Assembly: GCF_023015985.1 (NCBI RefSeq)
Contig: NZ_JALKAO010000002.1
Location: 682,001-746,000 of the forward strand
DNA length: 64,000 nt
Reading direction: 5' to 3'
DNA from: Marivita sp. S6314
GTDB taxonomy: Bacteria; Pseudomonadota; Alphaproteobacteria; Rhodobacterales; Rhodobacteraceae
Every line of letters begins with the position of its first letter. Position 1 is the stretch's first letter. Under the pieces are notes generated by a model. It was given only the letters and a program-made list of their open reading frames with translations, ran no database searches and had not been told where the DNA came from. The position numbers and the translations under genes are program-made. Of this stretch, positions 1 to 64,000 are shown piece by piece.

Positions 1-290
1 GGATAGGATTCCGGATCGCCCCCCAGTTTCTTGTCAAACACCACAACCGCATTGTTGTTGGCCATCACCAGCGCCTGTTCGGGCGGATTGTATTCAAACC
101 GCACCTTGCCGGGACGCCGTAGGTAGATGGTGCCGGTTGAAATCGTGCCATCCGCGTTGATCTGGGTGAAACTGCCCTCAGCGCTGGTCAGCTGGTTGAG
201 GTAAGTCGAAAGGCTGTTGAGCGGGATTTGTTGCGCCATGGCCGGAGCGGCGGTCAGCACAAGGGTGGCCAGAAGGGCAAGAAAACGCAT
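1..290 (-). CDS. lolA: Outer-membrane lipoprotein carrier LolA (partial, N-terminal 96 residues)
   Basis: LolA is the periplasmic chaperone that takes lipoproteins from the LolCDE exporter to the outer membrane. The start at 290 gives a clean Sec signal peptide (MRFLALLATLVLTAAPAMA, cleavage near residue 19). The mature part shows the family's opening pattern: an S-F-T-Q strand, a G-T-I-Y-L-R-R-P-G-K turn and R-F-E-Y, followed by N-N-A-V-V-V-F-D. The gene runs off the left edge, so the C-terminal half is unseen. It lies directly downstream of ftsK on the same strand, the same ftsK-lolA order as in E. coli. The 174-bp gap between the two holds a REP-like inverted pair. Confidence 0.85.
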   Translation of the reverse strand, partial: MRFLALLATLVLTAAPAMAQQIPLNSLSTYLNQLTSAEGSFTQINADGTISTGTIYLRRPGKVRFEYNPPEQALVMANNNAVVVFDKKLGGDPESY

Positions 291-388
291 GAGTGTGGTC
301 CTGTCTGCTCGGAACTCTTGGACCCTATATGGCAGCGGACCGGATGTTATGCGATAGCACCGGGGATTTTTGCCGATCAGATCCGCGT

Positions 389-460
389 GTGCCGGGCTGA
401 AGCCCGGCCTACAGCCGGCCTACCGACGCGCATAGCGTAGGCCGGGCTTCAGCCCAGCAC
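389..460. repeat. Inverted pair of GTAG-headed REP-like palindromes (BIME-like)
   Basis: The first unit, on the minus strand (412 to 389), begins GTAG and is followed by arm GCCGGGC, loop TTCA and arm GCCCGGC. The second unit, on the plus strand (437-460), is the same except for one base in the right arm. Between them is a further partial GTAGGCCGGC. The same unit recurs singly at 23668, 32587 and 50037. A GTAG head followed by a short hairpin is the known signature of REP elements mobilised by REP-associated tyrosine transposases; no such transposase is in this window. Confidence 0.75.
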
Positions 461-464
461 GCGT

Positions 465-3422
465 TTATTGCTCCGGCACCAGAATTTCGCGTTTGCCCAC
501 ATGGTTGGCGGCGGACACGACACCCTGATCTTCCATCTGTTCCACCAGACGCGCGGCCTTGTTGTAGCCGATCGCCAGCTTGCGCTGGATATAGGAGGTG
601 GAGCACTTGCGATCCCGGATCACGATACCAACCGCCTGATCGTAGAGGGCATCTTCGCCGTCGGTATTCCCCCCGGTGTTCAAGCCCAGCACAGCGTCGA
701 TGTTTTCGGCCTTTTCGTCATCCGGGCCTTGCACCACGCCACTCACGTATTCGGGTGGGCCGAATGCCTTGAGGTGCGTGACGATTTCCTCGACCTCTTC
801 ATCCGACACAAATGGCCCGTGACAGCGCGTGATCTTGGCACCACCCGCCATATAGAGCATATCGCCCTGCCCCAGCAGCTGCTCCGCGCCCATTTCGCCA
901 AGGATCGTGCGGCTGTCGATCTTGGAGGTGACCTGGAAACTGATCCGCGTCGGGAAGTTCGCTTTGATCGTGCCGGTGATCACATCCACCGACGGACGCT
1001 GCGTGGCCATGATCAAGTGGATGCCCGACGCCCGCGCCATCTGGGCAAGTCGCTGGATACACGCTTCGATCTCTTTGCCCGCAACCATCATCAGGTCGGC
1101 CATCTCGTCGACGATAACCACGATATAAGGCATCTTGACGGGCTGGATTTCCTCGGTCTCGAAAATCGGTTCCCCGGTTTCGTCGTCAAACCCGGTCTGG
1201 ACCGTCCGTTCGAACATCTCGTTCCTGGCCAGCGCGTCAGCAACGCGGCCGTTATACCCGTCAATGTTCCGCACGCCCATCTTGGACATCTTGCGATAGC
1301 GGTCTTCCATCTCGCCCACGACCCATTTCAGCGCGACAACCGCTTTTTTCGGGTCGGTCACAACCGGCGACAGCAAATGCGGGATGCCATCATAGACACT
1401 AAGTTCCAGCATCTTTGGGTCGATCATCACAAGCCGCAGATCCGCAGGGGTCAGCTTGTAGAGCAGCGACAGGATCATCGTGTTGATGGCCACGGATTTA
1501 CCGGACCCGGTGGTCCCCGCGATCAGCAGGTGGGGCATCTTGGCAAGATTGGCGACAACCGGATCACCGCCGATATCCTTGCCCAGCGCAAGCGGCAGTT
1601 TCTGCGTGCCATCGCCATAGTCCCGCGCCGACAGGATTTCGCGGAACGACACCATTTCGCGGTTTTCATTGGGCAGTTCGATGCCGATCACCGACCGTCC
1701 GGGCACCGTCGACACACGCGCCGACAGCGCTGACATCGACCGCGCGATGTCGTCGGCAAGGCCGATCACACGCGACGCTTTCAAACCCGGCGCGGGTTCG
1801 AGTTCGTACATCGTGACCACCGGACCGGGGCGGACCGACACGATCTCGCCCTTCACCCCGTAGTCATCCAGAACCGCCTCCAGCATCCGCGCGTTTTCTT
1901 CCAACGCTTCATCACTCAGATGATGCCGTTCGATATTTGCCGGATCCATCAACAGGCCCAGCGGCGGCAGTTCGTAATCGGCATCCCGGTCTTCAAACTG
2001 CAATTGCGGCTGCGCTTCCTGCTGCGCGCGTTTCGACGGTTGCAGCGGCTTGCGCGTCGGTTGTTGCACCACCTTCTTGGCCTGCGGCTGCGGCACAGGG
2101 GCCGGGCTGGGGGACGTCGGTGTAAACGCCTGTGCGTCATCGCCGTAATCATCCCAGTCAGCCATGTCTTCAAAGATGTTCTCTTCGGGCTCATCCACCA
2201 TCTGCGGCGCGGCAGGTGTCCGCACAGTCTGCGGCTGCGCTGTCACCGGTGGTTCCGCCCGAAGCGGCGCAGCGGCACGCGCGGTCACTGGCGGTTCGGG
2301 TGGCAAGGCTGGTTTTGGCGGCACGATCAACGGATCAGGGCCACGACCCCGCCCCTTGGTCAGCGGCGCGTGCGCCGCCGAGGTCACGGCTGTGCTTTGG
2401 CGAACCCGGGTCTTGATCGCATCGGCAATCTTGGCGCGCACGCGATCATCCCCCGGCAAGGCTTCGGGCAATTCCCCCCCCGGATAGGTTTCCACCAATT
2501 CCGGCTCGGGATCGGCCCGACGGATCAGGGATGGCATCTTGGCCAGAAAGCCGGTTTTTTGCGGCTGGACCTGGGGTTCGGGTGCGTCTGCGAAACTGTC
2601 CTCTGGCTGAACCGGCGATGCGACAGGCGGAGCAACACGTGTCACGCGTGGCTCTGCCACAACAGCGTCCTGTGCGGCCGCCCATTCAGCGGCTTCCGCC
2701 TCTTCCTGCGCGCGAATGGCTCGGCGCTCGGCATTTTTGGCCTGCATCTGACGTGCGGCCCCAACCGCCCCAGAGGCCCCTTTGCCCAAGAGCGACAAGA
2801 GCGTGGCGTAAACCATGATCACGCCCACCAGCAGGAAACGGGCCAAACGGGCCAGCTCGACCCGGGTGAACCCAAGGACAAACGCCCCCATGACCAGAAC
2901 AATGCCGCCCAGCAGCACCATCATCAGCTTCAGCGCCAGCGTCGTGCCCAAGGGCAGGATCGTCAGCACCGATCCCATCATCATGTCGCCAAAAAGGCCG
3001 CCCAGACCAAAACTATGGGTCCAGGCGCTGCTTTCCGGCACGCCAGCCGCGTAAACCGCCGCCAGCGCCACCCAGATCGGCGCAAAGATCAGACAGGTCA
3101 GCGCGCGCTCTTCGCCCTTGTGCAGCGCAAACCGCGCACCCCAGACCAACAGCACAAGCGCCAGACCCCAGCTTGCCCAGCCAACGATCATGAACAAAGG
3201 CGCCGCAACCGAGGCCCCCGGGCGACCCAGCCAATTCTGCACCGGCGCATCGGTCGCAGACAGCCAGCTCGGGTCTTGCGGCGAATAGGAATAGATCATC
3301 ATCGCCGCCATCGCGCCCAGCGCCATGAGCACAAAGCCCGCAAGCTCTTTGCCGCGTTTTTCAATCGCGGCCTGCATATTGCTGTCAAAAAGAGGGTCTC
3401 GCCCCCGCGCCTGGTATGCCAT
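465..3422 (-). CDS. ftsK: DNA translocase FtsK
   Basis: FtsK pumps chromosome ends through the closing septum and activates XerCD recombination at dif. The 985-residue length is normal for the family. The N-terminal ~200 residues hold about four membrane segments, with the first hydrophobic stretch near residues 29-47. A low-complexity Pro/Ala/Gln/Val linker spans roughly 230-470. The RecA-like motor follows, with Walker A GTTGSGKS near residue 637 and Walker [13 protein letters not shown] near 769. The last ~70 residues form the winged-helix gamma domain that reads polar KOPS sequences. It starts 12 bp from the stop of the upstream aminotransferase gene and is probably cotranscribed with it and lolA. 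Confidence 0.97.
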
Positions 3423-3433
3423 TGCTCGCCTCT

Positions 3434-4630
3434 TTATTGGTCTTCGCTGCCAAACAGGCAGTCCCTGATCTGCGTCAGGCCACGTTCGGTTTCTGTTATT
3501 GGGGCCACCATGGCGACCCGGATATAGCCTTTGCCGGGGTTCCCGGCGTCAGTGTCCTGCGACAGGTACGCCCCGGGCAGCACCCGCACCCCCGTCTCGG
3601 TCCAAAGCTTCAGCGCCGCAGCCTCGCCATCCTCGACAGGCAGCCACAGGAAAAACCCGGCGTCTGGCGACCGGTATCCCGGCACATTGCCAAAAATGCG
3701 ATCCGCCAGAGCGAATTTTTCCTGATAAAGCGCCCGGTTCTCGTCGACATGTGCTTCATCCGCCCACACCGCTTCAGCCACTTTCTGCAACGGCAAGGGC
3801 AGTGGTGTTCCGGCGTAATTCCGCAACTGCTGGATGCGCTTCATCGACTCCGGCCCGCCTGCCACAAATCCGGACCGCAGGCCCGGCAGGTTGGAGCGCT
3901 TAGACAGGGAATGAAACACCAGAACCCGTTCAGGATCGGCGCCCATATCCCGCGCCACCTGCAACGCGCCAACGGGCGGTGCGTCGCGGTAAATCTCGGA
4001 ATAGCACTCATCCGCCAGAACGCGGAAATCATGCTTTTCGGCCAAGGTGATCAAGCGTTCCCAATAATCCTGATCGGCCACGGCCCCCTGTGGGTTTGCT
4101 GGGGAACAGATATAGGCCATGGTCGTCCGGTCCAGAACATCATCCGGAAGGCTCTCGAAATCCGGCAGATGCCCCGTCGCTTCGGTTGCATTCACAAACA
4201 CCGGCTCTGCCGCCACCGAAATCGCCGAAATCAGGTACACCTGATAAAACGGGTTCGGCATCAGAACGACAGGCTTCTGTCCGTTCTTCGTCTCGGGACA
4301 CAAGGCCATGCCAACATTGTACAACCCCTCACGCGTGCCGTTCAGCGGCATGATCTGCGTGTCGGCATCCAGCGTCACACCATAGCGTCGCGTGACCCAA
4401 TCACGGATGGCCGCGCGCAGTTCAGGTGTGCCTTCGTTCGGCGGGTAGCTGTTAAAGCCCGCCATATTCTGCGCGATGATATCCGCAATCCATGCCGGAA
4501 AGGCATGTTTCGGCTCTCCGATGGTCATGTGGATCACCGGACCACCCGGTTCGTGCACGTCCAAAAGGGCGCGCAGACGCGGGAACGCATAAGCCGGTAG
4601 GTTCGAGAACCGCTCGGGAAACATGACCAT
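3434..4630 (-). CDS. Class I/II PLP-dependent aminotransferase, succinyldiaminopimelate-transaminase-like
   Basis: This is a fold-type I PLP aminotransferase of 398 residues. The N-terminus shows the T-I-G-E-P-K-H motif that is common in DapC-type enzymes of lysine and peptidoglycan-precursor synthesis. Other visible motifs are [20 protein letters not shown], and the PLP-binding lysine in [10 protein letters not shown] near residue 241. The start at 4630 is preceded by GAGG at suitable spacing; an ATG two codons later is possible. It lies just upstream of ftsK on the same strand. DapC is the most likely role, but substrate cannot be fixed by eye, because related aspartate/alanine aminotransferases share these motifs. 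Confidence 0.85.
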
Positions 4631-4735
4631 TACTGCCTCAAGTTCAGGGTCATTGGCGCCCTGTTTGAAGCCAAATTACATAGCCAGAGGCAGCGCGTCC
4701 AGAAAAAGCACACGGGAGTCAGGCAGTTGTGGCTT

Positions 4736-6064
4736 TCAGGCCAACGCCTCTTCTGCCGCCTGTCCAAGCCGCAAAAGCCGCCGTTCTGCGTGTGGATTGG
4801 CCATCAAAGACACGCCACAGGCCGGTGTTCCGGTCGGAAGCGTCAGAACGGACAGCCCCATCAGGTTGCCAATCCGCGTATTCCGTAACGTCAACAGGTT
4901 CTCGGTGACGTAGTACTCACTGTCCGTCAGCAGCCGGTCGACATTCGGTGGCGTGATCGGGCTTGTTGCACACAGCACCGCGTCAAACGACGCCGTCGCC
5001 TCAAGATAGGCCGCGCGATACGCGTCCAGTTTGCGCCACGCCGCAACATAATCAGCCCCGGTAAAATCCTTGCCCGACCGGAAGCGCGCAAGAATCTCGT
5101 GAAACATCGCGTCTGGGTTGGCCTCGATAACATCGCGCCAGGTCCCATAGGTTTCACAACCATACAGCACCGGGGCCAGCGCCATCGCGTCTTCCACATC
5201 CGGCACCGCGACCTCGACAATCTCTGCCCCGGCATCGCGGAACCGCGCAACCGCATGATCAAACGCGGCTTTCGGCGCATCGCGGATATCGTCAAAGGCG
5301 GTTGTTGTCAGAACCGCCAGCCGCGCACCCCTTAACGTTGATGCATTCAGATCAACGGGCGCGTCACCTTTCATAGCGGCGAACAACAGCGCCGCGTCTT
5401 CCACCGTTCGGCACAGCGGACCAACCGTATCAAACCGCGACGCCAGCGGAACCGCCCCTTTCAGGCTCAGAACACCCGAGGTGGTTTTCAGACCAACAAG
5501 GTCGTTCCACGCCGAAGGCACCCGCACGGACCCGCCGGTGTCCGACCCGATGGCAGCAGGGGCCAGCCCAAACGCCACAGAGGTCGCCGCCCCCGAAGAC
5601 GATCCCCCCGGCGCATTGTCGGGATCATGCACGTTGGGCGATGTCGCGGTTTTCGGGTTCAATCCAAGACCCGAGAACGCCAATTCGCTCAGATGCGTTT
5701 TGCCAAGACACACCAACCCCTGACGGGTTGCATTGGCCAGCACCTCCGCATCAGCGTCGGGTGTCCGGTTCTCAAGCAGTTTCGTGCCCGCCTCGGTCAC
5801 CACGCCGGCTGTATCGAACAGGTCTTTCCATGAAATCGGCACGCCGTCCAAGGGCGACCGCCGCAAATTGAGACGCGCGCGTTCTTGCGCGGCCGTTGCT
5901 TCAGCAATGGCGCGATCCGGGGTCAGTCGGGCATAAATCCGGTCTCCGAATTCATGCGCGTCAATGGCGTCCAGAAACGTTCGGGTCAGCTCTACCGGAT
6001 CAATCTCGCCCCGACCAATCCCGCGGCCCAGATCCGCCGCGCTCATTGTGTGCCAATCGCTCAT
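4736..6064 (-). CDS. Amidase (amidase signature family)
   Basis: A 442-residue amidase signature protein that hydrolyses an amide bond with a Ser-cis-Ser-Lys triad. The catalytic Lys sits in PISWKDLFD near residue 79. The Gly/Ser-rich core PGGSSSGAATSVAFGLAP and then GSDTGGSVRVPS (about residues 150-182) carry the two serines. The start at 6064 was chosen over an upstream extension to 6283 because a GGAGG-type ribosome site lies 8-12 bases before it, and the longer N-terminus would run into the divergent monooxygenase gene. Substrate is unknown: the family spans GatA-like, allophanate and aryl-acylamide enzymes. No gatB or gatC is adjacent, so this is not the tRNA amidotransferase. Confidence 0.88.
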   Translation of the reverse strand: MSDWHTMSAADLGRGIGRGEIDPVELTRTFLDAIDAHEFGDRIYARLTPDRAIAEATAAQERARLNLRRSPLDGVPISWKDLFDTAGVVTEAGTKLLENRTPDADAEVLANATRQGLVCLGKTHLSELAFSGLGLNPKTATSPNVHDPDNAPGGSSSGAATSVAFGLAPAAIGSDTGGSVRVPSAWNDLVGLKTTSGVLSLKGAVPLASRFDTVGPLCRTVEDAALLFAAMKGDAPVDLNASTLRGARLAVLTTTAFDDIRDAPKAAFDHAVARFRDAGAEIVEVAVPDVEDAMALAPVLYGCETYGTWRDVIEANPDAMFHEILARFRSGKDFTGADYVAAWRKLDAYRAAYLEATASFDAVLCATSPITPPNVDRLLTDSEYYVTENLLTLRNTRIGNLMGLSVLTLPTGTPACGVSLMANPHAERRLLRLGQAAEEALA

Positions 6065-6149
6065 GTCCGAACTCCCTCCCCCGGTTTTCGGGACGGTAGC
6101 GGCACAGAGGCGCATGGACAATCCCGCCCGGGCGTCCATATCACAAGGC

Positions 6150-7367
6150 ATGACAAACGTTTCGGATATTCTGATTGTTGGCGGTGGGTTAAACGGGTCA
6201 GCGCTGGCCCTTGCCGCCGCCCGTGCCGGTCTCAGCAGCACCGTGATCGACGCCCGGCCGGACGCTGTGCGGCGCAGTGACAATTTCGACGGTCGGTCCT
6301 ATGCGCTTGCGCTAGCGTCCGTCCGCATGCTGGCCGCGCTGGATCTGTGGGACGGGCTCAAGGCCAATGCCCAACCGATGCATGAAATCAAGGTCAGCGA
6401 CGGGCGCGCCGGGGATGCCGACGTGTTTCTTGGCCTGCATTTCAACAGTGCGGAAATCGAGGAAGGCCCGATGGGTCACATGCTCGAAGACCGCTACCTG
6501 CGCCGCAGCTTGCTGGAAGCGATGGCGCAAAACGATTTGGTGACACACCTGTCCGGTGAAACGGTGGTTGACCAGACCGTCTCCCCGACAGGCGCAACCG
6601 TCACACTCGCCTCCGGAAAGGCCCTGTCGGGCCGCCTGATCGTCGGTGCTGACGGGCGCAAAAGCGGCACGAGCTTGCGCGCCGGGATCCAGCGCACCGA
6701 ATGGAACTACCCGCAGACCGCGCTGGTGTGTGCCATCGCACATGAAAAGCCACATAACGGCGTCGCGCATCAGTTGTTCATGCCATCGGGACCGCTTGCG
6801 ATCCTTCCGCTGACTGGCAACCGCTCCTCGATTGTCTGGAGCGAACGCAGCGATCTGGCGGAAGACATCAACGCATTGTCCGAAGACGATTACCTGACCG
6901 TGCTGCGCCCCCGGTTCGGCGATTTCCTGGGCAAGATCTCTCTGGCAGGAGAACGGTTCACCTACCCTCTGGGACTGACCGTGGCGAACCGGTTCGTGGA
7001 TGATCGTCTTGCCCTGATCGGCGACGCAGCCCACGGCATGCACCCGATTGCCGGGCAAGGCCTGAACGCAGGCCTGCGCGACGTTGCGGCGCTGGCGCAC
7101 GTGATCTCACACGCCAACCGACGCGGCGAAGATTTTGCAAGCCCGCAGGTTCTGATGCGGTACGAGCAATGGCGCAAGTTTGACACCGCGTCGCTTCTGA
7201 CCGCGACAGACACGTTCAACCGGCTGTTTTCCAACGACAACCCGATCCTGCGCGCCGGACGCGATCTTGGCATGTCCGTGATCAATGCGATCCCGTCCGC
7301 CCGGCGCGGATTCATCCGCGAAGCGGCGGGGTTAAACGGCGACCTACCAGACCTGATGGCCGGGTAA
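6150..7367 (+). CDS. FAD-dependent monooxygenase, UbiH/UbiF/Coq6 family
   Basis: A 405-residue flavoprotein hydroxylase of the group that hydroxylates the aromatic ring during ubiquinone synthesis. It shows the N-terminal dinucleotide-binding motif ILIVGGGLNGSALALAAARA with an acidic end of the second strand (V-I-D), the middle V-G-A-D-G-R-K-S, and the C-terminal FAD motif LIGDAAHGMHPIAGQGLNAG. The start at 6150 places only five residues before the first beta strand; an in-frame ATG at 6114 is an alternative. It is divergent from the amidase, with about 85 bp between. The position on the ring that is hydroxylated cannot be told from sequence. Confidence 0.88.
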   Translation: MTNVSDILIVGGGLNGSALALAAARAGLSSTVIDARPDAVRRSDNFDGRSYALALASVRMLAALDLWDGLKANAQPMHEIKVSDGRAGDADVFLGLHFNSAEIEEGPMGHMLEDRYLRRSLLEAMAQNDLVTHLSGETVVDQTVSPTGATVTLASGKALSGRLIVGADGRKSGTSLRAGIQRTEWNYPQTALVCAIAHEKPHNGVAHQLFMPSGPLAILPLTGNRSSIVWSERSDLAEDINALSEDDYLTVLRPRFGDFLGKISLAGERFTYPLGLTVANRFVDDRLALIGDAAHGMHPIAGQGLNAGLRDVAALAHVISHANRRGEDFASPQVLMRYEQWRKFDTASLLTATDTFNRLFSNDNPILRAGRDLGMSVINAIPSARRGFIREAAGLNGDLPDLMAG

Positions 7368-7445
7368 CCGGTTAGGACCACCGCACCCGGTCACGGATGA
7401 CATCTGCTACCCGCCATGCGACAACCCCGAAAACGGGAGGTCGGA

Positions 7446-8195
7446 ATGGATCAGAAATGCGCAATCGTCACCGGGGCCGCGCGCGGCATCGGGCTGGCAA
7501 CCACCAAGCTCTTCCTCGGACGGGGCTGGCGCGTTGCAATGGTGGACCGTGACACGGCAGAGCTGGAACTGCACAGCGACATGGACAACGCGTTGTTGCT
7601 GCCGCTCGACATTTCCATTCCCGAAGATGTCACCCGCATCGTGGACCAGACGCTTGGCTGGTCCGGCCGCATCGACGCGCTGATCAACAATGCCGGAGTT
7701 GCTGAGTTCGGGCCCGCGGGCGATTGCACCTTCGACATGTGGCGGCGCGTGATGGCGACCAATCTGGACGGCACGTTCCTCTGCACCCAAGCGGCAACAG
7801 CCGCGTTGAAGGAAACGCAAGGCAGCGTTGTGAACATCGCCTCGATCAGCGGCTTGCGCGCGTCCACCTTGCGCGTCGCTTACGGCACATCCAAGGCAGC
7901 TGTGATCCAGTTGACCAAGCAGCACGCGGCGGAACTCGGGGAACACAATATCCGCGTCAATTGCGTCTGCCCCGGCCCGGTGCGCACCAAACTTGCCATG
8001 GCGGTGCACAGCCAGGACATCATCGACGCCTACCACGATGCCATCCCGCTGAACCGCTACGGGTCAGAGCAAGAGATCGCCGAGGTCATCACCTTTTTGG
8101 CCTCGGACAAGGCGTCCTACGTGACTGGTCAGATCATCGCGGCCGATGGCGGGTTCGAGTCCACAGGCGTGGGCCTCCCCGCCCTCAGGTCCTAG
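7446..8195 (+). CDS. SDR family NAD(P)-dependent oxidoreductase
   Basis: A classical short-chain dehydrogenase of 249 residues with a Rossmann fold. Visible motifs are the cofactor glycine motif T-G-A-A-R-G-I-G (residues ~9-16), the N-N-A-G strand, the catalytic Ser in NIASISG, and the Y-x-x-x-K pair in YGTSKAAVIQ. The C-terminal part has the usual C-P-G-P-V and S-Y-V-T-G-Q-I-I-A-A-D-G-G. The start at 7446 follows a GGGAGG site and is preferred over an upstream Met at 7416. It follows the monooxygenase on the same strand after about 78 bp. Substrate unknown. Confidence 0.9.
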   Translation: MDQKCAIVTGAARGIGLATTKLFLGRGWRVAMVDRDTAELELHSDMDNALLLPLDISIPEDVTRIVDQTLGWSGRIDALINNAGVAEFGPAGDCTFDMWRRVMATNLDGTFLCTQAATAALKETQGSVVNIASISGLRASTLRVAYGTSKAAVIQLTKQHAAELGEHNIRVNCVCPGPVRTKLAMAVHSQDIIDAYHDAIPLNRYGSEQEIAEVITFLASDKASYVTGQIIAADGGFESTGVGLPALRS

Positions 8196-8247
8196 CTACT
8201 GGGAGTAAAAGACCGCTTCGTGCCAGATGGTTCGCGTGACGGGACGC

Positions 8248-9774
8248 CTACTGAATGCGCATCCCGTTCGCCAGAACATGTCCCTGATCATTGATCTGGA
8301 TCGACGATTTCAGGCTGTCCGGTCCGGTCCCCGGCACGGCAAACATGCTCATCATCATACGCGCGCCCATCGCGTCTTCGTTGGTGATCAGGCCCATCCC
8401 GATCAGTTTGTCGATCAGGCTGTTGGCCCCTTCCAGCGAAAAGTCCACACCCCCGCTCGGGCGTGGGAACCCACCAAACGTCTGCAAATCCGTATTGTCA
8501 AAGGTGAACGCCCCCGTTCCCCCCAACTTGGCCCCGGCGGCCTCGATCGTCAGGTCGTTTAGCGTCAACGCGTTCAACTCTCCGGGCATGCCGCCGGTGG
8601 CCTCCAGTTGCGCCATAGCGACCGGGTCAAACAGGCTGACAAACGGTGTCACCTTTCCGGTCAGGTCCAGCGCAATGGTGACCGGGTCACGCGGCAAAGC
8701 AGCGGCCGGGTCCACCATGTTCCACAACACGTCCGACATTTCGAACCCGCCAAAGGTCATCCCGAGCGCCATGTCTTCCGGCGTATCAGACGCAGCAATC
8801 GGCATCGTCACGTTAAACGCGCTTTCTGCGACGTTGACAGACACCGGCACCGGCAATTCGGTGCCCGTCACTGTGACCGCCTGATCCGTTGCGGACAAGT
8901 TATATGCGATGAGCGACCCATCCATCGAGAACTCAAGGGACACCGCTCCCGAACGGGTCGTGCCGCTCGATGTGCCCTCCGGCGCGGTGCCGGCAAATTG
9001 CATTTCCCCGTCCGTGTAATCAAATTTACCGCGCGCAAGGAAGTCACCCGTCAGCAGGCTTTCGGGTGCGGACGCATCAAAACCTTCGGGCAGCGTTGTC
9101 GCGCTGTCGATGCTCAACCCTTGCATCGACCCCGAAATCAGCGCGGTGTCAGTGCTTTCGGGGTCGTTAAAGGCCATCTCATACCGGGCCGACTCCGCCC
9201 GTACCTCCTGTTCGATCCGCGTGCCGTTTCCGAACGCCGTCTGTGCGGTGCCGGTCATGCCGGTCAGCGCAAAGTCAAACCGCGCCTCATCACGCCCGAC
9301 GACCTCATCGTTGACGATCAGCTCGGCCAGGGACATGGACAACGAGTCAGCGGTGTATGCATAGTTTAACGCGGACGGGTCGCCCGAGACCACGATCTCA
9401 AGCCCGGAATTGTTGTATTCAAGAACCATGCTGACATCGTCTTCACCCTCTGGTGCGGCATCAATCATGATCGGCATCGACGCCGGAAAGGTCATCGTCA
9501 CGGACCCGTCCCCATTGTTCACCAGGTCAATCGACGACACACCAAAGGACACTTTGCTGTTTTCGTCCGGCACATCGAAGGTCAGCATCACATCTGTCAC
9601 ATCAAGCCCGTCAGAGGTCGGCGTCTCTGTCGCGGTCACGGTGTACCCAAAGCCCGTCATCGCCGATTCCATACCGTCCCAGACGTCCTGCGCCGTCAAA
9701 TCGGCAAACGCCGGACCGGCCGCTACGCCCAGCGCAAGGGCAGAGCAAGTCGAGAGCTTCGTGAAACGTGACAT
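8248..9774 (-). CDS. Secreted protein, DUF2125-like
   Basis: A 508-residue exported protein of unknown function. The start at 9774 gives a signal peptide (basic start MSRFTK, hydrophobic core, cleavage after GPAFA near residue 24). The mature part is rich in beta-forming repeats such as G-L-E-I-V-V-S-G, S-L-S-M-S-L-A-E-L and L-N-D-L-T-I-E-A-A-G. This resembles the alphaproteobacterial DUF2125 family, whose proteins have a lipid-transfer-like or AsmA-like beta architecture; that assignment is from memory of the family, not a search. It is divergent from the SDR at 9898 and convergent with the SDR at 7446. An envelope role is inference. Confidence 0.7.
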   Translation of the reverse strand: MSRFTKLSTCSALALGVAAGPAFADLTAQDVWDGMESAMTGFGYTVTATETPTSDGLDVTDVMLTFDVPDENSKVSFGVSSIDLVNNGDGSVTMTFPASMPIMIDAAPEGEDDVSMVLEYNNSGLEIVVSGDPSALNYAYTADSLSMSLAELIVNDEVVGRDEARFDFALTGMTGTAQTAFGNGTRIEQEVRAESARYEMAFNDPESTDTALISGSMQGLSIDSATTLPEGFDASAPESLLTGDFLARGKFDYTDGEMQFAGTAPEGTSSGTTRSGAVSLEFSMDGSLIAYNLSATDQAVTVTGTELPVPVSVNVAESAFNVTMPIAASDTPEDMALGMTFGGFEMSDVLWNMVDPAAALPRDPVTIALDLTGKVTPFVSLFDPVAMAQLEATGGMPGELNALTLNDLTIEAAGAKLGGTGAFTFDNTDLQTFGGFPRPSGGVDFSLEGANSLIDKLIGMGLITNEDAMGARMMMSMFAVPGTGPDSLKSSIQINDQGHVLANGMRIQ

Positions 9775-9897
9775 GTCCAAATTCCTTATCCTCAAATTCC
9801 CGACCGTAGCTTCGACCTCCTGCACGGCAGGGTCAAGTGGCTGGACCCTGCGCCCGGACCGCAGTAGCACTGCAGTTCAGATCAAGGAGGACCACGC

Positions 9898-10650
9898 ATG
9901 ACCGATTTAACGGGAAAAACAGTGCTGATTACCGGGGCGAGCCGCGGAATCGGAGCCGAAGCTGCGCGGGTTTTCGCCAACGCGGGCGCAAATGTCGCTT
10001 TGATCGCCCGGTCCGCTGACGACATCGCCGAACTGGCTGGCGAAATCGGCAATGCGGCGGTTGCGATCCCCTGCGACATAAGCCGCTATTGGGAAATGGA
10101 AAAAGCCGTCGAAAACTGCGTCACCGCGTTTGGCGGGCTGGACATCCTGATCAACAACGCGGGCGTCATCGAACCGATTGCCCGCATGGAAGACGCCGAT
10201 CCCGACGGCTGGGGACAGGTGATCGACATCAACCTCAAAGGCGTGTTCCACGGCATGCGCGCCGCGCTGCCGGAAATGGAACGCGCCGGGGGCGGCACCG
10301 TCTTGACCATCAGTTCCGGGGCGGCGCATGGGCCAGTCGAAGCGTGGTCGCATTATTGCGCCTCCAAGGCGGGTGCTGCGATGCTGACGATGTGCCTGCA
10401 CAAGGAAATGGCCGACAAAGGCATCCGCGCCATGGGCCTGTCACCCGGCACCGTGGCCACACAGATGCAAAAGGAGATCAAGGCCAGCGGCATCAACCCG
10501 GTCAGCCAGCTGGACTGGTCTGATCACATTCCCGCCGATTGGCCTGCCAAAGCCCTGCTCTGGATGTGCGGCCCCGAGGCAGACGGGTTTCTGGGCGAAG
10601 AGATTTCGCTGCGGGATGAGAACATTCGCAAAAAGGTCGGCCTTGTATGA
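9898..10650 (+). CDS. SDR family oxidoreductase
   Basis: A 250-residue short-chain dehydrogenase. It has T-G-A-S-R-G-I-G at residues ~12-19, N-N-A-G-V-I in the middle, the Ser of LTISSGAAHG, and the active-site pair in HYCASKAGAAM. The start follows a near-perfect AAGGAGG site. Its last codons overlap the start of the crotonase gene by four bases (ATGA), so the two are translationally coupled and probably act on one acyl or hydroxyacyl substrate. A 3-ketoacyl/3-hydroxyacyl reductase role would fit but is inference. Confidence 0.9.
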   Translation: MTDLTGKTVLITGASRGIGAEAARVFANAGANVALIARSADDIAELAGEIGNAAVAIPCDISRYWEMEKAVENCVTAFGGLDILINNAGVIEPIARMEDADPDGWGQVIDINLKGVFHGMRAALPEMERAGGGTVLTISSGAAHGPVEAWSHYCASKAGAAMLTMCLHKEMADKGIRAMGLSPGTVATQMQKEIKASGINPVSQLDWSDHIPADWPAKALLWMCGPEADGFLGEEISLRDENIRKKVGLV

Positions 10651-11267
10651 TCGAGGTCTCCAACGATGGCACGCTTTGCGTTCTAACTATCAATCGTCCG
10701 GACAAAGCCAATTCGCTGACCGCAGAGATGCTGGAACAGCTCTGTGTCGGGGTCGAAGAGGCCCGTTCGGCACGCGCCATCATTCTGACCGGGATCGGAA
10801 AGGTGTTTTCTGCCGGGGCTGATCTTGAGGCGGCAAAGGCTGGTCTGGCGCTGAGCCCGCTTTGGGAACGCCTGTCCGGCGCGCTGTCGCGTCATCCCGG
10901 CCTGACAATTGCTGCCCTGAACGGCACCGTGGCGGGCGGGGCGATGGGGATGGTTCTGGCCTGCGATCTGCGCATCGCGGTGCCAGGCACAAAGGTGTTT
11001 TACCCGGTGATGAAACTCGGGTTTCTGCCACAGCCTTCGGATCCCGCCCGCCTTGCCCAGCTTGTCGGGCCATCACGCGCCAAGATGATCCTGATGGCCG
11101 GCCAGAAGATCCCAACCGAAGACGCCCTGACCTGGGGTCTGATCGACCGGATCGTGGAGCCTGCAGACCTGCTCGACCACGCCAAATCCCTGGCCGAGGA
11201 TGTCTGCTCCGCCACCCCGGACCATGCGCGGTCCATCAAGGGCCTGATTGCACAAAGCCTGCCCTGA
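10647..11267 (+). CDS. Enoyl-CoA hydratase/isomerase (crotonase) family protein, short
   Basis: A 206-residue crotonase-fold protein, shorter than the usual ~255-265. The oxyanion-hole strands are visible: V-F-S-A-G-A-D-L near residue 51, and A-L-N-G-T-V-A-G-G-A-M-G-M-V-L-A-C-D-L near 92-110. Where classical hydratases carry the two catalytic Glu residues (a P-E-x-x-L-G strand and the following helix), this protein reads P-V-M-K-L-G-F-L-P-Q-P. Simple hydration is therefore doubtful, and an isomerase, hydrolase or other crotonase reaction is possible. It overlaps the preceding SDR by ATGA. The last helices of a full-length crotonase are reduced. Confidence 0.82.
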   Translation: MIEVSNDGTLCVLTINRPDKANSLTAEMLEQLCVGVEEARSARAIILTGIGKVFSAGADLEAAKAGLALSPLWERLSGALSRHPGLTIAALNGTVAGGAMGMVLACDLRIAVPGTKVFYPVMKLGFLPQPSDPARLAQLVGPSRAKMILMAGQKIPTEDALTWGLIDRIVEPADLLDHAKSLAEDVCSATPDHARSIKGLIAQSLP

Positions 11268-11272
11268 TCCGC

Positions 11273-11300
11273 TTGACCCGCCCCCGCAGCCCCGTAGGCT
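11273..11300 (+). promoter_or_regulatory. Predicted housekeeping promoter for DUF4170-waaA-lpxK
   Basis: TTGACC (11273-11278) and TAGGCT (11295-11300) are separated by 16 bases, ending 30 bases before the DUF4170 start codon. A TAGGCT -10 also occurs in the predicted promoter before the GST at 54737. Judged by eye only. Confidence 0.5.
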
Positions 11301-11330
11301 GACCGCAACATATCAATGAAGGAACGTTTC

Positions 11331-11567
11331 ATGAGCCAACATCTGCATATCGTCTTTGGCGGAGAGCTGGTGACCCCCTCGGAAAACGTGTTCAAAGACC
11401 CTGAGAACATCCATGTCGTCGGCATTTTCGCAGACCGCGACGCGGCCTATGACGCCTGGAAAAACGAGGCACAACGCACCGTAGACAACGCGCATATGCG
11501 CTATTTTCTGGGCGATCTTCAGCAGTTGATCGATGCCAGCACCAGCGCCCCCGAGGCGCAGGACTAA
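11331..11567 (+). CDS. DUF4170 domain protein
   Basis: A 78-residue protein of the alphaproteobacterial DUF4170 family; function unknown. It has the compact pattern H-I-V-F-G-G-E-L, V-V-G-I-F-A-D-R-D-A-A-Y-D-A-W, and a C-terminal H-M-R-Y-F-L-G-D-L. The start at 11331 was chosen because AAGGA lies seven bases upstream; the Met five codons earlier would use up that site. It precedes the WaaA-like and lpxK genes on the same strand, an arrangement I recall in other Rhodobacteraceae, so a lipopolysaccharide-linked role is possible but unproven. Confidence 0.8.
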   Translation: MSQHLHIVFGGELVTPSENVFKDPENIHVVGIFADRDAAYDAWKNEAQRTVDNAHMRYFLGDLQQLIDASTSAPEAQD

Positions 11568-11574
11568 CCATTTG

Positions 11575-12798
11575 GTGCGCAGACCGTTCAGTCTGACCGC
11601 CTATCTGGCACTGGCCCGAGGGCCGGACCGGCTGATCGTAGACGCCGCCGCATGGCCCGCGCGCCCCGAAGGGCCGCTGCTATGGCTGCACTGCGACACC
11701 CGGATGCGTCTTGAAACACTGGCCACCCTGACAAAACGCCTCCACACCCAGCGCGATGACTTTTCGCTCTTGCTGACCTGTGACGCGGCAGAGGCTGACA
11801 GCTTTGACATGTCCGGTCTGCCCGTCGGCCCGCCCCCGTCAGAATCGCTCAGCGACATCCAGCGCTTTCTGCAACACTGGTGTCCCGACATCCTGATCTG
11901 GGCCGGGAACGGCCTGCGCCCGGCGTTGATCCACGAAACCGCGAACACCAAAACGCACATGTTGCTGGTGGATGCCGCGGACGCGCCGTGGCGGCAACCG
12001 TCCAAGCGGTTCGTACCCGATGCCAGTGCCGCAGCGCTTAATCTGTTTCACAGCATCATCGCACAAGACGCAGCCGCAGCGCAGAGGCTTCGACGGCTGG
12101 GTATCCCGGACAGCAAGATCGAGGTCGCCTCTGTCCTGGAGCCCGAGATCTTCCCGCTGACCAGCCATGACGGGCTGCACGAGGAAATGACCGACCTTCT
12201 GGCGGGGCGTCCGGTCTGGCTGGCGGCCGATATCCTGCTGGGCGAAGCAGACGCGGTGCTGCGCGCGCACCGCCGTGCCGCGCGCTTGGCCCATCGGCTG
12301 TTGCTGATCATCAGCCCGCAAAACCCGCAGGACGAAGCCGCGATGGCCGCGCTGTGCGAAGAGGTCGGCCTGCGACTCGCGCGATGGGAACAGGGGGATA
12401 TGCCAGACGAGAACACCCAGGTGCTTCTGGCTGGCGACGACAGTGAACTGGGTCTGTGGTACCGATTGGCACCTTTGTGTTTCCTCGGCGGTTCGCTGAC
12501 ACCGGGAGCGGGTGGTCAATCGCCCATGATGGCCGCCGCATTGGGCTCGGCGATCCTGTACGGGCCAAATGTGGGCAAGCATCTGGACGCCTATTCGCGC
12601 CTTGTCAGCGCCGGGGCCGCGCGCATCGTCAAGGACATGGAAACGCTCAGCGCCGCAGTGTCACAACTGATCGCACCGGACCGCGCCGCGGCGATGGCAC
12701 ATGCCGGATGGAACGTGGTATCCTCGGGTGCGGAAACCGCCGATCTGGTTCTGACTCAGGTGGATGAATGGCTTGACGCGATGGAGGCCCAACCATGA
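11575..12798 (+). CDS. 3-deoxy-D-manno-octulosonic acid (KDO) transferase-like glycosyltransferase
   Basis: About 407 residues, of the WaaA/KdtA type that adds KDO to lipid A precursor at the inner membrane. The GT-B C-terminal half has [16 protein letters not shown], then [13 protein letters not shown], matching the nucleotide-sugar site of KdtA. The N-terminal active-site segment is unusual: where KdtA has H-A-A-S-V-G-E, this protein reads [10 protein letters not shown], so the catalytic Glu is not at its normal place. The start is uncertain: GTG 11575 (used), TTG 11572, or ATG 11533 overlapping the previous gene. It overlaps lpxK by ATGA. Confidence 0.75.
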
Positions 12799-13787
12799 GG
12801 CCCCCCGCCTTCTGGGACACCCCGCCCGACCGCCCCGGGCTGATGCCGCGCCTGCTGTCGCCGCTTGGTGCGCTCTACGCCGCCCTGACCGCCCGCCGCC
12901 TGCGCACAACCGACCCGGCCAAATTGCCGGTCCCGGTGATCTGCGTTGGCAACGTCAACGCGGGTGGCACCGGTAAGACACCAACGGTGATTGCGCTTAT
13001 GCAGATGCTGTCGGATCTGGGCATCACCGCGCATGTCGTGTCGCGGGGGTATGGGGGGTCGCTTGACGGGCCGGTGCAAGTGGACCCGAAACAGCATACC
13101 GCCGAACAGGTGGGGGACGAACCGCTGCTGCTGGCCGCGTTTGGCCCGGTCTGGGTGTCCAAAGATCGCGCCGCCGGCGCCCGCGCTGCGGTGCAAAGCG
13201 GCGCTCAGGCGATCCTGCTGGATGACGGGTTGCAGAACCCAAGCCTGCACAAAGATCTCTCGATCATCGTTGTGGATGCCAACAAAGGCTTCGGCAACGG
13301 GCGCTGCATCCCGGCAGGTCCCCTACGTGAACCGGTGCAGAACGCCATGACACGCGCGCAGGTCGTGCTGTCCATTGGCGACCCGGCGGCGCAAGCCGGA
13401 TTCGCAGATCAGTGGCAGGCGCAGATCCCGATCCCGCATATCACCGGCCATCTTGCCCCGCTGCAAACCGGAATGGAGTGGGAGGGCCTGCGCTGCCTCG
13501 CCTTTGCTGGCATCGGGCATCCGGAAAAGTTCTTTGCCACCCTGCGCACGCTTGGCGTTGATCTGGTCCGCGCCGAGGCACTGGACGATCACCAACCGCT
13601 GACAGCCTCTCTGATGACCCGTCTGGAACATGACGCCAAGGCAGCAGGCGCACAGTTGGTCACAACCGAAAAAGATGCGGTGCGCCTTCCCGACAGTTTT
13701 CGGATGAAAGTGCTCACCGTGCCGGTGCGGCTTTCCCTGGACAACGATCAATCGCTGAAAGACGCGCTTATCGCTTTGGTCGAATAA
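12795..13787 (+). CDS. lpxK: Tetraacyldisaccharide 4'-kinase LpxK
   Basis: LpxK phosphorylates the 4' position of the tetraacyldisaccharide-1-phosphate to make lipid IVA, at the cytoplasmic face of the inner membrane. The 330-residue length is normal. The N-terminus carries the P-A-F-W and P-L-G-A-L-Y-A membrane-associating segment, then the P-loop variant [14 protein letters not shown] (residues ~50-63). The SRGYGG and D-D-G-L-Q-N-P motifs follow, as expected. It overlaps the WaaA-like gene by four bases, so consecutive lipid A steps are coupled. Confidence 0.95.
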
Positions 13788-13790
13788 GGC

Positions 13791-14654
13791 CTATTCCGCC
13801 GCCAACGGCATCTCGTCGGCCTGCCCTGTTGCGGCGATTTCCGCGATGACGCTGCGTAAGAGTTTCCGAAAATTGTGGAAATTCGCGTTTGGCCGCACCT
13901 CGCGCTCGTCCATGTAGATCGACCGGTCAATCTCAATCTGAACTGCGTGCTGACCGCGCGACGGGCGTCCATAGGCCTGCGTGATGTAGGCCCCCGCAAA
14001 GGGCGTATTGCGCGCCACCACGAAACCCGCATCCACAAATGCCGCTTCGATCTGATCGACCACCGTCTGGCTGGCGGACGCACCAAAGCGGTCCCCCAAC
14101 ACGATCTGCGGACGCCGCGCCGCGGATTTGGCAACACCGTCCAGCGCCTCATGCGGCATCGAATGGCAATCCACCAGAATCGCTTCGCCGAACCGCGCAT
14201 GTGCCGTGTTGATCAACTTGCGCAATTGATCGTGATAGGGGCGCCAAAACTGCGCAATGCGCCGTTCCGCCTCTGCAAAGGGCAGTTTTCCATGGTAAAT
14301 CGGCCGCCCATTGGCCACCACGCGGGGCACGACCCCCAAACCAGACGCAACACGCGGGTTGTGTGTCTGCCGACGCACCCCTTCGATCAGCGCAGGGTCC
14401 AGCTCTTCGGCACTGCGGTTCAGATCAATATAGGCACGTGGCGCACCGGCCTTGATAAACGCGGCTCCGAATTGTGGCGCACAGTCAAACAACCGGTCCA
14501 CAAACGCATCCTCAGATGATCGGATCGTGACCTCGTCCAACGCCGTATGACGCAGGAAAGACCAGCTATAGTCGCGCCCCGAATGCGGTGACGCAAACAC
14601 CACACGCGAGGTGTGTGCTTCGGGTTGAACAAGATGGTAGGCGACTTTCGGCAT
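13791..14654 (-). CDS. N-formylglutamate amidohydrolase family protein
   Basis: A 287-residue member of the N-formylglutamate deformylase family, zinc amidohydrolases that finish histidine degradation or act on related N-acyl amino acids. Diagnostic motifs are F-A-S-P-H-S-G-R near residue 24, S-S-E-D-A-F-V-D, A-Y-I-D-L-N-R, and the metal/catalytic LVDCHSMPHEA. No hut gene is nearby, so histidine use is not supported by context. The gene is convergent with lpxK, with three bases between their ends. Confidence 0.85.
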   Translation of the reverse strand: MPKVAYHLVQPEAHTSRVVFASPHSGRDYSWSFLRHTALDEVTIRSSEDAFVDRLFDCAPQFGAAFIKAGAPRAYIDLNRSAEELDPALIEGVRRQTHNPRVASGLGVVPRVVANGRPIYHGKLPFAEAERRIAQFWRPYHDQLRKLINTAHARFGEAILVDCHSMPHEALDGVAKSAARRPQIVLGDRFGASASQTVVDQIEAAFVDAGFVVARNTPFAGAYITQAYGRPSRGQHAVQIEIDRSIYMDEREVRPNANFHNFRKLLRSVIAEIAATGQADEMPLAAE

Positions 14655-14706
14655 AGGCCCTCCGGTACGCTCAACATAGACCGATTTTTTCTATGACCAA
14701 AAGCCC

Positions 14707-14735
14707 TTGATCCCCGTTCCGACTCCTTTTATAGA
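14707..14735 (+). promoter_or_regulatory. Predicted promoter of the tRNA-Val gene
   Basis: TTGATC (14707-14712), a 17-base spacer, then TATAGA (14730-14735). The expected transcript start is about 58 bases before the mature tRNA. A small GC hairpin (stem GGCGCG/CGCGCC, 14746-14763) lies in the leader. rpmJ, 82 bp after the tRNA, may be read through from here. Confidence 0.45.
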
Positions 14736-14799
14736 CCGGCCCACCGGCGCGCGATTTCGCGCCCCTTTTTATTGGGGCACGGGTTTCGCAAGGGTAAAC

Positions 14800-14874
14800 G
14801 GGCGATTAGCTCAGTGGTAGAGCACTTCGTTGACATCGAAGGGGTCACAAGTTCGAACCTTGTATCGCCCACCA
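14800..14874 (+). tRNA. tRNA-Val (anticodon GAC)
   Basis: A 75-nt cloverleaf. The acceptor arms GGGCGAT and ATCGCCC pair, and A-CCA is encoded at 14871-14874. The D-arm contains TAGCTCAGTGGTAGAGCA. The anticodon stem is CTTCG/CGAAG with loop TTGACAT, giving anticodon GAC, which reads GTC and GTT valine codons. The T-arm shows the canonical GTTCGAACC (14851-14859). The gene stands alone between the amidohydrolase and rpmJ. Confidence 0.97.
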
Positions 14875-14956
14875 TTGAATTCGCCGCTTTGGCCTTCGGG
14901 TCAGGGCATCCGCAACCACAAAGGCGCTCGCGCGCCGCGATAAGAGGAGAGACCCC

Positions 14957-15082
14957 ATGAAGGTCAAGAACTCGCTTCGTTCGCTCAAGAACCGCCATCG
15001 CGACTGCCGCGTTGTGCGCCGCAAGGGCCGCGTCTACGTCATCAACAAGACGCAGCGCCGGTTCAAAGCCCGCCAGGGCTAA
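14957..15082 (+). CDS. rpmJ: 50S ribosomal protein L36
   Basis: A 41-residue, very basic protein beginning [17 protein letters not shown], the alphaproteobacterial form of L36 in the large subunit. Only one cysteine is present, so this is the zinc-free variant lacking the C-C-C-H ribbon. AGGAGAG lies eight bases before the ATG. It sits alone between a tRNA and a clear terminator at 15109. Confidence 0.95.
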
Positions 15083-15108
15083 GCGGAAACCGCAGTATGA
15101 TGGAAAAG

Positions 15109-15133
15109 GCCACCCGCTTCGGGTGGCTTTTTT
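15109..15133 (+). terminator. Rho-independent terminator of rpmJ
   Basis: Perfect 7-bp stem GCCACCC/GGGTGGC with loop GCTTC (15109-15127), followed by six T (15128-15133). It starts 26 bases after the rpmJ stop. Confidence 0.9.
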
Positions 15134-15271
15134 CGTTAGTGCAGACAGTATCAAATCCGGACCACCCACCACGAGCGGATGGTCTCTGCCCCGCGATCCG
15201 CGATACACAGGATGTCAGGACGCCCGCAAAATCATGCCCCGCAAGACCGCTCTACATTCAAAGGCAATTCC

Positions 15272-16198
15272 ATGACCGAAGACTCGCATACCACGCACAC
15301 CGCCGAAGAAGACGCCCGCAACCGCGATATCAAGATCTACGTGAACGGCGACCTTGTTCACCGGGACGACGCCAAAGTGTCGGTCTATGACAGTGGCTTC
15401 ATGCTGGGGGACGGCATGTGGGAAGGGATGCGGCTTTACAACGGCACATGGGCGTTCTTTGACGAACACATGGATCGATTTTTCGATTCCTGCAAAGCGG
15501 TGTCGCTTGATGTTGGCATGGACCGCGCAGGCATCATGGACGCCCTCACCCGCACCGCAGACGCCAACGGTATGACGACAGACGTGCATTGTCGGTTGAT
15601 GCTGACGCGCGGGATAAAGGTCAAACCGTTCCAGCATCCCAGCCTGAGCCAGAGCGGCCCGACACTGGTGATCATCATGGAGCACTCAAAACCAGCCGAG
15701 GGGCTGCAATCCAAAGGCATTCGCCTTGCCACGGTGCCACAGGTGCGCGGATTGCCGATGAGCCAGGACGCAAAGTACAACAGCCATTCCAAGCTCAATT
15801 GTGTGATCGCCTGCCTTCAGGCCGAACAGGCCGGTGCAGACGAAGGCTTGATGCTTGACCCGCATGGGTTTGTGAATACGACAAACGCCTGCAATTTCTT
15901 CATCGTGCGCAAGGGCGAGGTTTGGACCTCGACCGGGGATTACTGCATGAACGGCGTGACCCGGCAAAAGGTGATCGACCTGTGCCGCGCCAATGATATT
16001 CCCGTGTTCGAAAAGAATTACTCGCTTTACGAAGCCTACGGCGCGGATGAGGCCTTTCTGACCGGCACGTTCGGCGCGCAGACCCCTGTGTCCAGTATCG
16101 ACGGAAAGCCCATTGGCACCGGTGAACGGCCTGTCACCCAAAGGATCCGCCAACTGTACAAGGCGATGATCGAAGAGCACACGAAGACGCGGACATGA
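15272..16198 (+). CDS. Class IV PLP aminotransferase (branched-chain / D-amino-acid type)
   Basis: A 308-residue fold-type IV aminotransferase. The N-terminal I-Y-V-N-G, S-V-Y-D-S-G-F-M-L-G-D-G-M-W-E-G and R-L-Y-N-G are typical of BCAT, D-amino-acid transaminase and aminodeoxychorismate lyase. The PLP-binding lysine is probably in D-A-K-Y-N-S-H-S-K-L-N near residue 168. Where BCATs have T-E-G-S-G-S-N, this protein reads V-N-T-T-N-A-C-N-F-F-I-V, so the Glu next to the cofactor ring is missing; substrate is uncertain. The start 15272 is used; an upstream extension to 15179 lacks family resemblance. Its stop overlaps a possible 45-codon ORF by ATGA. Confidence 0.85.
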   Translation: MTEDSHTTHTAEEDARNRDIKIYVNGDLVHRDDAKVSVYDSGFMLGDGMWEGMRLYNGTWAFFDEHMDRFFDSCKAVSLDVGMDRAGIMDALTRTADANGMTTDVHCRLMLTRGIKVKPFQHPSLSQSGPTLVIIMEHSKPAEGLQSKGIRLATVPQVRGLPMSQDAKYNSHSKLNCVIACLQAEQAGADEGLMLDPHGFVNTTNACNFFIVRKGEVWTSTGDYCMNGVTRQKVIDLCRANDIPVFEKNYSLYEAYGADEAFLTGTFGAQTPVSSIDGKPIGTGERPVTQRIRQLYKAMIEEHTKTRT

Positions 16199-16332
16199 CA
16201 CAGACCGACACCCAGACGCTACCCGTCGATCATCGGGGGCATGAGACCACGATGCAAAGCCCGTTGGCGGCACAAGCAAAACCGGCATACACTCGCGACA
16301 TCCAGCGTGACACCAAAGGAGCGGCGCAATGA
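16195..16332 (+). CDS. Possible 45-aa protein joining two genes by ATGA overlaps
   Basis: An open frame begins MTQTDTQTLPVDHRG. Its ATG overlaps the aminotransferase TGA (ATGA at 16195), and its TGA overlaps the ATG of the DUF4389 gene (ATGA at 16329). It has no recognisable domain and no hydrophobic segment. Its 3' end contains AAAGGAG, which is the ribosome site of the next gene. Double overlap suggests a translated coupling frame, but chance is a real alternative at this length. Confidence 0.3.
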   Translation: MTQTDTQTLPVDHRGHETTMQSPLAAQAKPAYTRDIQRDTKGAAQ

Positions 16333-16637
16333 CACCTCCCGATGACGACAAGGTTTCGGGCCGCCTGCACGGCGAACAGATCGAACCAGACAAATCCGAA
16401 TCCCTTGTCCTGCGGTTGGTCTACATGATTCTGATCGCGATCATGATCTCGCTGGCGCAGACGGTGCTGGGGGCGATGACGATCATCCAGTTCGTGGTCA
16501 TGCTGGTGAACAACAAGCAGCCCAATGAACGGCTGGCGGATTTCGGCACCGACCTTGGCATCTGGATGGCCAAGGCCGCGCGATACCAAACCGCGGCCAG
16601 CAATGTGAAACCCTGGCCGTGGACCGATCTGGACTAA
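16329..16637 (+). CDS. DUF4389 domain membrane protein
   Basis: A 102-residue protein with a charged N-terminus and one or two membrane segments (residues ~28-60: LVLRLVYMILIAIMISLAQ and then MTIIQFVVMLV). The N-K-Q-P-N-E-R-L-A-D-F-G turn and the P-W-P-W-T-D-L-D tail fit the DUF4389 family, whose role is unknown. AAAGGAG precedes the start. It is convergent with the peptidoglycan-binding protein gene, two bases from its stop. Confidence 0.75.
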   Translation: MTPPDDDKVSGRLHGEQIEPDKSESLVLRLVYMILIAIMISLAQTVLGAMTIIQFVVMLVNNKQPNERLADFGTDLGIWMAKAARYQTAASNVKPWPWTDLD

Positions 16638-16638
16638 G

Positions 16639-18303
16639 TCACCGAAGGATCGAATCTGCCATCAGCCGCACCATCGTCGCCTGATCCAGATAACCCGTCA
16701 CCCGCAGCTTGCGCGCGTTCTGGTAGCGCCGGATTGCGCGACGTGTGGCCTTATCGAACACGCCGTCAACGGCTCCGGGCTTGAGCCCAATCGCTTCCAG
16801 ACGCCCTTCGGCCAAACGGCGTCCCGCCGCATTCAGACGCAGCGCATCTTCTGCCGCCTTTGCCGCCCGTTCTATCTCGCGCGCGCCCGAATTTCGCTGC
16901 AGCCAGTTGATCCGCGCCCGCGCTTCTCCGGCAAACGCGCCGTTCGGGCGTTCGGACAGATACGCGCGATACGACTGGGCAGTGTCCTCACGGCGCGCGA
17001 CCTGCCATCTCGCCTTGTCGCGATCCTCGGCCAGCGCATTGCGCTCTGCCTCGATCTCTTCAAGTCGCTCCTGCGCCACCTCGGCAAAAAAACCGTCCGG
17101 GAACCGTTCAAGATAGGCGCGGTATCCGCCTTCCGACCCGCGCGATCCGGTTTCGGCCCAATACGCGCGGTCTTCCCGCTCCAGCGCCGCCTGCCGTTCC
17201 CGCGCCTCTTCCTCAAGCTCTGCCGCGCGTTTGTCCGCTTGCCGGTCCAGCATCACGATCTGCGTCGCCGTCAGGTATCCCGATGCCGTGTGCCCGTTGG
17301 CTTCCTGCCAGGTCGAAATCGCACCCCGCGTGCCACGCCCGAATATCCCGTCAATGCCACGCGTGTTGTGCCCCAGCAGCGACAGATCGCGCTGAATATC
17401 CCGCCGCGCATCGCGCGACAGCTCGAGCGACTCCTCGGCGCGTTTTTCACGGTGGAAAGGCTCGGATTGAATGGCCGTCAGTCGTTGCCGCGCCTCGGCG
17501 GTCTTCTCGCCCCTGGGGAATGCCCGAATATAGGCCTGGTACCCGGCCTCGGAATCCGCCCGCACCGCATCCTGCCACGCGGCGCGATCCTCGGCGATCT
17601 GATCCTGCCGGGGGGGATCTACCACAACCGGCAGATCACCGGACCCGCCCTGCAACAGGGCAAGCCGGTCCGGCACAAACCCATGCAGGGCCATGTCCTC
17701 CGACCGGATCACCGACAAAACGTTGTCTGTGTCCCCTTCGGACAACCGATGCGCCACCCGCATGGCATTGCGCAGATTGCCCGTGGCCACGGTCACCCCC
17801 TGCGGAATGTCCTGATGCGGGATATCTGACGACAGCCCGCTGGCCAGATCACCGCGCCCGTCCGTCTGGCCCAGCACGATCAGCGCCCGCCCCGGAAACT
17901 GCGCCGCAACAGCGTAGACCGAATCCAGCGGGAATCCCTCGTTCAGCACCCGAACCAACCCGACATCGCCGTCAGCATCGGCAGGCATCAGGTAGGTGCC
18001 CGCCACGGTCGACACGAAGCGCCCCGTCAACACCAGCGTCACATCTTCGGTGCGGGCATCAAGGTTGCGCGCAAAGGCCAGAAATGCCGTGCGCATGCCG
18101 CGTTGATTGGCCCCGGCAACGGTGTTCACCCGCGTCGCGATTTCGGAAAATGACTGGCGCAACTCGCCTAGGTCGCGGCTGCCGGTTTCGCGCTGCAAAA
18201 CGCGCGCGTCTCCGTTGCCAATCACCAGAACGCTGCTGCCATCGGCCCAGGCCGGCACGCTCATTCCAAGCATCAGAGGGATCGTAAAAAGCAATCGGGT
18301 CAT
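16639..18303 (-). CDS. Secreted protein: degenerate caspase-like domain, three ~38-residue repeats, two peptidoglycan-binding domains
   Basis: A 554-residue protein with a signal peptide (MTRLLFTIPLMLGMSVPAWA, cleavage ~20). Residues ~22-220 resemble the bacterial p14 caspase fold, but where the catalytic H of S-G-H-G should be it reads V-L-T-G-R-F, and where D-A-C should be it reads I-V-L-G-Q-T-D-G, so it looks catalytically dead. Three repeats follow of the pattern W-x-x-A, S/T-x-x-x-Y-x-A-Y-L, F/R-P-x-G, A-x-x-R-I/L. These are interleaved with two PG_binding_1 domains, one containing GIDGIFGRGTRGAISTWQ and one near the C-terminus containing GAVDGVFDKATRRAIRRYQ. A role as an envelope scaffold is inference. 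Confidence 0.75.
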   Translation of the reverse strand: MTRLLFTIPLMLGMSVPAWADGSSVLVIGNGDARVLQRETGSRDLGELRQSFSEIATRVNTVAGANQRGMRTAFLAFARNLDARTEDVTLVLTGRFVSTVAGTYLMPADADGDVGLVRVLNEGFPLDSVYAVAAQFPGRALIVLGQTDGRGDLASGLSSDIPHQDIPQGVTVATGNLRNAMRVAHRLSEGDTDNVLSVIRSEDMALHGFVPDRLALLQGGSGDLPVVVDPPRQDQIAEDRAAWQDAVRADSEAGYQAYIRAFPRGEKTAEARQRLTAIQSEPFHREKRAEESLELSRDARRDIQRDLSLLGHNTRGIDGIFGRGTRGAISTWQEANGHTASGYLTATQIVMLDRQADKRAAELEEEARERQAALEREDRAYWAETGSRGSEGGYRAYLERFPDGFFAEVAQERLEEIEAERNALAEDRDKARWQVARREDTAQSYRAYLSERPNGAFAGEARARINWLQRNSGAREIERAAKAAEDALRLNAAGRRLAEGRLEAIGLKPGAVDGVFDKATRRAIRRYQNARKLRVTGYLDQATMVRLMADSILR

Positions 18304-18401
18304 GCTGTGTTCCTTTGGTCTTTGAACACAGTAACGCATGAACAGGGTATGTTATCCAATATCGGCGCAAAAAAACCGCGGCACACACCCCATCTTCACG
18401 A

Positions 18402-19601
18402 TCAGTCGTAGCTGCGCACGTCCTCGATCACCAACCCGTCACGTGGCAAAGCGCCCGGCGGCACCAGTTCGACTTTGCCCTTGAGTTTCAGTGTCTCGAC
18501 AATGCTGGGCTCAAAACTTGCGGCATCCTGTGCCGAGGTTTCGATCTGCACCGTCATCACATCCACCTCGCCATCCCGGCTGGCCACAACGCGCGCACGG
18601 TCAATTTCAGCATGGCGGGCCACTAGGGCCGCAACCTGTTCGGGACGCACAAACATCCCCTTGATCTTGGTGGTCTGATCCGCCCGACCCATCCAGCCCT
18701 TGATCCGCGCATTGGTCCGCCCGCAGGGCGATTGGCCCGGCAGAATCGCGCTCAGATCCCCGGTGGCGAACCGGATCAACGGATAGTCCGGGTTCAGCGT
18801 CGTGACGACAACCTCGCCAACTTCGCCTTCGGGCACGGGATCCCCGGTGCCCGGTGTCACGATCTCGACGATGACCCCTTCATCCAGAATCATCCCCTCT
18901 TCGGCATCGCTTTCATAGGCAATGTTCCCAAGATCCGCCGTCGCATAGCACTGGCGACAGGAAATCCCGCGATCCACGTAGTATTGCCGCAGCGACGGGA
19001 ACAAGGCGCCCCCTCCGACAGCCGCCTTGCTGATCTTCAGCGGCAGGCCCATTTCGTCGGCTTTTTCCAGAATGATCTTGAGATAATCCGGCGTGCCCGC
19101 ATAGGCTGTGATGCCAATGTCAAACGCCGCCTGCGCCTGAAGCTCCGTCTGCCCCGTCCCGGCGGGCAACACGGCCGCCCCCACCGCGCGGGCCCCGTTT
19201 TCAAAAATCATTCCCGCAGGCGTGAGGTGATAGCCAAAACAGTTCTGAACAATGTCCCCGCTGCCAATACCACAGGCATGCAAAAACCGCCCCATGCGCC
19301 ACCAGTCATGGCTGACGCCACCGGGTTCGTAAATCGGGCCGGGCGACTGGAACACATGGGCCATATTGCTGACCGCCATCCCCCCAAAGGGTGGGTTTTC
19401 CTTCTGCCACGTCACCAATTGCGATTTCCGCAAAACCGGCAGCTTGGTGATGTCCTCCAGCGACGTCACCTCCGCATCGGCCTCCAGACACGACCCCGGC
19501 GCGGCCTTGGCCCGCGCGACCTGCTCCAGAAACGCCGCGCTCTGGGCGGCATGGCGCTCATCTGCGCTGCGTGTCTCAAGCGCATCGAAATACTGGCTCA
19601 T
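18402..19601 (-). CDS. Phenylacetate-CoA-ligase-like AMP-binding enzyme
   Basis: A 399-residue protein of the PaaK branch of adenylate-forming enzymes, which activate carboxylic acids to CoA thioesters. Visible are Y-A-T-A-D-L-G-N-I-A-Y-E near residue 215, P-L-I-R-F-A-T-G-D-L-S, and the hinge K-I-K-G-M-F-V-R-P-E-Q with a C-terminal lid. The phosphate-binding loop, S-S-G-T-T-G in PaaK, reads F-Q-S-P-G-P-I-Y-E-P-G-G here, a strong departure. It is the last gene of the transporter locus, one base after the DUF6958-like gene. Substrate unknown; an aromatic or aliphatic acid brought in by the transporter is the natural guess. Confidence 0.8.
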   Translation of the reverse strand: MSQYFDALETRSADERHAAQSAAFLEQVARAKAAPGSCLEADAEVTSLEDITKLPVLRKSQLVTWQKENPPFGGMAVSNMAHVFQSPGPIYEPGGVSHDWWRMGRFLHACGIGSGDIVQNCFGYHLTPAGMIFENGARAVGAAVLPAGTGQTELQAQAAFDIGITAYAGTPDYLKIILEKADEMGLPLKISKAAVGGGALFPSLRQYYVDRGISCRQCYATADLGNIAYESDAEEGMILDEGVIVEIVTPGTGDPVPEGEVGEVVVTTLNPDYPLIRFATGDLSAILPGQSPCGRTNARIKGWMGRADQTTKIKGMFVRPEQVAALVARHAEIDRARVVASRDGEVDVMTVQIETSAQDAASFEPSIVETLKLKGKVELVPPGALPRDGLVIEDVRSYD

Positions 19602-19602
19602 C

Positions 19603-19929
19603 TCACTGTCCTTTCGGCGCGTTCCGGCCCAGCATCATGATCTGCGGCCCTTTCGCTTCGACGCGGGCCACCTCGCCGCGCACTTCCATTTCAAGTTTCA
19701 CGCATGTCGCGTGCCATCCAAGCGATCCAAGCCGGTTCAGAACATCCTCCGGCAACACCGCCTCAAGTCGCGGTTTCAGATCCGAGAACCGGATATCCCC
19801 GTCACGCAGCACGGTCAGGATCGCGTCCCGCAACACGTCGAATTTCCACTTTGGGATGTTTGTCACACCGTCGCGGCCCTCTGCCGGGGTGCGGCAGCCA
19901 ACCTTGTCTTCGGTCGCTACGCGAGCCAT
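19603..19929 (-). CDS. Small protein, DUF6958-like
   Basis: A 108-residue cytoplasmic protein. The middle reads I-P-K-W-K-F-D-V-L-R-D-A-I-L-T-V-L, then F-S-D-L-K-P-R-L-E-A-V-L-P, then L-G-W-H-A-T-C-V-K-L-E-M-E-V-R-G-E-V, a helix pattern like a small winged helix and similar to DUF6958 proteins as I remember them. It overlaps the end of the LivF-type ATPase gene by 13 bases and is followed one base later by the PaaK-like gene, so it belongs to the locus. It could be a regulator or an accessory to the ligase; no function is assigned. Confidence 0.7.
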   Translation of the reverse strand: MARVATEDKVGCRTPAEGRDGVTNIPKWKFDVLRDAILTVLRDGDIRFSDLKPRLEAVLPEDVLNRLGSLGWHATCVKLEMEVRGEVARVEAKGPQIMMLGRNAPKGQ

Positions 19930-20741
19930 CTTTTCCGCCGCCGATAAGACCGCACATCGCGGAACGATTTGCGACCTTCATCCGACATCCCCAGATAGAA
20001 CTCCTTCACATCCGGGTTCTCGCGCAGATCCGCCGCCGGACCTTCCATCACCACACGCCCGCTCTCAAGGATATATCCCTGATGCGCATATCGCAGCGCG
20101 ACGTTGGTGTTCTGTTCGGCCAGCAGGAACGACACACCTTCATTCTCGTTCACTGATTTCACGATCTCGAAAATCTGTTCAACCAACTGCGGAGCCAGAC
20201 CCATGGACGGCTCGTCCAGCAAAATCGTCTCTGGCCGGGACATCAGCGCACGGCCAATCGCGGTCATCTGTTGTTCCCCACCCGAGGTATAGCCCGCCTG
20301 GCTTTTCCGACGCTCTCTCAAACGTGGGAAATAGGTATAGACCATCTCAAGATCCTGCTCGATCGCGGCTTTGCCGTCGCGGCGCGTATAGGCTCCGGTG
20401 AGCAGGTTCTCCTCGACCGTCAGATGCTCAAAACAGTGCCGCCCTTCCATCACCTGGATCACCCCCCGCTTGACCAGCGACGCAGGGTCCAGCCCCTGCA
20501 CCGTGTCACCCTTGTAAAGGATGGACCCCTTGGTCACTTCGCCGCGCTCGGAATGCAGCAGGTTGGAAATGGCCTTGAGCGTTGTGGTCTTGCCAGCCCC
20601 GTTGCCGCCCAGCAAAGCGGTAATCCCGCCTTTGCGCACGGTCAGGCTCACCCCTTTCAGAACAAGGATGACGTGATTGTAGATCACTTCGATGTTGTTC
20701 ACTTCAAGAAGCGTCTCGTCGGTGCGTCCGGCGTCCAGCAT
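19917..20741 (-). CDS. ABC transporter ATP-binding protein, LivF type
   Basis: A 274-residue ATPase of the branched-chain-amino-acid (HAAT) importer class. Walker A is GGNGAGKTT (residues ~42-50), the signature region reads Y-T-S-G-G-E-Q-Q-M-T-A-I-G-R, Walker B is I-L-L-D-E-P-S-M-G-L-A-P, and the switch is L-L-A-E-Q-N. The C-terminus carries a basic extension (R-S-Y-R-R-R-K-R-W) beyond the usual ~235 residues. The AAGAAG of a dispersed leader motif (20747-20774) serves as ribosome site. Pairs with LivG, LivH, LivM and the binding protein upstream. Confidence 0.92.
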   Translation of the reverse strand: MLDAGRTDETLLEVNNIEVIYNHVILVLKGVSLTVRKGGITALLGGNGAGKTTTLKAISNLLHSERGEVTKGSILYKGDTVQGLDPASLVKRGVIQVMEGRHCFEHLTVEENLLTGAYTRRDGKAAIEQDLEMVYTYFPRLRERRKSQAGYTSGGEQQMTAIGRALMSRPETILLDEPSMGLAPQLVEQIFEIVKSVNENEGVSFLLAEQNTNVALRYAHQGYILESGRVVMEGPAADLRENPDVKEFYLGMSDEGRKSFRDVRSYRRRKRWLA

Positions 20742-20746
20742 GGCTC

Positions 20747-20774
20747 TTCTTCTTTTTACAAATATGCAAATGCC
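20747..20774 (-). repeat. Dispersed leader motif, copy 1
   Basis: On the minus strand: GGCATTTGCATATTTG, one base, then a run of A and GAAGAA, ending five bases before the LivF-type start codon. Near-copies lie at 31835, 48311 and 51571. A GC hairpin (20774-20803) directly precedes it. Confidence 0.6.
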
Positions 20775-20803
20775 CCCGGCGGCGTCTTGGGAAACCGCCG
20801 GGG
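20774..20803 (-). promoter_or_regulatory. GC-rich hairpin between binding-protein and LivF-type genes
   Basis: Perfect 9-bp stem CCCCGGCGG/CCGCCGGGG with a 12-base loop, starting 11 bases after the binding-protein stop and without a T-run. It may be a weak terminator or a 3' stabiliser that raises binding-protein output over the ATPase. Confidence 0.5.
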
Positions 20804-20814
20804 ATCTGTCGGCC

Positions 20815-22113
20815 TTAGTTGGTGGCCGAGCACTCTTCGTTCATCGCCCACGGCGCGTTCGACGTCGCGTATTCCGCAGAGGCAGACGCAATCAGGTCCG
20901 CGTAGCTGTCGACATTCGGCGTGAGAAGGTCAGACGCTTTGACGAACTTCGCGCCGTCCCATTCGAGCATCCAGCCACCGGCATGGCCGGTGTGGTTTGC
21001 ACAGGATGTGGAGAATGGCGGCACCATGCCCTCCATGCCCAGCTCAGCAATACGCTCTTCGGTGAGGTTGATGTTCTCAAGGCCCCAACGCAACTGTGTT
21101 GCGTCAATTTCGGTGGTGCCGAAATTGTCCTGCGCGTTCTTGATGCCCTCTGCGAGGATCATCGACATGACCAAACCACGGCCATAGAACACGCCCTGCA
21201 TCTCTTCTTCGTTGGACTGGCTCAGACCCTTGTCAAAGACCATTTCCTTGACCTGCTGCATCACAGGCGCATCCGGGTTCGGGAAGGACCAGGAAATCGA
21301 CTTGTAGCCTTTGCCTTCGTCACCAACCAGCTTGAGGTCCGCATCGTGACCCGCCCACCAGACGCCGATCATGTTCTCCATCGGGAACTTGGTCTTCACG
21401 GCTTCGGTGATGGCCCCGGCGTTCATCGCACCCCAGCCCCACATCACAACATTGTCCGGACGCTCACGACGGATCTGCAGCCACTGTGCCGACTGGTTCT
21501 GCATCTCTTTCAGGCCAACCGGGATCGGCAGAAGCTCAAAGCCCTTGTCAGCCGCCAGCTTTTCAAGCAACGGAAGCGGCTCTTTGCCATAGGGGTGGTC
21601 CAGGTGGAGAAAGGCGATCTTCTTGCCTTCAAGCGATCCTTCCTGTTCCAGGAACTGAACGATCATATCCGCGGCATCCCAGTAACCGGCCGGCATGTTG
21701 AACGCCCACTGGAAGACCTTGCCGTCTGCCATCGGAGAGAAGCCGTAGCCCGGTGCGAGGATCGGAATTTCGTCAACATTGGTCTTCGGCAGAACCTGCA
21801 GCGTGATACCTGTGGACCAGGGCTGCGTCACAATCGCTTTGCCCTTTGTCTTTTCGTAGCATTCCACGCCTTTTTCGGTGGAATACCCGGTTTCACATTC
21901 TTCAGCATTGATCCGAATGCCGCCAACGCCGCCATCGCGTTCATTCAGCAGGGTCATGTAATCGGCCTGACCGTTCATCAGCGGAATGCCCGTCGCCGCG
22001 AAAGGCCCGGTCCGGTACGCAAGGTTCGGCGTGTACAGCTCTTGTGCGACGGCTGCCGTTCCCAGAACGGTACCCAGCGCCGCTGCGGCTGCCAGTTTGG
22101 TGAAGTGTTTCAT
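20815..22113 (-). CDS. ABC transporter substrate-binding protein (branched-chain amino acid / HAAT type)
   Basis: A 432-residue periplasmic binding protein with a signal peptide (MKHFTKLAAAAALGTVLGTA, cleavage after AVA near 23). The mature domain has the two-lobe Leu/Ile/Val-binding fold: L-M-N-G-Q-A-D-Y near residue 45, K-I-A-F-L-H-L-D-H-P-Y-G, and C-x-N-H-T-G-H near the C-terminus. It has no lipobox, so it is free in the periplasm. It determines substrate for the linked importer; the family binds amino acids, amides, aromatic acids and others, and the neighbouring CoA ligases argue for a carboxylic acid. A 61-bp gap separates it from LivM. Confidence 0.92.
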   Translation of the reverse strand: MKHFTKLAAAAALGTVLGTAAVAQELYTPNLAYRTGPFAATGIPLMNGQADYMTLLNERDGGVGGIRINAEECETGYSTEKGVECYEKTKGKAIVTQPWSTGITLQVLPKTNVDEIPILAPGYGFSPMADGKVFQWAFNMPAGYWDAADMIVQFLEQEGSLEGKKIAFLHLDHPYGKEPLPLLEKLAADKGFELLPIPVGLKEMQNQSAQWLQIRRERPDNVVMWGWGAMNAGAITEAVKTKFPMENMIGVWWAGHDADLKLVGDEGKGYKSISWSFPNPDAPVMQQVKEMVFDKGLSQSNEEEMQGVFYGRGLVMSMILAEGIKNAQDNFGTTEIDATQLRWGLENINLTEERIAELGMEGMVPPFSTSCANHTGHAGGWMLEWDGAKFVKASDLLTPNVDSYADLIASASAEYATSNAPWAMNEECSATN

Positions 22114-22174
22114 TGGTGTCCTCCCATTGGAACGAAGTATTTCTATGTGCTTCTTGGTCTTGGGCCACCCCGCA

Positions 22175-23404
22175 TCAGTGCGGGAACGGCCAGATGATGA
22201 GTTTTTCCCGGATCAACCGCCACAGCTGGTTCAACCCATGTGGTTCGATGATCAGGAAAAAGACGATGAGTGCGCCGATAATCATCACATTGATATGTTC
22301 GATCAAGGCAGACTCGATGCGGAAGCCCTGAAGCTGCGCATACCCGTAGATCAGCGTGACGGCACCAAAGCCAATTGCGGCCCCCATGCCCCACATGCTG
22401 CGGGCAATCCAGAACAGGAAGGTTGCGCCCGCCACCAAGGCCGCCAGCAAAAGCGAAGACGTCGTCGACATCTCGAACACCTGCGTGCCTGCAATCACGT
22501 TCAGCATCACCGGCAGACCGACAATCAGGATCGCGCCAAGGTAATTGCCAAGGATCGACCCCAGCCCGCCAATAATCGCGATGAACAGCACCTGGAACGA
22601 CAGCGGAATGTCGAACACGTTCGGCTCTGCCGCGCCTTTCCAGGAAAAGACGTACAGCGCACCGGCAACACCAACCACGTAAGATGACACCGCAAAGGCC
22701 GTCAGCTTGGACTTCATCAGATTGATGCCGATTAATTCCGCCGCGATGTCCATGTCGCGCGTGGCTTTCCACGTCCGGCCAAGATTGCCCCGGGTCAGGT
22801 TGATGCACAGAATGGTCAGCAGTGTCACAACAAACAGAACGATATAGTATTCCGTCACAGACGACGCCTGCGGGCCGGATACAAAGATCCCGAACATTTC
22901 AAGGTTCGGCACCTGGATCGCGCCGGACGCGTTGTAATTGTAAAGCCACGACCATTTTTCAAACAGCCAGACCAGGAAGAACTGCGCGGCAAGCGTTGCA
23001 ATAGCAAGGTAGAACCCTTTGATCCGCAGGCTTGGAATGCCGAACACGACACCAATCCCGGCGCTGAAGAACCCCGACAGCAGGATTGCGATGATCGGGT
23101 TCAGTTCCGGAAAGATGGTAACCATCTTGTAGCACGCATACGCGCCAACCCCCATGAACGCCCCTGTCCCCAGCGACAGCTGACCGGCAAACCCGGTCAG
23201 GATGTTCAATCCCATCGCCGCCAGCGCATAGATCAGGATCGGGATCAGCAACGCCTGAAAGGCGAATTCCGACGCGGTCAGCGGAAAGATGACCCAGCCC
23301 AGCAACAGGAACAGCCACAGCAACACGGCATCCTGCTTCACCGGGAACAGCGCCTGATCCGCAACGTAGCTCGTCTTGAATTGTCCAGCCGTGCGATAAA
23401 GCAT
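22175..23404 (-). CDS. ABC transporter permease, LivM type
   Basis: A 409-residue inner-membrane permease with about ten hydrophobic segments. The LivM signature regions are N-I-L-T-G-F-A-G-Q-L-S-L-G-T-G-A-F near residue 70, P-S-L-R-I-K-G-F-Y-L-A-I-A-T-L, and A-A-E-L-I-G-I-N with G-V-A-G-A-L-Y. It is longer than the usual ~300-350 because of an extended N-terminus and an extra C-terminal helix. Its start overlaps the stop of the 79-aa membrane protein by ATGA. Confidence 0.92.
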   Translation of the reverse strand: MLYRTAGQFKTSYVADQALFPVKQDAVLLWLFLLLGWVIFPLTASEFAFQALLIPILIYALAAMGLNILTGFAGQLSLGTGAFMGVGAYACYKMVTIFPELNPIIAILLSGFFSAGIGVVFGIPSLRIKGFYLAIATLAAQFFLVWLFEKWSWLYNYNASGAIQVPNLEMFGIFVSGPQASSVTEYYIVLFVVTLLTILCINLTRGNLGRTWKATRDMDIAAELIGINLMKSKLTAFAVSSYVVGVAGALYVFSWKGAAEPNVFDIPLSFQVLFIAIIGGLGSILGNYLGAILIVGLPVMLNVIAGTQVFEMSTTSSLLLAALVAGATFLFWIARSMWGMGAAIGFGAVTLIYGYAQLQGFRIESALIEHINVMIIGALIVFFLIIEPHGLNQLWRLIREKLIIWPFPH

Positions 23405-23643
23405 CAGACAGTCTCCTCCTCATGGATCACCGCCCTGTTGCGCGGTTTGGCATAGCCAGTCAGTTCGGAATGGCGGATCAGCCAGAAATACGCCCACAAC
23501 CCGGCCGCCCCCCCGGCCGCCGCGAGCAATATCGCGATCACGGTTTGACCACCCGCCTCTGTCCCGCTGGACAGGGCGAGATAGCCAAAGGCCCAGAACC
23601 CGGACCAGGCAATAACGTTCAGAAGTGCGATCAATTTGGCCAT
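23404..23643 (-). CDS. 79-aa two-helix membrane protein inside the transporter locus
   Basis: Begins MAKLIALLNVIAWSGFWAFG. There are two predicted membrane helices (residues ~4-24 and ~32-57), then a basic/acidic tail ending A-V-I-H-E-E-E-T-V. It has no family I recognise. It lies between LivH and LivM and is fused to LivM by an ATGA overlap, so it is cotranslated with the permease. The longer frame upstream to 23778 is rejected: it would cross a REP-like palindrome and LivH. An accessory subunit of the importer is a reasonable guess, untested. Confidence 0.7.
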   Translation of the reverse strand: MAKLIALLNVIAWSGFWAFGYLALSSGTEAGGQTVIAILLAAAGGAAGLWAYFWLIRHSELTGYAKPRNRAVIHEEETV

Positions 23644-23667
23644 TGTCTCGTCTTTCATCGGTATTCG

Positions 23668-23691
23668 TAGGCCGGGCATCCTGCCCGGCAG
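23668..23691 (+). repeat. GTAG-headed REP-like palindrome
   Basis: GTAG head, arm GCCGGGC, loop ATCCT, arm GCCCGGC. It lies between the LivH-type gene and the 79-aa membrane protein gene, inside the operon. Confidence 0.7.
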
Positions 23692-23719
23692 CCTTGCAAA
23701 CAGCGCGCCCCGCGCTGCG

Positions 23720-24673
23720 CTAGACCCTTTCGATGATGCGCTCCCCGAACAGCCCCTGCGGACGGAAGAGAAGCACAATCAACGCCAGCACAAATGCAAA
23801 CCAGGTTTCGGTATTGCCGCCCAAAAGCGGTTGCCCCCAGTAAATCTCGAACAGCTTTTCAAGGATGCCGATCATCAAGCCACCCACGATGGCCCCGGTG
23901 ATTGATTCCAATCCACCGAGCATCAGAACCGGCAACGCTTTGTACGCGATAACCTCCAGTGCAAAACTCACACCGGCCCGCGCGCCCCAGGCGATGCCCG
24001 TGACCAGCGCGATGATGCCTGCGATGAACCAGACCAGCACCCAGATCGTCTGTAGTGAGATCCCAACCGACAGCGCCGCCTGATGGTCATCACCCAACGC
24101 CCGGATCGCCCGGCCCATCTGCGTATAGTTCAGGAACGCGAGCAGCCCCAGAACCAGCAGCGTCGCCACCACAACAACGGTGATGTCCAGATGCTGCAGG
24201 ATCAGCAGTCCGCCAAATGGTTCAAGAACCGTATCCCCCGTGGGAATGCCCAGCTCTTCGGTGATCATCACCTTGTTTTCGCCGCCGAAAATCGTCTCAC
24301 CAAAGCCAATCAGGAACAGCGTGATCCCGATGGTTGCCATAAACAGGATGATATCCGGCTGACCCACCAACGGCCGCAACACAACCCGCTCGATCGTCAC
24401 CGCCAGGACAAACATCACCGCCAGCGTGAGCCCCACGCTGATCCAGGCCGGAATGCCCAGCGAGAACAGCCCGACAAGCGTCAACGCCGCAAACACCACC
24501 ATGATGCCCTGCGCAAAGTTGAAGATGCGGCTGGACCGGAAAATCAGAACGAACCCCAGTGCAATCAGCGCGTACAGAATGCCCGAGACCAGACCTTCCC
24601 ACAGCACCTGCATCAGGAAATCCGGCGCGGTGAACATGTCCACCCACGGATTGATAAAGATGTCAGCAAACAT
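23720..24673 (-). CDS. ABC transporter permease, LivH type
   Basis: A 317-residue permease with about eight membrane segments. It has the LivH entry motif L-I-A-L-G-F-V-L-I-F-R and I-F-N-F-A-Q-G near residues 39-55, the R-A-I-G-D-D-H-Q-A-A-L-S-V-G-I cytoplasmic loop near residue 190 that contacts the ATPase, and G-G-L-E-S-I-T-G-A-I-V-G-G near 265. It forms the channel with LivM. It starts 35 bp after the LivG-type stop. Confidence 0.92.
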   Translation of the reverse strand: MFADIFINPWVDMFTAPDFLMQVLWEGLVSGILYALIALGFVLIFRSSRIFNFAQGIMVVFAALTLVGLFSLGIPAWISVGLTLAVMFVLAVTIERVVLRPLVGQPDIILFMATIGITLFLIGFGETIFGGENKVMITEELGIPTGDTVLEPFGGLLILQHLDITVVVVATLLVLGLLAFLNYTQMGRAIRALGDDHQAALSVGISLQTIWVLVWFIAGIIALVTGIAWGARAGVSFALEVIAYKALPVLMLGGLESITGAIVGGLMIGILEKLFEIYWGQPLLGGNTETWFAFVLALIVLLFRPQGLFGERIIERV

Positions 24674-24708
24674 GTTTTTGGTCCCCTACCCGCATCAAAG
24701 CCAACACA

Positions 24709-25524
24709 TCAGTCATGCGACACCCCCAGATAAGCATCGATCACATCCTGATTGTTGCGCACCTCGTCCGGCGTGCCGTCGCCGATTTTCTTGCCGTAAT
24801 CCATCACGACCACCCGGTCAGACAGATCCATCACCACGCCCATATCGTGCTCGATCAGGCAGATCGTGGTGCCGAATTCGTCATTCACATCAAGAACAAA
24901 GCGGCTCATGTCCTCTTTCTCCTCGACGTTCATCCCGGCCATCGGTTCATCCAACAGCAGCAGCGATGGCTCCGCCGCCAACGCGCGCGCCAGTTCCACC
25001 CGTTTCTTCAACCCGTATGGCAAGCGCCCGACCGGGGTTTTCCGAATGTTCTGAATTTCAAGAAAATCAATCACCCGCTCAACTTTTTCGCGGTTTTCCA
25101 TTTCCTCCGTCCGGGCCTTACCCCACCACAGCGCCTGGCTCGCAAGCCCGGCGTTCATGTGGGTGAGACGCCCGGTCATGACGTTGTCGAGCACGGTCAT
25201 GCCTTCAAACAACGCAATGTTCTGAAACGTGCGCGCGACACCCTGACGGGCAACCTCGAACGGCTTCATCGGCGGACGCTTGGATCCTTTGTACCAGACC
25301 TCCCCTTCGGACGGCGTGTAAAAGCCCGAAATAACGTTCAGCATCGACGACTTACCGGCGCCATTCGGCCCAATGATTGCACGCACTTCGCCTTCACGGA
25401 TGTCGAACGAAATGTCCTGGATGGCCACCACGCCGCCAAACCGAAGCGTGATGTTCTTCATCTCCATCAGGGTGCCGCCGATTTGCCGCCCGTCTGCGGT
25501 GACGTAACCTTCAGTGTCTTTCAC
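24709..25524 (-). CDS. ABC transporter ATP-binding protein, LivG type
   Basis: A 271-residue ATPase of the same importer. Walker A is GPNGAGKSS near residue 54; the L-P-Y-G-L-K-K-R-V-E-L-A-R-A-L-A region replaces the usual S-G-G-Q signature, as is common in LivG; Walker B is L-L-L-D-E-P-M-A-G-M-N, and the switch is L-I-E-H-D-M. The GTG start at 25524 is chosen because a perfect AGGAGGT lies six bases upstream; the frame's upstream ATG at 25560 has no such site. It follows the acyl-CoA ligase gene after 135 bp containing a perfect palindrome. Confidence 0.92.
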   Translation of the reverse strand: MKDTEGYVTADGRQIGGTLMEMKNITLRFGGVVAIQDISFDIREGEVRAIIGPNGAGKSSMLNVISGFYTPSEGEVWYKGSKRPPMKPFEVARQGVARTFQNIALFEGMTVLDNVMTGRLTHMNAGLASQALWWGKARTEEMENREKVERVIDFLEIQNIRKTPVGRLPYGLKKRVELARALAAEPSLLLLDEPMAGMNVEEKEDMSRFVLDVNDEFGTTICLIEHDMGVVMDLSDRVVVMDYGKKIGDGTPDEVRNNQDVIDAYLGVSHD

Positions 25525-25578
25525 AAGGCACCTCCTGCCATTTTCCAGTCGGCGCTCCACAATTTATTAGGGTTTGCA

Positions 25579-25602
25579 AAGAATCTTCGTACGAAGATTC
25601 TT
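25579..25602. promoter_or_regulatory. Perfect 24-bp palindrome
   Basis: AAGAATCTTCGT followed immediately by its exact reverse complement. It lies 55 bases upstream of the LivG-type start and 57 bases after the ligase stop. Because it has no loop and no strong T-run beyond TTCTT, an operator for a dimeric regulator (TetR/GntR-like) is as likely as a terminator or processing hairpin. Confidence 0.55.
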
Positions 25603-25659
25603 CACCGTGCCTAGTAAATTCTGGGGGCTGACACCAAGCGGCCATGTTCTGCATGCCAC

Positions 25660-27633
25660 TCATTCTGCAGCCATCTGCCGCGATGGCACCGACACAACCT
25701 TGGCATCGCGAATTTCCAGCGTTGCCTTAATCTTGCCCTTGCGCCCATCTTCGTAGGTGACTTCCGTCTCCGTATACACCGAAGGCGACCCATCGTAGAG
25801 CGCGTTCACCAAGTCCTCGAACTTCTCACCGATGATCTTGCGCCGCACCTTGCGTGTCCGGGTCAATTCGCCATCATCCGCGTCCAGCTCCTTGTGCAGC
25901 ACAAGGAACCGATGCACCTGGCACCCCGACAACATCTCATCCTGCGCAACCGAGGCATTCACCTCTTCAATATGCCCCTGGATCGTCTCAAGAACCTGGG
26001 GGTGCCCGGCCAATTCCTGGTAGGACGCATACGCGATGTTGTTGCGCTCCGCCCAATTGCCCACGGCGGTCAGGTCGATATTGATGAAGGCGGTACACCG
26101 GTCACGTTCTGCACCAAACACAACCGCCTCAAGGATGTTGGGATAGAATTTCAGCTTGTTCTCGACATATTTCGGGGCAAACATCGCCCCATCCGCCATC
26201 GTGCCCACATCCTTGGCGCGGTCGATGATCCGCAGATGGCCACTGGATTCCTCGATAAATCCAGCGTCCCCAGTTGCAACCCAGCCTTCCGCGTCTTTCG
26301 TATCGGCGGTGGAATCCGCGTTTTTATAGTATTCAACGAACACCCCCGGAGAGCGGTAAAACACCTCGCCATTCTCGGCGATCCGGATCTCCACACCCGG
26401 CGACGGCACCCCAACCGTGTCCGACCGCACCTCCCCATCGGGTTGTTGCGTGATAAACACGGACGCTTCGGTCTGGCCGTAAAGCTGTTTGAGATTGATG
26501 CCCAAAGACCGATAGAAATCAAAGATTTCCGGCCCGATCGCCTCACCCGCCGTATAGCCGACGCGCACTTTGGAAAAGCCCAGCGCGTTTTTCAGCGGGC
26601 CGTACACCATCATCTCGCCCAAGCGATATTTCAGCCGATCGAACGTGCTCACGCTTTCCCCGTCAAGGATGGACGGTCCCACCTTGCGCGCGTGCTCCAT
26701 AAAGTAGTCAAAGACCTTCTTCTTGAAGGCTCCACTGTCTTCCATCCGGATCATGATCTGCGTCAGCTGCGTCTCAAACACCCGAGGCGGCGCAAAGTAA
26801 TAGGACGGCGCGATCTCGCGCAGGTCGGTCATCATTGTCTCGGGACTCTCGGGGCAATTCACGCAGAAGCCCGACCAATACGCCTGTCCGATCGAAAAGA
26901 TGAAATCCCCCACCCAGGCCATCGGCAAATAGGCCAGAACTTCGTCATCCACCTTCAGGTGGTCAAACTCGGACGAGGATTTCGCAGTCTCGATAATGTT
27001 TCGGTTCGACAGCACAACACCCTTGGGTTTGCCCGTCGTCCCCGATGTATAGAGCATCACGCAGGTGCTGTCGTAATCCAGCTTCGCAATCCGCGCCTCA
27101 AGTTCGGCGGTAAACTCGTCCCGCGCCGCGCGGCCTTGGTCCTGAACATGGGAAAACTCGTGCAGGCGCCGGTGATCGTATTTCCGCAACCCCCGCGGAT
27201 CGAGGTAGATCATGTGCTCGAACTGGTGCAGGTCGTCCTGGATCTCGATGACCTTGTCGACCTGTTCCTGATCACTGACGATCGCAAACCGCGCACCGCA
27301 ATGGTCCAGCACGTATTCCATCTCTTCCGCAACCGCGTCCTGGTAAAGCGGCACCGGAATGGCCCCCACCGACTGCGCCGCCACCATGGACCAGTACAGG
27401 TACGGACGGTTGCGCCCGATGATCGCAATGAAATCGCCTTCTTCCACACCAAGGTTCAGCAACCCGAGCGCCAGCGCTTCGATCTCTTTCGCAGTCTCGG
27501 CCCAGGTCCAGCTTTGCCAGATACCATATTCCTTCTCGCGATAGGCCGGTGACGACCCGAATTGCGAGACATTGCGCGCCAATAACGCGGGAATTGAGCG
27601 CAGACCCTCTACGCCCTCGGTCAAATGTGCCAA
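25660..27633 (-). CDS. AMP-dependent long-chain acyl-CoA synthetase-like ligase
   Basis: About 657 residues; ATP-dependent acid:CoA ligase of the long FACS type. The phosphate loop is M-L-Y-T-S-G-T-T-G-K-P-K-G near residue 190, followed by Y-G-Q-T-E-A near 385, V-A-T-G-D-A-G-F near 455, and I-D-R-A-K-D-V. The start is probably TTG at 27633: GGGAGG lies seven bases before it, whereas the ATG at 27648, five codons upstream, overlaps that site and has none of its own. It heads the transporter locus and is divergent from the sensor kinase. Substrate is unknown; fatty or aryl acids are both compatible. Confidence 0.88.
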   Translation of the reverse strand: MAHLTEGVEGLRSIPALLARNVSQFGSSPAYREKEYGIWQSWTWAETAKEIEALALGLLNLGVEEGDFIAIIGRNRPYLYWSMVAAQSVGAIPVPLYQDAVAEEMEYVLDHCGARFAIVSDQEQVDKVIEIQDDLHQFEHMIYLDPRGLRKYDHRRLHEFSHVQDQGRAARDEFTAELEARIAKLDYDSTCVMLYTSGTTGKPKGVVLSNRNIIETAKSSSEFDHLKVDDEVLAYLPMAWVGDFIFSIGQAYWSGFCVNCPESPETMMTDLREIAPSYYFAPPRVFETQLTQIMIRMEDSGAFKKKVFDYFMEHARKVGPSILDGESVSTFDRLKYRLGEMMVYGPLKNALGFSKVRVGYTAGEAIGPEIFDFYRSLGINLKQLYGQTEASVFITQQPDGEVRSDTVGVPSPGVEIRIAENGEVFYRSPGVFVEYYKNADSTADTKDAEGWVATGDAGFIEESSGHLRIIDRAKDVGTMADGAMFAPKYVENKLKFYPNILEAVVFGAERDRCTAFINIDLTAVGNWAERNNIAYASYQELAGHPQVLETIQGHIEEVNASVAQDEMLSGCQVHRFLVLHKELDADDGELTRTRKVRRKIIGEKFEDLVNALYDGSPSVYTETEVTYEDGRKGKIKATLEIRDAKVVSVPSRQMAAE

Positions 27634-27829
27634 AACTTTTCCTCCCATAGCCCGGGTCGCCCCGAACGGATCGCTGTTGCCGCGATTCTGCGTCAAGATT
27701 GGACAGGTCCTAGGCTGGGGGTCAACTTTTTCCTGAAGTTTTCTCAATCCCAACGAATTGTAACAGCCGCCCAGCGCCTCTTTGCGCCGATGAGGCAGAG
27801 TGTTAGCCAAGGACCCGGGAGGACAGACC

Positions 27830-29722
27830 GTGCCATACAACACAGACGCGCTGATCCAGGCCGGGCTCAACCTGATCGGTCAGGCGATTTCGATCTATGA
27901 CAGCGATCTCAAGCTGGCCGCCTGCAACACCCGATTTGCAGAAATGTTCGACCTGCCGACCCACCTGACCACGCCAGGCGCGGATTTCGCCGAAACACTT
28001 TTGCACCTCGCGAAACAAGGCGAATACGGCACCGTAGATGACCTCGACACGTTCATCAGAACCCGCGTCGATCAGGCCCGGGCCTTTCAGCCCCATTACA
28101 TGGAACGCCCCCGCGCCAATGGCCGCACGATCAGCGTCGAAGGCGCGCCGTTGCCGCAAGGCGGCTGGGTCACGGTTTATACCGACATCACCGAGGTCAA
28201 ATCTCAGGAACAATTGCTCCGCACCCGGTCCGAACTTCTGTCCGAAGAAGTGCTCGCCCGCTCGGAAGAGCTCGCCGCAACCAACCGCAAGCTGGCCGCA
28301 ACCGTCTCCGCGCTCGAAGAAGCCCAGCGCGAATTGACGGACATGGAGGCCCGCACCCGACTGACAACCGAAATGATGCCTGCCCATATCGCCCATGTTG
28401 ACAGCTCCGGGCGATACACGTTTTCCAACCGAAAACTGTCCTCTGTCATGCCGGGGCGTCCCTCCCAGATCAATGGCCTGCACATTTCCGAGGCGCTTGG
28501 CCAGGATGCCTATGCCCGCGTCCTGCCTCATCTGCAGATGGCCCTGTCCGGTGATCCATCGACATTCGAGTTTACCGACAGCCTGAGTTCCCGGCGCATC
28601 AGGGTCGCCTTTACCCCCGACGAATCCGAAAACGGCGTCTATATTCTGTCGATGGACGTCACCGAAGAAACCCAGGCCCGCGCCGCCCTGCAACAGACCC
28701 GCCGTCGGGAAATGGCGGCGCAACTGACCTCCGGGCTGGCGCATGATTTCTCGAACCTGTTGACGATCATCCTCGGGATGCAGTCAAAGCTTGCCCGCAT
28801 GCCGCTGCCCGACAGCGCCGAACCCCTGATCACCGCCACGCTCCAGGCGGCCCGCCGCGGTGGTGATCTGCTCAACCGCATTGCCGATATCACCTCGCAC
28901 AGAGAGTGGCGTCCCGAACCCATGAACATCGCGGGGTTCCTGAACGATCTTCAAACCATCGCATCTCCCTCCTTGCCGCCGTCGATCCAACTTGATGTCA
29001 CCACCCCGATCACCCGGCGGGCGCGGCTGGATCCGGGACAGTTGCAAGATAGCTTGCTCAATCTGATCCTGAACGCACGCGACGCCTGCGGCGACACCGG
29101 CCGCATCACGCTGACAGCACAGCATGTCCGCGACACGTGGATCGATTTCACCGTCACCGATACCGGCACCGGGTTTTCACCAGACGCGCTACAACATGCG
29201 CTGGATCCATTTTTCACCACCAAGGGCGACAAGGGCTCCGGTCTGGGCCTGTCCATGGTCTACGACACCGCCAAGCTGGCCGGCGGTCAGCTAAAGCTCG
29301 CCAATACCGACAGTGGCGCCAGCGTGACCCTTCGGCTGCCGCTGCGCCACGCGGCCCAGCATGACGCCAACGATCTTGTTCTGCTGGTCGAGGACAGCCC
29401 CGATCTGCGCACAACCATCCGCGAGATGCTCACCAGCCTGGGCCATAGCGTGATCGAAGCCACCTCCGTGGCCGAAGCGCGCGCCTTGGCCCAGGGTGTG
29501 CCGGATATCGCATTTGTCCTGTCGGACATCTCGATCGAAGGCGACGCCCCCGGAACCGATCTTGTTGCGGCCCTGCCGGACCGACCTGTTTATCTGACAA
29601 CCTCTCTTCCTGCCACGGACCCGCGTCACCGTCATGCCTTGACCATCGCGTCCGTGCTGCCCAAACCGTTTACGAAACAGGATCTGGCCACGTTTCTCGG
29701 CCACAACATCACAGACACATGA
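27830..29722 (+). CDS. Hybrid sensor histidine kinase (PAS-PAS-HisKA-HATPase-REC)
   Basis: About 630 residues, with no signal peptide or membrane helix, so cytoplasmic. An N-terminal PAS-like domain (residues ~10-125, Q-A-I-S-I-Y-D-S-D-L-K-L) is followed by a coiled coil (~130-180) and a second PAS (~185-285). The dimerisation helix carries the phospho-His in G-L-A-H-D-F-S-N-L-L near residue 304. The HATPase has L-N-A-R-D-A-C, D-T-G-T-G-F and G-S-G-L-G-L-S. The C-terminal receiver has the acceptor Asp in V-L-S-D-I-S near 565 and Lys in P-K-P-F. GTG 27830 follows GGGAGGA. It overlaps the response regulator gene by ATGA. Signal unknown. Confidence 0.9.
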   Translation: MPYNTDALIQAGLNLIGQAISIYDSDLKLAACNTRFAEMFDLPTHLTTPGADFAETLLHLAKQGEYGTVDDLDTFIRTRVDQARAFQPHYMERPRANGRTISVEGAPLPQGGWVTVYTDITEVKSQEQLLRTRSELLSEEVLARSEELAATNRKLAATVSALEEAQRELTDMEARTRLTTEMMPAHIAHVDSSGRYTFSNRKLSSVMPGRPSQINGLHISEALGQDAYARVLPHLQMALSGDPSTFEFTDSLSSRRIRVAFTPDESENGVYILSMDVTEETQARAALQQTRRREMAAQLTSGLAHDFSNLLTIILGMQSKLARMPLPDSAEPLITATLQAARRGGDLLNRIADITSHREWRPEPMNIAGFLNDLQTIASPSLPPSIQLDVTTPITRRARLDPGQLQDSLLNLILNARDACGDTGRITLTAQHVRDTWIDFTVTDTGTGFSPDALQHALDPFFTTKGDKGSGLGLSMVYDTAKLAGGQLKLANTDSGASVTLRLPLRHAAQHDANDLVLLVEDSPDLRTTIREMLTSLGHSVIEATSVAEARALAQGVPDIAFVLSDISIEGDAPGTDLVAALPDRPVYLTTSLPATDPRHRHALTIASVLPKPFTKQDLATFLGHNITDT

Positions 29723-30420
29723 ACAAACCGTTGATCACCATCCTCGATGACGAACCGGCCATCCGCGCGATGTTGTCCGAAGCCCTGCAGGACGCGGGCT
29801 TTGATACAAAAACCTACGCGCGCGCCGCAGACTTCGAAACCGACCTGCGCCGCACCACGCCGGATGTGTGCCTCGTTGATCTGGGCCTGCCCGACCGCGA
29901 CGGGCTCAGCCTGGTGCACCGCCTGGCGCTTGAACAGGGGGCCACGGTCATCATCATCTCGGGCCGCGCGCAGGTGCAGGACAAGATCACCGGGCTTGAA
30001 CTCGGGGCCGATGACTACATCATCAAACCCTTCGATCCGGCCGAGGTCGTCGCCCGCGTCCGCGCCCGTCTGCGCACCCGCAGCGCCCCGACACCGTCTC
30101 GCCAGACCGCCCGCTTCAACGGCTGGACCGCGCATTTCGACCGCTACTCCCTGCAAAACGCCGATGGCACGGAAACCCCCTTTTCGCATGCCGAAGGCGA
30201 GGTGCTGCGGCTATTCCTGGAACGCCCCAACCGCCTGATCACGCGCGATTACATGCAAGATACCCTGGGCGGAGCCGCCGGGGACAGCTTTGACCGCGCG
30301 ATGGATGTGCGCATCTCGCGGCTGCGCACCAAGCTCAAGGAAGATCCGAAAAATCCGCGGCTGATCAAAACGATCTACGGGGCGGGTTACATCTTTCTGG
30401 GCGAAGTCGACTGGGATTAA
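29719..30420 (+). CDS. OmpR/PhoB-family response regulator
   Basis: A 233-residue two-domain regulator. The receiver has the acidic pair D-D-E at 10-12, acceptor D54 in C-L-V-D-L-G-L-P-D, the Ser of I-I-I-S-G-R, and Lys in Y-I-I-K-P-F. The C-terminal winged helix (~130-228) ends with V-R-I-S-R-L-R-T-K-L and I-K-T-I-Y-G-A-G-Y-I-F. It starts inside the stop of the hybrid kinase gene, so the pair is cotranslated; the kinase's own receiver may compete with it or relay phosphate to it. Confidence 0.93.
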   Translation: MNKPLITILDDEPAIRAMLSEALQDAGFDTKTYARAADFETDLRRTTPDVCLVDLGLPDRDGLSLVHRLALEQGATVIIISGRAQVQDKITGLELGADDYIIKPFDPAEVVARVRARLRTRSAPTPSRQTARFNGWTAHFDRYSLQNADGTETPFSHAEGEVLRLFLERPNRLITRDYMQDTLGGAAGDSFDRAMDVRISRLRTKLKEDPKNPRLIKTIYGAGYIFLGEVDWD

Positions 30421-30578
30421 CCCCCCATCACCGCCCGCACGACCGGCAAAATGGACGCCGCGATGATCCCGACCAACGCCCCGATCCCGAACCGCACCAG
30501 CGGCACCCCCAATCGTGGCGCGGCCCATCCAAGAACCCCGCACACAAGTGCGTAAAACGCCAAAGCGGTGACATCCAT
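30417..30578 (-). CDS. 53-aa membrane protein, unknown
   Basis: Begins MDVTALAFYALVCGVLGWAA. It has two hydrophobic helices (residues ~3-20 and ~28-47) separated by a short P-R-L-G-V-P turn. GGGAGGG lies eight bases before the ATG. Its TAA overlaps the response-regulator TAA on the opposite strand. The M20-type hydrolase follows on the same strand upstream, 33 bp away. No family recognised. Confidence 0.55.
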   Translation of the reverse strand: MDVTALAFYALVCGVLGWAAPRLGVPLVRFGIGALVGIIAASILPVVRAVMGG

Positions 30579-30610
30579 TTGCACGCCCTCCCATCGCTTG
30601 CACAACCCTA

Positions 30611-31825
30611 TCACGGATGAGCCGATTTCCCCAAAGCCTCAACCGCCCGCGCCATCACGCGCAATCCGGTCACCAGGTCTGCCTCGTTCGTGTCTTCGGC
30701 AAACGCATGGCTGATGCCGTTGATCGACGGCACAAACAACATCCCCACCGGCATCAACCGCGCCATGTTTGTCGCGTCATGTAACGCACCGGACGGCATC
30801 ACGCGCCACCGCCCTGCCACGTCCGCCTCCGCCGCCTGCTCCAGCGCTCCGCGAAGCCCAGCCTCCATCGTCACCGGCTCAAGCGCCAAAAGCGGCCCAA
30901 AGCCAACCTCGAACCCGCCCGACGCGGCCACCTCCAACGCCGTATCCCGCACAATCGCCGCCATCCGGTTCAGCCGATCGGCATCCCCGTCGCGCCATTG
31001 CATCGAAAACCGCACCCGCCCCGGCACAATCGACGCCGCATTCGGATGCAGGGCCACATGGCCAATCGTCCAGACGGTCTGCGGCGTCACGACATTGCAA
31101 AACCGCTCCGCGATCAGCGCGTTGAACCGCGCCAGGGCCTGAAACGCGTCCTTGCGCAGCGCCATCGGCGTCGTGCCCGCATGGTTCTGCGCCCCGTCAA
31201 TGGTGATCGCCATATCCCGGATCCCGACAATGGCATCCACCACGCCAATCACCTCGCCGTCACGGTCCAACACCGGCCCCTGTTCGATATGCATTTCCAG
31301 AAACCCGGAAAACCGCGCCGGGTCCACAAACCTGTCCGACCGTCCCGGCATCCCGGCGCGCGCAGCCCCGAATCGCACACCATCGCGATCCACGAACCCA
31401 TCCGCCTCCTCAAGCGAGACCGTCCCGGACCACACCGCCGACCCGGTGGTCACGCCAAACCGCCCTTCTTCATCCTGAAACGACACAACCGACACCGGCG
31501 GCCCTCCGGCCTCACCACTGGCGCGCGCAATTTCCAATCCCGCGATCACCCCCAATGCCCCATCCAGCCAGCCCCCTTCCGGCTGGCTGTCGGTATGCGA
31601 TCCGACCAGCAAAGACCGCCCCTCCGCCAATCCGAAAACCGATCCAACCGGATCCACCTGGACCGTCAGCCCTGCCTCCCGCATCCGTTCGGCAAGCCAC
31701 GCGCGTGCGGCGATATCCGCGTCCGAATAGGCCGGGCGCACAACGCCTTTGCCCACGCCCGACGCGCCGAAGCCACGCAACCTGTGAAGATCTGCCAGAA
31801 ATCGGTCGGGTTGAATGGGAAGCAT
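30611..31825 (-). CDS. Zn-dependent amidohydrolase, N-carbamoyl-L-amino-acid hydrolase / allantoate amidohydrolase family
   Basis: A 404-residue M20-type enzyme that removes carbamoyl or ureido groups. The metal motifs are visible: [15 protein letters not shown] near residue 75, Q-D-E-E-G-R-F near 115, and H-I-E-Q-G-P-V-L near 178. The R-F-S-M-Q-W-R and [10 protein letters not shown] parts match the dimerisation domain. Hydantoin, allantoin or pyrimidine genes are not adjacent, so the true substrate (carbamoyl amino acid, allantoate, ureidopropionate) stays open. A dispersed leader motif precedes the start. Confidence 0.85.
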
Positions 31826-31834
31826 AAAGCCCTC

Positions 31835-31975
31835 TCATCTTCTTTTTCCAAATATGCACACGCATCCGCTGCCGCAGCGCGCCGCTGCCGGATGCGTCGC
31901 GTCGCCGCTCAGCCCGAGGCCAAAGGGCGCAGCCCGACGCCGAGACATCAAGCGCGCGCAAGCGCTCCTTTTTCC
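31835..31975 (-). repeat. Dispersed leader motif, copy 2, with GC hairpin
   Basis: On the minus strand a hairpin (arms ACGCATCCG/CGGATGCGT at 31860-31868 and 31889-31897) precedes GCATATTTGGAAAAAGAAGA (31857-31838). Further GC-rich inverted sequence runs to about 31975. It fills the space between the GST and hydrolase genes; no ORF is convincing there. Confidence 0.55.
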
Positions 31976-31989
31976 AAGGCCCAAAGCCT

Positions 31990-32574
31990 TTACAAGGCCG
32001 CCGCCCGCTGGAAAGCCGGCCGCGCCCGCAACCGCCGCAGATACGCCACCAACACCTCCGGCGCATCCGGGAAATCCGCGTTGCGCGCCCAGCCCAGGCA
32101 GTGCGCCAACAGGAAATCCGGTACCAAAGGATCGGCCCCCATCAGGCACTCCGATGTCATTTCCGACGCGATCTGCCCCATATTGCGCGCGAATTCGGCC
32201 TTCAGACTGTCTTTCACCGCAGGCACACGCTCCGCGTCCGGCAAAACGAAACTGTGCCGCGCCGCGGTCCAGAGAACCGCATCCACCTCGTCCAGAATGC
32301 GAAAGGTCCAGGCATCCTGCTGCGCCCGCGCCGCCGAGCCCGCCGGATGGGTAAACGCCCCGTGCTTGTCCGCGAGATATGTCAGGATCGCCATCGAATC
32401 CGGGATCACGACGTCGCCATCCACCAGCACCGGCACTTTGCCCAGGGGGCTGACCGCCCGCACCTCGTCGGACCGCGGCGCTGCGGGCACATGCTCATAG
32501 GGCACGCCCAGCTCTTCCAGCATCCAAAGCGCGCGAAACGCCCGCGTCATGCGAAGACCAACCAGCTTGTACAT
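31990..32574 (-). CDS. Glutathione S-transferase family protein
   Basis: A 194-residue GST. The N-terminal thioredoxin-like part reads V-G-L-R-M-T-R-A-F-R-A-L-W-M-L-E-E-L-G and has the cis-Pro and glutathione-anchoring motif G-K-V-P-V-L-V-D-G, then D-S-M-A-I-L. A helical C-domain follows. The start at 32574 has GGAGGAGGGG just upstream; an in-frame extension would run into the REP-like palindrome. Reaction unknown (conjugation, isomerisation, peroxide reduction). Confidence 0.87.
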   Translation of the reverse strand: MYKLVGLRMTRAFRALWMLEELGVPYEHVPAAPRSDEVRAVSPLGKVPVLVDGDVVIPDSMAILTYLADKHGAFTHPAGSAARAQQDAWTFRILDEVDAVLWTAARHSFVLPDAERVPAVKDSLKAEFARNMGQIASEMTSECLMGADPLVPDFLLAHCLGWARNADFPDAPEVLVAYLRRLRARPAFQRAAAL

Positions 32575-32586
32575 ATCCCCTCCTCC

Positions 32587-32610
32587 GTAGGCCGGGCATC
32601 TGCCCGGCAC
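32587..32610 (+). repeat. GTAG-headed REP-like palindrome
   Basis: GTAG head, arm GCCGGGC, loop ATCT, arm GCCCGGC, AC tail. It fills nearly all of the 39-bp gap between holA and the GST gene. Confidence 0.7.
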
Positions 32611-32613
32611 CCG

Positions 32614-33639
32614 CTACCGTCGCGCCAACATCGACAGGCGGATAAACGACCGTTCCACGATCGCCAGCGCAGGTCCGTGCTGCCCAGCAGAGCGCAAGGA
32701 CAGGTCGGTCTCCAGCAGCATGTGCAACGCTTGTTCCAACCGGTGCATCCCCCAGCCCGACGCCTGCCGTGACATCCGGTCCCGGCGCGGCCCGAACACA
32801 GGCGGACGCAATCGCCCCATGCCCTGTCCCACGCCACCGGGATCAGACGCCGCTGTGTGCAATGCCCGGAAATGCCGGGTGGCCATGATCAACAAGGTCA
32901 CCGCCGCCGTGCCCTGCGCCCCCAAGCGCGACATCACCGGCCCGATCTCGCCGGTGCGCCCCTCGGCCACGATATTGAGCACATCATCCAGATCCGCCTC
33001 GGTCGATCCCGGCGCGCACACCGTCACCTCGTCCGGCGTCAACGGTGTCTCATCCCCCAGCTTGTACAAGGCAATCTTCTCAAGCGTTTGCCGGAAATCC
33101 CCCGGATCAATCTCGCGCGACAAAGACGTCAGCATCTCCATCGCCGCGCCGTCAGGTCGCGCCAGACCGGCCCGCGTCAGCTCTGCCTCGATCTCGGCGC
33201 GCGACGGCGGATCATTATAAAGCGCCGCCGCATAGGCATTCGCATGCCCCTCAAACAGCTTGCGCAGTTTGGATTTCGCGGGCAACTGCCCCCCCGTCAC
33301 CACGATCTGCGCATCGCCGGGTGCCCAATCCTCAACCGCACCGGCAATGATCTGCGCGACCGTGTCGTTCGCGTCTTCCACAAATGCCACGCGCGGGCCG
33401 GGAAAAAACCCCACCGCCTTGATCGCATCCCCCAGAAGTGCGGGCTCCTTGCGCAGTTCCGCCGCCGGAATGCGCGTCAGCCGCATTTCGGCCTCACCCT
33501 CGGGGCCAATCAGGGCAGAAATCAATTCCTGCCGCTTCAGCGCCAACCGCATCGCGTCTTCGCCGTAGATCAGAATGCCGGTCTTCGTCGGATCGGGTTT
33601 TGCAAAATATCCCGACGCCTCGCGTGGAGGCAGCTTCAT
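32614..33639 (-). CDS. holA: DNA polymerase III subunit delta
   Basis: A 341-residue delta subunit of the clamp loader, which opens the beta clamp. The N-terminal AAA+-like domain reads G-I-L-I-Y-G-E-D and later A-V-G-F-F-P-G-P-R-V-A-F-V-E, and the helical collar domain follows. The weakly conserved sequence is normal for HolA. It overlaps lptE by ATGA and stands in the conserved alphaproteobacterial order leuS-lptE-holA, which strongly supports the call. Confidence 0.88.
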   Translation of the reverse strand: MKLPPREASGYFAKPDPTKTGILIYGEDAMRLALKRQELISALIGPEGEAEMRLTRIPAAELRKEPALLGDAIKAVGFFPGPRVAFVEDANDTVAQIIAGAVEDWAPGDAQIVVTGGQLPAKSKLRKLFEGHANAYAAALYNDPPSRAEIEAELTRAGLARPDGAAMEMLTSLSREIDPGDFRQTLEKIALYKLGDETPLTPDEVTVCAPGSTEADLDDVLNIVAEGRTGEIGPVMSRLGAQGTAAVTLLIMATRHFRALHTAASDPGGVGQGMGRLRPPVFGPRRDRMSRQASGWGMHRLEQALHMLLETDLSLRSAGQHGPALAIVERSFIRLSMLARR

Positions 33640-34130
33640 GCCGGCAATCCCGCAGCAGACAGGACAAGCCGATCCACGATCTCGTCGGCCAAGATCACCA
33701 TCAACCGCGCAGCTGCGTCCCGCTCAGCCGCCAAGGTCGCAACGGTGGACCCGGTGGCGGAAAACCCGGTGAAGTTCGTCACCCGCCCGCGCCGCACATC
33801 GGTGCCGGTCTCGGTGTCGCGCAAGGCGTAATCGGCAAACCCGGTCAGCCGGAACCGGTTGGTCGTGCCTTCAACCGACGTCGCCAAGCCCTGCCGCCGG
33901 ATCTCGGGCCTGACGGTCAGCTCATACCGCCCGCCATCATTGCGCCCGAACCGGTCTTCCAACCGCTGCGCAATCAGGAACCCGTCCCGGCGCTTGGGGG
34001 CGGTGACGCGCAGATTGTCCTGCAACACCGCCGCACCGCCCTGCGGTCCATAGGCGGGCGCAAACCCGCACCCCGCCGCCGCAACCAGCGCGGACAGGGC
34101 AACAAGCGTTTGGCGTCTATGCCACAACAT
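33636..34130 (-). CDS. lptE: LPS-assembly lipoprotein LptE
   Basis: A 164-residue outer-membrane lipoprotein that plugs the LptD barrel and helps lipopolysaccharide reach the cell surface. It has a lipoprotein signal peptide with A-A-G-C, the acylated Cys at residue 21, followed by G-F-A-P-A-Y, the usual LptE opening. Then come R-L-E-D-R-F-G-R and a C-terminal [12 protein letters not shown] helix. It overlaps the leuS end by 14 bases and holA by four. Confidence 0.88.
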
Positions 34131-36699
34131 TCACGATCCGACCCGGCACCACGATCACCTTTTTCGGCGCGGCCCCATCCAGCGCCCGCACCACACCATC
34201 GGTCGCCAGCGCCAGCTTTTCAACCTCATCCTTGCCCATGTCCTTGGGCACGGAGATCTCGTCCCGGCGCTTGCCGTTCACCTGAATGGGCATCGTGACG
34301 GTATCTTCGACCAGCATCGCCTCGTCCGCCACCGGCCATGGCGCGTTGGCGATCAGACCTTCACCGCCCAAAAGCGCCCAGACTTCCTCGGACAGATGCG
34401 GCGTCATGGGAGACATCAGCTGCGCCAATACCCGCGTCGCCTGGCGCTTGGCGTCTGACCCGGCCTTTGACTTGGCCAGCACATTGGTGAACGCGTAAAG
34501 CTTTGCAATAGAGGCATTAAACCCAAAGCTCTCGACCCCGCCGGTCACATCATGGATGGCCTTGTGCATCTCGCGCAGCAGCGCTTCATCCGCATCGTTC
34601 GCAGGCTCGTTCGCCTCGGCCACCTCAGCGGCAATCCGGTACACCCGGTTCAAATGCTTCGCCGCGGCCTCGGCGCCCGAGGCTGTCCATTCCACATCCC
34701 GTTCGGGGGGCGAATCCGACAACACGAACCACCGCGCGGTGTCAGCGCCGTATTGCTCGATGATGGCCACCGGATCGACCACGTTGTTCTTGGACTTGGA
34801 CATCTTGGCCGACGGAATGATCTGAACCGCGGTCCCGTCCTTCAGAAACCCCGTGCCATCGCGCAATTCCACGTCCTCGGGGTAATGATAGACCGGCCGC
34901 CCATCCTTGCCCGTCGTCTGGTAAATCGCGTGCGTCACCATCCCTTGGGTAAACAGCGCATCAAACGGCTCTTTCGCGCTTTCGGGCAAATGCCCTGTCT
35001 GGTGCATCCCGCGCGCAAAGAACCGCGCATACAGCAAATGCAGAATCGCGTGTTCAATCCCGCCGATATACTGGTCCACATTCATCCAGTAGGCCGCATC
35101 GTCCATGTTCGTCGGCGTCCCGGCGCGCGGGGCGGTGAAACGGGCAAAATACCACGACGAATCCACGAAGGTATCCATCGTGTCGGTCTCCCGCTGTGCG
35201 GGCTTGCCGCAAGATGGGCACGGCACATTGCGCCAGGACGGGTGCCGGTCCAGCGGATTGCCCGGGACCGAGAAATCAATCGCTTTCCCGTCCTCGTCAT
35301 AGGGCAACGCAATCGGCAGGTTCTCTTTCTTTTCGGGCACCACACCGCAGGCATCGCAATGCACCACCGGGATCGGACAGCCCCAATAACGCTGGCGGCT
35401 CAACCCCCAGTCGCGCAGGCGGAACTTGGTCACTCCATGGCCGACGCCATTCTTTTCACAAAACGCAATCGCCGCGTCGATGCCCTCATTCCCGGTCTGC
35501 TCTGTCTCGCCCGCGAACCCGCGCACATAGATCACGCGTTCGGTCTTGGCCGGCACATAGGCATCCCCGCCATCCTCGGGCAAATCCGTGCCCTCGTCCG
35601 AGACCGGCGCATAGGTCGACACCACCGGCAGGTCATACTTCCGCGCAAAGTCCAGATCGCGCTGGTCATGGGCCGGGCAGCCAAAAATCGCGCCAGTGCC
35701 GTAATCCATCAGGATAAAGTTCGCCACATAGACCGGCAATTCCCACGCCGTATCAAACGGATGCCGCACCCGCAGCCCGGTATCAAAGCCTTTCTTCTCG
35801 GCCTTCTCCAGCGCCTCTTCCGTGGTCCCACCTTTGCGGCACTCGGCATTGAACGCCGCCAGTTCCGCATTGTCCTTTTCAAGATGTTTGGCCAGCGGAT
35901 GGTCCGGCGAAATGCCCACAAAAGACGCGCCCATGAGCGTATCGGGACGGGTCGTGTAAACCTCGATCCGGTCATGCCCATCCGGGCCATCAATGGTCGA
36001 GAACGCAAACTGAAGCCCGCGCGATTTGCCGATCCAGTTGGCCTGCATCAGCTTCACCTTGGCCGGCCAGTCATCGAGCCTGTCAAGCGCGTCCAGCAGT
36101 TCCTCGGACATATCGGAGATCTTGAAGAACCACTGCGTCAGCTCGCGCCGTTCCACCTCAGCGCCCGAGCGCCAGCCCTTGCCGTCGATCACCTGTTCGT
36201 TGGCAAGCACGGTCATATCGACCGGATCCCAGTTCACCACCGCGTTCTTGCGATAGACCAGACCCGCCTCAAGGAAATCCAGAAACAGCGCCTGCTGCTG
36301 GCCGTAATATTCCGGATCACAGGTGGCAAACATGCGCGACCAGTCAAGGCCAAACCCCAGCGGTTTCATCTGGCTGACCATCGTGTCGATATTGGAATAG
36401 GTCCAATCCTTCGGATGCCCGCCAGACGCCATCGCCGCGTTTTCTGCTGGCATGCCAAACGCATCAAACCCCATCGGATGCAGCACATTATGCCCGGTCG
36501 CCAGCTTGTAGCGCGCGATCACGTCGCCCATCGTATAGTTGCGCACATGGCCGATATGTATGCGTCCGGACGGGTACGGGAACATCTCAAGCACATAGTA
36601 TTTCGGCTTGTCCTCAGAGCGCACAGCGCGGAAGGTTCCCTGCTCTTCCCAGGCGGCCTGCCATTTCGGTTCAATGGCCGAGGGTTCGTAACGCGACAT
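34117..36699 (-). CDS. leuS: Leucyl-tRNA synthetase
   Basis: An 860-residue class I aminoacyl-tRNA synthetase charging tRNA-Leu. It has the HIGH motif at residues 48-51 (P-S-G-R-I-H-I-G-H), the inserted CP1 editing domain (~220-420, with T-T-R-P-D-T-L-M-G), the zinc-type C-D-A-C...C-P-S-C pair, and the KMSKS loop near residue 633. The start at 36699 ([14 protein letters not shown]) matches the family; the frame extends upstream but without resemblance. Confidence 0.97.
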
Positions 36700-36863
36700 G
36701 GGGTGTGTCCTTGTGGTGGGCTTCATGTTGGGCAGCGTGATAGGCTGATGCTGCGTGATGGTCCAGTCCTGCCACTCACGCACACCACCGGAGAGCTGGA
36801 CAAACTCCATCCGGCATGCCTCGATGTCTCACACCTGTCAGACTGCCCCGAAAGGACCGCAAC

Positions 36864-37349
36864 ATGAAACGGCTTGCATCAATCGTGACTGCCCTGGCCG
36901 CCGCGTTCTGTCCAATCGCCGCAGCGGCGACAGACCTGCAAACCCTGCCTCCAGCCTTGGCGGCAAAGGTCGCCGACGCAGACACGGCCTGCGCAGCGTT
37001 TGAAAACGGAACCTTTACGCTTGATTGGGGCGCTGTCTCCCGCGTTGATCTTGATGGTGACCCCGAGCTTGACTGGGTCCTCGACGAAGCGCGCTTTCTT
37101 TGTTCTTCCGCCGTCTCCCTTTATTGCGGCACCGGCGGATGCCTGACCCATTTCCTGATCGGCGACCATGTCGGCGCGATTCTCAACCGTGGTTGGCGTG
37201 TTACCAACAGCGGCCCTGACCGTGTGCTTCTGACCGATGTGCACGGCACACAATGCGGCGGCATCAACCCGACCCCCTGCGTGACGGCCAGTATCTGGGA
37301 CGCCGACGCATCCCTTTGGCGCAGCGCAACCGCCGAGTGGGAACAATAG
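36864..37349 (+). CDS. Secreted hypothetical protein
   Basis: A 161-residue exported protein. Signal peptide MKRLASIVTALAAAFCPIAA, cleavage near residue 22. The mature part has six cysteines, including C-S-S-A-V-S-L-Y-C-G-T-G-G-C, and D-L-D-G-D-P-E-L-D-W-V-L-D, which resembles an EF-hand/FG-GAP-like calcium loop. The pattern suggests a disulfide-stabilised periplasmic protein. No family recognised. Divergent from leuS with a 164-bp gap. Confidence 0.7.
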   Translation: MKRLASIVTALAAAFCPIAAAATDLQTLPPALAAKVADADTACAAFENGTFTLDWGAVSRVDLDGDPELDWVLDEARFLCSSAVSLYCGTGGCLTHFLIGDHVGAILNRGWRVTNSGPDRVLLTDVHGTQCGGINPTPCVTASIWDADASLWRSATAEWEQ

Positions 37350-37484
37350 GCCCGCCGCCCGGACCAGACATATCCGAACCACACCCATATCTGGCACAAG
37401 CGGGTCGCAACCTGCCGCCAAACCGTTGTGACACCGCATTTTTCAAGGCATACCTGTGACATCCCATGTGTGTATTCGGTGACT

Positions 37485-38747
37485 ATGAACATATTATTGA
37501 TCCACCAGAATTTTCCCGCCCAGTTCAAACATCTTGGTCCCGCGCTTGCCGCACGGGGCGATCAGGTGGTTGTCCTGACCCCAAAGGTTAAAGAACCCAC
37601 CAAGTGGCAGGGCATCACCGTCCTGCCCTATGCCGTCACCGGGTCCAGCACGCGCGGCATTCACCCGTGGCTGATTGATCTCGAAACCAAGATTCTGCGC
37701 GGCACCAGCTGCTTTGATGCGGCGATGGCGCTCAAAAAACAGGGCTACAGCCCCGATGTGATCCTGGCCCATCACGGCTGGGGCGAAAGCCTGTTTCTCA
37801 AGGATGTCTGGCCCGATGCGCGCCTCGGCCTCTACTGCGAACTCTATCACCGCTCAGGCCGGGACGAGACCGGGTTCGACCCCGAATTTCCCAGCCCCAC
37901 CCCGGACCGTGACGCCCTGCGATTGCGCCTGAAGAACATCAACAACCGCCTGCACGAAGAGGTGATGGATGCCGGGCTCAGCCCGACCCAATTCCAAGCC
38001 GGCACCTATCCAGAACATTATCAAAACCGCATCACGGTCAGTCATGACGGCATCGACACCGATCACGTCACGCCAAATCCCGATGCCACTCTCACCCTGC
38101 CGGACGGGCGAAATCTCACGCCGGCGCATGAAATCATCACCTTTGTGAACCGCAATCTCGAACCCTACCGCGGATATCACGTGTTCATGCGCGCGCTGCC
38201 CGATCTCCTGCGCCAACGCCCGCAGGCGCAGGTCGTGCTGCTGGGCGGCGATGACACCAGCTACGGCGCAAAGCCGCCCGACGGCAAAAGCTGGAAACAG
38301 ATCTTCATCGACGAGGCGCGCAACCAGATCCCAGATGTGGACTGGTCCCGCGTGCATTTCCTTGGCCGCGTGCCCTATCCGACCTTCCTGTCGCTCCTGC
38401 AGGTCAGCACAGTGCATGTCTACCTGACCTACCCGTTTGTCCTGTCCTGGTCGCTGCTCGAAGCGATGAGCGCCAAATGCGCCATCGTCGCCTCTGATAC
38501 GGCCCCCGTGCGCGAGGTGCTCAGCGACGGGCAGACCGGGCTTCTGGTCGATTTCTTTGACCGGACCGCGCTCGTACAGAGCATCTGCAGCCTGCTTGAT
38601 GCCCCGGAACGGCGCGATCTTCTGGGAACGCAGGCGCGACGCGTCGTGCGCGAACGTTACGACCTCAAACGCATTTGCCTGCCACGGCAACTGAAATGGG
38701 TGGATGACCTGGCCAAGGCACATCCCGTACGCATGCCACAGGACTAG
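37485..38747 (+). CDS. Glycosyltransferase family 4 protein
   Basis: A 420-residue GT-B glycosyltransferase. It opens MNILLIHQNFPAQFKHLGPA, typical of a GT4 subgroup, and the C-terminal half has F-V-N-R-N-L-E-P-Y-R-G-Y-H-V-F, V-V-L-L-G-G-D-D, F-L-G-R-V-P-Y, and the E-x7-E region S-W-S-L-L-E-A-M-S-A-K-C-A-I-V-A-S-D. It likely uses a nucleotide sugar to build an envelope or exopolysaccharide glycan; acceptor unknown. No clear ribosome site precedes the start. Confidence 0.87.
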   Translation: MNILLIHQNFPAQFKHLGPALAARGDQVVVLTPKVKEPTKWQGITVLPYAVTGSSTRGIHPWLIDLETKILRGTSCFDAAMALKKQGYSPDVILAHHGWGESLFLKDVWPDARLGLYCELYHRSGRDETGFDPEFPSPTPDRDALRLRLKNINNRLHEEVMDAGLSPTQFQAGTYPEHYQNRITVSHDGIDTDHVTPNPDATLTLPDGRNLTPAHEIITFVNRNLEPYRGYHVFMRALPDLLRQRPQAQVVLLGGDDTSYGAKPPDGKSWKQIFIDEARNQIPDVDWSRVHFLGRVPYPTFLSLLQVSTVHVYLTYPFVLSWSLLEAMSAKCAIVASDTAPVREVLSDGQTGLLVDFFDRTALVQSICSLLDAPERRDLLGTQARRVVRERYDLKRICLPRQLKWVDDLAKAHPVRMPQD

Positions 38748-38788
38748 ACCCTGCCGCCGGCAACCGCTCAAATCTGAAAGGAGTGGTC

Positions 38789-39298
38789 TTAGAAACCGCT
38801 GTCCTGCTGTCGCAGTTGCCGCGCCCGCGTCAGGATCGCGTCCTCTACGGCACGCACAGTCGACGCGCTCACCGGACCGGACCGCGTCATCAACGCGATG
38901 TTCAGCGACCGCGCATCCAGCGCCGGGTCATTGACAAGAATCGTCGCCCGATAGGCACGCCCGCCACCCGGCGGAGTGCCGAATCCCGTGGTGATTACAC
39001 CGGTGAACGGATCGACCGACTGAACAGGCAGGAAATCCAGCGTCTCAAGCGCCGCATTCCAGATGTATTTGTTTACCGCGCCGACCTGTCCGGCATCGTT
39101 CCGATTCCGGAAGAAATCGAACAACGATGACTGCGCCCGATTGGGTCGCTGCTGCTCGATTATCTCGTCCATGATGTCATTGGCGGGGCGCGTCTCGACC
39201 GGTTCGCGGTCGGAATTTCCGCCGAAGATCCCACAGCCAGAGGCAAAAGCTCCAATAAAAGCAATGGCAAAGCCTGTCCTGAAACGTGTAAGGTCCAT
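38789..39298 (-). CDS. DUF3576 lipoprotein
   Basis: A 169-residue lipoprotein, acylated Cys at residue 22 within A-S-G-C. The mature part reads Y-I-W-N-A-A-L-E-T-L-D-F-L-P-V, then D-P-F-T-G-V-I-T-T-G-F, and R-A-Y-R-A-T-I-L-V, characteristic of alphaproteobacterial DUF3576. Function unknown; outer-membrane location is inferred from the signal. Divergent from the porin, whose leader occupies 39299-39569. Confidence 0.82.
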   Translation of the reverse strand: MDLTRFRTGFAIAFIGAFASGCGIFGGNSDREPVETRPANDIMDEIIEQQRPNRAQSSLFDFFRNRNDAGQVGAVNKYIWNAALETLDFLPVQSVDPFTGVITTGFGTPPGGGRAYRATILVNDPALDARSLNIALMTRSGPVSASTVRAVEDAILTRARQLRQQDSGF

Positions 39299-39480
39299 GG
39301 GAGTTTGCCCTCGTTTACGTGTGTGCCTCACGCTTTGCATACAAGCCGAACCCATGCACGACAAGCCGAACTTGGCGGTCACGCGTAAGGCTGTGTTCTT
39401 TAAGGCGGAAACCGCATCGCGATTCTTGTGGCAAAACAGCATCACAGATCGCCAAGTTCCCGGACCGCCTTCTGCTTGAC

Positions 39481-39510
39481 TTGCAAACAACCCCCCGGCG
39501 GGAGCATAGA
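39481..39510 (+). promoter_or_regulatory. Candidate porin promoter
   Basis: TTGCAA (39481-39486), an 18-base spacer, then CATAGA (39505-39510), about 60 bases before the porin start. The 271-bp divergent region 39299-39569 holds nothing else I can identify; a promoter for the DUF3576 gene must also be there. Confidence 0.35.
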
Positions 39511-39569
39511 GGCTTCGTTAAACCGGCCCATCTGGAACGATATGGCCTTACGTACATATGAGGGAAAAC

Positions 39570-40490
39570 ATGAAAACTCTTCTTCTCGCTTCCACCGCGC
39601 TGGTAGCAACTGCTGGGATCGCAGCGGCCGAAGTCGCAATCACAGGTTATGCCGAAATCGGTATCATCGGTGGCGACAAGTATGCGACTGACCAGTGGCA
39701 CACAGACATCGACGTCACATTCTCCATGACAGGCGAATCCGACGGCGGCCTGGCATTCGGTGCCAAGGTTGACCTCGACGAAAACGGCGCGTTCGACAAC
39801 ACAACTCAGGGCGGCGAAACATACTTCCTGTCCTACGGCAACCTGCGCCTCGACATGGGCGACACAGACGGCGCGTTTGACGCGGCTCTGCAGGAAGTTG
39901 CTCTCGCGGGTGCATCCATCGCGGATGACGAAACATCCCACGCTGGCTACAACGGCAACTCCGGCCTCGACGGCACGTTCGACGGTCAGATCGCACGCGT
40001 ATCCTACTCCGCAGCTGGCTTCACAGCCGGTCTCTCCGCTGAAATCGACGACACAGGCACCCTCGACCCAGTTTGGGGTCTCGGTGTTCGCTACTCCGCG
40101 GACCTGGGTGGCACAACACTCGGTGTTGGTCTTGGTTACCAGTCTCAGGAAGACACAGCTGATCTCGTCGGTGTAAGCCTCGACGCCAAGTTCGGCGGCG
40201 GTTTCTCCGCAGCGATCAACTACACACAGGCTGACATCGAAGGTGGCCCAGACGACGCGACACACATGGCGATCGGCGTAGGCTACTCCATGAACGCTCT
40301 GTCCGTTGGTGTGAACTACGGTGAATACACAGACTGGACACTGGGTTGTGGCGACTGCTCCGGCTTCGGTGTAGCTGCAACATACGACCTGGGTGGCGGT
40401 CTTGCTGCACACCTCGGCTATGGCAACAGCGACTTCGACGGCGGCGGCGACAGCGACAGCTACTCGCTCGGTCTGTCCATGAGCTTCTAA
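39570..40490 (+). CDS. Outer-membrane porin (Rhodobacter type)
   Basis: A 306-residue beta-barrel porin. Signal peptide MKTLLLASTALVATAGIAAA is followed by E-V-A-I-T-G-Y-A-E-I-G, the usual first strand. The barrel shows alternating hydrophobic strands, e.g. L-A-F-G-A-K-V-D-L-D-E-N-G-A-F, and acidic loops, and ends Y-S-L-G-L-S-M-S-F with the C-terminal Phe recognised by the BAM complex. Codon use is unlike its neighbours: about 18 of 25 Thr codons are ACA by my count. That is consistent with very high expression or a different origin. A strong terminator follows. Confidence 0.92.
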   Translation: MKTLLLASTALVATAGIAAAEVAITGYAEIGIIGGDKYATDQWHTDIDVTFSMTGESDGGLAFGAKVDLDENGAFDNTTQGGETYFLSYGNLRLDMGDTDGAFDAALQEVALAGASIADDETSHAGYNGNSGLDGTFDGQIARVSYSAAGFTAGLSAEIDDTGTLDPVWGLGVRYSADLGGTTLGVGLGYQSQEDTADLVGVSLDAKFGGGFSAAINYTQADIEGGPDDATHMAIGVGYSMNALSVGVNYGEYTDWTLGCGDCSGFGVAATYDLGGGLAAHLGYGNSDFDGGGDSDSYSLGLSMSF

Positions 40491-40517
40491 TAGCTCATAA
40501 CCAGACTTGGTTAAGGG

Positions 40518-40549
40518 AAGAGCGGGCCATGTGCCCGCTCTTTTCTTTT
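40518..40549 (+). terminator. Rho-independent terminator of the porin gene
   Basis: Perfect 10-bp stem AAGAGCGGGC/GCCCGCTCTT with loop CATGT, followed by TTCTTTT. It starts 28 bases after the porin stop. Confidence 0.92.
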
Positions 40550-40591
40550 GTGAGCCATCCCGTTAGCTAGTGGCAAACGCACGAGGCAACG

Positions 40592-42061
40592 ATGCACGTC
40601 CCGCCACAGCAGTCCTTGAAAATCACCTATGAAAAAGCGCTGCGGCTGGCGCAGGCCGGACAGTGGAAAGAGGCGTCCACACTCTTGGACGGGCTCGCCC
40701 TGCAAGCCCCCAAAAGCCCCGAAATCCACATTCAGCGTGCGCGACTCGCCGCGCGCATGGGCCATCCCGACAAACGCCGCACCGCCATTGATGCCGCCCT
40801 GTCCCTGCGCCCCGATGACCCCGTCATCCTGACGGAAGCCATCGCAACCTACACGGCGCTGGAAGATCACGATCAAGTCCTGATGCTGCTCGATCGCCAG
40901 ATCGCGCAGAACCCCACCGCGATCAAACACCAGGCCGAAAAAGCGCTGTACCTGCAACGCACCGGACAGTTCGCCGCCTCTGAAAAGCTGTTTCGAAAGC
41001 TGATCAAAAAGCACCCGCATGACGCCGAACTCTATCGCATGCTGGCCGCCACGCTGAAATTCAAACCGGGCGATCCCTTGATCGCCGCCATGCGCCGCCT
41101 GTCCAAACATCCCAAGCTGTCCCAGCAGGGCAAATTGCACATCCATTTCGCGCTCGCCAAGGTGATGGAAGACACCGGCCAGACCGACAAGGTCTTCGCC
41201 CATCTGCGTCAGGCCAATGCCGCCCAGGCGGCCGTCTGGCCCGATGATCCGGGCGACCGCGCGCAGGAACGCCAGGCCGTGCTCAAGGCGCAGGACAAGA
41301 TCACCCCCATCCCCGACGCAAAAGGCACTGATCCGGGCCTGATCTTCGTGACCGGCCTGCCCCGCTCCGGCACCACGCTCGCCGAACAGATCATCGCCAG
41401 CCACAGCCAGGTTCAAGCCGGGGGCGAAATGGCCACCGCGCTCAAATGCGCCTATAAAACGTTCGGCGATGGCGCAGCCATGCGTCCGCTCTCGTCTGCC
41501 ACGCCCGCCCAGCTCACGGCCTTTGTCGACCAGCTCTCCGCCGCCAACAGCTCTCACGCCACCCAAGGCACGCCGTGGCTCACCGACAAATCCATCATGG
41601 CATTCATGATCTACGGGTTGCTGCACGCCACGCTGCCCAACGCCCGCTTCATCGTGGTGCATCGCGATCCGCGCGATATCGCCGTGTCGATCTACAAGAA
41701 CCACTTCAAAGGCGGCACCCACCGCTACGCCAATGACCTCGCCGCCATTGCCGACGTCATCAAAGCCTTCCGACAGGTCATCGCGCATTGGCGCGACACG
41801 CTGCCCGACCGCTTCGCAGAGATCCACTACGAGGATCTTGTCGCCGATCCGGTCAAAGGCTCACAAACCCTGATCCGCGCCGCGGGACTTGACTGGGAAG
41901 ACCAATGTCTGGACTTCCACAAATCCGGCGGCACCGTAAACACACTCAGCCTGCATCAGGTCCGCCAGCCCATTTACCAAAGCTCAGCTCAGGCCTGGCG
42001 GCGCTACGAAGCCGATCTGAAACCCTTCTTTGACGCATGGGGAGACACACCATGGGATTGA
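40592..42061 (+). CDS. TPR-repeat sulfotransferase
   Basis: A 489-residue protein. Residues ~10-200 are helical TPR-like repeats (A-L-R-L-A-Q-A-G-Q-W, then A-L-Y-L-Q-R-T-G-Q-F). The C-terminal sulfotransferase domain has the PAPS 5'-phosphosulfate loop T-G-L-P-R-S-G-T-T near residue 253 and the 3'-phosphate motif R-F-I-V-V-H-R-D-P-R-D near 353. It would transfer sulfate from PAPS to a sugar, peptide or lipid; the TPR part suggests a protein partner or peptide substrate. It overlaps yggS by ten bases, probably only transcription-linked. Confidence 0.88.
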   Translation: MHVPPQQSLKITYEKALRLAQAGQWKEASTLLDGLALQAPKSPEIHIQRARLAARMGHPDKRRTAIDAALSLRPDDPVILTEAIATYTALEDHDQVLMLLDRQIAQNPTAIKHQAEKALYLQRTGQFAASEKLFRKLIKKHPHDAELYRMLAATLKFKPGDPLIAAMRRLSKHPKLSQQGKLHIHFALAKVMEDTGQTDKVFAHLRQANAAQAAVWPDDPGDRAQERQAVLKAQDKITPIPDAKGTDPGLIFVTGLPRSGTTLAEQIIASHSQVQAGGEMATALKCAYKTFGDGAAMRPLSSATPAQLTAFVDQLSAANSSHATQGTPWLTDKSIMAFMIYGLLHATLPNARFIVVHRDPRDIAVSIYKNHFKGGTHRYANDLAAIADVIKAFRQVIAHWRDTLPDRFAEIHYEDLVADPVKGSQTLIRAAGLDWEDQCLDFHKSGGTVNTLSLHQVRQPIYQSSAQAWRRYEADLKPFFDAWGDTPWD

Positions 42062-42717
42062 CCGACATCACAGCGCGCATCGCCAAGGCGGCACAGGACG
42101 CAGACCGGGACCCGTCCACGATCAGGCTCATTGCCGTCTCCAAGGTCCAACCCAACGAACGGGTCGAGGCCGTGCTGCAGGAAGGCCAACGCTGCTTCGG
42201 CGAAAACCGCGTGCAGGAAGCCGCTGGCAAATGGCCCGCCTTCCGGGAAACCTATGACGGCATTGACCTGCATCTCATCGGCCCGTTGCAAACCAACAAG
42301 GCCCGCCAGGCCTTTGAACTCTTCGATGCGATCCACACGGTCGACCGCCCCAAACTGGCCAAAACCCTGGCCCGCCTGGCACAGGAAACCGGCACCTGCC
42401 CGCCGCTCTTCATTCAGGTCAACACCGGGGAAGAGCCGCAAAAGGCAGGCATTGCCCCCGTCGACACCGACAGTTTCATCGCCGAATGCCGCGCGCTGGA
42501 CCTGCCGGTGCACGGCCTGATGTGCATTCCCCCGGTCGACGAAACCCCGTCCCTGCATTTCTCGCTGCTCCGCAAACTGGCAGAGCGCAACGGGCTGGAC
42601 CAACTCTCCATGGGAATGAGCGACGATTTCGAACAGGCCATCGCCTTCGGGGCCACCCATATCCGCGTCGGCTCTGCCCTGTTTGGCGCACGCGTCCCGG
42701 CACAGCCCACCGCCTGA
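42052..42717 (+). CDS. YggS-family PLP homeostasis protein
   Basis: A 221-residue fold-type III PLP protein (YggS/PROSC/PLPBP) that buffers pyridoxal phosphate and affects amino-acid pools. PLP-binding Lys31 is in L-I-A-V-S-K. Other motifs are F-G-E-N-R-V-Q-E, H-L-I-G-P-L-Q-T-N-K, and S-M-G-M-S-D-D-F-E-Q-A-I. G-G-G-G-A-G bases lie before the ATG at 42052, inside the end of the sulfotransferase gene. Confidence 0.92.
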   Translation: MGLTDITARIAKAAQDADRDPSTIRLIAVSKVQPNERVEAVLQEGQRCFGENRVQEAAGKWPAFRETYDGIDLHLIGPLQTNKARQAFELFDAIHTVDRPKLAKTLARLAQETGTCPPLFIQVNTGEEPQKAGIAPVDTDSFIAECRALDLPVHGLMCIPPVDETPSLHFSLLRKLAERNGLDQLSMGMSDDFEQAIAFGATHIRVGSALFGARVPAQPTA

Positions 42718-42719
42718 TC

Positions 42720-42776
42720 TTCCTCTTGCCCCAAATACCTTGGGGGAGCGCCAAAGGCGCGGGGGCAACGCCCCCA
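42720..42776. repeat. Dispersed element: three consecutive small hairpins
   Basis: CCCCAA/TTGGGG (42729-42745), GCGCC/GGCGC (42748-42760) and GGGGGC/GCCCCC (42761-42775), in a row. On the minus strand they are followed by GGTATTTGGGGCAAGAGGAAG, a diverged form of the leader motif of 20747 and 31835. It sits between convergent yggS and atpF. Confidence 0.55.
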
Positions 42777-42779
42777 ACG

Positions 42780-42807
42780 AAAAAAGCCCCGGCAATCGCC
42801 AGAGCTT
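42780..42807 (-). terminator. Rho-independent terminator of the F0 ATP synthase operon
   Basis: On the minus strand: stem AAGCTCTGGC with GCCGGGGCTT (ten pairs, two of them G-U), loop GATT, then a T-run. It lies 25 bases after the atpF stop. Confidence 0.75.
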
Positions 42808-42831
42808 TTCTTAACTCGGGTGTAGCATCGC

Positions 42832-43395
42832 TCAGTGCAGCTTCTGCCCCACTTCGGCAATCGCGTCGTCGATGGTCTTGGCCGCAGCCTTGGCCGTCAT
42901 CTGCTTGGCCACGACATCCTGTGCAGCCTTGATCGCCACCACAATCGCCCGGTCCCGGACCTCTTTCACCGCCCCGGCCTGCGCCGACGCAATCTGGTCC
43001 TCTGCAGCAGCCAGACGGCGCTGGATCGACTTCTCAAGATCCGCCTTGGCCTGCTCACCGGCAAGCGCCGCTTCTTCTTTCGCATGCGCAATGATGCGGT
43101 CGGCCTGTTCCTGAACTTCACGCTGGCGACGCTCGTACGAGGCCAACAACGCCTGCGCTTCGTCACGCAGCGATTTCGCCTCGTCCAGTTCGGACTGGAT
43201 GCCCTCGGCGCGCTTGTCCAGAAGCCCCATCAATGTCGATGGCACCTTGAAATACAGCAACACGCCGATGAAGACGAGAAAACCAATCGTGACAACAAAG
43301 TCTGTATTGGCCAGCGAGAAAAACGGCTTGTCGCCTGCCGCGAATGCGGGGCCCGCCATCAGGGTGGCGGCAGCAATGGTCATGATACGTTGCAT
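42832..43395 (-). CDS. atpF: F0F1 ATP synthase subunit b
   Basis: A 187-residue peripheral-stalk subunit. A leader-like N-terminus (MQRIMTIAAATLMAGPAFA) precedes the membrane helix near residues 35-52 (F-V-V-T-I-G-F-L-V-F-I-G-V-L-L-Y-F), and then a long Ala/Glu/Lys/Arg-rich helix makes the stalk. ATG 43395 is preferred for its GGG site; a GTG at 43404 overlapping the b' stop is possible. Together with b' it forms the heterodimeric stalk of phototroph-type alphaproteobacteria. Confidence 0.92.
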   Translation of the reverse strand: MQRIMTIAAATLMAGPAFAAGDKPFFSLANTDFVVTIGFLVFIGVLLYFKVPSTLMGLLDKRAEGIQSELDEAKSLRDEAQALLASYERRQREVQEQADRIIAHAKEEAALAGEQAKADLEKSIQRRLAAAEDQIASAQAGAVKEVRDRAIVVAIKAAQDVVAKQMTAKAAAKTIDDAIAEVGQKLH

Positions 43396-43400
43396 GGCGC

Positions 43401-43946
43401 TCACCCTTTCATCTGTGCGTCAACAGCCGCAGCAACCGTGGCGTCGTCAGCCGACCCACCCAGGGCCGCAACGATACTCCCGGCCGTGTCTTTTGCCACA
43501 GCTTCAACGGACTCAACCGCAGAGGCCCGAATATCCGAAATCGCCTTTTCAGACTCCGCCGCTTTCGCAGCAATCTCGGCATCCGCCTTTGCGATGGCTT
43601 TATCCAGTTCTGCCTGCATCTCGGCTTTGTTCTGGGCGATGATCGTCTGCGCCTCGGCGCGCGCATCGGACAGAGCCTTGTTGTAGGCCTCTTCCGCCTC
43701 CACAGCCTTCTGCTTGAGATCTTCAGCAGCTGCGAGGTCGTTTGTAATCGTGCCTTGCCGTTCCGCCAGAACCGCCGCAATGCGCGGCAAAGCGATGCGG
43801 GACAGGACAAAGTAAATCGCGATGAGCGCGATCAGAAGCCAGAAAATCTGGTTCGGCATCCAGTCGGCGCAAAGCTGTGGCATGCCAATGGCGCTGCCAT
43901 CGGGTCCAACACATGCACTGGCTGTGCCTGTTGTTTCGGTTGCCAT
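43401..43946 (-). CDS. F0F1 ATP synthase subunit b'
   Basis: A 181-residue second stalk subunit. Membrane helix near residues 30-50 ([17 protein letters not shown]), then a long charged coiled helix ([15 protein letters not shown]). It is distinct from subunit b in sequence, the split-stalk pattern of Rhodobacterales and cyanobacteria. It lies between atpE and atpF on the same strand; F1 genes are not in the window. Confidence 0.92.
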
Positions 43947-44030
43947 GTCGTCCTCCGTCGGAACGTGTCGTTACATCGGGCGGGCCGCGTTACTGCAGCA
44001 CCGCCCGCGCGTAAGGATTTGGTCCGAAGC

Positions 44031-44255
44031 TTAGACGGCGAACATCAGCAGGAGCGAGACGAGGAACGCGAAGATCCCCAGCGCTTCTGCAAACGCGATA
44101 CCGATGAAGAGCGTTGCTGTCTGCGATGCAGCAGCGGACGGGTTGCGCAGAGCGCCTGCAAGGTAGTTACCTGCAACATTACCCACCCCGATGGCGGCTG
44201 CGCCGGAACCGATTGCTGCCAGGCCTGCGCCGATGTGTGCGAGATCGCCTTCCAT
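44031..44255 (-). CDS. atpE: F0F1 ATP synthase subunit c
   Basis: A 74-residue rotor-ring subunit with two membrane helices. The first helix carries G-x-G-x-A-A-I-G-x-G small-residue packing, the polar loop is R-N-P (37-39), and the second helix carries the proton-binding carboxylate at E57 in [10 protein letters not shown]. There is no sodium-binding Gln/Ser signature that I can see, so proton coupling is expected. Confidence 0.96.
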
Positions 44256-44321
44256 GTGAATTCTCCTTACGATTGGAAGTTAGCGTTAGTGCGTAGGGTG
44301 CGTAATTTCACGCACCGTTCG

Positions 44322-45071
44322 TTAGTGAGACGGGTGCAGTGCATCTTTCAGATACACGCAGGTCAAAATGGTAAACACGTAGGCCTGGATCGCAGAGACC
44401 AGCACCTCAAGCGCGTAGATCGCGGTGATGCCAAGAACGGACAGCGGCGCAACCACCGTGATCGCGGCAAAGCCCGCAAACACCTTGAGAACCGCGTGAC
44501 CCGCCATGATGTTGCCCGCCAGACGAATGGAGTGGCTGACCGGGCGCACGAAATACGAGATCACCTCGATCAGCGCCAGGATCGGACGCAGCGCCAATGG
44601 CGCGCTCGACACCCAGAACAAGCCCAGGAACCCGACACCGTTCTTGACAAAGCCCAGGATCGTGACCGCAAAGAACACGCCAAAACCGAGGATCGCCGTC
44701 ACGGCGATGTGCGATGTCGGCGAAAACGACATCGGGATCAGCGCGAGGAAGTTCGAAAACAGAATGAACATGAACAGCGTGAAAATATACGGGAAGTACT
44801 TCACCGCATCCTTGCCGGTCACATCCTCAACCATCTTGTAGACAAAGCCATAGGCCAGTTCGGCGATCGACTGCGTCCGCGTCGGAACCGTTGCGCGCTT
44901 GGACGTCCCCAAGACCATCAGGGCAACCACGCAGGCCACAGCCAGCAACAGCCACAGCGCAACGTTGGTAAAGGTGAACATACCCACCGCACCGTCGCCA
45001 AAAAGCGGCTTTACGATGAATTGGTCCATCGGGTGGAATACAAGACCGCCTTCTTTTGCTGCGTCAGCCAT
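44322..45071 (-). CDS. atpB: F0F1 ATP synthase subunit a
   Basis: A 249-residue proton-channel subunit with about five or six membrane helices. The essential Arg is in [14 protein letters not shown] near residue 180. A typical F-S-N-F-L-A-L-I-P segment is near residue 105. Its start overlaps the atpI end by eight bases. Confidence 0.96.
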
Positions 45072-45402
45072 TGTCGCCCCTTTTATCCTCTCCGGCCAGA
45101 TCGGCCAGTTTCTTCACCTGAAGCTCTTTCGCGGTGCGGATCATCACATTGACCCCCGCGGCAAAGCCCAGCAATGTAAACAGCACCATCAACCAGGGCT
45201 GCGTTCCAAAGATCGCGTCCAGCCCGTATCCGATGCCAAATCCGATCCCAAGACCGGACACCATCTCAATCACCATCCGCCACGCATGCTGCGCCTGCGA
45301 ATAGTGTTCCTCCTGATGTGGCGTGCTCTCCTCGGCCCCCTTGGCCGCCGCGATCCGCGCTTCCAGCTCGGCCAGTCGCTGCTTTGGATCACTCTCGGTC
45401 AC
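45064..45402 (-). CDS. atpI: ATP synthase protein I (AtpI)
   Basis: A 112-residue small membrane protein that helps c-ring assembly or magnesium supply. The start is taken as GTG 45402 ([15 protein letters not shown]), with GAGGTGG eight bases upstream; the ATG at 45432 directly abuts the predicted -10 box and would be at or before the transcription start. Helices lie at about residues 42-62 and 68-88. First gene of the F0 operon. Confidence 0.85.
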
Positions 45403-45432
45403 GCGCCCCACCTCGGTCGGAACTTTGGCCAT

Positions 45433-45461
45433 GTGCTATTGGTCAGAACGGTCCGAGTCAA
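45433..45461 (-). promoter_or_regulatory. Predicted promoter of the F0 ATP synthase operon
   Basis: On the minus strand TTGACT (45461-45456), 17 bases, then TAGCAC (45438-45433). The expected start is near 45427, giving a ~25-base leader to the GTG of atpI. Confidence 0.6.
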
Positions 45462-45485
45462 GGCGCAGCGGCGCGGTGAGGCAGT

Positions 45486-45824
45486 TTGCGTAACTCATTG
45501 TTAAATAATATTTTTAAACTGACCAAAGACAGCACTCACTCCGCTGTAAGCCCGCGTTGGCGCAAACAGGGCAGTATCCGTTATTCAACACTTCGGTTGA
45601 GTGTGCCGCCAGGCAACGGTCTCCGATCTGCCCCATCTCCGGTCAACTGCCCGGACAACACGGCGCGTAGACCACCAAAGCGACAGCCCTTGCTGACCCC
45701 GCTCGGTGTCCTGCCCGTCCTGTCTGCCCTGACCTACACGCCAATTGGCGACAACCCGGCAGCGGTTGCCGCCGCCACGATTGTTGGCCTGCCGATCACC
45801 TGTCTTGTGCTGTCTATTCATTGA
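45486..45824 (+). CDS. Doubtful ORF; possible remnant of a membrane protein
   Basis: This frame occupies most of the 419-bp stretch 45433-45851 that has no certain gene. The first half looks non-coding (AT-rich patch at 45498-45524, then irregular composition), but the last ~44 residues read like a real hydrophobic tail: L-L-T-P-L-G-V-L-P-V-L-S-A-L-T-Y-T-P-I-G-D and A-T-I-V-G-L-P-I-T-C-L-V-L-S-I-H. No convincing ribosome site precedes any start. It may be the 3' end of a decayed gene or a small protein starting at TTG 45690. It precedes arsR by 27 bases. Confidence 0.25.
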   Translation: MRNSLLNNIFKLTKDSTHSAVSPRWRKQGSIRYSTLRLSVPPGNGLRSAPSPVNCPDNTARRPPKRQPLLTPLGVLPVLSALTYTPIGDNPAAVAAATIVGLPITCLVLSIH

Positions 45825-45851
45825 CCACTGTGGCTGGTAAGGACAGGACTC

Positions 45852-46187
45852 ATGGAGAAATCGCTCGACACTGTCTTTGCCGCCCTTGCGGATCCAACCC
45901 GCAGACAGATTCTATCGATGCTGCTGGAAGACGACATGGCTGTCACAGATGTGGCAGACCCGTTCGAGATGTCCCTGGCCGCGATCTCCAAACATCTGAT
46001 CATTCTCGCCAATGCAGGCCTGATCAGTCAGGAAAAACGCGGTCGGGTGAAATGGTGTAAACTCGAACCCGACGCGCTTCGGGATGCCAGCATCTGGATG
46101 CAGGCCTTTGGCCAGTTCGAAGCCATCCATCTGGACGCCTTCGAACGCTTTCTCAAATCCGAGGACATCCCCCAGGAACCCCGGTAA
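45852..46187 (+). CDS. ArsR-family winged-helix regulator
   Basis: A 111-residue repressor-type protein. Opening F-A-A-L-A-D-P-T-R-R-Q-I-L is the family hallmark; the recognition helix is M-S-L-A-A-I-S-K-H-L-I-I-L near residue 40-52, and the wing is K-R-G-R-V-K-W-C-K-L. There is no C-V-C metal site in the recognition helix, so it is closer to the non-metal group that often controls a neighbouring START/SRPBCC or transport gene. No such partner is intact nearby. AAGGA precedes the ATG. The stop codon is part of an inverted repeat. Confidence 0.88.
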   Translation: MEKSLDTVFAALADPTRRQILSMLLEDDMAVTDVADPFEMSLAAISKHLIILANAGLISQEKRGRVKWCKLEPDALRDASIWMQAFGQFEAIHLDAFERFLKSEDIPQEPR

Positions 46188-46230
46188 ATGCGTCAACGCA
46201 TTTACGACCCTCCGTCCACGGAGGGTCCCC
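46185..46230. terminator. Two adjacent inverted repeats; probable bidirectional terminator
   Basis: TAAATGCGT/ACGCATTTA with two bases between (46185-46204) includes the arsR stop. Then GACCCTCCG/CGGAGGGTC with loop TCCA (46206-46227). They fill the space between convergent arsR and the M3 peptidase gene. No long T-run is present. Confidence 0.55.
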
Positions 46231-46233
46231 CGC

Positions 46234-48246
46234 TCAAGCCGCCAGTCCGCGCCCCTTCAGCAACGCGTCAACCCCCGGCATACGCCCGCGAAACTTGGTA
46301 TACAGCACATCCGCCTCTTCGGACCCGCCCGCCGACAGGATAAATTTCTCCAGTTTCTCGGCCATTCCCGGATCAAATGCGCCACCGGCCTCTTCAAACG
46401 CCTCGAATGCATCCGCATCCATCACTTCGGACCACATGTAGGAATAATACCCCGACGAATACCCGTCACCGGTGAACACATGCGCAAAATGCGGTGTGGC
46501 ATGGCGCATGATGATCGCCTCCGGCATGCCGATCCCGGCCAGAACCTCGGCTTGCCTTGCCATCGGGTCTGCAGGCGGTTCGCCTTCGTGGAACGCCAGA
46601 TCGACCAGCGCCGATGCGACGTATTCCACCGTCTGGAACCCCATGTCATAGGTCGCCGCCGCCAATACCTTGTCCAGCAATGCCTGCGGCATCGCCTCCC
46701 CGGTCTCGGCATGGGTGGCAAATTCCTGCAACACCTCCGGAACATCCAGCCAGTGCTCGTAAAGCTGGCTGGGCAGTTCGACAAAGTCCCGCGCCACCGA
46801 CGTGCCCGAGATCATGCCATAGGTCACATTCGACAACATCTGGTGCAGCGCATGACCAAACTCGTGAAACAACGTCCGCGCATCATCGTAAGACAGAAGC
46901 GCCGGATCACCCTTGGCAAAGTTGCACACATTCACAACGACCGGGGCCTGCACATCCGGGAACTTGCGCTGCGACCGAAACGCCGAACACCACGCGCCCG
47001 ACCGCTTCGACGCCCGCGCGAAATAGTCACCGATGAACACGGCAACATGCTGGCCATCCCGCGTGACCTCCCACGCCCGGCAATCGGCATGATAGAGCGG
47101 CACATCCAGCGCCCTGAACTCCAGCCCGAACAACCGCTTGGAACAGGCAAACGCCGCCTCGATCATCCGGTCGAGCTGAAAATACGGTTTCAGCTCCGCT
47201 TCATTCAGCGCAAATTCCTCGCGCCGCCGCGCCTCGGAATAATACCGCCAGTCCCAGGCCTGCAACGGCCCGTTTACACCATCCGCAACCATCCTTTCTT
47301 CCAGCAAGGCCGCATCCGCTTCGGCCCGTGCTTTGGCAGGTTGCCAGACATCCATTAACAAAGAGCGAACCGCGTCCGGCGTTTTTGCCATCTCGGTCTC
47401 AAGCTTGTAAGACGCAAAATCATCATATCCCAGCAACCGCGCCCGCTCGGATCGCAACTGCAAAATCTCTGCCGCCACGTCGCGATTGTCCGTCTCCCCG
47501 CCATTTGCGCCCCGTGCCGCCCAGGCGCGCCAGGCTTCCTCGCGCAAGCTCCGGTTCGGACAAAACTGCAAAAACGGCACAATCACCGACCGCGACAACG
47601 TCAAAACAGGCCCATCCGCCCCGCGCTCCTCACCCGCAGCGCGCACCGCATCCACTACAAACGCCGGCAAGCCCTCAAGCTCATCTTCGGACAGCGCCCG
47701 CTGCCAATCGCGCTCATCCGCCAACAGGTTCTGCCCAAACGCCGTCCCAAGGATCGCCAACCGCCCCTTGATCTCTTTCATCCGCGCGGCCGCGTCCCCT
47801 TCCAGCGCCGCGCCCGCACGCACAAACCCGCGCCGCGTCAGCATCAGCACCCGCTGCTGCTCATCCGTCAGCTCCAGCGTGTCGCGCGCCTGCCAGACCG
47901 CCTCAATCCGTTCAAACAACGCCGTGTTGCCATAAATCGCCGCCGAATGCGCCGCCAGCTTCGGTGAAAACTCCCGCATGATCTCTTCCCGCGCCGGGTT
48001 CGAATCCGCCCCGGCCAGGTTGTAGAACACCCCCAACACCTGATCGAGCTTGGCCCCCGTCCGCATCAGCCCCTCGATCGTGTTTTCAAAACTCGGTGCG
48101 TCTTCAGACGCCGCGATTGCCTCCACTTCGGCCAGGTCTTCCGCCATCGCCGCCTCGATTGCAGGCGCAAAATCAGCGTCCGAGATCCGTTCGAACGGGG
48201 CAAGGCCAAACGGTGTCTCCCAGGTCTCCAGCAACGGGTTGGTCAT
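46234..48246 (-). CDS. M3-family zinc metallopeptidase (oligopeptidase A / dipeptidyl carboxypeptidase type)
   Basis: A 670-residue cytoplasmic thimet-type oligopeptidase; no signal peptide. The zinc motif is F-H-E-F-G-H-A-L-H near residue 458, with the downstream Glu in the family helix. The N-terminal P-L-L-E-T-W-E-T-P-F-G-L-A-P-F and the C-terminal G-Y-S-S-G-Y-Y-S-Y-M-W-S-E-V are typical. It degrades short peptides, including signal-peptide fragments. Convergent with arsR. Confidence 0.93.
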   Translation of the reverse strand: MTNPLLETWETPFGLAPFERISDADFAPAIEAAMAEDLAEVEAIAASEDAPSFENTIEGLMRTGAKLDQVLGVFYNLAGADSNPAREEIMREFSPKLAAHSAAIYGNTALFERIEAVWQARDTLELTDEQQRVLMLTRRGFVRAGAALEGDAAARMKEIKGRLAILGTAFGQNLLADERDWQRALSEDELEGLPAFVVDAVRAAGEERGADGPVLTLSRSVIVPFLQFCPNRSLREEAWRAWAARGANGGETDNRDVAAEILQLRSERARLLGYDDFASYKLETEMAKTPDAVRSLLMDVWQPAKARAEADAALLEERMVADGVNGPLQAWDWRYYSEARRREEFALNEAELKPYFQLDRMIEAAFACSKRLFGLEFRALDVPLYHADCRAWEVTRDGQHVAVFIGDYFARASKRSGAWCSAFRSQRKFPDVQAPVVVNVCNFAKGDPALLSYDDARTLFHEFGHALHQMLSNVTYGMISGTSVARDFVELPSQLYEHWLDVPEVLQEFATHAETGEAMPQALLDKVLAAATYDMGFQTVEYVASALVDLAFHEGEPPADPMARQAEVLAGIGMPEAIIMRHATPHFAHVFTGDGYSSGYYSYMWSEVMDADAFEAFEEAGGAFDPGMAEKLEKFILSAGGSEEADVLYTKFRGRMPGVDALLKGRGLAA

Positions 48247-48310
48247 AAGGTCTCTCCTATCTTCCCCAAAGACCTAGGCGCGCCACCGACCAAGGGCAAC
48301 CAACCCTCGC

Positions 48311-48338
48311 CTCTTCTTTTTCCAAATATGCCAATGCC
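48311..48338 (-). repeat. Dispersed leader motif, copy 3
   Basis: On the minus strand GGCATTGGCATATTTG, one base, a run of A and GAAGAG. It lies between the permease stop and the M3 peptidase start, 65 bases before the latter. Confidence 0.55.
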
Positions 48339-48354
48339 ACGCGACCACGGGCGC

Positions 48355-49146
48355 TCAGGGCCGGTTGCGCAACCGAACTTCCAACCGGCGCAAGACAATC
48401 GACAGGCTGATCGTCATCGTCAGATAGATCAGCGCCACCACGTTGTAGGTCTCGAAATACCGGAAATTGCCCGCCGCCGTGACCTTGCCCAATTGCGTCA
48501 CATCCAGAACCCCCAGCACCGAAACAAGCGAGGAATCCTTGATCATCGCCACGAAATCATTGCCCAGGGGCGGCAGGATCGTGCGGATCGCCTGCGGAAA
48601 CACGATGAACCGGAATCGGTGCCAGCGCTTGAGCCCCAGGGCATTCGCGGCCTCGATCTGACCTTCGTCAACCGATTGCAACCCGGCGCGAAACACCTCG
48701 GCAATAAACGCCGAATACCCGATCATCAACGCAATGATCGCCCGCCAAAGAAGGGAAAACTCCCGCGTCCGGATGGGCTCAAACCCAAGCGGCTCCAGCA
48801 CCGTATTGCGCAGCGCCACGAGACCCGGTGCCAGCACAAAGGCCACGTATAAAAGCAGCACGATGATCGGAATGCCCCGCACGATCTCGGTATAAAACCG
48901 CGCCACCTGCCGCAGGATCAGCGACCCTGACAGAGACATCAGCGCAATCAGCAACCCCAAAGCGGCCGCCAGCGCAAACCCCACCAGCGTGACAAACACC
49001 GTCACCTGCACACCGCGCATGAGCGTGCTCAGGATCTGCGTGTGCAGGTCACTTTCCAGAATTTGCCAGAATCCCCACAGGCCAAGGCCGACCACGGCCA
49101 CCAGCCAGTAGGGAAAATCGCTGTCAGGCTTAGACTGCGGGATCAT
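48355..49146 (-). CDS. Polar amino acid ABC transporter permease (His/Glu/Gln/Arg family)
   Basis: A 263-residue inner-membrane permease with about five to six helices. It opens with helix V-A-V-V-G-L-G-L-W-G-F-W, then G-V-Q-V-T-V-F-V-T-L, and has the EAA loop A-N-A-L-G-L-K-R-W-H-R-F-R-F-I-V-F-P-Q-A near residue 175 that contacts the ATPase. The binding-protein gene lies 18 bases upstream on the same strand. No ATPase gene of this type is nearby. Confidence 0.9.
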   Translation of the reverse strand: MIPQSKPDSDFPYWLVAVVGLGLWGFWQILESDLHTQILSTLMRGVQVTVFVTLVGFALAAALGLLIALMSLSGSLILRQVARFYTEIVRGIPIIVLLLYVAFVLAPGLVALRNTVLEPLGFEPIRTREFSLLWRAIIALMIGYSAFIAEVFRAGLQSVDEGQIEAANALGLKRWHRFRFIVFPQAIRTILPPLGNDFVAMIKDSSLVSVLGVLDVTQLGKVTAAGNFRYFETYNVVALIYLTMTISLSIVLRRLEVRLRNRP

Positions 49147-49164
49147 CCGCGCGAACGCGCCGAA

Positions 49165-49956
49165 TTAACCGCCGATCTTGAAATCAAGGAACCACTTCTT
49201 GTCGAGCGCATCAATGGTGCCATCCTCCCGCATATCCTTGATCGCCGCGTTGATCGGCTCCACAAGGTCGGACCCCTTGGGAAAGATGAACCCGAAATCC
49301 TCGGTGCCCAGCTTGTCTCCGATGATCTTCAAGGTCCCTTCAGACGCCTCGACATAGCCATTGGCCGCCGTGCTGTCCGACAAGACCAGATCCACGTCGC
49401 CCGTGCGCAGCGCCTGCACCCCGGCTCCGAATGTCTCGAAAAGCTTGATCCGCGGGTTGGCTTCATCGCCGTCAAGCACGTCATACACCCCGACGTAAAA
49501 CGGCGTGGTCCCCGGCTGCGCGGCCATCAACAGATCCGCATCCGCCGCAAAAGACGCGGCATCCGTAAACCGGTCTTCGTCTGAGCGCACCATCATCAAC
49601 ATCTCGGACGTCATATACGTCTCCGAGAAATCCACCTTCTCGGCCCGGTCCTCCCGAATGGTGATCCCGGTCATGCCCATATCGAACTGGCCTTCACTCA
49701 CCGCCGCGATCATCGCATCCCACGAGATATTCTCGTAAACCACGGTGATATTGAGCCGCTCGGCAATCTCGGCCATGGCGTCATATTCCCAGCCTACGGC
49801 ATCACCGCTGGCCGGATCCACGAACTGCAACGGCGGATAGGCGTTTTCAGTCACCACAACCACTTCGCGCCCTTCCAGATCGGGCAAATGCCCCCCGGCC
49901 AGCGCCGCACTTGCGCCAAACACCACCGCTGCGACTGCACCAAACATGCGTTTCAT
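49165..49956 (-). CDS. Polar amino acid ABC transporter substrate-binding protein
   Basis: A 263-residue type-II periplasmic binding protein. Signal peptide [20 protein letters not shown], cleavage near residue 20. Then [27 protein letters not shown], the [12 protein letters not shown] ligand turn, and [10 protein letters not shown] near the end. The R-E-D-R region suggests an amino acid with a free alpha-carboxylate. ATG 49956 follows GGGAG; longer frames cross the REP-like palindrome. Confidence 0.92.
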
Positions 49957-50036
49957 TCGTCCGACTCCCTCTTGGATTTGCCGCCAAGTATGCCGCGCCC
50001 ATCCGTCAGGGCAAGCACCACCTGCGTACCCGCCCC

Positions 50037-50060
50037 GTAGGCCGGGCTTCAGCCCGGCAC
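50037..50060 (+). repeat. GTAG-headed REP-like palindrome containing a gene's stop codon
   Basis: Identical in all 24 bases to the minus-strand unit at 389-412. Read on the minus strand, its G-C-T-G-A part supplies the TGA of the ThiF/MoeB gene. Confidence 0.75.
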
Positions 50061-51107
50061 CCCCGACCCACAAATCGGACAGTCTACCCGCCGCTTCAAC
50101 GCAATCTTCCGGGTCTCTCCCCAAAGCGCGTCATAGATCAACAGCTCGCCCCGCAAGGGCTGCCCCGCGCCCGTGATCAGCTTGATCGCCTCCACCGCCA
50201 TCATCGCCCCGATCACCCCCGGCAACGGCCCAATGACCCCCGCCTCCGAACAGGACGGCGCCAGACCGTCCGCCGGGGCTTCAGGGAAAATACATTGGTA
50301 ACACGGCGCACCATTTGCAGGATCAAACACCGAAATCTGCCCCTCCCACTGCGCCAAAGCGCCGGAAATCAAAGGCGTGCCCGACGCCACCGCCACCCGG
50401 TTCGCCAAGTACCGCGTCTCGAAATTATCCGTCCCGTCCAGAACCAGATCGTATTCGGCAAACAACTCTTCCGCGATCGCGTCGGTCAACCGTCGGTGAT
50501 AGGGTCGTACCTCGGCATAGGGGTTCTGCGCCATCATCGCTTTTTGCGCCGAAAACACCTTGGGCAGACCGATATCTTCGTCCCGGTGGATCACCTGCCG
50601 TTGCAGATTGGCATTCTCCACCACGTCATCATCAATCACCCCGATGGTGCCGACACCGGCGGCGGCCAGATATTGCAACGCCGGCGCGCCCAGCCCCCCG
50701 GCCCCGATCACCAACAGCTTGGCATCGCGCAGCGCCTTCTGCCCCGGCCCGCCGATCTCGCGCAGCACGATATGGCGGGCATAGCGTTCAAGCTCTGTGC
50801 CGGAAAACTTCTCCGACCGCACCACCGGTACATGCTCGGCCTGCTCCCTGGCCTCGGCCCGTGCCTTCAGACCCTGCACCACCTTGCCATAAAGAACCGC
50901 CACGGCCGCAGAGACACCGATCAAAATCCACAAGGCCGCGCTTTCGCCGGTCGCCATGCGCAACGGATGCCCGAAAGGCAACGCCACCTGCACAAACAGC
51001 ACCGCCACGTAAAGCAATCCCACCATGTAAAGCCGCGCCTTGCGCGGAATCCGCAGCACCGCGCCCAAGCCCCAAAGGGCAACCGCCATCGACAAGACAA
51101 CAATCAT
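50049..51107 (-). CDS. ThiF/MoeB/HesA-family adenylyltransferase with N-terminal membrane domain
   Basis: A 352-residue E1-like enzyme that adenylates the C-terminal Gly-Gly of a small sulfur-carrier protein (ThiS or MoaD). Residues 1-~75 hold two or three membrane helices, not found in soluble MoeB or ThiF. Then [13 protein letters not shown], the nucleotide loop G-A-G-G-L-G-A-P near residue 137, [13 protein letters not shown], and two zinc C-x-x-C pairs (C-Y-Q-C near 268, C-P-I-C near 343). Partner carrier not in window. It overlaps dut by ATGA. Confidence 0.87.
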
Positions 51108-51562
51108 GACGCCACCCCGGTCGATCCAAAGCCCCCGGTCCCCCGATCGGTCTCGTCCAACGCCGCAACCTCGACAAAGGCCCCGCGCACAACCGGCGCA
51201 ACGATCATCTGGGCAATCCGGTCGCCATGCGAAATCTCGAACCGCTCCGCCCCTGTATTCATGACGATTACCCCCAGCGACCCGCGATAGTCACTGTCAA
51301 TCGTACCGGGGCTGTTGGGCAACGTGATCCCGTGTTTCAGCGCCAAACCTGACCGCGGCCGGACCTGCACTTCGTAGCCCTCCGGGATCGCAAGCCGCAG
51401 ACCTGTCGGCACCAGCATGCGCGCGCCCGGCTCCAGCACAACCGCCCCGCGATCGGGAAAATTTGCCCGCAGATCTGCCCCCGCCGCGCCAGCGCTTGCA
51501 TAGCTCGGCAGCCCCAATGACCTGTCCGCACCGTCGTCCCACGTCATCTCTATCGTGACCAC
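51104..51562 (-). CDS. dut: dUTP diphosphatase
   Basis: A 152-residue trimeric dUTPase, which keeps uracil out of DNA and feeds thymidylate synthesis. All five motifs are seen: [23 protein letters not shown] with the catalytic Asp, G-D-R-I-A-Q-M-I, and the C-terminal P-loop-like [10 protein letters not shown]. The start is GTG at 51562, using the AAGAAGG end of a dispersed leader motif as ribosome site. Between coaBC and the ThiF/MoeB gene. Confidence 0.96.
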
Positions 51563-51570
51563 GCTTCGCC

Positions 51571-51597
51571 CTTCTTCTTTTTACAAATATGCCAAAT
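51571..51597 (-). repeat. Dispersed leader motif, copy 4
   Basis: On the minus strand CATTTGGCATATTTG, one base, a run of A and GAAGAAG, ending nine bases before the GTG of dut. It fills the coaBC-dut gap. Confidence 0.6.
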
Positions 51598-51612
51598 GGT
51601 GCGCCCGCACCG

Positions 51613-52806
51613 TCAGACCAACGCGTCGGCAATCCGCGCTGCCAATTGCCGCGCCACCGCATCCTTGCCCATGCGCGGCCAGCCCTCCGCGCCGCTGTCC
51701 GAAATCACCGTAACCGCGTTTTCGGATCCCCCCATGATGCCCGTGGCAGGCGACACATCATTCGCCACGATCCAGTCACAGCCCTTGCGCTGACGCTTGG
51801 CCGTCGCATTGGCCACCACATCATCCGTCTCGGCCGCAAATCCAACAACCAGTCCGGGGCGTCCGTCTGCCATCTGCGACACCTCCGCCAGAATGTCGGG
51901 GTTTTCCTCGAACGACAGGGTCGGCAACTGCCCCGCCTGTTTCTTGATCTTGCTGTCCGAGGCACCCACAACTTTCCAATCCGCCACGGCGGCCGCAAAC
52001 ACCGCCGCGTCCGCAGGCAGCGCCGCATGCACGGCGTCGCGCATCTGCTGCGCCGTCTCCACGGGCACCACCTCGACGCCGTCAGGCGGCGACACCTCGG
52101 CCGGACCGGTGACAAACACCACCTCGGCCCCCAACGCCCGCAACGCCGCCGCAATCGCTGTACCCTGCGCCCCGGACGACCGGTTTGCGATGTACCGCAC
52201 CGGGTCAATCGGCTCATGGGTCGGCCCCGAGGTCACAACGATCCGCTTGCCCGACAACGGCCCCGCCGCCACCGCGCCGATCACCGCGTCGACAATCTCC
52301 AGCGGTTCCGCCATGCGCCCCGGCCCAAACTCGCCACAGGCCATGTCACCGTCATTCGGCCCGACCACCGCCACACCATCCCCGCGCAACACCGCCAGAT
52401 TGCGTTGCGTCGCCGGATGCTCCCACATCCGCACATTCATCGCCGGGGCCATCATCACCGGCGTATCGGTCGCCAAAAGCAAGGTTGTCGCCATGTCGCT
52501 GGCAAACCCATTGGCCATCTTCGCCATCAGATCCGCCGTCGCCGGGGCCACAAGCACCAGGTCCGCCACCCGCGACAGCTGGATATGCCCCATCTCGGCC
52601 TCGTCGGTCAGATCAAACAGATCGGTATAGACCTTTTCACCAGCCAATGCCGACACCGACAACGGTGTCACAAATTCGCCCGCAGCCCGCGTCATCACCG
52701 GCGTCACCGCCGCGCCGCGCTCTTTCAGACGCCGGATCAGATCAAGGCACTTATACGCCGCGATCCCGCCGCCGATGATCAGTAACACACGCTTGCCGCT
52801 TAGCAT
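51613..52806 (-). CDS. coaBC: Bifunctional phosphopantothenoylcysteine decarboxylase / phosphopantothenate-cysteine ligase
   Basis: A 397-residue fused enzyme of coenzyme A synthesis. The N-terminal CoaC half has G-G-G-I-A-A-Y-K near residue 12, the P-A-M-N-V-R-M-W motif and the catalytic Cys in M-A-C-G-E-F-G near residue 154. The CoaB half has S-G-P-T-H-E-P-I-D-P-V-R, N-R-S-S-G and the A-A-V-A-D-W-K motif. The start at 52806 begins right at the flavoprotein fold; the frame's upstream extension has no support. Confidence 0.96.
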   Translation of the reverse strand: MLSGKRVLLIIGGGIAAYKCLDLIRRLKERGAAVTPVMTRAAGEFVTPLSVSALAGEKVYTDLFDLTDEAEMGHIQLSRVADLVLVAPATADLMAKMANGFASDMATTLLLATDTPVMMAPAMNVRMWEHPATQRNLAVLRGDGVAVVGPNDGDMACGEFGPGRMAEPLEIVDAVIGAVAAGPLSGKRIVVTSGPTHEPIDPVRYIANRSSGAQGTAIAAALRALGAEVVFVTGPAEVSPPDGVEVVPVETAQQMRDAVHAALPADAAVFAAAVADWKVVGASDSKIKKQAGQLPTLSFEENPDILAEVSQMADGRPGLVVGFAAETDDVVANATAKRQRKGCDWIVANDVSPATGIMGGSENAVTVISDSGAEGWPRMGKDAVARQLAARIADALV

Positions 52807-52866
52807 AAGGCCCGCCCCAGGTTGTTGCCTGCCCCAAGTGTTACGAGCCTGCCCGGGAAAACTCAA

Positions 52867-53649
52867 TCAACGGAACGCCTCACAGGGATCCCCGCGGTCA
52901 GCCGGCGGCGATGTTTCAACCAGATCAAACGCGCCCAGCGGCGCCCCCGCGCCGTCCTCGGCCTGCCCCAATGCGGCAATCCGCACCCCGGGCGCCGCCT
53001 CCATCAGGTAAACCGGTGCGCCCCAATCAAGGCGGGCATGCCCGTTGCCCGTGATCACCACCACCGGCCCGCCATAAGCCTCGAATGCCTGAACCGCGGA
53101 ATAGGCCAACTCCGCATCCCGCAACCGCTGGATATCCACCATCAACGGCAACATCTCCTGCGGCATCGCATCGCAATGGGCCGACAATTGCAGCGCCTCT
53201 CGGGTCGCCTGCTGGTCTTCGGGCAAGGGGGTGGTCAGACCATAACGCGCGCCATCCCCGCGAAACGCCGCCACAACACCGGTCTCCATGACACCCTTCG
53301 CCGTCTCACGCGGAACCGCCGCACCAAACACCGCCGCCTCCGGGGCGGCTGCAAAAATCGGATAATACATCGAAAAATCCGGCCAGCCGCTGTCAGCCCA
53401 GCCCAGCGCGGCCTCCAAAGCCACCTCATCCGCCACCAGGTCCGGCGTCACAAGATTCGCCTGCGCCTGCGTCAGCATCTCGAACACCAGCGCCGTCGGC
53501 TGCAACGCCACGACATAGTCCGCCTGTCGCGCATGATGTCCGGGGTTGTCATGCAGCTCCCCCAGGAACACCACATCCGCCCCATCAAAAACGCCCCCAG
53601 CGGTCAGAACCGTGGGGGCGCAGGCCAGAACAAAAACTAAATGCTTCAT
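52867..53649 (-). CDS. ChaN-like heme-binding/Tiki-superfamily protein
   Basis: A 260-residue protein of the ChaN/EreA-like group, linked to heme-iron uptake in other bacteria. It has F-L-G-E-L-H-D-N-P-G-H-H near residue 30, V-F-E-M-L, R-L-R-D-A-E-L-A-Y near 180, and I-T-G-N-G-H-A-R near 200, all family landmarks. The N-terminal MKHLVFVLACAP looks like a very short export or lipoprotein signal (L-A-C), shorter than usual, so mode of export is unclear. It overlaps the rpoH stop by ATGA and is cotranslated with that sigma factor. Confidence 0.82.
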   Translation of the reverse strand: MKHLVFVLACAPTVLTAGGVFDGADVVFLGELHDNPGHHARQADYVVALQPTALVFEMLTQAQANLVTPDLVADEVALEAALGWADSGWPDFSMYYPIFAAAPEAAVFGAAVPRETAKGVMETGVVAAFRGDGARYGLTTPLPEDQQATREALQLSAHCDAMPQEMLPLMVDIQRLRDAELAYSAVQAFEAYGGPVVVITGNGHARLDWGAPVYLMEAAPGVRIAALGQAEDGAGAPLGAFDLVETSPPADRGDPCEAFR

Positions 53650-54524
53650 GCGAGGAAGTGATGCACCTCTGGGCTCTGGGCTTCAAGCGACTTCCGGATT
53701 TTCTGGAACGCCGCCGCCTCAAGCTGGCGCACCCGCTCTTTTGACAAGCCCAACTCGTTGCCAAGGCTTTCCAGCGTCCGCGCATCTTCCCGCAGCTTGC
53801 GTTCACGCACGATAAACCGTTCGCGCTCATTCAGCTGGTTCATCGCCATCAACAGCCACTGACGCAACTGCGCGAGATCCATGTCTTCTTCGACCATCTC
53901 TTCGGCCTGCGCGCTGTCATCCTCCAGCGCATCAATCCACTCACGGCCCTCATCTTCGGTCGATTGCGTCGCGTTCAGCGAATAATCCGACCCGGACAAG
54001 CGGCCTTCCATCATCTCCACGTCATGCAGCGGCACACCGATCTCTTCCGAGATCAAACGCCTCATCTCGTGCCCTTCCAGCTTCTTGCCTTCGGCCGCCG
54101 CTTCCCGCTCCAGCCGCGCCTGAACCCGGCGCATGTTGAAAAACAGAGATTTCTGCGAAGATGTGGACCCGGTGCGCACAATCGACCAGTTCCGCATCAC
54201 GTAATCCTGAATCGACGCCTTGATCCACCACACGGCATAGGTCGAAAAGCGGACGCCACGATCCGGGTCGAACTTGTCCGCCGCCTTCATCAGGCCCAGA
54301 CCCGCTTCCTGGATCAAATCATTCATCGGCGCGCCGTAACGCTTGAACTTGGACGCCATCGAAATGGCCAATCGCATATACGCGGTGATCAAACGGTGCA
54401 GCGCGGCCTCGTCCCGTTCGTCGCGCCAGGCATAGGCCAGCTTCAGTTCGGTTTCCGCATCCAGAAGCTCTGCCTTCATCGCGCGGCGTGACAAGGTTTG
54501 GTCGTTAAAAGCGTCGAGTGCCAT
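53646..54524 (-). CDS. rpoH: RNA polymerase sigma-32 type factor (RpoH, probably RpoHII)
   Basis: A 292-residue group 3 sigma factor. Region 2 has L-I-Q-E-A-G-L-G-L-M-K-A-A-D-K-F-D-P and F-S-T-Y-A-V-W-W-I-K-A-S-I-Q-D-Y-V (about residues 70-120); the RpoH-type box near 130-140 reads S-Q-K-S-L-F-F-N-M-R-R; region 4 ends L-G-L-S-K-E-R-V-R-Q-L-E. An RpoE-like promoter precedes it, which matches RpoHII, the sigma factor of singlet-oxygen response in Rhodobacter sphaeroides. The start at 54524 follows GGGGGCAC. Confidence 0.93.
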   Translation of the reverse strand: MALDAFNDQTLSRRAMKAELLDAETELKLAYAWRDERDEAALHRLITAYMRLAISMASKFKRYGAPMNDLIQEAGLGLMKAADKFDPDRGVRFSTYAVWWIKASIQDYVMRNWSIVRTGSTSSQKSLFFNMRRVQARLEREAAAEGKKLEGHEMRRLISEEIGVPLHDVEMMEGRLSGSDYSLNATQSTEDEGREWIDALEDDSAQAEEMVEEDMDLAQLRQWLLMAMNQLNERERFIVRERKLREDARTLESLGNELGLSKERVRQLEAAAFQKIRKSLEAQSPEVHHFLA

Positions 54525-54553
54525 CTGTGCCCCCAGTCTTGATCCCTCGTACT

Positions 54554-54582
54554 GTCTACGGGGCACCCACAAGGCTGGATCA
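54554..54582 (-). promoter_or_regulatory. RpoE (ECF sigma)-like promoter of rpoH
   Basis: On the minus strand TGATCC (54582-54577), a 17-base spacer, then GTAGAC (54559-54554), about 30 bases before the ATG. TGATCC is the known -35 element recognised by R. sphaeroides RpoE, which transcribes rpoHII there. The -10 match is weaker. Confidence 0.65.
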
Positions 54583-54675
54583 AAAATTTATCTCCAAAAC
54601 ATGAATAGCGCGCAGGCTGCATAAAAAGCCCTGACATAAATGCCGATCCGTGATCGGCAACCGCACAATTCTCAA

Positions 54676-54705
54676 TTGGGCGTTTCGCGGTCTTCACACT
54701 AGGCT
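54676..54705 (+). promoter_or_regulatory. Predicted promoter of the GST-YHS-like gene
   Basis: TTGGGC (54676-54681), an 18-base spacer, then TAGGCT (54700-54705), 31 bases before the ATG at 54737. Same -10 sequence as the promoter at 11273-11300. Confidence 0.45.
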
Positions 54706-54736
54706 AACCCAACACGAACAGAAACCGGGACACGAC

Positions 54737-55603
54737 ATGACCTACGACCTCTATATCGGCGATTTCGCATATTCGAGCTGGTCTCTGCGTGGCTGGCTCC
54801 TGTTCCGCCACCTGGGCCTCAAACCCAACCTGCATCTCGTCGATTTCAGCACCTCCAGCGTCGCGGACCAAATTCCCGACATGGCCCCCGCCAGAACCGT
54901 GCCCTGCATGCGCACCCCCGAAGGCACCCCGGTCTGGGAATCCCTGGCCATGGCCGAAGAACTGCACGACCGTCACCCCGATGGCGGCCTCTGGCCCTCC
55001 GATCCCACCGCCCGCGCCCTGGGCCGCGCCCTTGCCGCCGAAATGAACGCAGGCTTTTCCGCCCTGCGCACCGAATGCCCGATGAACCTGCGCACCGCCT
55101 ACCGCGCCGTCGACCTGTCCGACGACACCCGGGCCGACATTGCCCGCATCGAAAAAATCTGGAGCTTTGCCCGCAACAAATACGCCGACCAGGGCCCATG
55201 GCTGCTCGGCACCTACTCCATCGCCGACATCGCTTATGCCCCGGTGGCGGCGCGGTTCGCCGGTTATGACGTGGCCCTGTCCGATACAGCACAAGCCTAT
55301 GTCGACACCCACCTGAACGACACGATGTTCCGCCAATGGCGCACCATGTCACTGGTCACCGGAAAAACCCTGCCATGGTATGCCAAACCCTTTGACACCA
55401 AACCCTGGCCCGGCCCAACGCCACAGCCCGCGAAACCGGTCGAAACCGGCCCGTCGGTCAACGCAACCTGCCCGTTCACCGGCGGCACGCCTGCATGGTT
55501 CCTTGAATACAAAGGCCAAATCTACGGCTTTGAAAACAAGCTCTGCCGCGATGAAACCGTCCAAGACCCCGAGGCCTGGCCCGCCTTCATCGCCATCACC
55601 TAA
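54737..55603 (+). CDS. Glutathione S-transferase with C-terminal YHS-like domain
   Basis: A 288-residue protein. The N-terminal GST domain opens Y-I-G-D-F-A-Y-S-S-W-S-L-R-G-W and has the anchoring T-V-P-C-M-R and W-E-S-L-A-M-A-E-E. The helical C-domain runs to ~215. After a Pro-rich linker (P-W-P-G-P-T-P-Q-P-A-K-P) comes a ~45-residue tail with T-C-P-F-T-G-G, Y-K-G-Q-I-Y-G-F, L-C-R-D and D-P-E-A-W-P-A-F, which looks like a YHS/TRASH metal-binding module. It is divergent from rpoH. Redox or metal sensing together with glutathione is inference. Confidence 0.82.
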   Translation: MTYDLYIGDFAYSSWSLRGWLLFRHLGLKPNLHLVDFSTSSVADQIPDMAPARTVPCMRTPEGTPVWESLAMAEELHDRHPDGGLWPSDPTARALGRALAAEMNAGFSALRTECPMNLRTAYRAVDLSDDTRADIARIEKIWSFARNKYADQGPWLLGTYSIADIAYAPVAARFAGYDVALSDTAQAYVDTHLNDTMFRQWRTMSLVTGKTLPWYAKPFDTKPWPGPTPQPAKPVETGPSVNATCPFTGGTPAWFLEYKGQIYGFENKLCRDETVQDPEAWPAFIAIT

Positions 55604-55618
55604 GGCACATGGCCCGCC

Positions 55619-55987
55619 CTAGCCGCGCGCGCCGTGGCTCGGGCGGCTCAACACGTAGGCTGCGGCTCCCGACATGCACACCGCCTGCACCGTCAGCACG
55701 AACACCGGCAGACCGAAATACAGGCTGACCACGAATGTCGCCGCCATCATCGACAGGGCCATCACCTTGAATTTCGGCGCAATGGCCCCGTTTTCCCGCC
55801 AATCCGCGATGATCGGGCCAAACAGATGATGCCCCTCCAGCATCGCCGCAAGGCGCGGCGACCCTCGGGTGAAACAGAACGCCGCCAACAGGACAAGCGG
55901 CGTCGTTGGCAGCACCGGCAGCACAACACCGATGGCCGCAAATGCCAGCGACACCGCGCCTAAAACTGTCCAGATCGGTCGTGTCAC
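55619..55987 (-). CDS. DUF454 (YbaN-like) inner-membrane protein
   Basis: A 122-residue protein with three or four membrane helices. It matches the DUF454 pattern: G-V-V-L-P-V-L-P-T-T-P-L-V-L-L-A-A-F-C-F-T-R-G-S-P near residues 22-45, then L-F-G-P-I-I-A-D-W-R-E-N-G-A-I. Function unknown in all bacteria I know of. Convergent with the GST-YHS-like gene. The 138-bp stretch to comM holds no feature I can name. Confidence 0.87.
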   Translation of the reverse strand: MTRPIWTVLGAVSLAFAAIGVVLPVLPTTPLVLLAAFCFTRGSPRLAAMLEGHHLFGPIIADWRENGAIAPKFKVMALSMMAATFVVSLYFGLPVFVLTVQAVCMSGAAAYVLSRPSHGARG

Positions 55988-56125
55988 ATCACCGCTCGCT
56001 CACACACCCTTGCCGGTTTATATGGCGTGCGTCCCGGCAAAGTCACACCAAATCGCACCCGCAGTCGTTAACCTTTTGGCAACCATGGCACAGGCACCCT
56101 GCCCCGGCAAAAGAAAGCAGGTGCC

Positions 56126-57634
56126 ATGGTCGCCCATGCCTACACAGTTGCGTTCGAAGGGGTCGAAGCGCGCATCGTCGAAGTCCAATGCGCCGTGACC
56201 CCCGGCATGCCGGCCTTTTCCATCGTCGGCCTGCCCGACAAGGCCGTGTCGGAATCCCGTGACCGCGTGCGCGGCGCTCTTTCCACGCTGCACATCGCGC
56301 TGCCCTCCAAGCGCATCACCATCAACCTGTCACCGGCCGACCTGCCCAAGGAAGGGTCGCATTTCGATCTGCCCATCGCCCTCGCCCTGCTGGCCGAGAT
56401 TGACATCCTGCCCAAAGACGCCGTGGCACAGGCGGTTGCCTTGGGCGAACTCTCACTCGACGGCGCGCTGATCCCCGTCATCGGCGCCCTGCCCGCCGCA
56501 ATGGCCGCCGCCTCGGAAAACCGCGCGCTTTTGTGCCCGGCCGCCTCGGGGGCCGAAGCCGCCTGGGTCGGCGGCTGCCAGGTCATCGGCGCGGGTGGCC
56601 TGATGGATATCATCCAGCACCTGACCGGACGCACCCCGCTGCCGCCCTGCGACCCGGGCGAGGTGCAGATGCCCGCCGCGACCACCGATATGGCCGATGT
56701 CAAAGGTCAGGAACGCGCCAAGCGCGCGCTCGAAATCGCCGCAACCGGACGGCATCACGTGCTGATGGTCGGCACGCCCGGCTCGGGTAAATCCATGCTT
56801 GCAGCGCGCCTGCCCGGCATCCTGCCACCGCTCACCCCGTCCGAAGCGCTCGAAACCTCCATGGTGCACTCCCTATCGGGCCTGATCGAGGCCGGCGGCA
56901 TCTCCCGCCATCGCCCGTTCCGTGAACCCCATCACACAGCCTCGATGGCCGCCATCGTCGGCGGTGGGCGCACCGCCAAACCCGGCGAAATCAGCCTGGC
57001 GCATAACGGCGTTCTGTTCATGGACGAGTTTCCAGAATTTCCCCGCGCCGTGCTGGAAACGCTGCGCCAGCCCATCGAAACCGGCGAAGTCATGGTCGCC
57101 CGCGCCAACGCCCATGTCACCTATCCCTGCCGCTTCATGCTGGTCGCCGCCGCCAACCCCTGCAAATGCGGCCACCTGTCCGACCCGGCCCGCGCCTGTT
57201 CCCGCGCCCCGCACTGCGGAGAAGACTACATGGGCCGCATCTCCGGCCCGCTGCTCGACCGGTTTGACCTGCGCGTCGATGTCCCGCCCGTGGCCTTCCG
57301 CGACCTCGACGGCCCGAACACAGGCGCAACCTCGGCGCAGATCGCCGCCCGCGTCGCCGCGGCCCAGACGGTCCAGCGCGCCCGCTTTGCCGACACGCCA
57401 AACCTGACCCACAACGCCGACCTTCAGGGCGAACTGCTCGACACCGCCACCGCGCTCGACACAGACGCCCGCGCCCTGATCACCCAGGCTGCCGACCGCT
57501 TCGGCCTGTCCGCCCGTGGCTATCACCGCGTCCTGCGGGTGGCGCGCAGCATCGCTGACCTCGACGCCTCCGACGCCGTCAGCCGCGATCACGTCGCCGA
57601 AGCGCTCAGCTACCGCTTGCCGCAAACCGCATGA
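56126..57634 (+). CDS. comM: YifB/ComM family Mg-chelatase-like AAA+ ATPase
   Basis: A 502-residue protein. The N-terminal Lon-protease-like fold (V-E-A-R-I-V-E-V-Q, I-V-G-L-P-D-K-A-V-S-E-S-R-D-R-V) is followed by the AAA+ core with Walker A GTPGSGKS near residue 217, Walker B L-F-M-D-E-F-P-E-F, and the zinc-like C-K-C-G-H-L...C-S-R-A-P-H-C. ComM is a helicase that drives branch migration of incoming DNA during natural transformation in other bacteria; that role here is by homology only. Confidence 0.92.
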   Translation: MVAHAYTVAFEGVEARIVEVQCAVTPGMPAFSIVGLPDKAVSESRDRVRGALSTLHIALPSKRITINLSPADLPKEGSHFDLPIALALLAEIDILPKDAVAQAVALGELSLDGALIPVIGALPAAMAAASENRALLCPAASGAEAAWVGGCQVIGAGGLMDIIQHLTGRTPLPPCDPGEVQMPAATTDMADVKGQERAKRALEIAATGRHHVLMVGTPGSGKSMLAARLPGILPPLTPSEALETSMVHSLSGLIEAGGISRHRPFREPHHTASMAAIVGGGRTAKPGEISLAHNGVLFMDEFPEFPRAVLETLRQPIETGEVMVARANAHVTYPCRFMLVAAANPCKCGHLSDPARACSRAPHCGEDYMGRISGPLLDRFDLRVDVPPVAFRDLDGPNTGATSAQIAARVAAAQTVQRARFADTPNLTHNADLQGELLDTATALDTDARALITQAADRFGLSARGYHRVLRVARSIADLDASDAVSRDHVAEALSYRLPQTA

Positions 57635-58570
57635 TCAGGACAGCTTTGCCTCAATCGCCTGCCAGATCTTCTCGGCGATATTTACCCCGTCAAACCGTTC
57701 CAGTTCCTGAATGCCAGTGGGCGAGGTCACGTTGATCTCGGTCAAGTAATCCCCGATCACATCAATGCCGACAAACACCTGCCCCTTTTCCTTCAAAAGC
57801 GGCCCGATCCGTGCGCAGATCTCCAAATCGCGCTCTGACAGCCCGATCTTTTCAGGCCGCCCGCCCACATGCATGTTTGACCGCGTTTCACCCGCCGCCG
57901 GCACCCGGTTGATCGCACCCACAGGATCGCCATCGACAAGAATCACCCGCTTGTCCCCCGCCGACACATCCGGCAGGAATTTCTGAACAATCAACGGCTC
58001 ACGCGAAAAGCCGGTGAACAACTCGTGCAGCGATGTCAGATTCCGGTCATTCGCATCCAGCCGGAACACCCCGGCCCCGCCATTGCCGTAAAGCGGCTTG
58101 AGGATAACGTCCCCATACCGCGCCTTGAACGATTTGATCGTCTCAAGATCCCGCGCAATCATCGTTGGCGGTGTCAGATCGGGAAAATCCAGCACCAACA
58201 GCTTCTCGGGATAATTGCGCACCCAGAACGGGTCATTCACCACCAGGGCCTGCCCCGCCAGACGGTCCAGCAAATGCGTCGACGTGATGTAATGCATGTC
58301 AAACGGCGGGTCCTGTCGCAGCCAGATCACGTCGAAATCCGCCAGATCCACCTGTTCCTCGGGCCCCAACGCCACGTGATCGCCCTGCACACGCTTTACC
58401 GTGAAAGAATGCCCTTTGGCCAGGATCCGGCCCTCGTCATAGGCCAGTTTGTCGGGGCTGTAGAAAAACAAGTCGTGTCCACGCGCCTGTGCCTCTTCGG
58501 CAAGGCGAAAACTGCTGTCGGCCGAGATGTCGACGGATTGGATCGGATCCATCTGGAACGCGATTTTCAT
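57635..58570 (-). CDS. gshB: Glutathione synthase
   Basis: A 311-residue ATP-grasp enzyme that joins gamma-glutamylcysteine and glycine. It opens [20 protein letters not shown], then [10 protein letters not shown] near residue 97, [10 protein letters not shown] near 180, and the C-terminal [11 protein letters not shown]. Length and start fit GshB exactly. Neighbours yraN and rsmI follow the same strand upstream. Confidence 0.97.
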
Positions 58571-58636
58571 GAAATGGCCCCCTTGCTGTGCTGGCCTCGT
58601 AATGGCGCAACGCCTGTCGGGGCGCAAGCGATGCGG

Positions 58637-59023
58637 CTAGGCCGCCAGACTTGCGTTCTCGATGATCTCAACCACGCCCTGCGCGTCCACAAGCGCCACA
58701 TCCAGCCGCGCATCCGTCAGCGCGCCCTTGGGACACGACCCCAGATAGTGATCCGCGCTGTGCAGAATACGCTGCATTTGCCGTGCCGTCAGCCGCTGCG
58801 CCGCCTGCGCATGGGTGCGGCTTTTCTTGACCTCGACAAAAACCACCGTTTCGCCTTCGGAAAAGATCAGATCAATTTCTCCATAGGGTCCGCGCCAACG
58901 CGCCTCGCGCAAGCGCGCCCCGCGCCGCCCGTATGTGTGTTCCACCGTTTTTTCCGCGCTGATCCCGGCATGGTAATTGGTTTGTCCCGTCGCCGAGACA
59001 TCATTCTGAAAATCAAAGGGCAT
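58637..59023 (-). CDS. YraN family (UPF0102) nuclease-like protein
   Basis: A 128-residue protein of the restriction-endonuclease-like fold. The core reads G-A-R-L-R-E-A-R-W-R-G-P-Y-G-E-I-D-L-I, then V-F-V-E-V-K-K-S-R, the D...E-x-K pattern of that superfamily. Its physiological role is unknown. It follows rsmI on the same strand after 38 bp; the rsmI-lpoA-yraN neighbourhood is conserved across proteobacteria. Confidence 0.9.
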   Translation of the reverse strand: MPFDFQNDVSATGQTNYHAGISAEKTVEHTYGRRGARLREARWRGPYGEIDLIFSEGETVVFVEVKKSRTHAQAAQRLTARQMQRILHSADHYLGSCPKGALTDARLDVALVDAQGVVEIIENASLAA

Positions 59024-59061
59024 CTGCCACCTCCAGTCAGAATCACCCTAAAACAAGACAT

Positions 59062-59919
59062 CTAATTTTCGCCTAATGCCATCGCCCTTTGATACGCCTC
59101 CCGCCTTGGCACGCCAAAGCGACGCGCGATCTCGCTGGCCGCGTCTTTCACCGACAGTCGGCGCAACGCCTCTTCCAGCGCCGCATCCAGCGTCGCCTGA
59201 TCCGCCACGCGGCCCTGGCCCCGGTCAATGACCACCACGATCTCTCCTCGCGGCGCATCCGCCAGGTACGCCTCCGCCAGTTCCGTCAACGTCCCGGCCC
59301 GGCGTTCCTCGAATTTCTTGGTCAATTCCCGACACACCACCGCCGCCCGATCCGCGCCCAGAACCTCTGCGGCGTCGCGCAGCATCGCGCCCAACCGCTT
59401 GGGGGATTCGTAGAAAATCAGCGTCGCGGGCACATCCACACATTCCGCCAGCGCCTTTTTCCGTTTGCCCGAACTGTTCGGCAGAAACCCGGCAAACAGA
59501 AACCGGTCCGACGGCAACCCCGACACCGTCAACGCGGCCACCGCAGCTGTTGCCCCCGGCGCAGTGGTGCAATCGTATCCTGCCTCCAATGCTGCCCGCA
59601 TCAGGTCAAACCCCGGGTCCGAGATCAACGGCGTGCCCGCCTCGGACGCGTAAACCACCGATTGCCCTGCCTCCAGCGCCGCAAGCAAACGCGGCCGCGC
59701 CCGGTCGCCATTGTGATCGTGATAGGCAACCAGCGGTCGCTCCGACAAAGGCACGCCATGAATATCCATCAACCGGCGCAACGACCGGGTGTCCTCGGCC
59801 GCCAGAACATCGGCCCCTGCCAAAAGGTCCAGCGCGCGCAGCGTGATGTCCCGTGCATTGCCCAACGGAGTCGCCACAAGGTACAATCCCGGCGCGATAT
59901 CGCGTGCCTGCCAATTCAT
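59062..59919 (-). CDS. rsmI: 16S rRNA 2'-O-ribose methyltransferase RsmI (C1402)
   Basis: A 285-residue SAM-dependent enzyme that methylates C1402 of 16S rRNA with a tetrapyrrole-methylase fold. Motifs: Y-L-V-A-T-P-L-G-N-A-R-D-I near residue 13, D-V-L-A-A-E-D-T-R near 35, Y-A-S-E-A-G-T-P-L-I-S-D-P-G near 90, and V-S-G-L-P-S-D-R-F-L-F-A-G-F. Divergent from the LpoA-like lipoprotein gene. Confidence 0.95.
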   Translation of the reverse strand: MNWQARDIAPGLYLVATPLGNARDITLRALDLLAGADVLAAEDTRSLRRLMDIHGVPLSERPLVAYHDHNGDRARPRLLAALEAGQSVVYASEAGTPLISDPGFDLMRAALEAGYDCTTAPGATAAVAALTVSGLPSDRFLFAGFLPNSSGKRKKALAECVDVPATLIFYESPKRLGAMLRDAAEVLGADRAAVVCRELTKKFEERRAGTLTELAEAYLADAPRGEIVVVIDRGQGRVADQATLDAALEEALRRLSVKDAASEIARRFGVPRREAYQRAMALGEN

Positions 59920-59921
59920 GT

Positions 59922-59950
59922 CTGGACCCGCCTTTCGCGTCGTCTATTAT
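59922..59950 (+). promoter_or_regulatory. Predicted promoter of the lpoA-like/glnD genes
   Basis: CTGGAC (59922-59927), a 17-base spacer, then TATTAT (59945-59950), 55 bases before the lipoprotein start. The -10 is strong, the -35 moderate. Confidence 0.45.
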
Positions 59951-60005
59951 CCCGCACAACCAAAATACGCGCGCGACGAACGTGACGCGATCAGGGAGTG
60001 TTTTT

Positions 60006-61187
60006 ATGTTGGCTGTTTTGTCCACCCCCCGCAAGCTCATGCGGAAAGCCGTGGCGGTCGTTGCATTTATGGGACTGGCCGCATGTGATCCCAGCATGAT
60101 GGCCGGCACCGGCGGCGGCACGGGTCCGCGCGTCGACACGAACGCACCGGTTCCGGTCGCGCTCCTGATCCCGCGCACCGACAGCAGCGCCGGGGCGGTG
60201 GCCAGCAGCATGGAAAACGCAGCCCGGCTTGCGCTGGCTTCGCTCGATGGTGTCCAGATCGACCTGCGCGTCTATGACACCGCCGGAAATGCGCAACAGG
60301 CCGCCACCCAGGCCGAACGCGCCGTCTCCGAAGGCGCCCAGATCATCCTTGGCCCTCTCTTCGGCGAAGCGGCCAACGCGGCGGGTGTCGCCGTGTCGGA
60401 CAACAATGTGAACGTCCTCAGCTTCTCCAACAACCCAAGCATCGCGGGCGGCAACGTCTTCATCCTTGGCGCGACCTTCCGCAACACCGCCAACCGCCTG
60501 CTGGGCTACGCCGCGCGGCAAGGCAAAAACTCCGTTGTCATCGTGCACCCGCAAAACGTCGAAGGCGAGTTTGGCAAAGCCTCGATTCAGGCCGCAGCCG
60601 CCCAGAACGGGGTCCGCGTGGCCGCTGTGGAATCCTTCCCGTTCTCGCAAGACGGCGTGACCGCCGCCGTTCCCCGGATCGCCAGCAGCATTCAGGCCAA
60701 TGGCGCGGATTCCGTGTTCCTGACCTCTACCGCCGCCGGCGCATTGCCGATGTTCCTGCAACTGCTCCCCGAGGCCGGTGTCAGCCCCGCCGCCACGCAA
60801 TATATCGGCCTGGCCCGGTGGGACGTGCCGCCACAAATCCTGGCAATGCCGGGCGCACAGGGTGGATACTTCACGCTGACCGATCCCGGCGCGACAAACG
60901 CCTTTGAAAGCCGGTACCGCGCGCGCTACGGGGCCGATCCGCACCCGCTGGCGGGCCTTGCCTTTGATGGCATCGCAGCCGTCGGCGCGTTGGTCAAACA
61001 GGGCCGCTCAGACGCCTTGAGCGGGCGGGCACTGACACAGAATTCTGGCTTCCAGGGGGCCACAGGCGTGTTCCGCCTCCGGTCCGACGGAACCAACGAG
61101 CGCGGACTTGCGGTTGCAACCGTGCGCAACAAGCAGGTGACCATCCTTGACTCAGCCCCATCCGGCTTCGGCAGCGCAGGCTTCTGA
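60006..61187 (+). CDS. Penicillin-binding protein activator (LpoA-like) lipoprotein
   Basis: A 393-residue outer-membrane lipoprotein, Cys27 in G-L-A-A-C. The rest is one periplasmic-binding-like domain: V-A-L-L-I-P-R near residue 50, Q-I-I-L-G-P-L-F-G-E-A near 115, and G-L-A-F-D-G-I-A-A-V near 318. It corresponds to the C-terminal domain of E. coli LpoA without its TPR domain, the usual alphaproteobacterial form. It should stimulate a class A penicillin-binding protein. GGGAG lies eight bases before the ATG. Its last 41 bases overlap glnD. Confidence 0.85.
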   Translation: MLAVLSTPRKLMRKAVAVVAFMGLAACDPSMMAGTGGGTGPRVDTNAPVPVALLIPRTDSSAGAVASSMENAARLALASLDGVQIDLRVYDTAGNAQQAATQAERAVSEGAQIILGPLFGEAANAAGVAVSDNNVNVLSFSNNPSIAGGNVFILGATFRNTANRLLGYAARQGKNSVVIVHPQNVEGEFGKASIQAAAAQNGVRVAAVESFPFSQDGVTAAVPRIASSIQANGADSVFLTSTAAGALPMFLQLLPEAGVSPAATQYIGLARWDVPPQILAMPGAQGGYFTLTDPGATNAFESRYRARYGADPHPLAGLAFDGIAAVGALVKQGRSDALSGRALTQNSGFQGATGVFRLRSDGTNERGLAVATVRNKQVTILDSAPSGFGSAGF

Positions 61188-63954
61188 TCCGACCGCCGAC
61201 CTCCCGGTCGACATGCCCGGCGCAGATGCGCTGAACGCCGATATTCTTGACGTCGCCGCCCTGCGGGACGCGATGTGGGATGCTGTCGGCGACGCGATGG
61301 ACGAACCGACCATCCGCGCCGCCGTTGTCGGGGTGCTCAAGGCCGCGCAGAAAGACGGCCGCGCCGCCGTCGAAGCCCGGCTCGACGCGGCCCCGCTTGC
61401 CGCGGGACCGGTGATCTCGGGCTATACCTGGCTCACCGATCAGCTGATCACCCTGACCTGGGAAATCGTCACCCTGCGCATCCATCGCAACCCCAATCCG
61501 ACCGAAGGCGAACGCATCAGCGTGCTGGCCGTCGGGGGTTACGGGCGCGGGGCCATGGCCCCGTTCTCGGATGTCGACCTGCTGTTCCTGACGCCGTACA
61601 AGATCACCGCCTGGGCCGAAAGCGTCATCGAATCGATGCTCTACATCCTGTGGGATCTCAAGCTCAAGGTCGGTCACTCCGCGCGCACTGTGAACGATTG
61701 CCTGCGCCTCGGGGCCGAGGATTTCACCATCCGCACCGCGATGCTCGAACACCGCTTCGTGGTCGGCCATGCCCCGCTCGCCGAAGACCTCGACACCCAG
61801 CTCTGGACCAAGCTGTTTCACGGCACCGAAGGCGAATTCATCGACGCCAAGCTGACCGAACGCGACGCCCGCCACGTCAAGCAGGGCCAGCGCTACATGG
61901 TCGAACCCAACGTCAAAGAGGGCAAGGGCGGTCTGCGCGACCTGCAATCGCTGTTCTGGATCGCCAAGTACATCAACCACACCGACGATATTGAAGACCT
62001 CGTCCGCATCGGCGTCTTCCGGCCCGAAGAATACCAGACCTTCGTGAAGGCTGAAAACTTCCTCTGGGCCGTCCGCTGTCACCTGCACCTGGCCGCGCGC
62101 CGGGCCACCGAACAGCTGACCTTCGACATGCAGGTCGAGGTGGCAGCCCGCATGCACTACACCGACAAGGGCGGCCGCCGCGCGGTGGAATGGTTCATGC
62201 AGGACTTTTTCCGCCACGCCACATCGGTCGGGGATCTCACCCGCATCTTCCTGACTTCACTGGAAGCCTCGCAGAAAAAAGAACCGCCGCTGCTGATGCG
62301 GCTCTTCACACGCGCGCCGAAGGTCAAAAAGGGCTACGAGGTGGTCAACAACCGCCTCGCCATCGCGGACGAAACGGCATTCCTGTCGGACAAGATGAAC
62401 ATGCTGCGCATCTTCGAGGAAGCCCTGCGCACCGGCCTGCTGATCCACGCCGACGCCATGCGCCTGATCAGCGCCAACCTCACCCTGATCGACACCGACA
62501 TGCGCGCCAACAAGGAAGCCCAGCGCATCTTCCTCGATCTGCTGCTGAAACACGGCAATCCCGAACGTGCCCTGCGCCGGATGAACGAACTCGGCGTGCT
62601 CTCCGCCTTCATCCCCGAATTCGAACCCATCGTCGCGATGATGCAGTTCAACATGTACCACCATTACACGGTGGACGAACACACCATCCAGTGCATCTGG
62701 CACCTGAGCGAGATCGAACATGGCAACCTCGAAGAAGACCTGCCCGTCGCCAGCACGATCCTCAAGGACGGCGTGAACCGCAAGGTTCTGTACGTCGCCC
62801 TGTTGCTGCACGACATCGGCAAGGGCCGGCAGGAAGATCACTCCATCCTGGGTGCCAAGATCGCGCGCAAGGTCGCCCCCCGGCTTGGCCTGAACAAGGC
62901 CGAGGTCGCCACCGTCGAATGGCTGGTCCGCTACCACCTCCTGATGTCCGACATGGCGCAGAAACGCGACATCGCCGACCCGCGTACCGTGCGCGATTTC
63001 GCAAAGGCGGTGCAAACCAAGGAACGGCTCGATCTGCTCTGCGTGCTCACCGTGTGTGACATCCGGGGCGTCGGTCCAAACACCTGGAACAACTGGAAAG
63101 CGGTCCTGATCCGCGCGCTCTACCGCCAGACCCGCCGCGCGCTCGAAGACGGGATGGAGGCGCTCAACCGGGAAAACCGCGGAACCGAGGCCAAGAAAGC
63201 CCTGCGCGCCGAACTGGCCGACTGGGACGCGAAATCGCTGCGGATCGAAACCGGGCGGCATTATCCACCCTATTGGCAGGGCCTGCATGTCACCGCGCAC
63301 AAGGTTTTTGCCGAGCTTCTGCGCGACATCCAAGACGACGAGATCAAGATCGACATCCACCCCGATGAAGATCGTGACGCCACCCGCGTCTGCTTTGCCC
63401 TCGCCGATCACCCGGGCATCTTTTCGCGCCTCTCCGGAGCGCTGGCGCTGGCCGGGGCAAATGTCGTCGACGCACGCACCTTTACCTCCAAAGACGGCTA
63501 CGCCACCGCCGCCTTCTGGATCCAGGATGGCGACGGGTCACCCTACGAAGACAGCCGCATTCCCCGGTTGCGCCAGACCATCACCAAAACGCTCAGCGGC
63601 GAAGTCGTTGCGCGCGACGCGATCAAACCGCGCGACAAGCTCAAGAAACGCGAACGCGCCTTCAACGTTCCGACATCCATCACCTTCGACAATGACGGGT
63701 CCGAAATCTACACGATCATCGAAGTCGACACCCGCGACCGTCCCGGCCTGTTGTTCGATCTCACCCGCACGCTGGCCGACGCCAATGTCTATATCGCCTC
63801 CGCCGTCATCGCGACCTATGGCGAACAGGTGGTGGACACGTTCTATGTCAAAGACATGTTCGGCTTGAAGTTTCACGCCGAAAGCAAGCAAAGATCGCTC
63901 GAAGCCAAGCTGCGCAGCGCCATCAGCGAAGGTGCAGCCCGCGCCAAGGAATAA
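61147..63954 (+). CDS. glnD: [Protein-PII] uridylyltransferase / uridylyl-removing enzyme
   Basis: A 935-residue nitrogen sensor that uridylylates PII (GlnB) when glutamine is low and deuridylylates it when high. The nucleotidyltransferase motif G-G-Y-G-R-G and S-D-V-D-L-L-F-L lie at ~130-148; the HD domain has L-L-L-H-D-I-G-K-G near 555; two ACT domains follow (~750 and ~856, D-R-P-G-L-L-F-D-L). The TTG start at 61147 lies inside the end of the lipoprotein gene; ATG 61213 would be an alternative without loss of a known domain. Confidence 0.95.
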   Translation: MTQPHPASAAQASDPTADLPVDMPGADALNADILDVAALRDAMWDAVGDAMDEPTIRAAVVGVLKAAQKDGRAAVEARLDAAPLAAGPVISGYTWLTDQLITLTWEIVTLRIHRNPNPTEGERISVLAVGGYGRGAMAPFSDVDLLFLTPYKITAWAESVIESMLYILWDLKLKVGHSARTVNDCLRLGAEDFTIRTAMLEHRFVVGHAPLAEDLDTQLWTKLFHGTEGEFIDAKLTERDARHVKQGQRYMVEPNVKEGKGGLRDLQSLFWIAKYINHTDDIEDLVRIGVFRPEEYQTFVKAENFLWAVRCHLHLAARRATEQLTFDMQVEVAARMHYTDKGGRRAVEWFMQDFFRHATSVGDLTRIFLTSLEASQKKEPPLLMRLFTRAPKVKKGYEVVNNRLAIADETAFLSDKMNMLRIFEEALRTGLLIHADAMRLISANLTLIDTDMRANKEAQRIFLDLLLKHGNPERALRRMNELGVLSAFIPEFEPIVAMMQFNMYHHYTVDEHTIQCIWHLSEIEHGNLEEDLPVASTILKDGVNRKVLYVALLLHDIGKGRQEDHSILGAKIARKVAPRLGLNKAEVATVEWLVRYHLLMSDMAQKRDIADPRTVRDFAKAVQTKERLDLLCVLTVCDIRGVGPNTWNNWKAVLIRALYRQTRRALEDGMEALNRENRGTEAKKALRAELADWDAKSLRIETGRHYPPYWQGLHVTAHKVFAELLRDIQDDEIKIDIHPDEDRDATRVCFALADHPGIFSRLSGALALAGANVVDARTFTSKDGYATAAFWIQDGDGSPYEDSRIPRLRQTITKTLSGEVVARDAIKPRDKLKKRERAFNVPTSITFDNDGSEIYTIIEVDTRDRPGLLFDLTRTLADANVYIASAVIATYGEQVVDTFYVKDMFGLKFHAESKQRSLEAKLRSAISEGAARAKE

Positions 63955-63981
63955 GCCTCGTCTCAGAGTTCGGAGTACATC

Positions 63982-64000
63982 ATGCAGTTCACCTACACAG
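63982..64000 (+). CDS. Start of a further gene (partial, 6 codons)
   Basis: ATG at 63982 preceded by CGGAG at seven-to-eight bases, 27 bases after the glnD stop and on the same strand. Only M-Q-F-T-Y-T is visible before the right edge, so no product can be named. Confidence 0.4.

Follow-up and report, generated by a model that had tools for sequence, protein, structure and literature searches.

The rpoHII gene of Marivita sp. S6314 raises the question of which sigma factor starts its transcription and whether the gene thereby forms the second tier of a photooxidative stress response. It was analysed in a stretch of 64,000 nucleotides, here called the window, together with the rest of the genome and the corresponding loci of relatives. 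The gene occupies positions 53646..54524 of the minus strand and encodes a sigma-32 protein of 292 residues in which Pfam sigma-70 regions 2 and 4 are both matched. The product reaches 452.9 bits against NCBIfam NF005693 (cut-off 315), which we take to be the rpoH2 model, but only 272 bits against TIGR02392, under the cut-off of 323, while the other RpoH of the genome (RpoHI, at C11) scores 369 bits against TIGR02392 and exceeds that cut-off. The window's rpoH is therefore assigned to the RpoH2/RpoHII type and not to RpoHI. A mechanical open reading frame with an earlier TTG start (54572) was set aside in favour of the ATG at 54524, from whose residue 1 all of the best 80 relative loci match.

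A promoter-like arrangement precedes this ATG on the minus strand, consisting of a -35 element TGATCC of RpoE (ECF11) type (54577..54582), a 17-base spacer (54560..54576) whose last base, C, completes a CGTA core, and a -10 element GTAGAC (54554..54559). The preliminary description had reported TGATCC, 17 bases and GTAGAC at 30 bases before rpoH; the arrangement was confirmed on the minus strand, and the distance from GTAGAC to the ATG is 29 bases. The leader between the -10 element and the ATG (54525..54553, minus strand) carries a G-rich stretch, GGGGG, as the likely ribosome-binding site, and a G-rich stretch 5' of the ATG was common in relatives when inspected by eye. The promoter elements and the spacing of 17 are identical to those of the autoregulated rpoE promoter, the mark taken here of an RpoE-dependent promoter.

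The start of a gene for a ChaN-like haem-binding protein (52867..53649, minus strand; PF04187, 136.8 bits) overlaps the stop codon of rpoHII by 4 bases, and the next gene is coaBC (51613..52866, minus strand; TIGR00521, 405 bits); therefore the promoter probably serves an operon. The ChaN-like gene, which has a tblastn match on the same strand as rpoHII in 68 of the 81 loci compared (window included; some loci are incomplete), is probably co-transcribed with rpoHII, and coaBC lies on the rpoHII strand in 80 of the 81. On the other side, a divergent glutathione S-transferase-like gene (54737..55603, plus strand; PF13409, 46 bits) occupies the strand opposite rpoHII in 64 of the 81 loci, the window again included.

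Several other features of the intergenic region were considered. A dyad, TGCCGATCACGGATCGGCA, lies at 54641-54659 (minus strand) between rpoHII and the glutathione S-transferase gene that diverges from it, is followed by TTTATG and is called terminator-like by the scan; a similar string, ATCACGGATCGTGAT, was seen by eye upstream of rpoHII in one relative (L055). The dyad is a possible operator or weak terminator. TGATCC also reads on the plus strand at 54540-54545; this copy is absent by eye from the two nearest relatives (L014 and L015) and looks accidental. The inverted TTGATCC/GGATCAA pair in the window was rejected as an operator, since L014 and L015 do not keep the pair. A T-rich tract upstream of the -35 element was likewise rejected as a new element, for in many relatives it is, by eye, the 5' end of a divergent gene, presumably cobU-like.

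The RpoE-type site and its co-occurrence with RpoE-ChrR

Judged within the window only, the motif carries little weight and is not significant. A single TGATCC-N17/18-GTA match was found in the 64-kb window against 0.20 expected, and at least one such match appeared in 18 of 100 shuffles of the window. The comparison was extended to the best 80 rpoHII loci (L014-L093) among 585 relatives, in which more such loci exist. One locus with only 40 upstream bases (L043) was dropped, and 79 relatives together with the window gave 80 upstream regions of 200 bases each. TGATCC-N17-GTA is found exactly in 36 of these regions and TGAACC-N17-GTA exactly in 24, so that 60 of the 80 carry an exact match at spacer 17, with none at spacers 15, 16, 18 or 19. 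When up to one mismatch is allowed, 71 of the 80 regions match at spacer 17, and only 2, 3, 0 and 2 regions match at spacers 15, 16, 18 and 19, respectively. Dinucleotide shuffles of the upstream regions (20 sets) gave a mean of 1.7 matching regions and a maximum of 5, and of 5,137 other 200-base tiles taken from these loci, 172 contain the site at one mismatch and 3 an exact copy.

The aligned core reads TGA(T/A)CC, a purine and then CGTA, with the C in 69 of the 71 sites and GTA in all 71; the GAC that follows GTA in the window is not conserved. The 71 sites include single-letter variants such as TAAACC in L050 and TGAACA in L067. Because the site is conserved across relatives at the fixed spacing of 17 (71 of 80, against a shuffle mean of 1.7), it is not a product of chance. 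A chance resemblance, with rpoHII transcribed from another promoter, would agree with the shuffles of the window, but in view of this conservation at one spacing, and of a simple consensus scan that found no sigma-70-like promoter in 54450-54800, it is highly improbable.

The preliminary description had named the lack of an rpoE-chrR pair in the genome as a finding that would tell against it; the pair is present. The genome holds one ChrR above the family cut-off (TIGR02451, 224.5 bits), and the sigma gene directly before chrR matches R. sphaeroides RpoE (PDB 2q1z) with 258 bits. ChrR aligns with PDB 2z2s over residues 1-201 of 213 (242 bits), the rpoE and chrR frames are adjacent, and the motif HISLCDEC was read in ChrR, so that the N-terminal zinc motif and the C-terminal cupin of an ECF11 pair are both found. 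The genome's own rpoE is preceded by TGATCC-N17-GTA. Genes for an amine oxidase, a DUF1365 protein, an MFS_2 transporter, a DUF3833 protein and a short-chain dehydrogenase (SDR) lie beside rpoE, and this operon agrees with RSP_1091-1087 of R. sphaeroides as far as the products are described in passages of the source (PMC7074977). Furthermore, two reaction-centre proteins are encoded in the genome (PF00124, 346 and 336 bits), which makes singlet oxygen produced by photosynthesis a plausible signal.

A search for other TGATCC promoters, also suggested at the outset, returned 10 genomic occurrences of TGATCC-N16-CGTA and none of the reversed pattern. The occurrences include those of rpoHII and rpoE; two lie just 5' of short frames (L211 and L213), five fall inside long coding-looking frames according to our reading of mechanical frames, and L207 is ambiguous. 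At L211:1501-1923, TGATCC-N17-GTA stands about 35 bases 5' of a 120-residue frame that is secreted-looking, has no Pfam match and sits, by eye, downstream of a dapB-like frame; this frame is a candidate for a further RpoE target in the genome. At L213:1349-1526 (minus strand), the same pattern stands about 20 bases 5' of a 43-codon frame (by eye) with a 429-codon frame beyond, which is likewise a candidate RpoE target.

The site upstream of rpoHII was then compared with the occurrence of ChrR. ChrR exceeds the cut-off in all 25 genomes of the TGAACC group (the 24 exact matches and L050), in all 35 of the TGATCC group and in 13 of the remaining 20. With L043 left out and the window added, 73 genomes have ChrR and 71 of them carry the site, which is lacking from all 7 genomes without ChrR (Fisher 1.1e-8). 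The seven ChrR-less genomes are those of five Loktanella, Palleronia aestuarii and the genome of L042. Their best RpoE match does not exceed 35% identity, whereas five ChrR-bearing genomes included in the same search reach 50-73%; rpoE is thus missing from the seven as well. In L042, CGAGAC follows GGAACTTTCTT, at the place where L074 has TGATCC. The two ChrR-bearing genomes without the site, L051 and L086, have the most divergent RpoE of the five searched (56 and 50%).

On the rpoHII gene tree, the absence of rpoE-chrR amounts to only two losses. An independent-pairs test of the site against ChrR was not significant and had no power, and a simulation of site evolution on the same tree gave P=0.002 for the association. 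The tree is built from rpoHII as a single gene, with 9 of its 77 inner branches starred, and some of the genomes are MAGs.

From these comparisons, the site in the window is very probably the promoter at which RNA polymerase carrying RpoE (ECF11) starts the rpoHII operon. The proposal that the window contains the second tier of a photooxidative stress response is supported by the rpoE-chrR pair with the same promoter, the RpoH2 type of the gene product, the reaction-centre genes and the tracking of ChrR by the site. The feature may be regarded, with good support, as an ordinary member of the known cascade from RpoE to RpoHII. If the circuit works as it does in R. sphaeroides, ChrR would hold RpoE inactive, and singlet oxygen would lead to the loss of ChrR and the release of RpoE. 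The freed RpoE would transcribe its own gene and rpoHII, and RpoHII would then transcribe a large second-tier regulon.

EcfG-type sites upstream of rpoHII in relatives

Strings resembling GGAAC-N16-CGTT, which we take to be the EcfG consensus, were first spotted while the RpoE-less genomes were being read. The consensus was checked at nepR, where 27 of the 30 loci inspected by eye (the best 30 NepR matches) have an exact copy just upstream, in either orientation. An exact copy is also seen by eye upstream of nepR in the window's genome. At L217:2830-2900 of that genome, nepR-ecfG and phyR diverge from a common region in which, by eye, each strand has copies of the EcfG consensus.

At rpoHII, an EcfG-type site was defined as GGAAC-N16/17-CGTT with at most one mismatch in the 150 upstream bases, a threshold chosen after the first look. 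All seven RpoE-less genomes have such a site (shuffle mean 0.15), as do 20 of the 73 others (shuffle mean 3.0), and 18 of these 20 also have the RpoE site. In 13 of the 18 double-site regions, the EcfG -35 element starts exactly 11 bases before the RpoE -35 element and the spacer is 17; one more region has it 10 bases before. Because of this placement, the EcfG CGTT falls inside the RpoE spacer. The other four regions have the EcfG site at offsets of -58, -69, -50 and +6, and a second match in L059 is at +33.

The occurrence of these sites was compared with that of EcfG itself. NepR is present in 62 of the 80 genomes, and a search for EcfG agrees with it genome for genome, the best match being at least 53% identical in the 62, and at most 35% identical, or lacking at E 1e-15, in the 18 NepR-less genomes. 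The EcfG-type site is found in 27 of the 62 genomes with EcfG-NepR and in none of the 18 without (one-sided P=1.8e-4), and upstream lengths of 120, 200 and 250 bases gave 25, 27 and 31 of 62, against 0 of 18 each time. None of 359 letter-permuted motifs reached either the P value or the region number of the EcfG motif (most 19, median 2). On the opposite strand, the motif matched 6 and 1 regions with and without EcfG, and for spacers of 14-15 and 18-19 the numbers of matching regions were 3 and 0. In simulations on the gene tree, 1,018 of 6,000 runs were kept, and in none of these was the number of EcfG-type sites among the 18 genomes so low. Exact matches alone gave 5 against 0 (P=0.27) and are too few, and the independent-pairs test of the EcfG site against EcfG was without power, the two such tests having between them 2 to 4 starred contrasts. 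When only the interleaved place was scored in the 71 regions with an RpoE site, one mismatch gave 14 against 0 (P=0.015), two mismatches gave 18 against 1 (P=0.028; the exception is L049) and three mismatches gave 18 against 3 (P=0.24), so the association weakens with laxer matching.

Since the EcfG-type site occurs in 27 of 62 genomes with EcfG-NepR, including all seven that lack RpoE, and in 0 of 18 without, rpoHII looks ancestrally double-wired. Based on this distribution, a model is favoured, with some reserve, in which rpoHII of the Rhodobacterales was ancestrally the meeting point of two stress systems. EcfG and RpoE promoters would have been interleaved on the same 50 bases with their holoenzymes competing for a single site, and each half would have been lost with its sigma system, so that the RpoE-less Loktanella and Palleronia keep the EcfG half only and EcfG-less genomes the RpoE half only. 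The same region in the wider family would thus probably once have borne an interleaved EcfG promoter that the window's lineage lost or weakened, leaving the RpoE half together with, at most, a decayed remnant of the EcfG half.

In the window, the best EcfG-like string within 300 bases upstream is GGATC-N16-CTTT (54625..54649, minus strand), which has two mismatches where at most one was allowed and is probably not functional. A main role of EcfG, the general stress response sigma factor, in driving rpoHII in the window too would be in keeping with the EcfG-NepR-PhyR locus of the same genome and with the EcfG-type sites of some relatives. Among the nearest of these, 58 bases before TGATCC, L015 has an exact GGAAC-N16-CGTT and L014 has GGAGC-N16-CGTC (by eye). 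Such a role is nevertheless unlikely, as the window combines this two-mismatch string with a perfect RpoE site. With a perfect RpoE promoter and so poor an EcfG string, rpoHII in the window is thus predicted to answer RpoE, and EcfG weakly or not at all.

Forms of the -35 element

The two forms of the rpoHII -35 element, TGATCC and TGAACC, were compared with the promoter of rpoE in the same genomes. Across 70 rpoE-chrR loci, which include none for 5 of the 35 TGATCC-group genomes and two from one genome, the rpoE promoter reads TGATCC-N17-GTA in 68 and has TGATCT in 2. A -35 preference of RpoE that co-diverged with the TGAACC form was rejected, for the rpoE promoter of the 24 TGAACC relatives (e.g., L052 and L027) is still TGATCC in 22 and is TGATCT in 2. 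Nor is TGAACC a genome-wide alternative class of promoter, with 402 TGAACC-N17-GTA strings against 392 of the reversed pattern in the 25 genomes of the group. The presence of EcfG-NepR shows no association with TGAACC either (NepR is missing from 7 of 25 and from 11 of 36). The T/A letter of the rpoHII -35 element changes 8 times on the best gene tree, of which the starred branches force only 2.

The TGAACC form in the 24 relatives might instead be read by another sigma factor, the cascade being re-wired there. This reading accords with the retention of TGATCC or TGATCT at rpoE in those same genomes, with the GAAC that TGAACC has in common with the EcfG -35 element, and with the finding that no interleaved EcfG site accompanies an A-type -35 element (0 of 26, compared with 19 of 45, when two mismatches are allowed; P=4e-5). 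It is opposed by the 7 of 25 TGAACC-group genomes that have neither NepR nor an EcfG match above 35% identity, by the unchanged spacer and CGTA of the TGAACC promoters, and by the lack of enrichment of TGAACC-N17-GTA in the 25 genomes just given. On balance, re-wiring in these relatives is doubtful.

Another departure from the consensus is seen next to rpoE. For the divergent operon beside it, the best site is NCATCC-N17-GTA in 38 of 70 loci (GCATCC in 15, TCATCC in 14, ACATCC in 9); the window's genome has GCATCC, and in several other loci the best string is poor. The rpoE-chrR loci (e.g., L009:700-820) show back-to-back RpoE-type promoters, with -35 elements that commonly start about 28 bases apart. 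The recurrent NCATCC form perhaps sets promoter strength at the divergent operon.

Relation to known sigma-factor circuits

At the level of sequence, a Marivita-like phototroph and 70 further rpoHII promoters can be added to the singlet-oxygen sigma cascade, and the comparison offers a natural experiment in the acquisition and loss of inputs by a second-tier sigma gene. The window's own site fits the known cascade; what is of additional interest is the double-wired promoter proposed for its relatives. If the interleaving of EcfG and RpoE promoters is true, the general stress response and the photooxidative response would be linked directly and in a way that can be tested. In the titles and opening abstract lines searched, with most subscription journals outside, no description of interleaved EcfG and RpoE promoters at rpoHII was found.

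The control of rpoHII by RpoE in R. sphaeroides is reportedly treated by Anthony (2005) and Nuss (2009). It is given as established in passages of later papers (PMC3441632, PMC6852236), and RpoE, RpoHI and RpoHII are stated to be conserved in marine aerobic phototrophs in a passage of another (PMC4373377). The window's genome shares with the ECF11 system of R. sphaeroides, in which RpoE-ChrR acts on rpoHII, the rpoE-chrR pair, an operon like RSP_1087-1091, TGATCC before both rpoE and rpoHII, a second RpoH and a phototrophic genome, the likeness here being one of sequence. The RpoE promoter quoted for Pos19 in a passage of PMC5036791, TGATCC(N15)GCGTA, has the same geometry as the site in the window, and the window itself showed no difference from the R. 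sphaeroides system.

In Rhizobiales, rpoH2 is placed under sigma-24, according to passages of a study whose promoter analysis is restricted to that order (PMC4843759). This control, of sigma-24 type (EcfG/RpoE4), has the same target as the EcfG-type sites of the relatives studied here. The Rhodobacterales relatives differ from it in that their EcfG-type site is often interleaved with an RpoE site, while that of the window is absent or degraded. An effect of PhyR on RpoE in R. sphaeroides, as described in passages of PMC5830050, is likewise a cross-talk between the general stress and singlet-oxygen systems. In that case, PhyR acts on the level and activity of RpoE, whereas the proposed tandem promoter would act directly at rpoHII.
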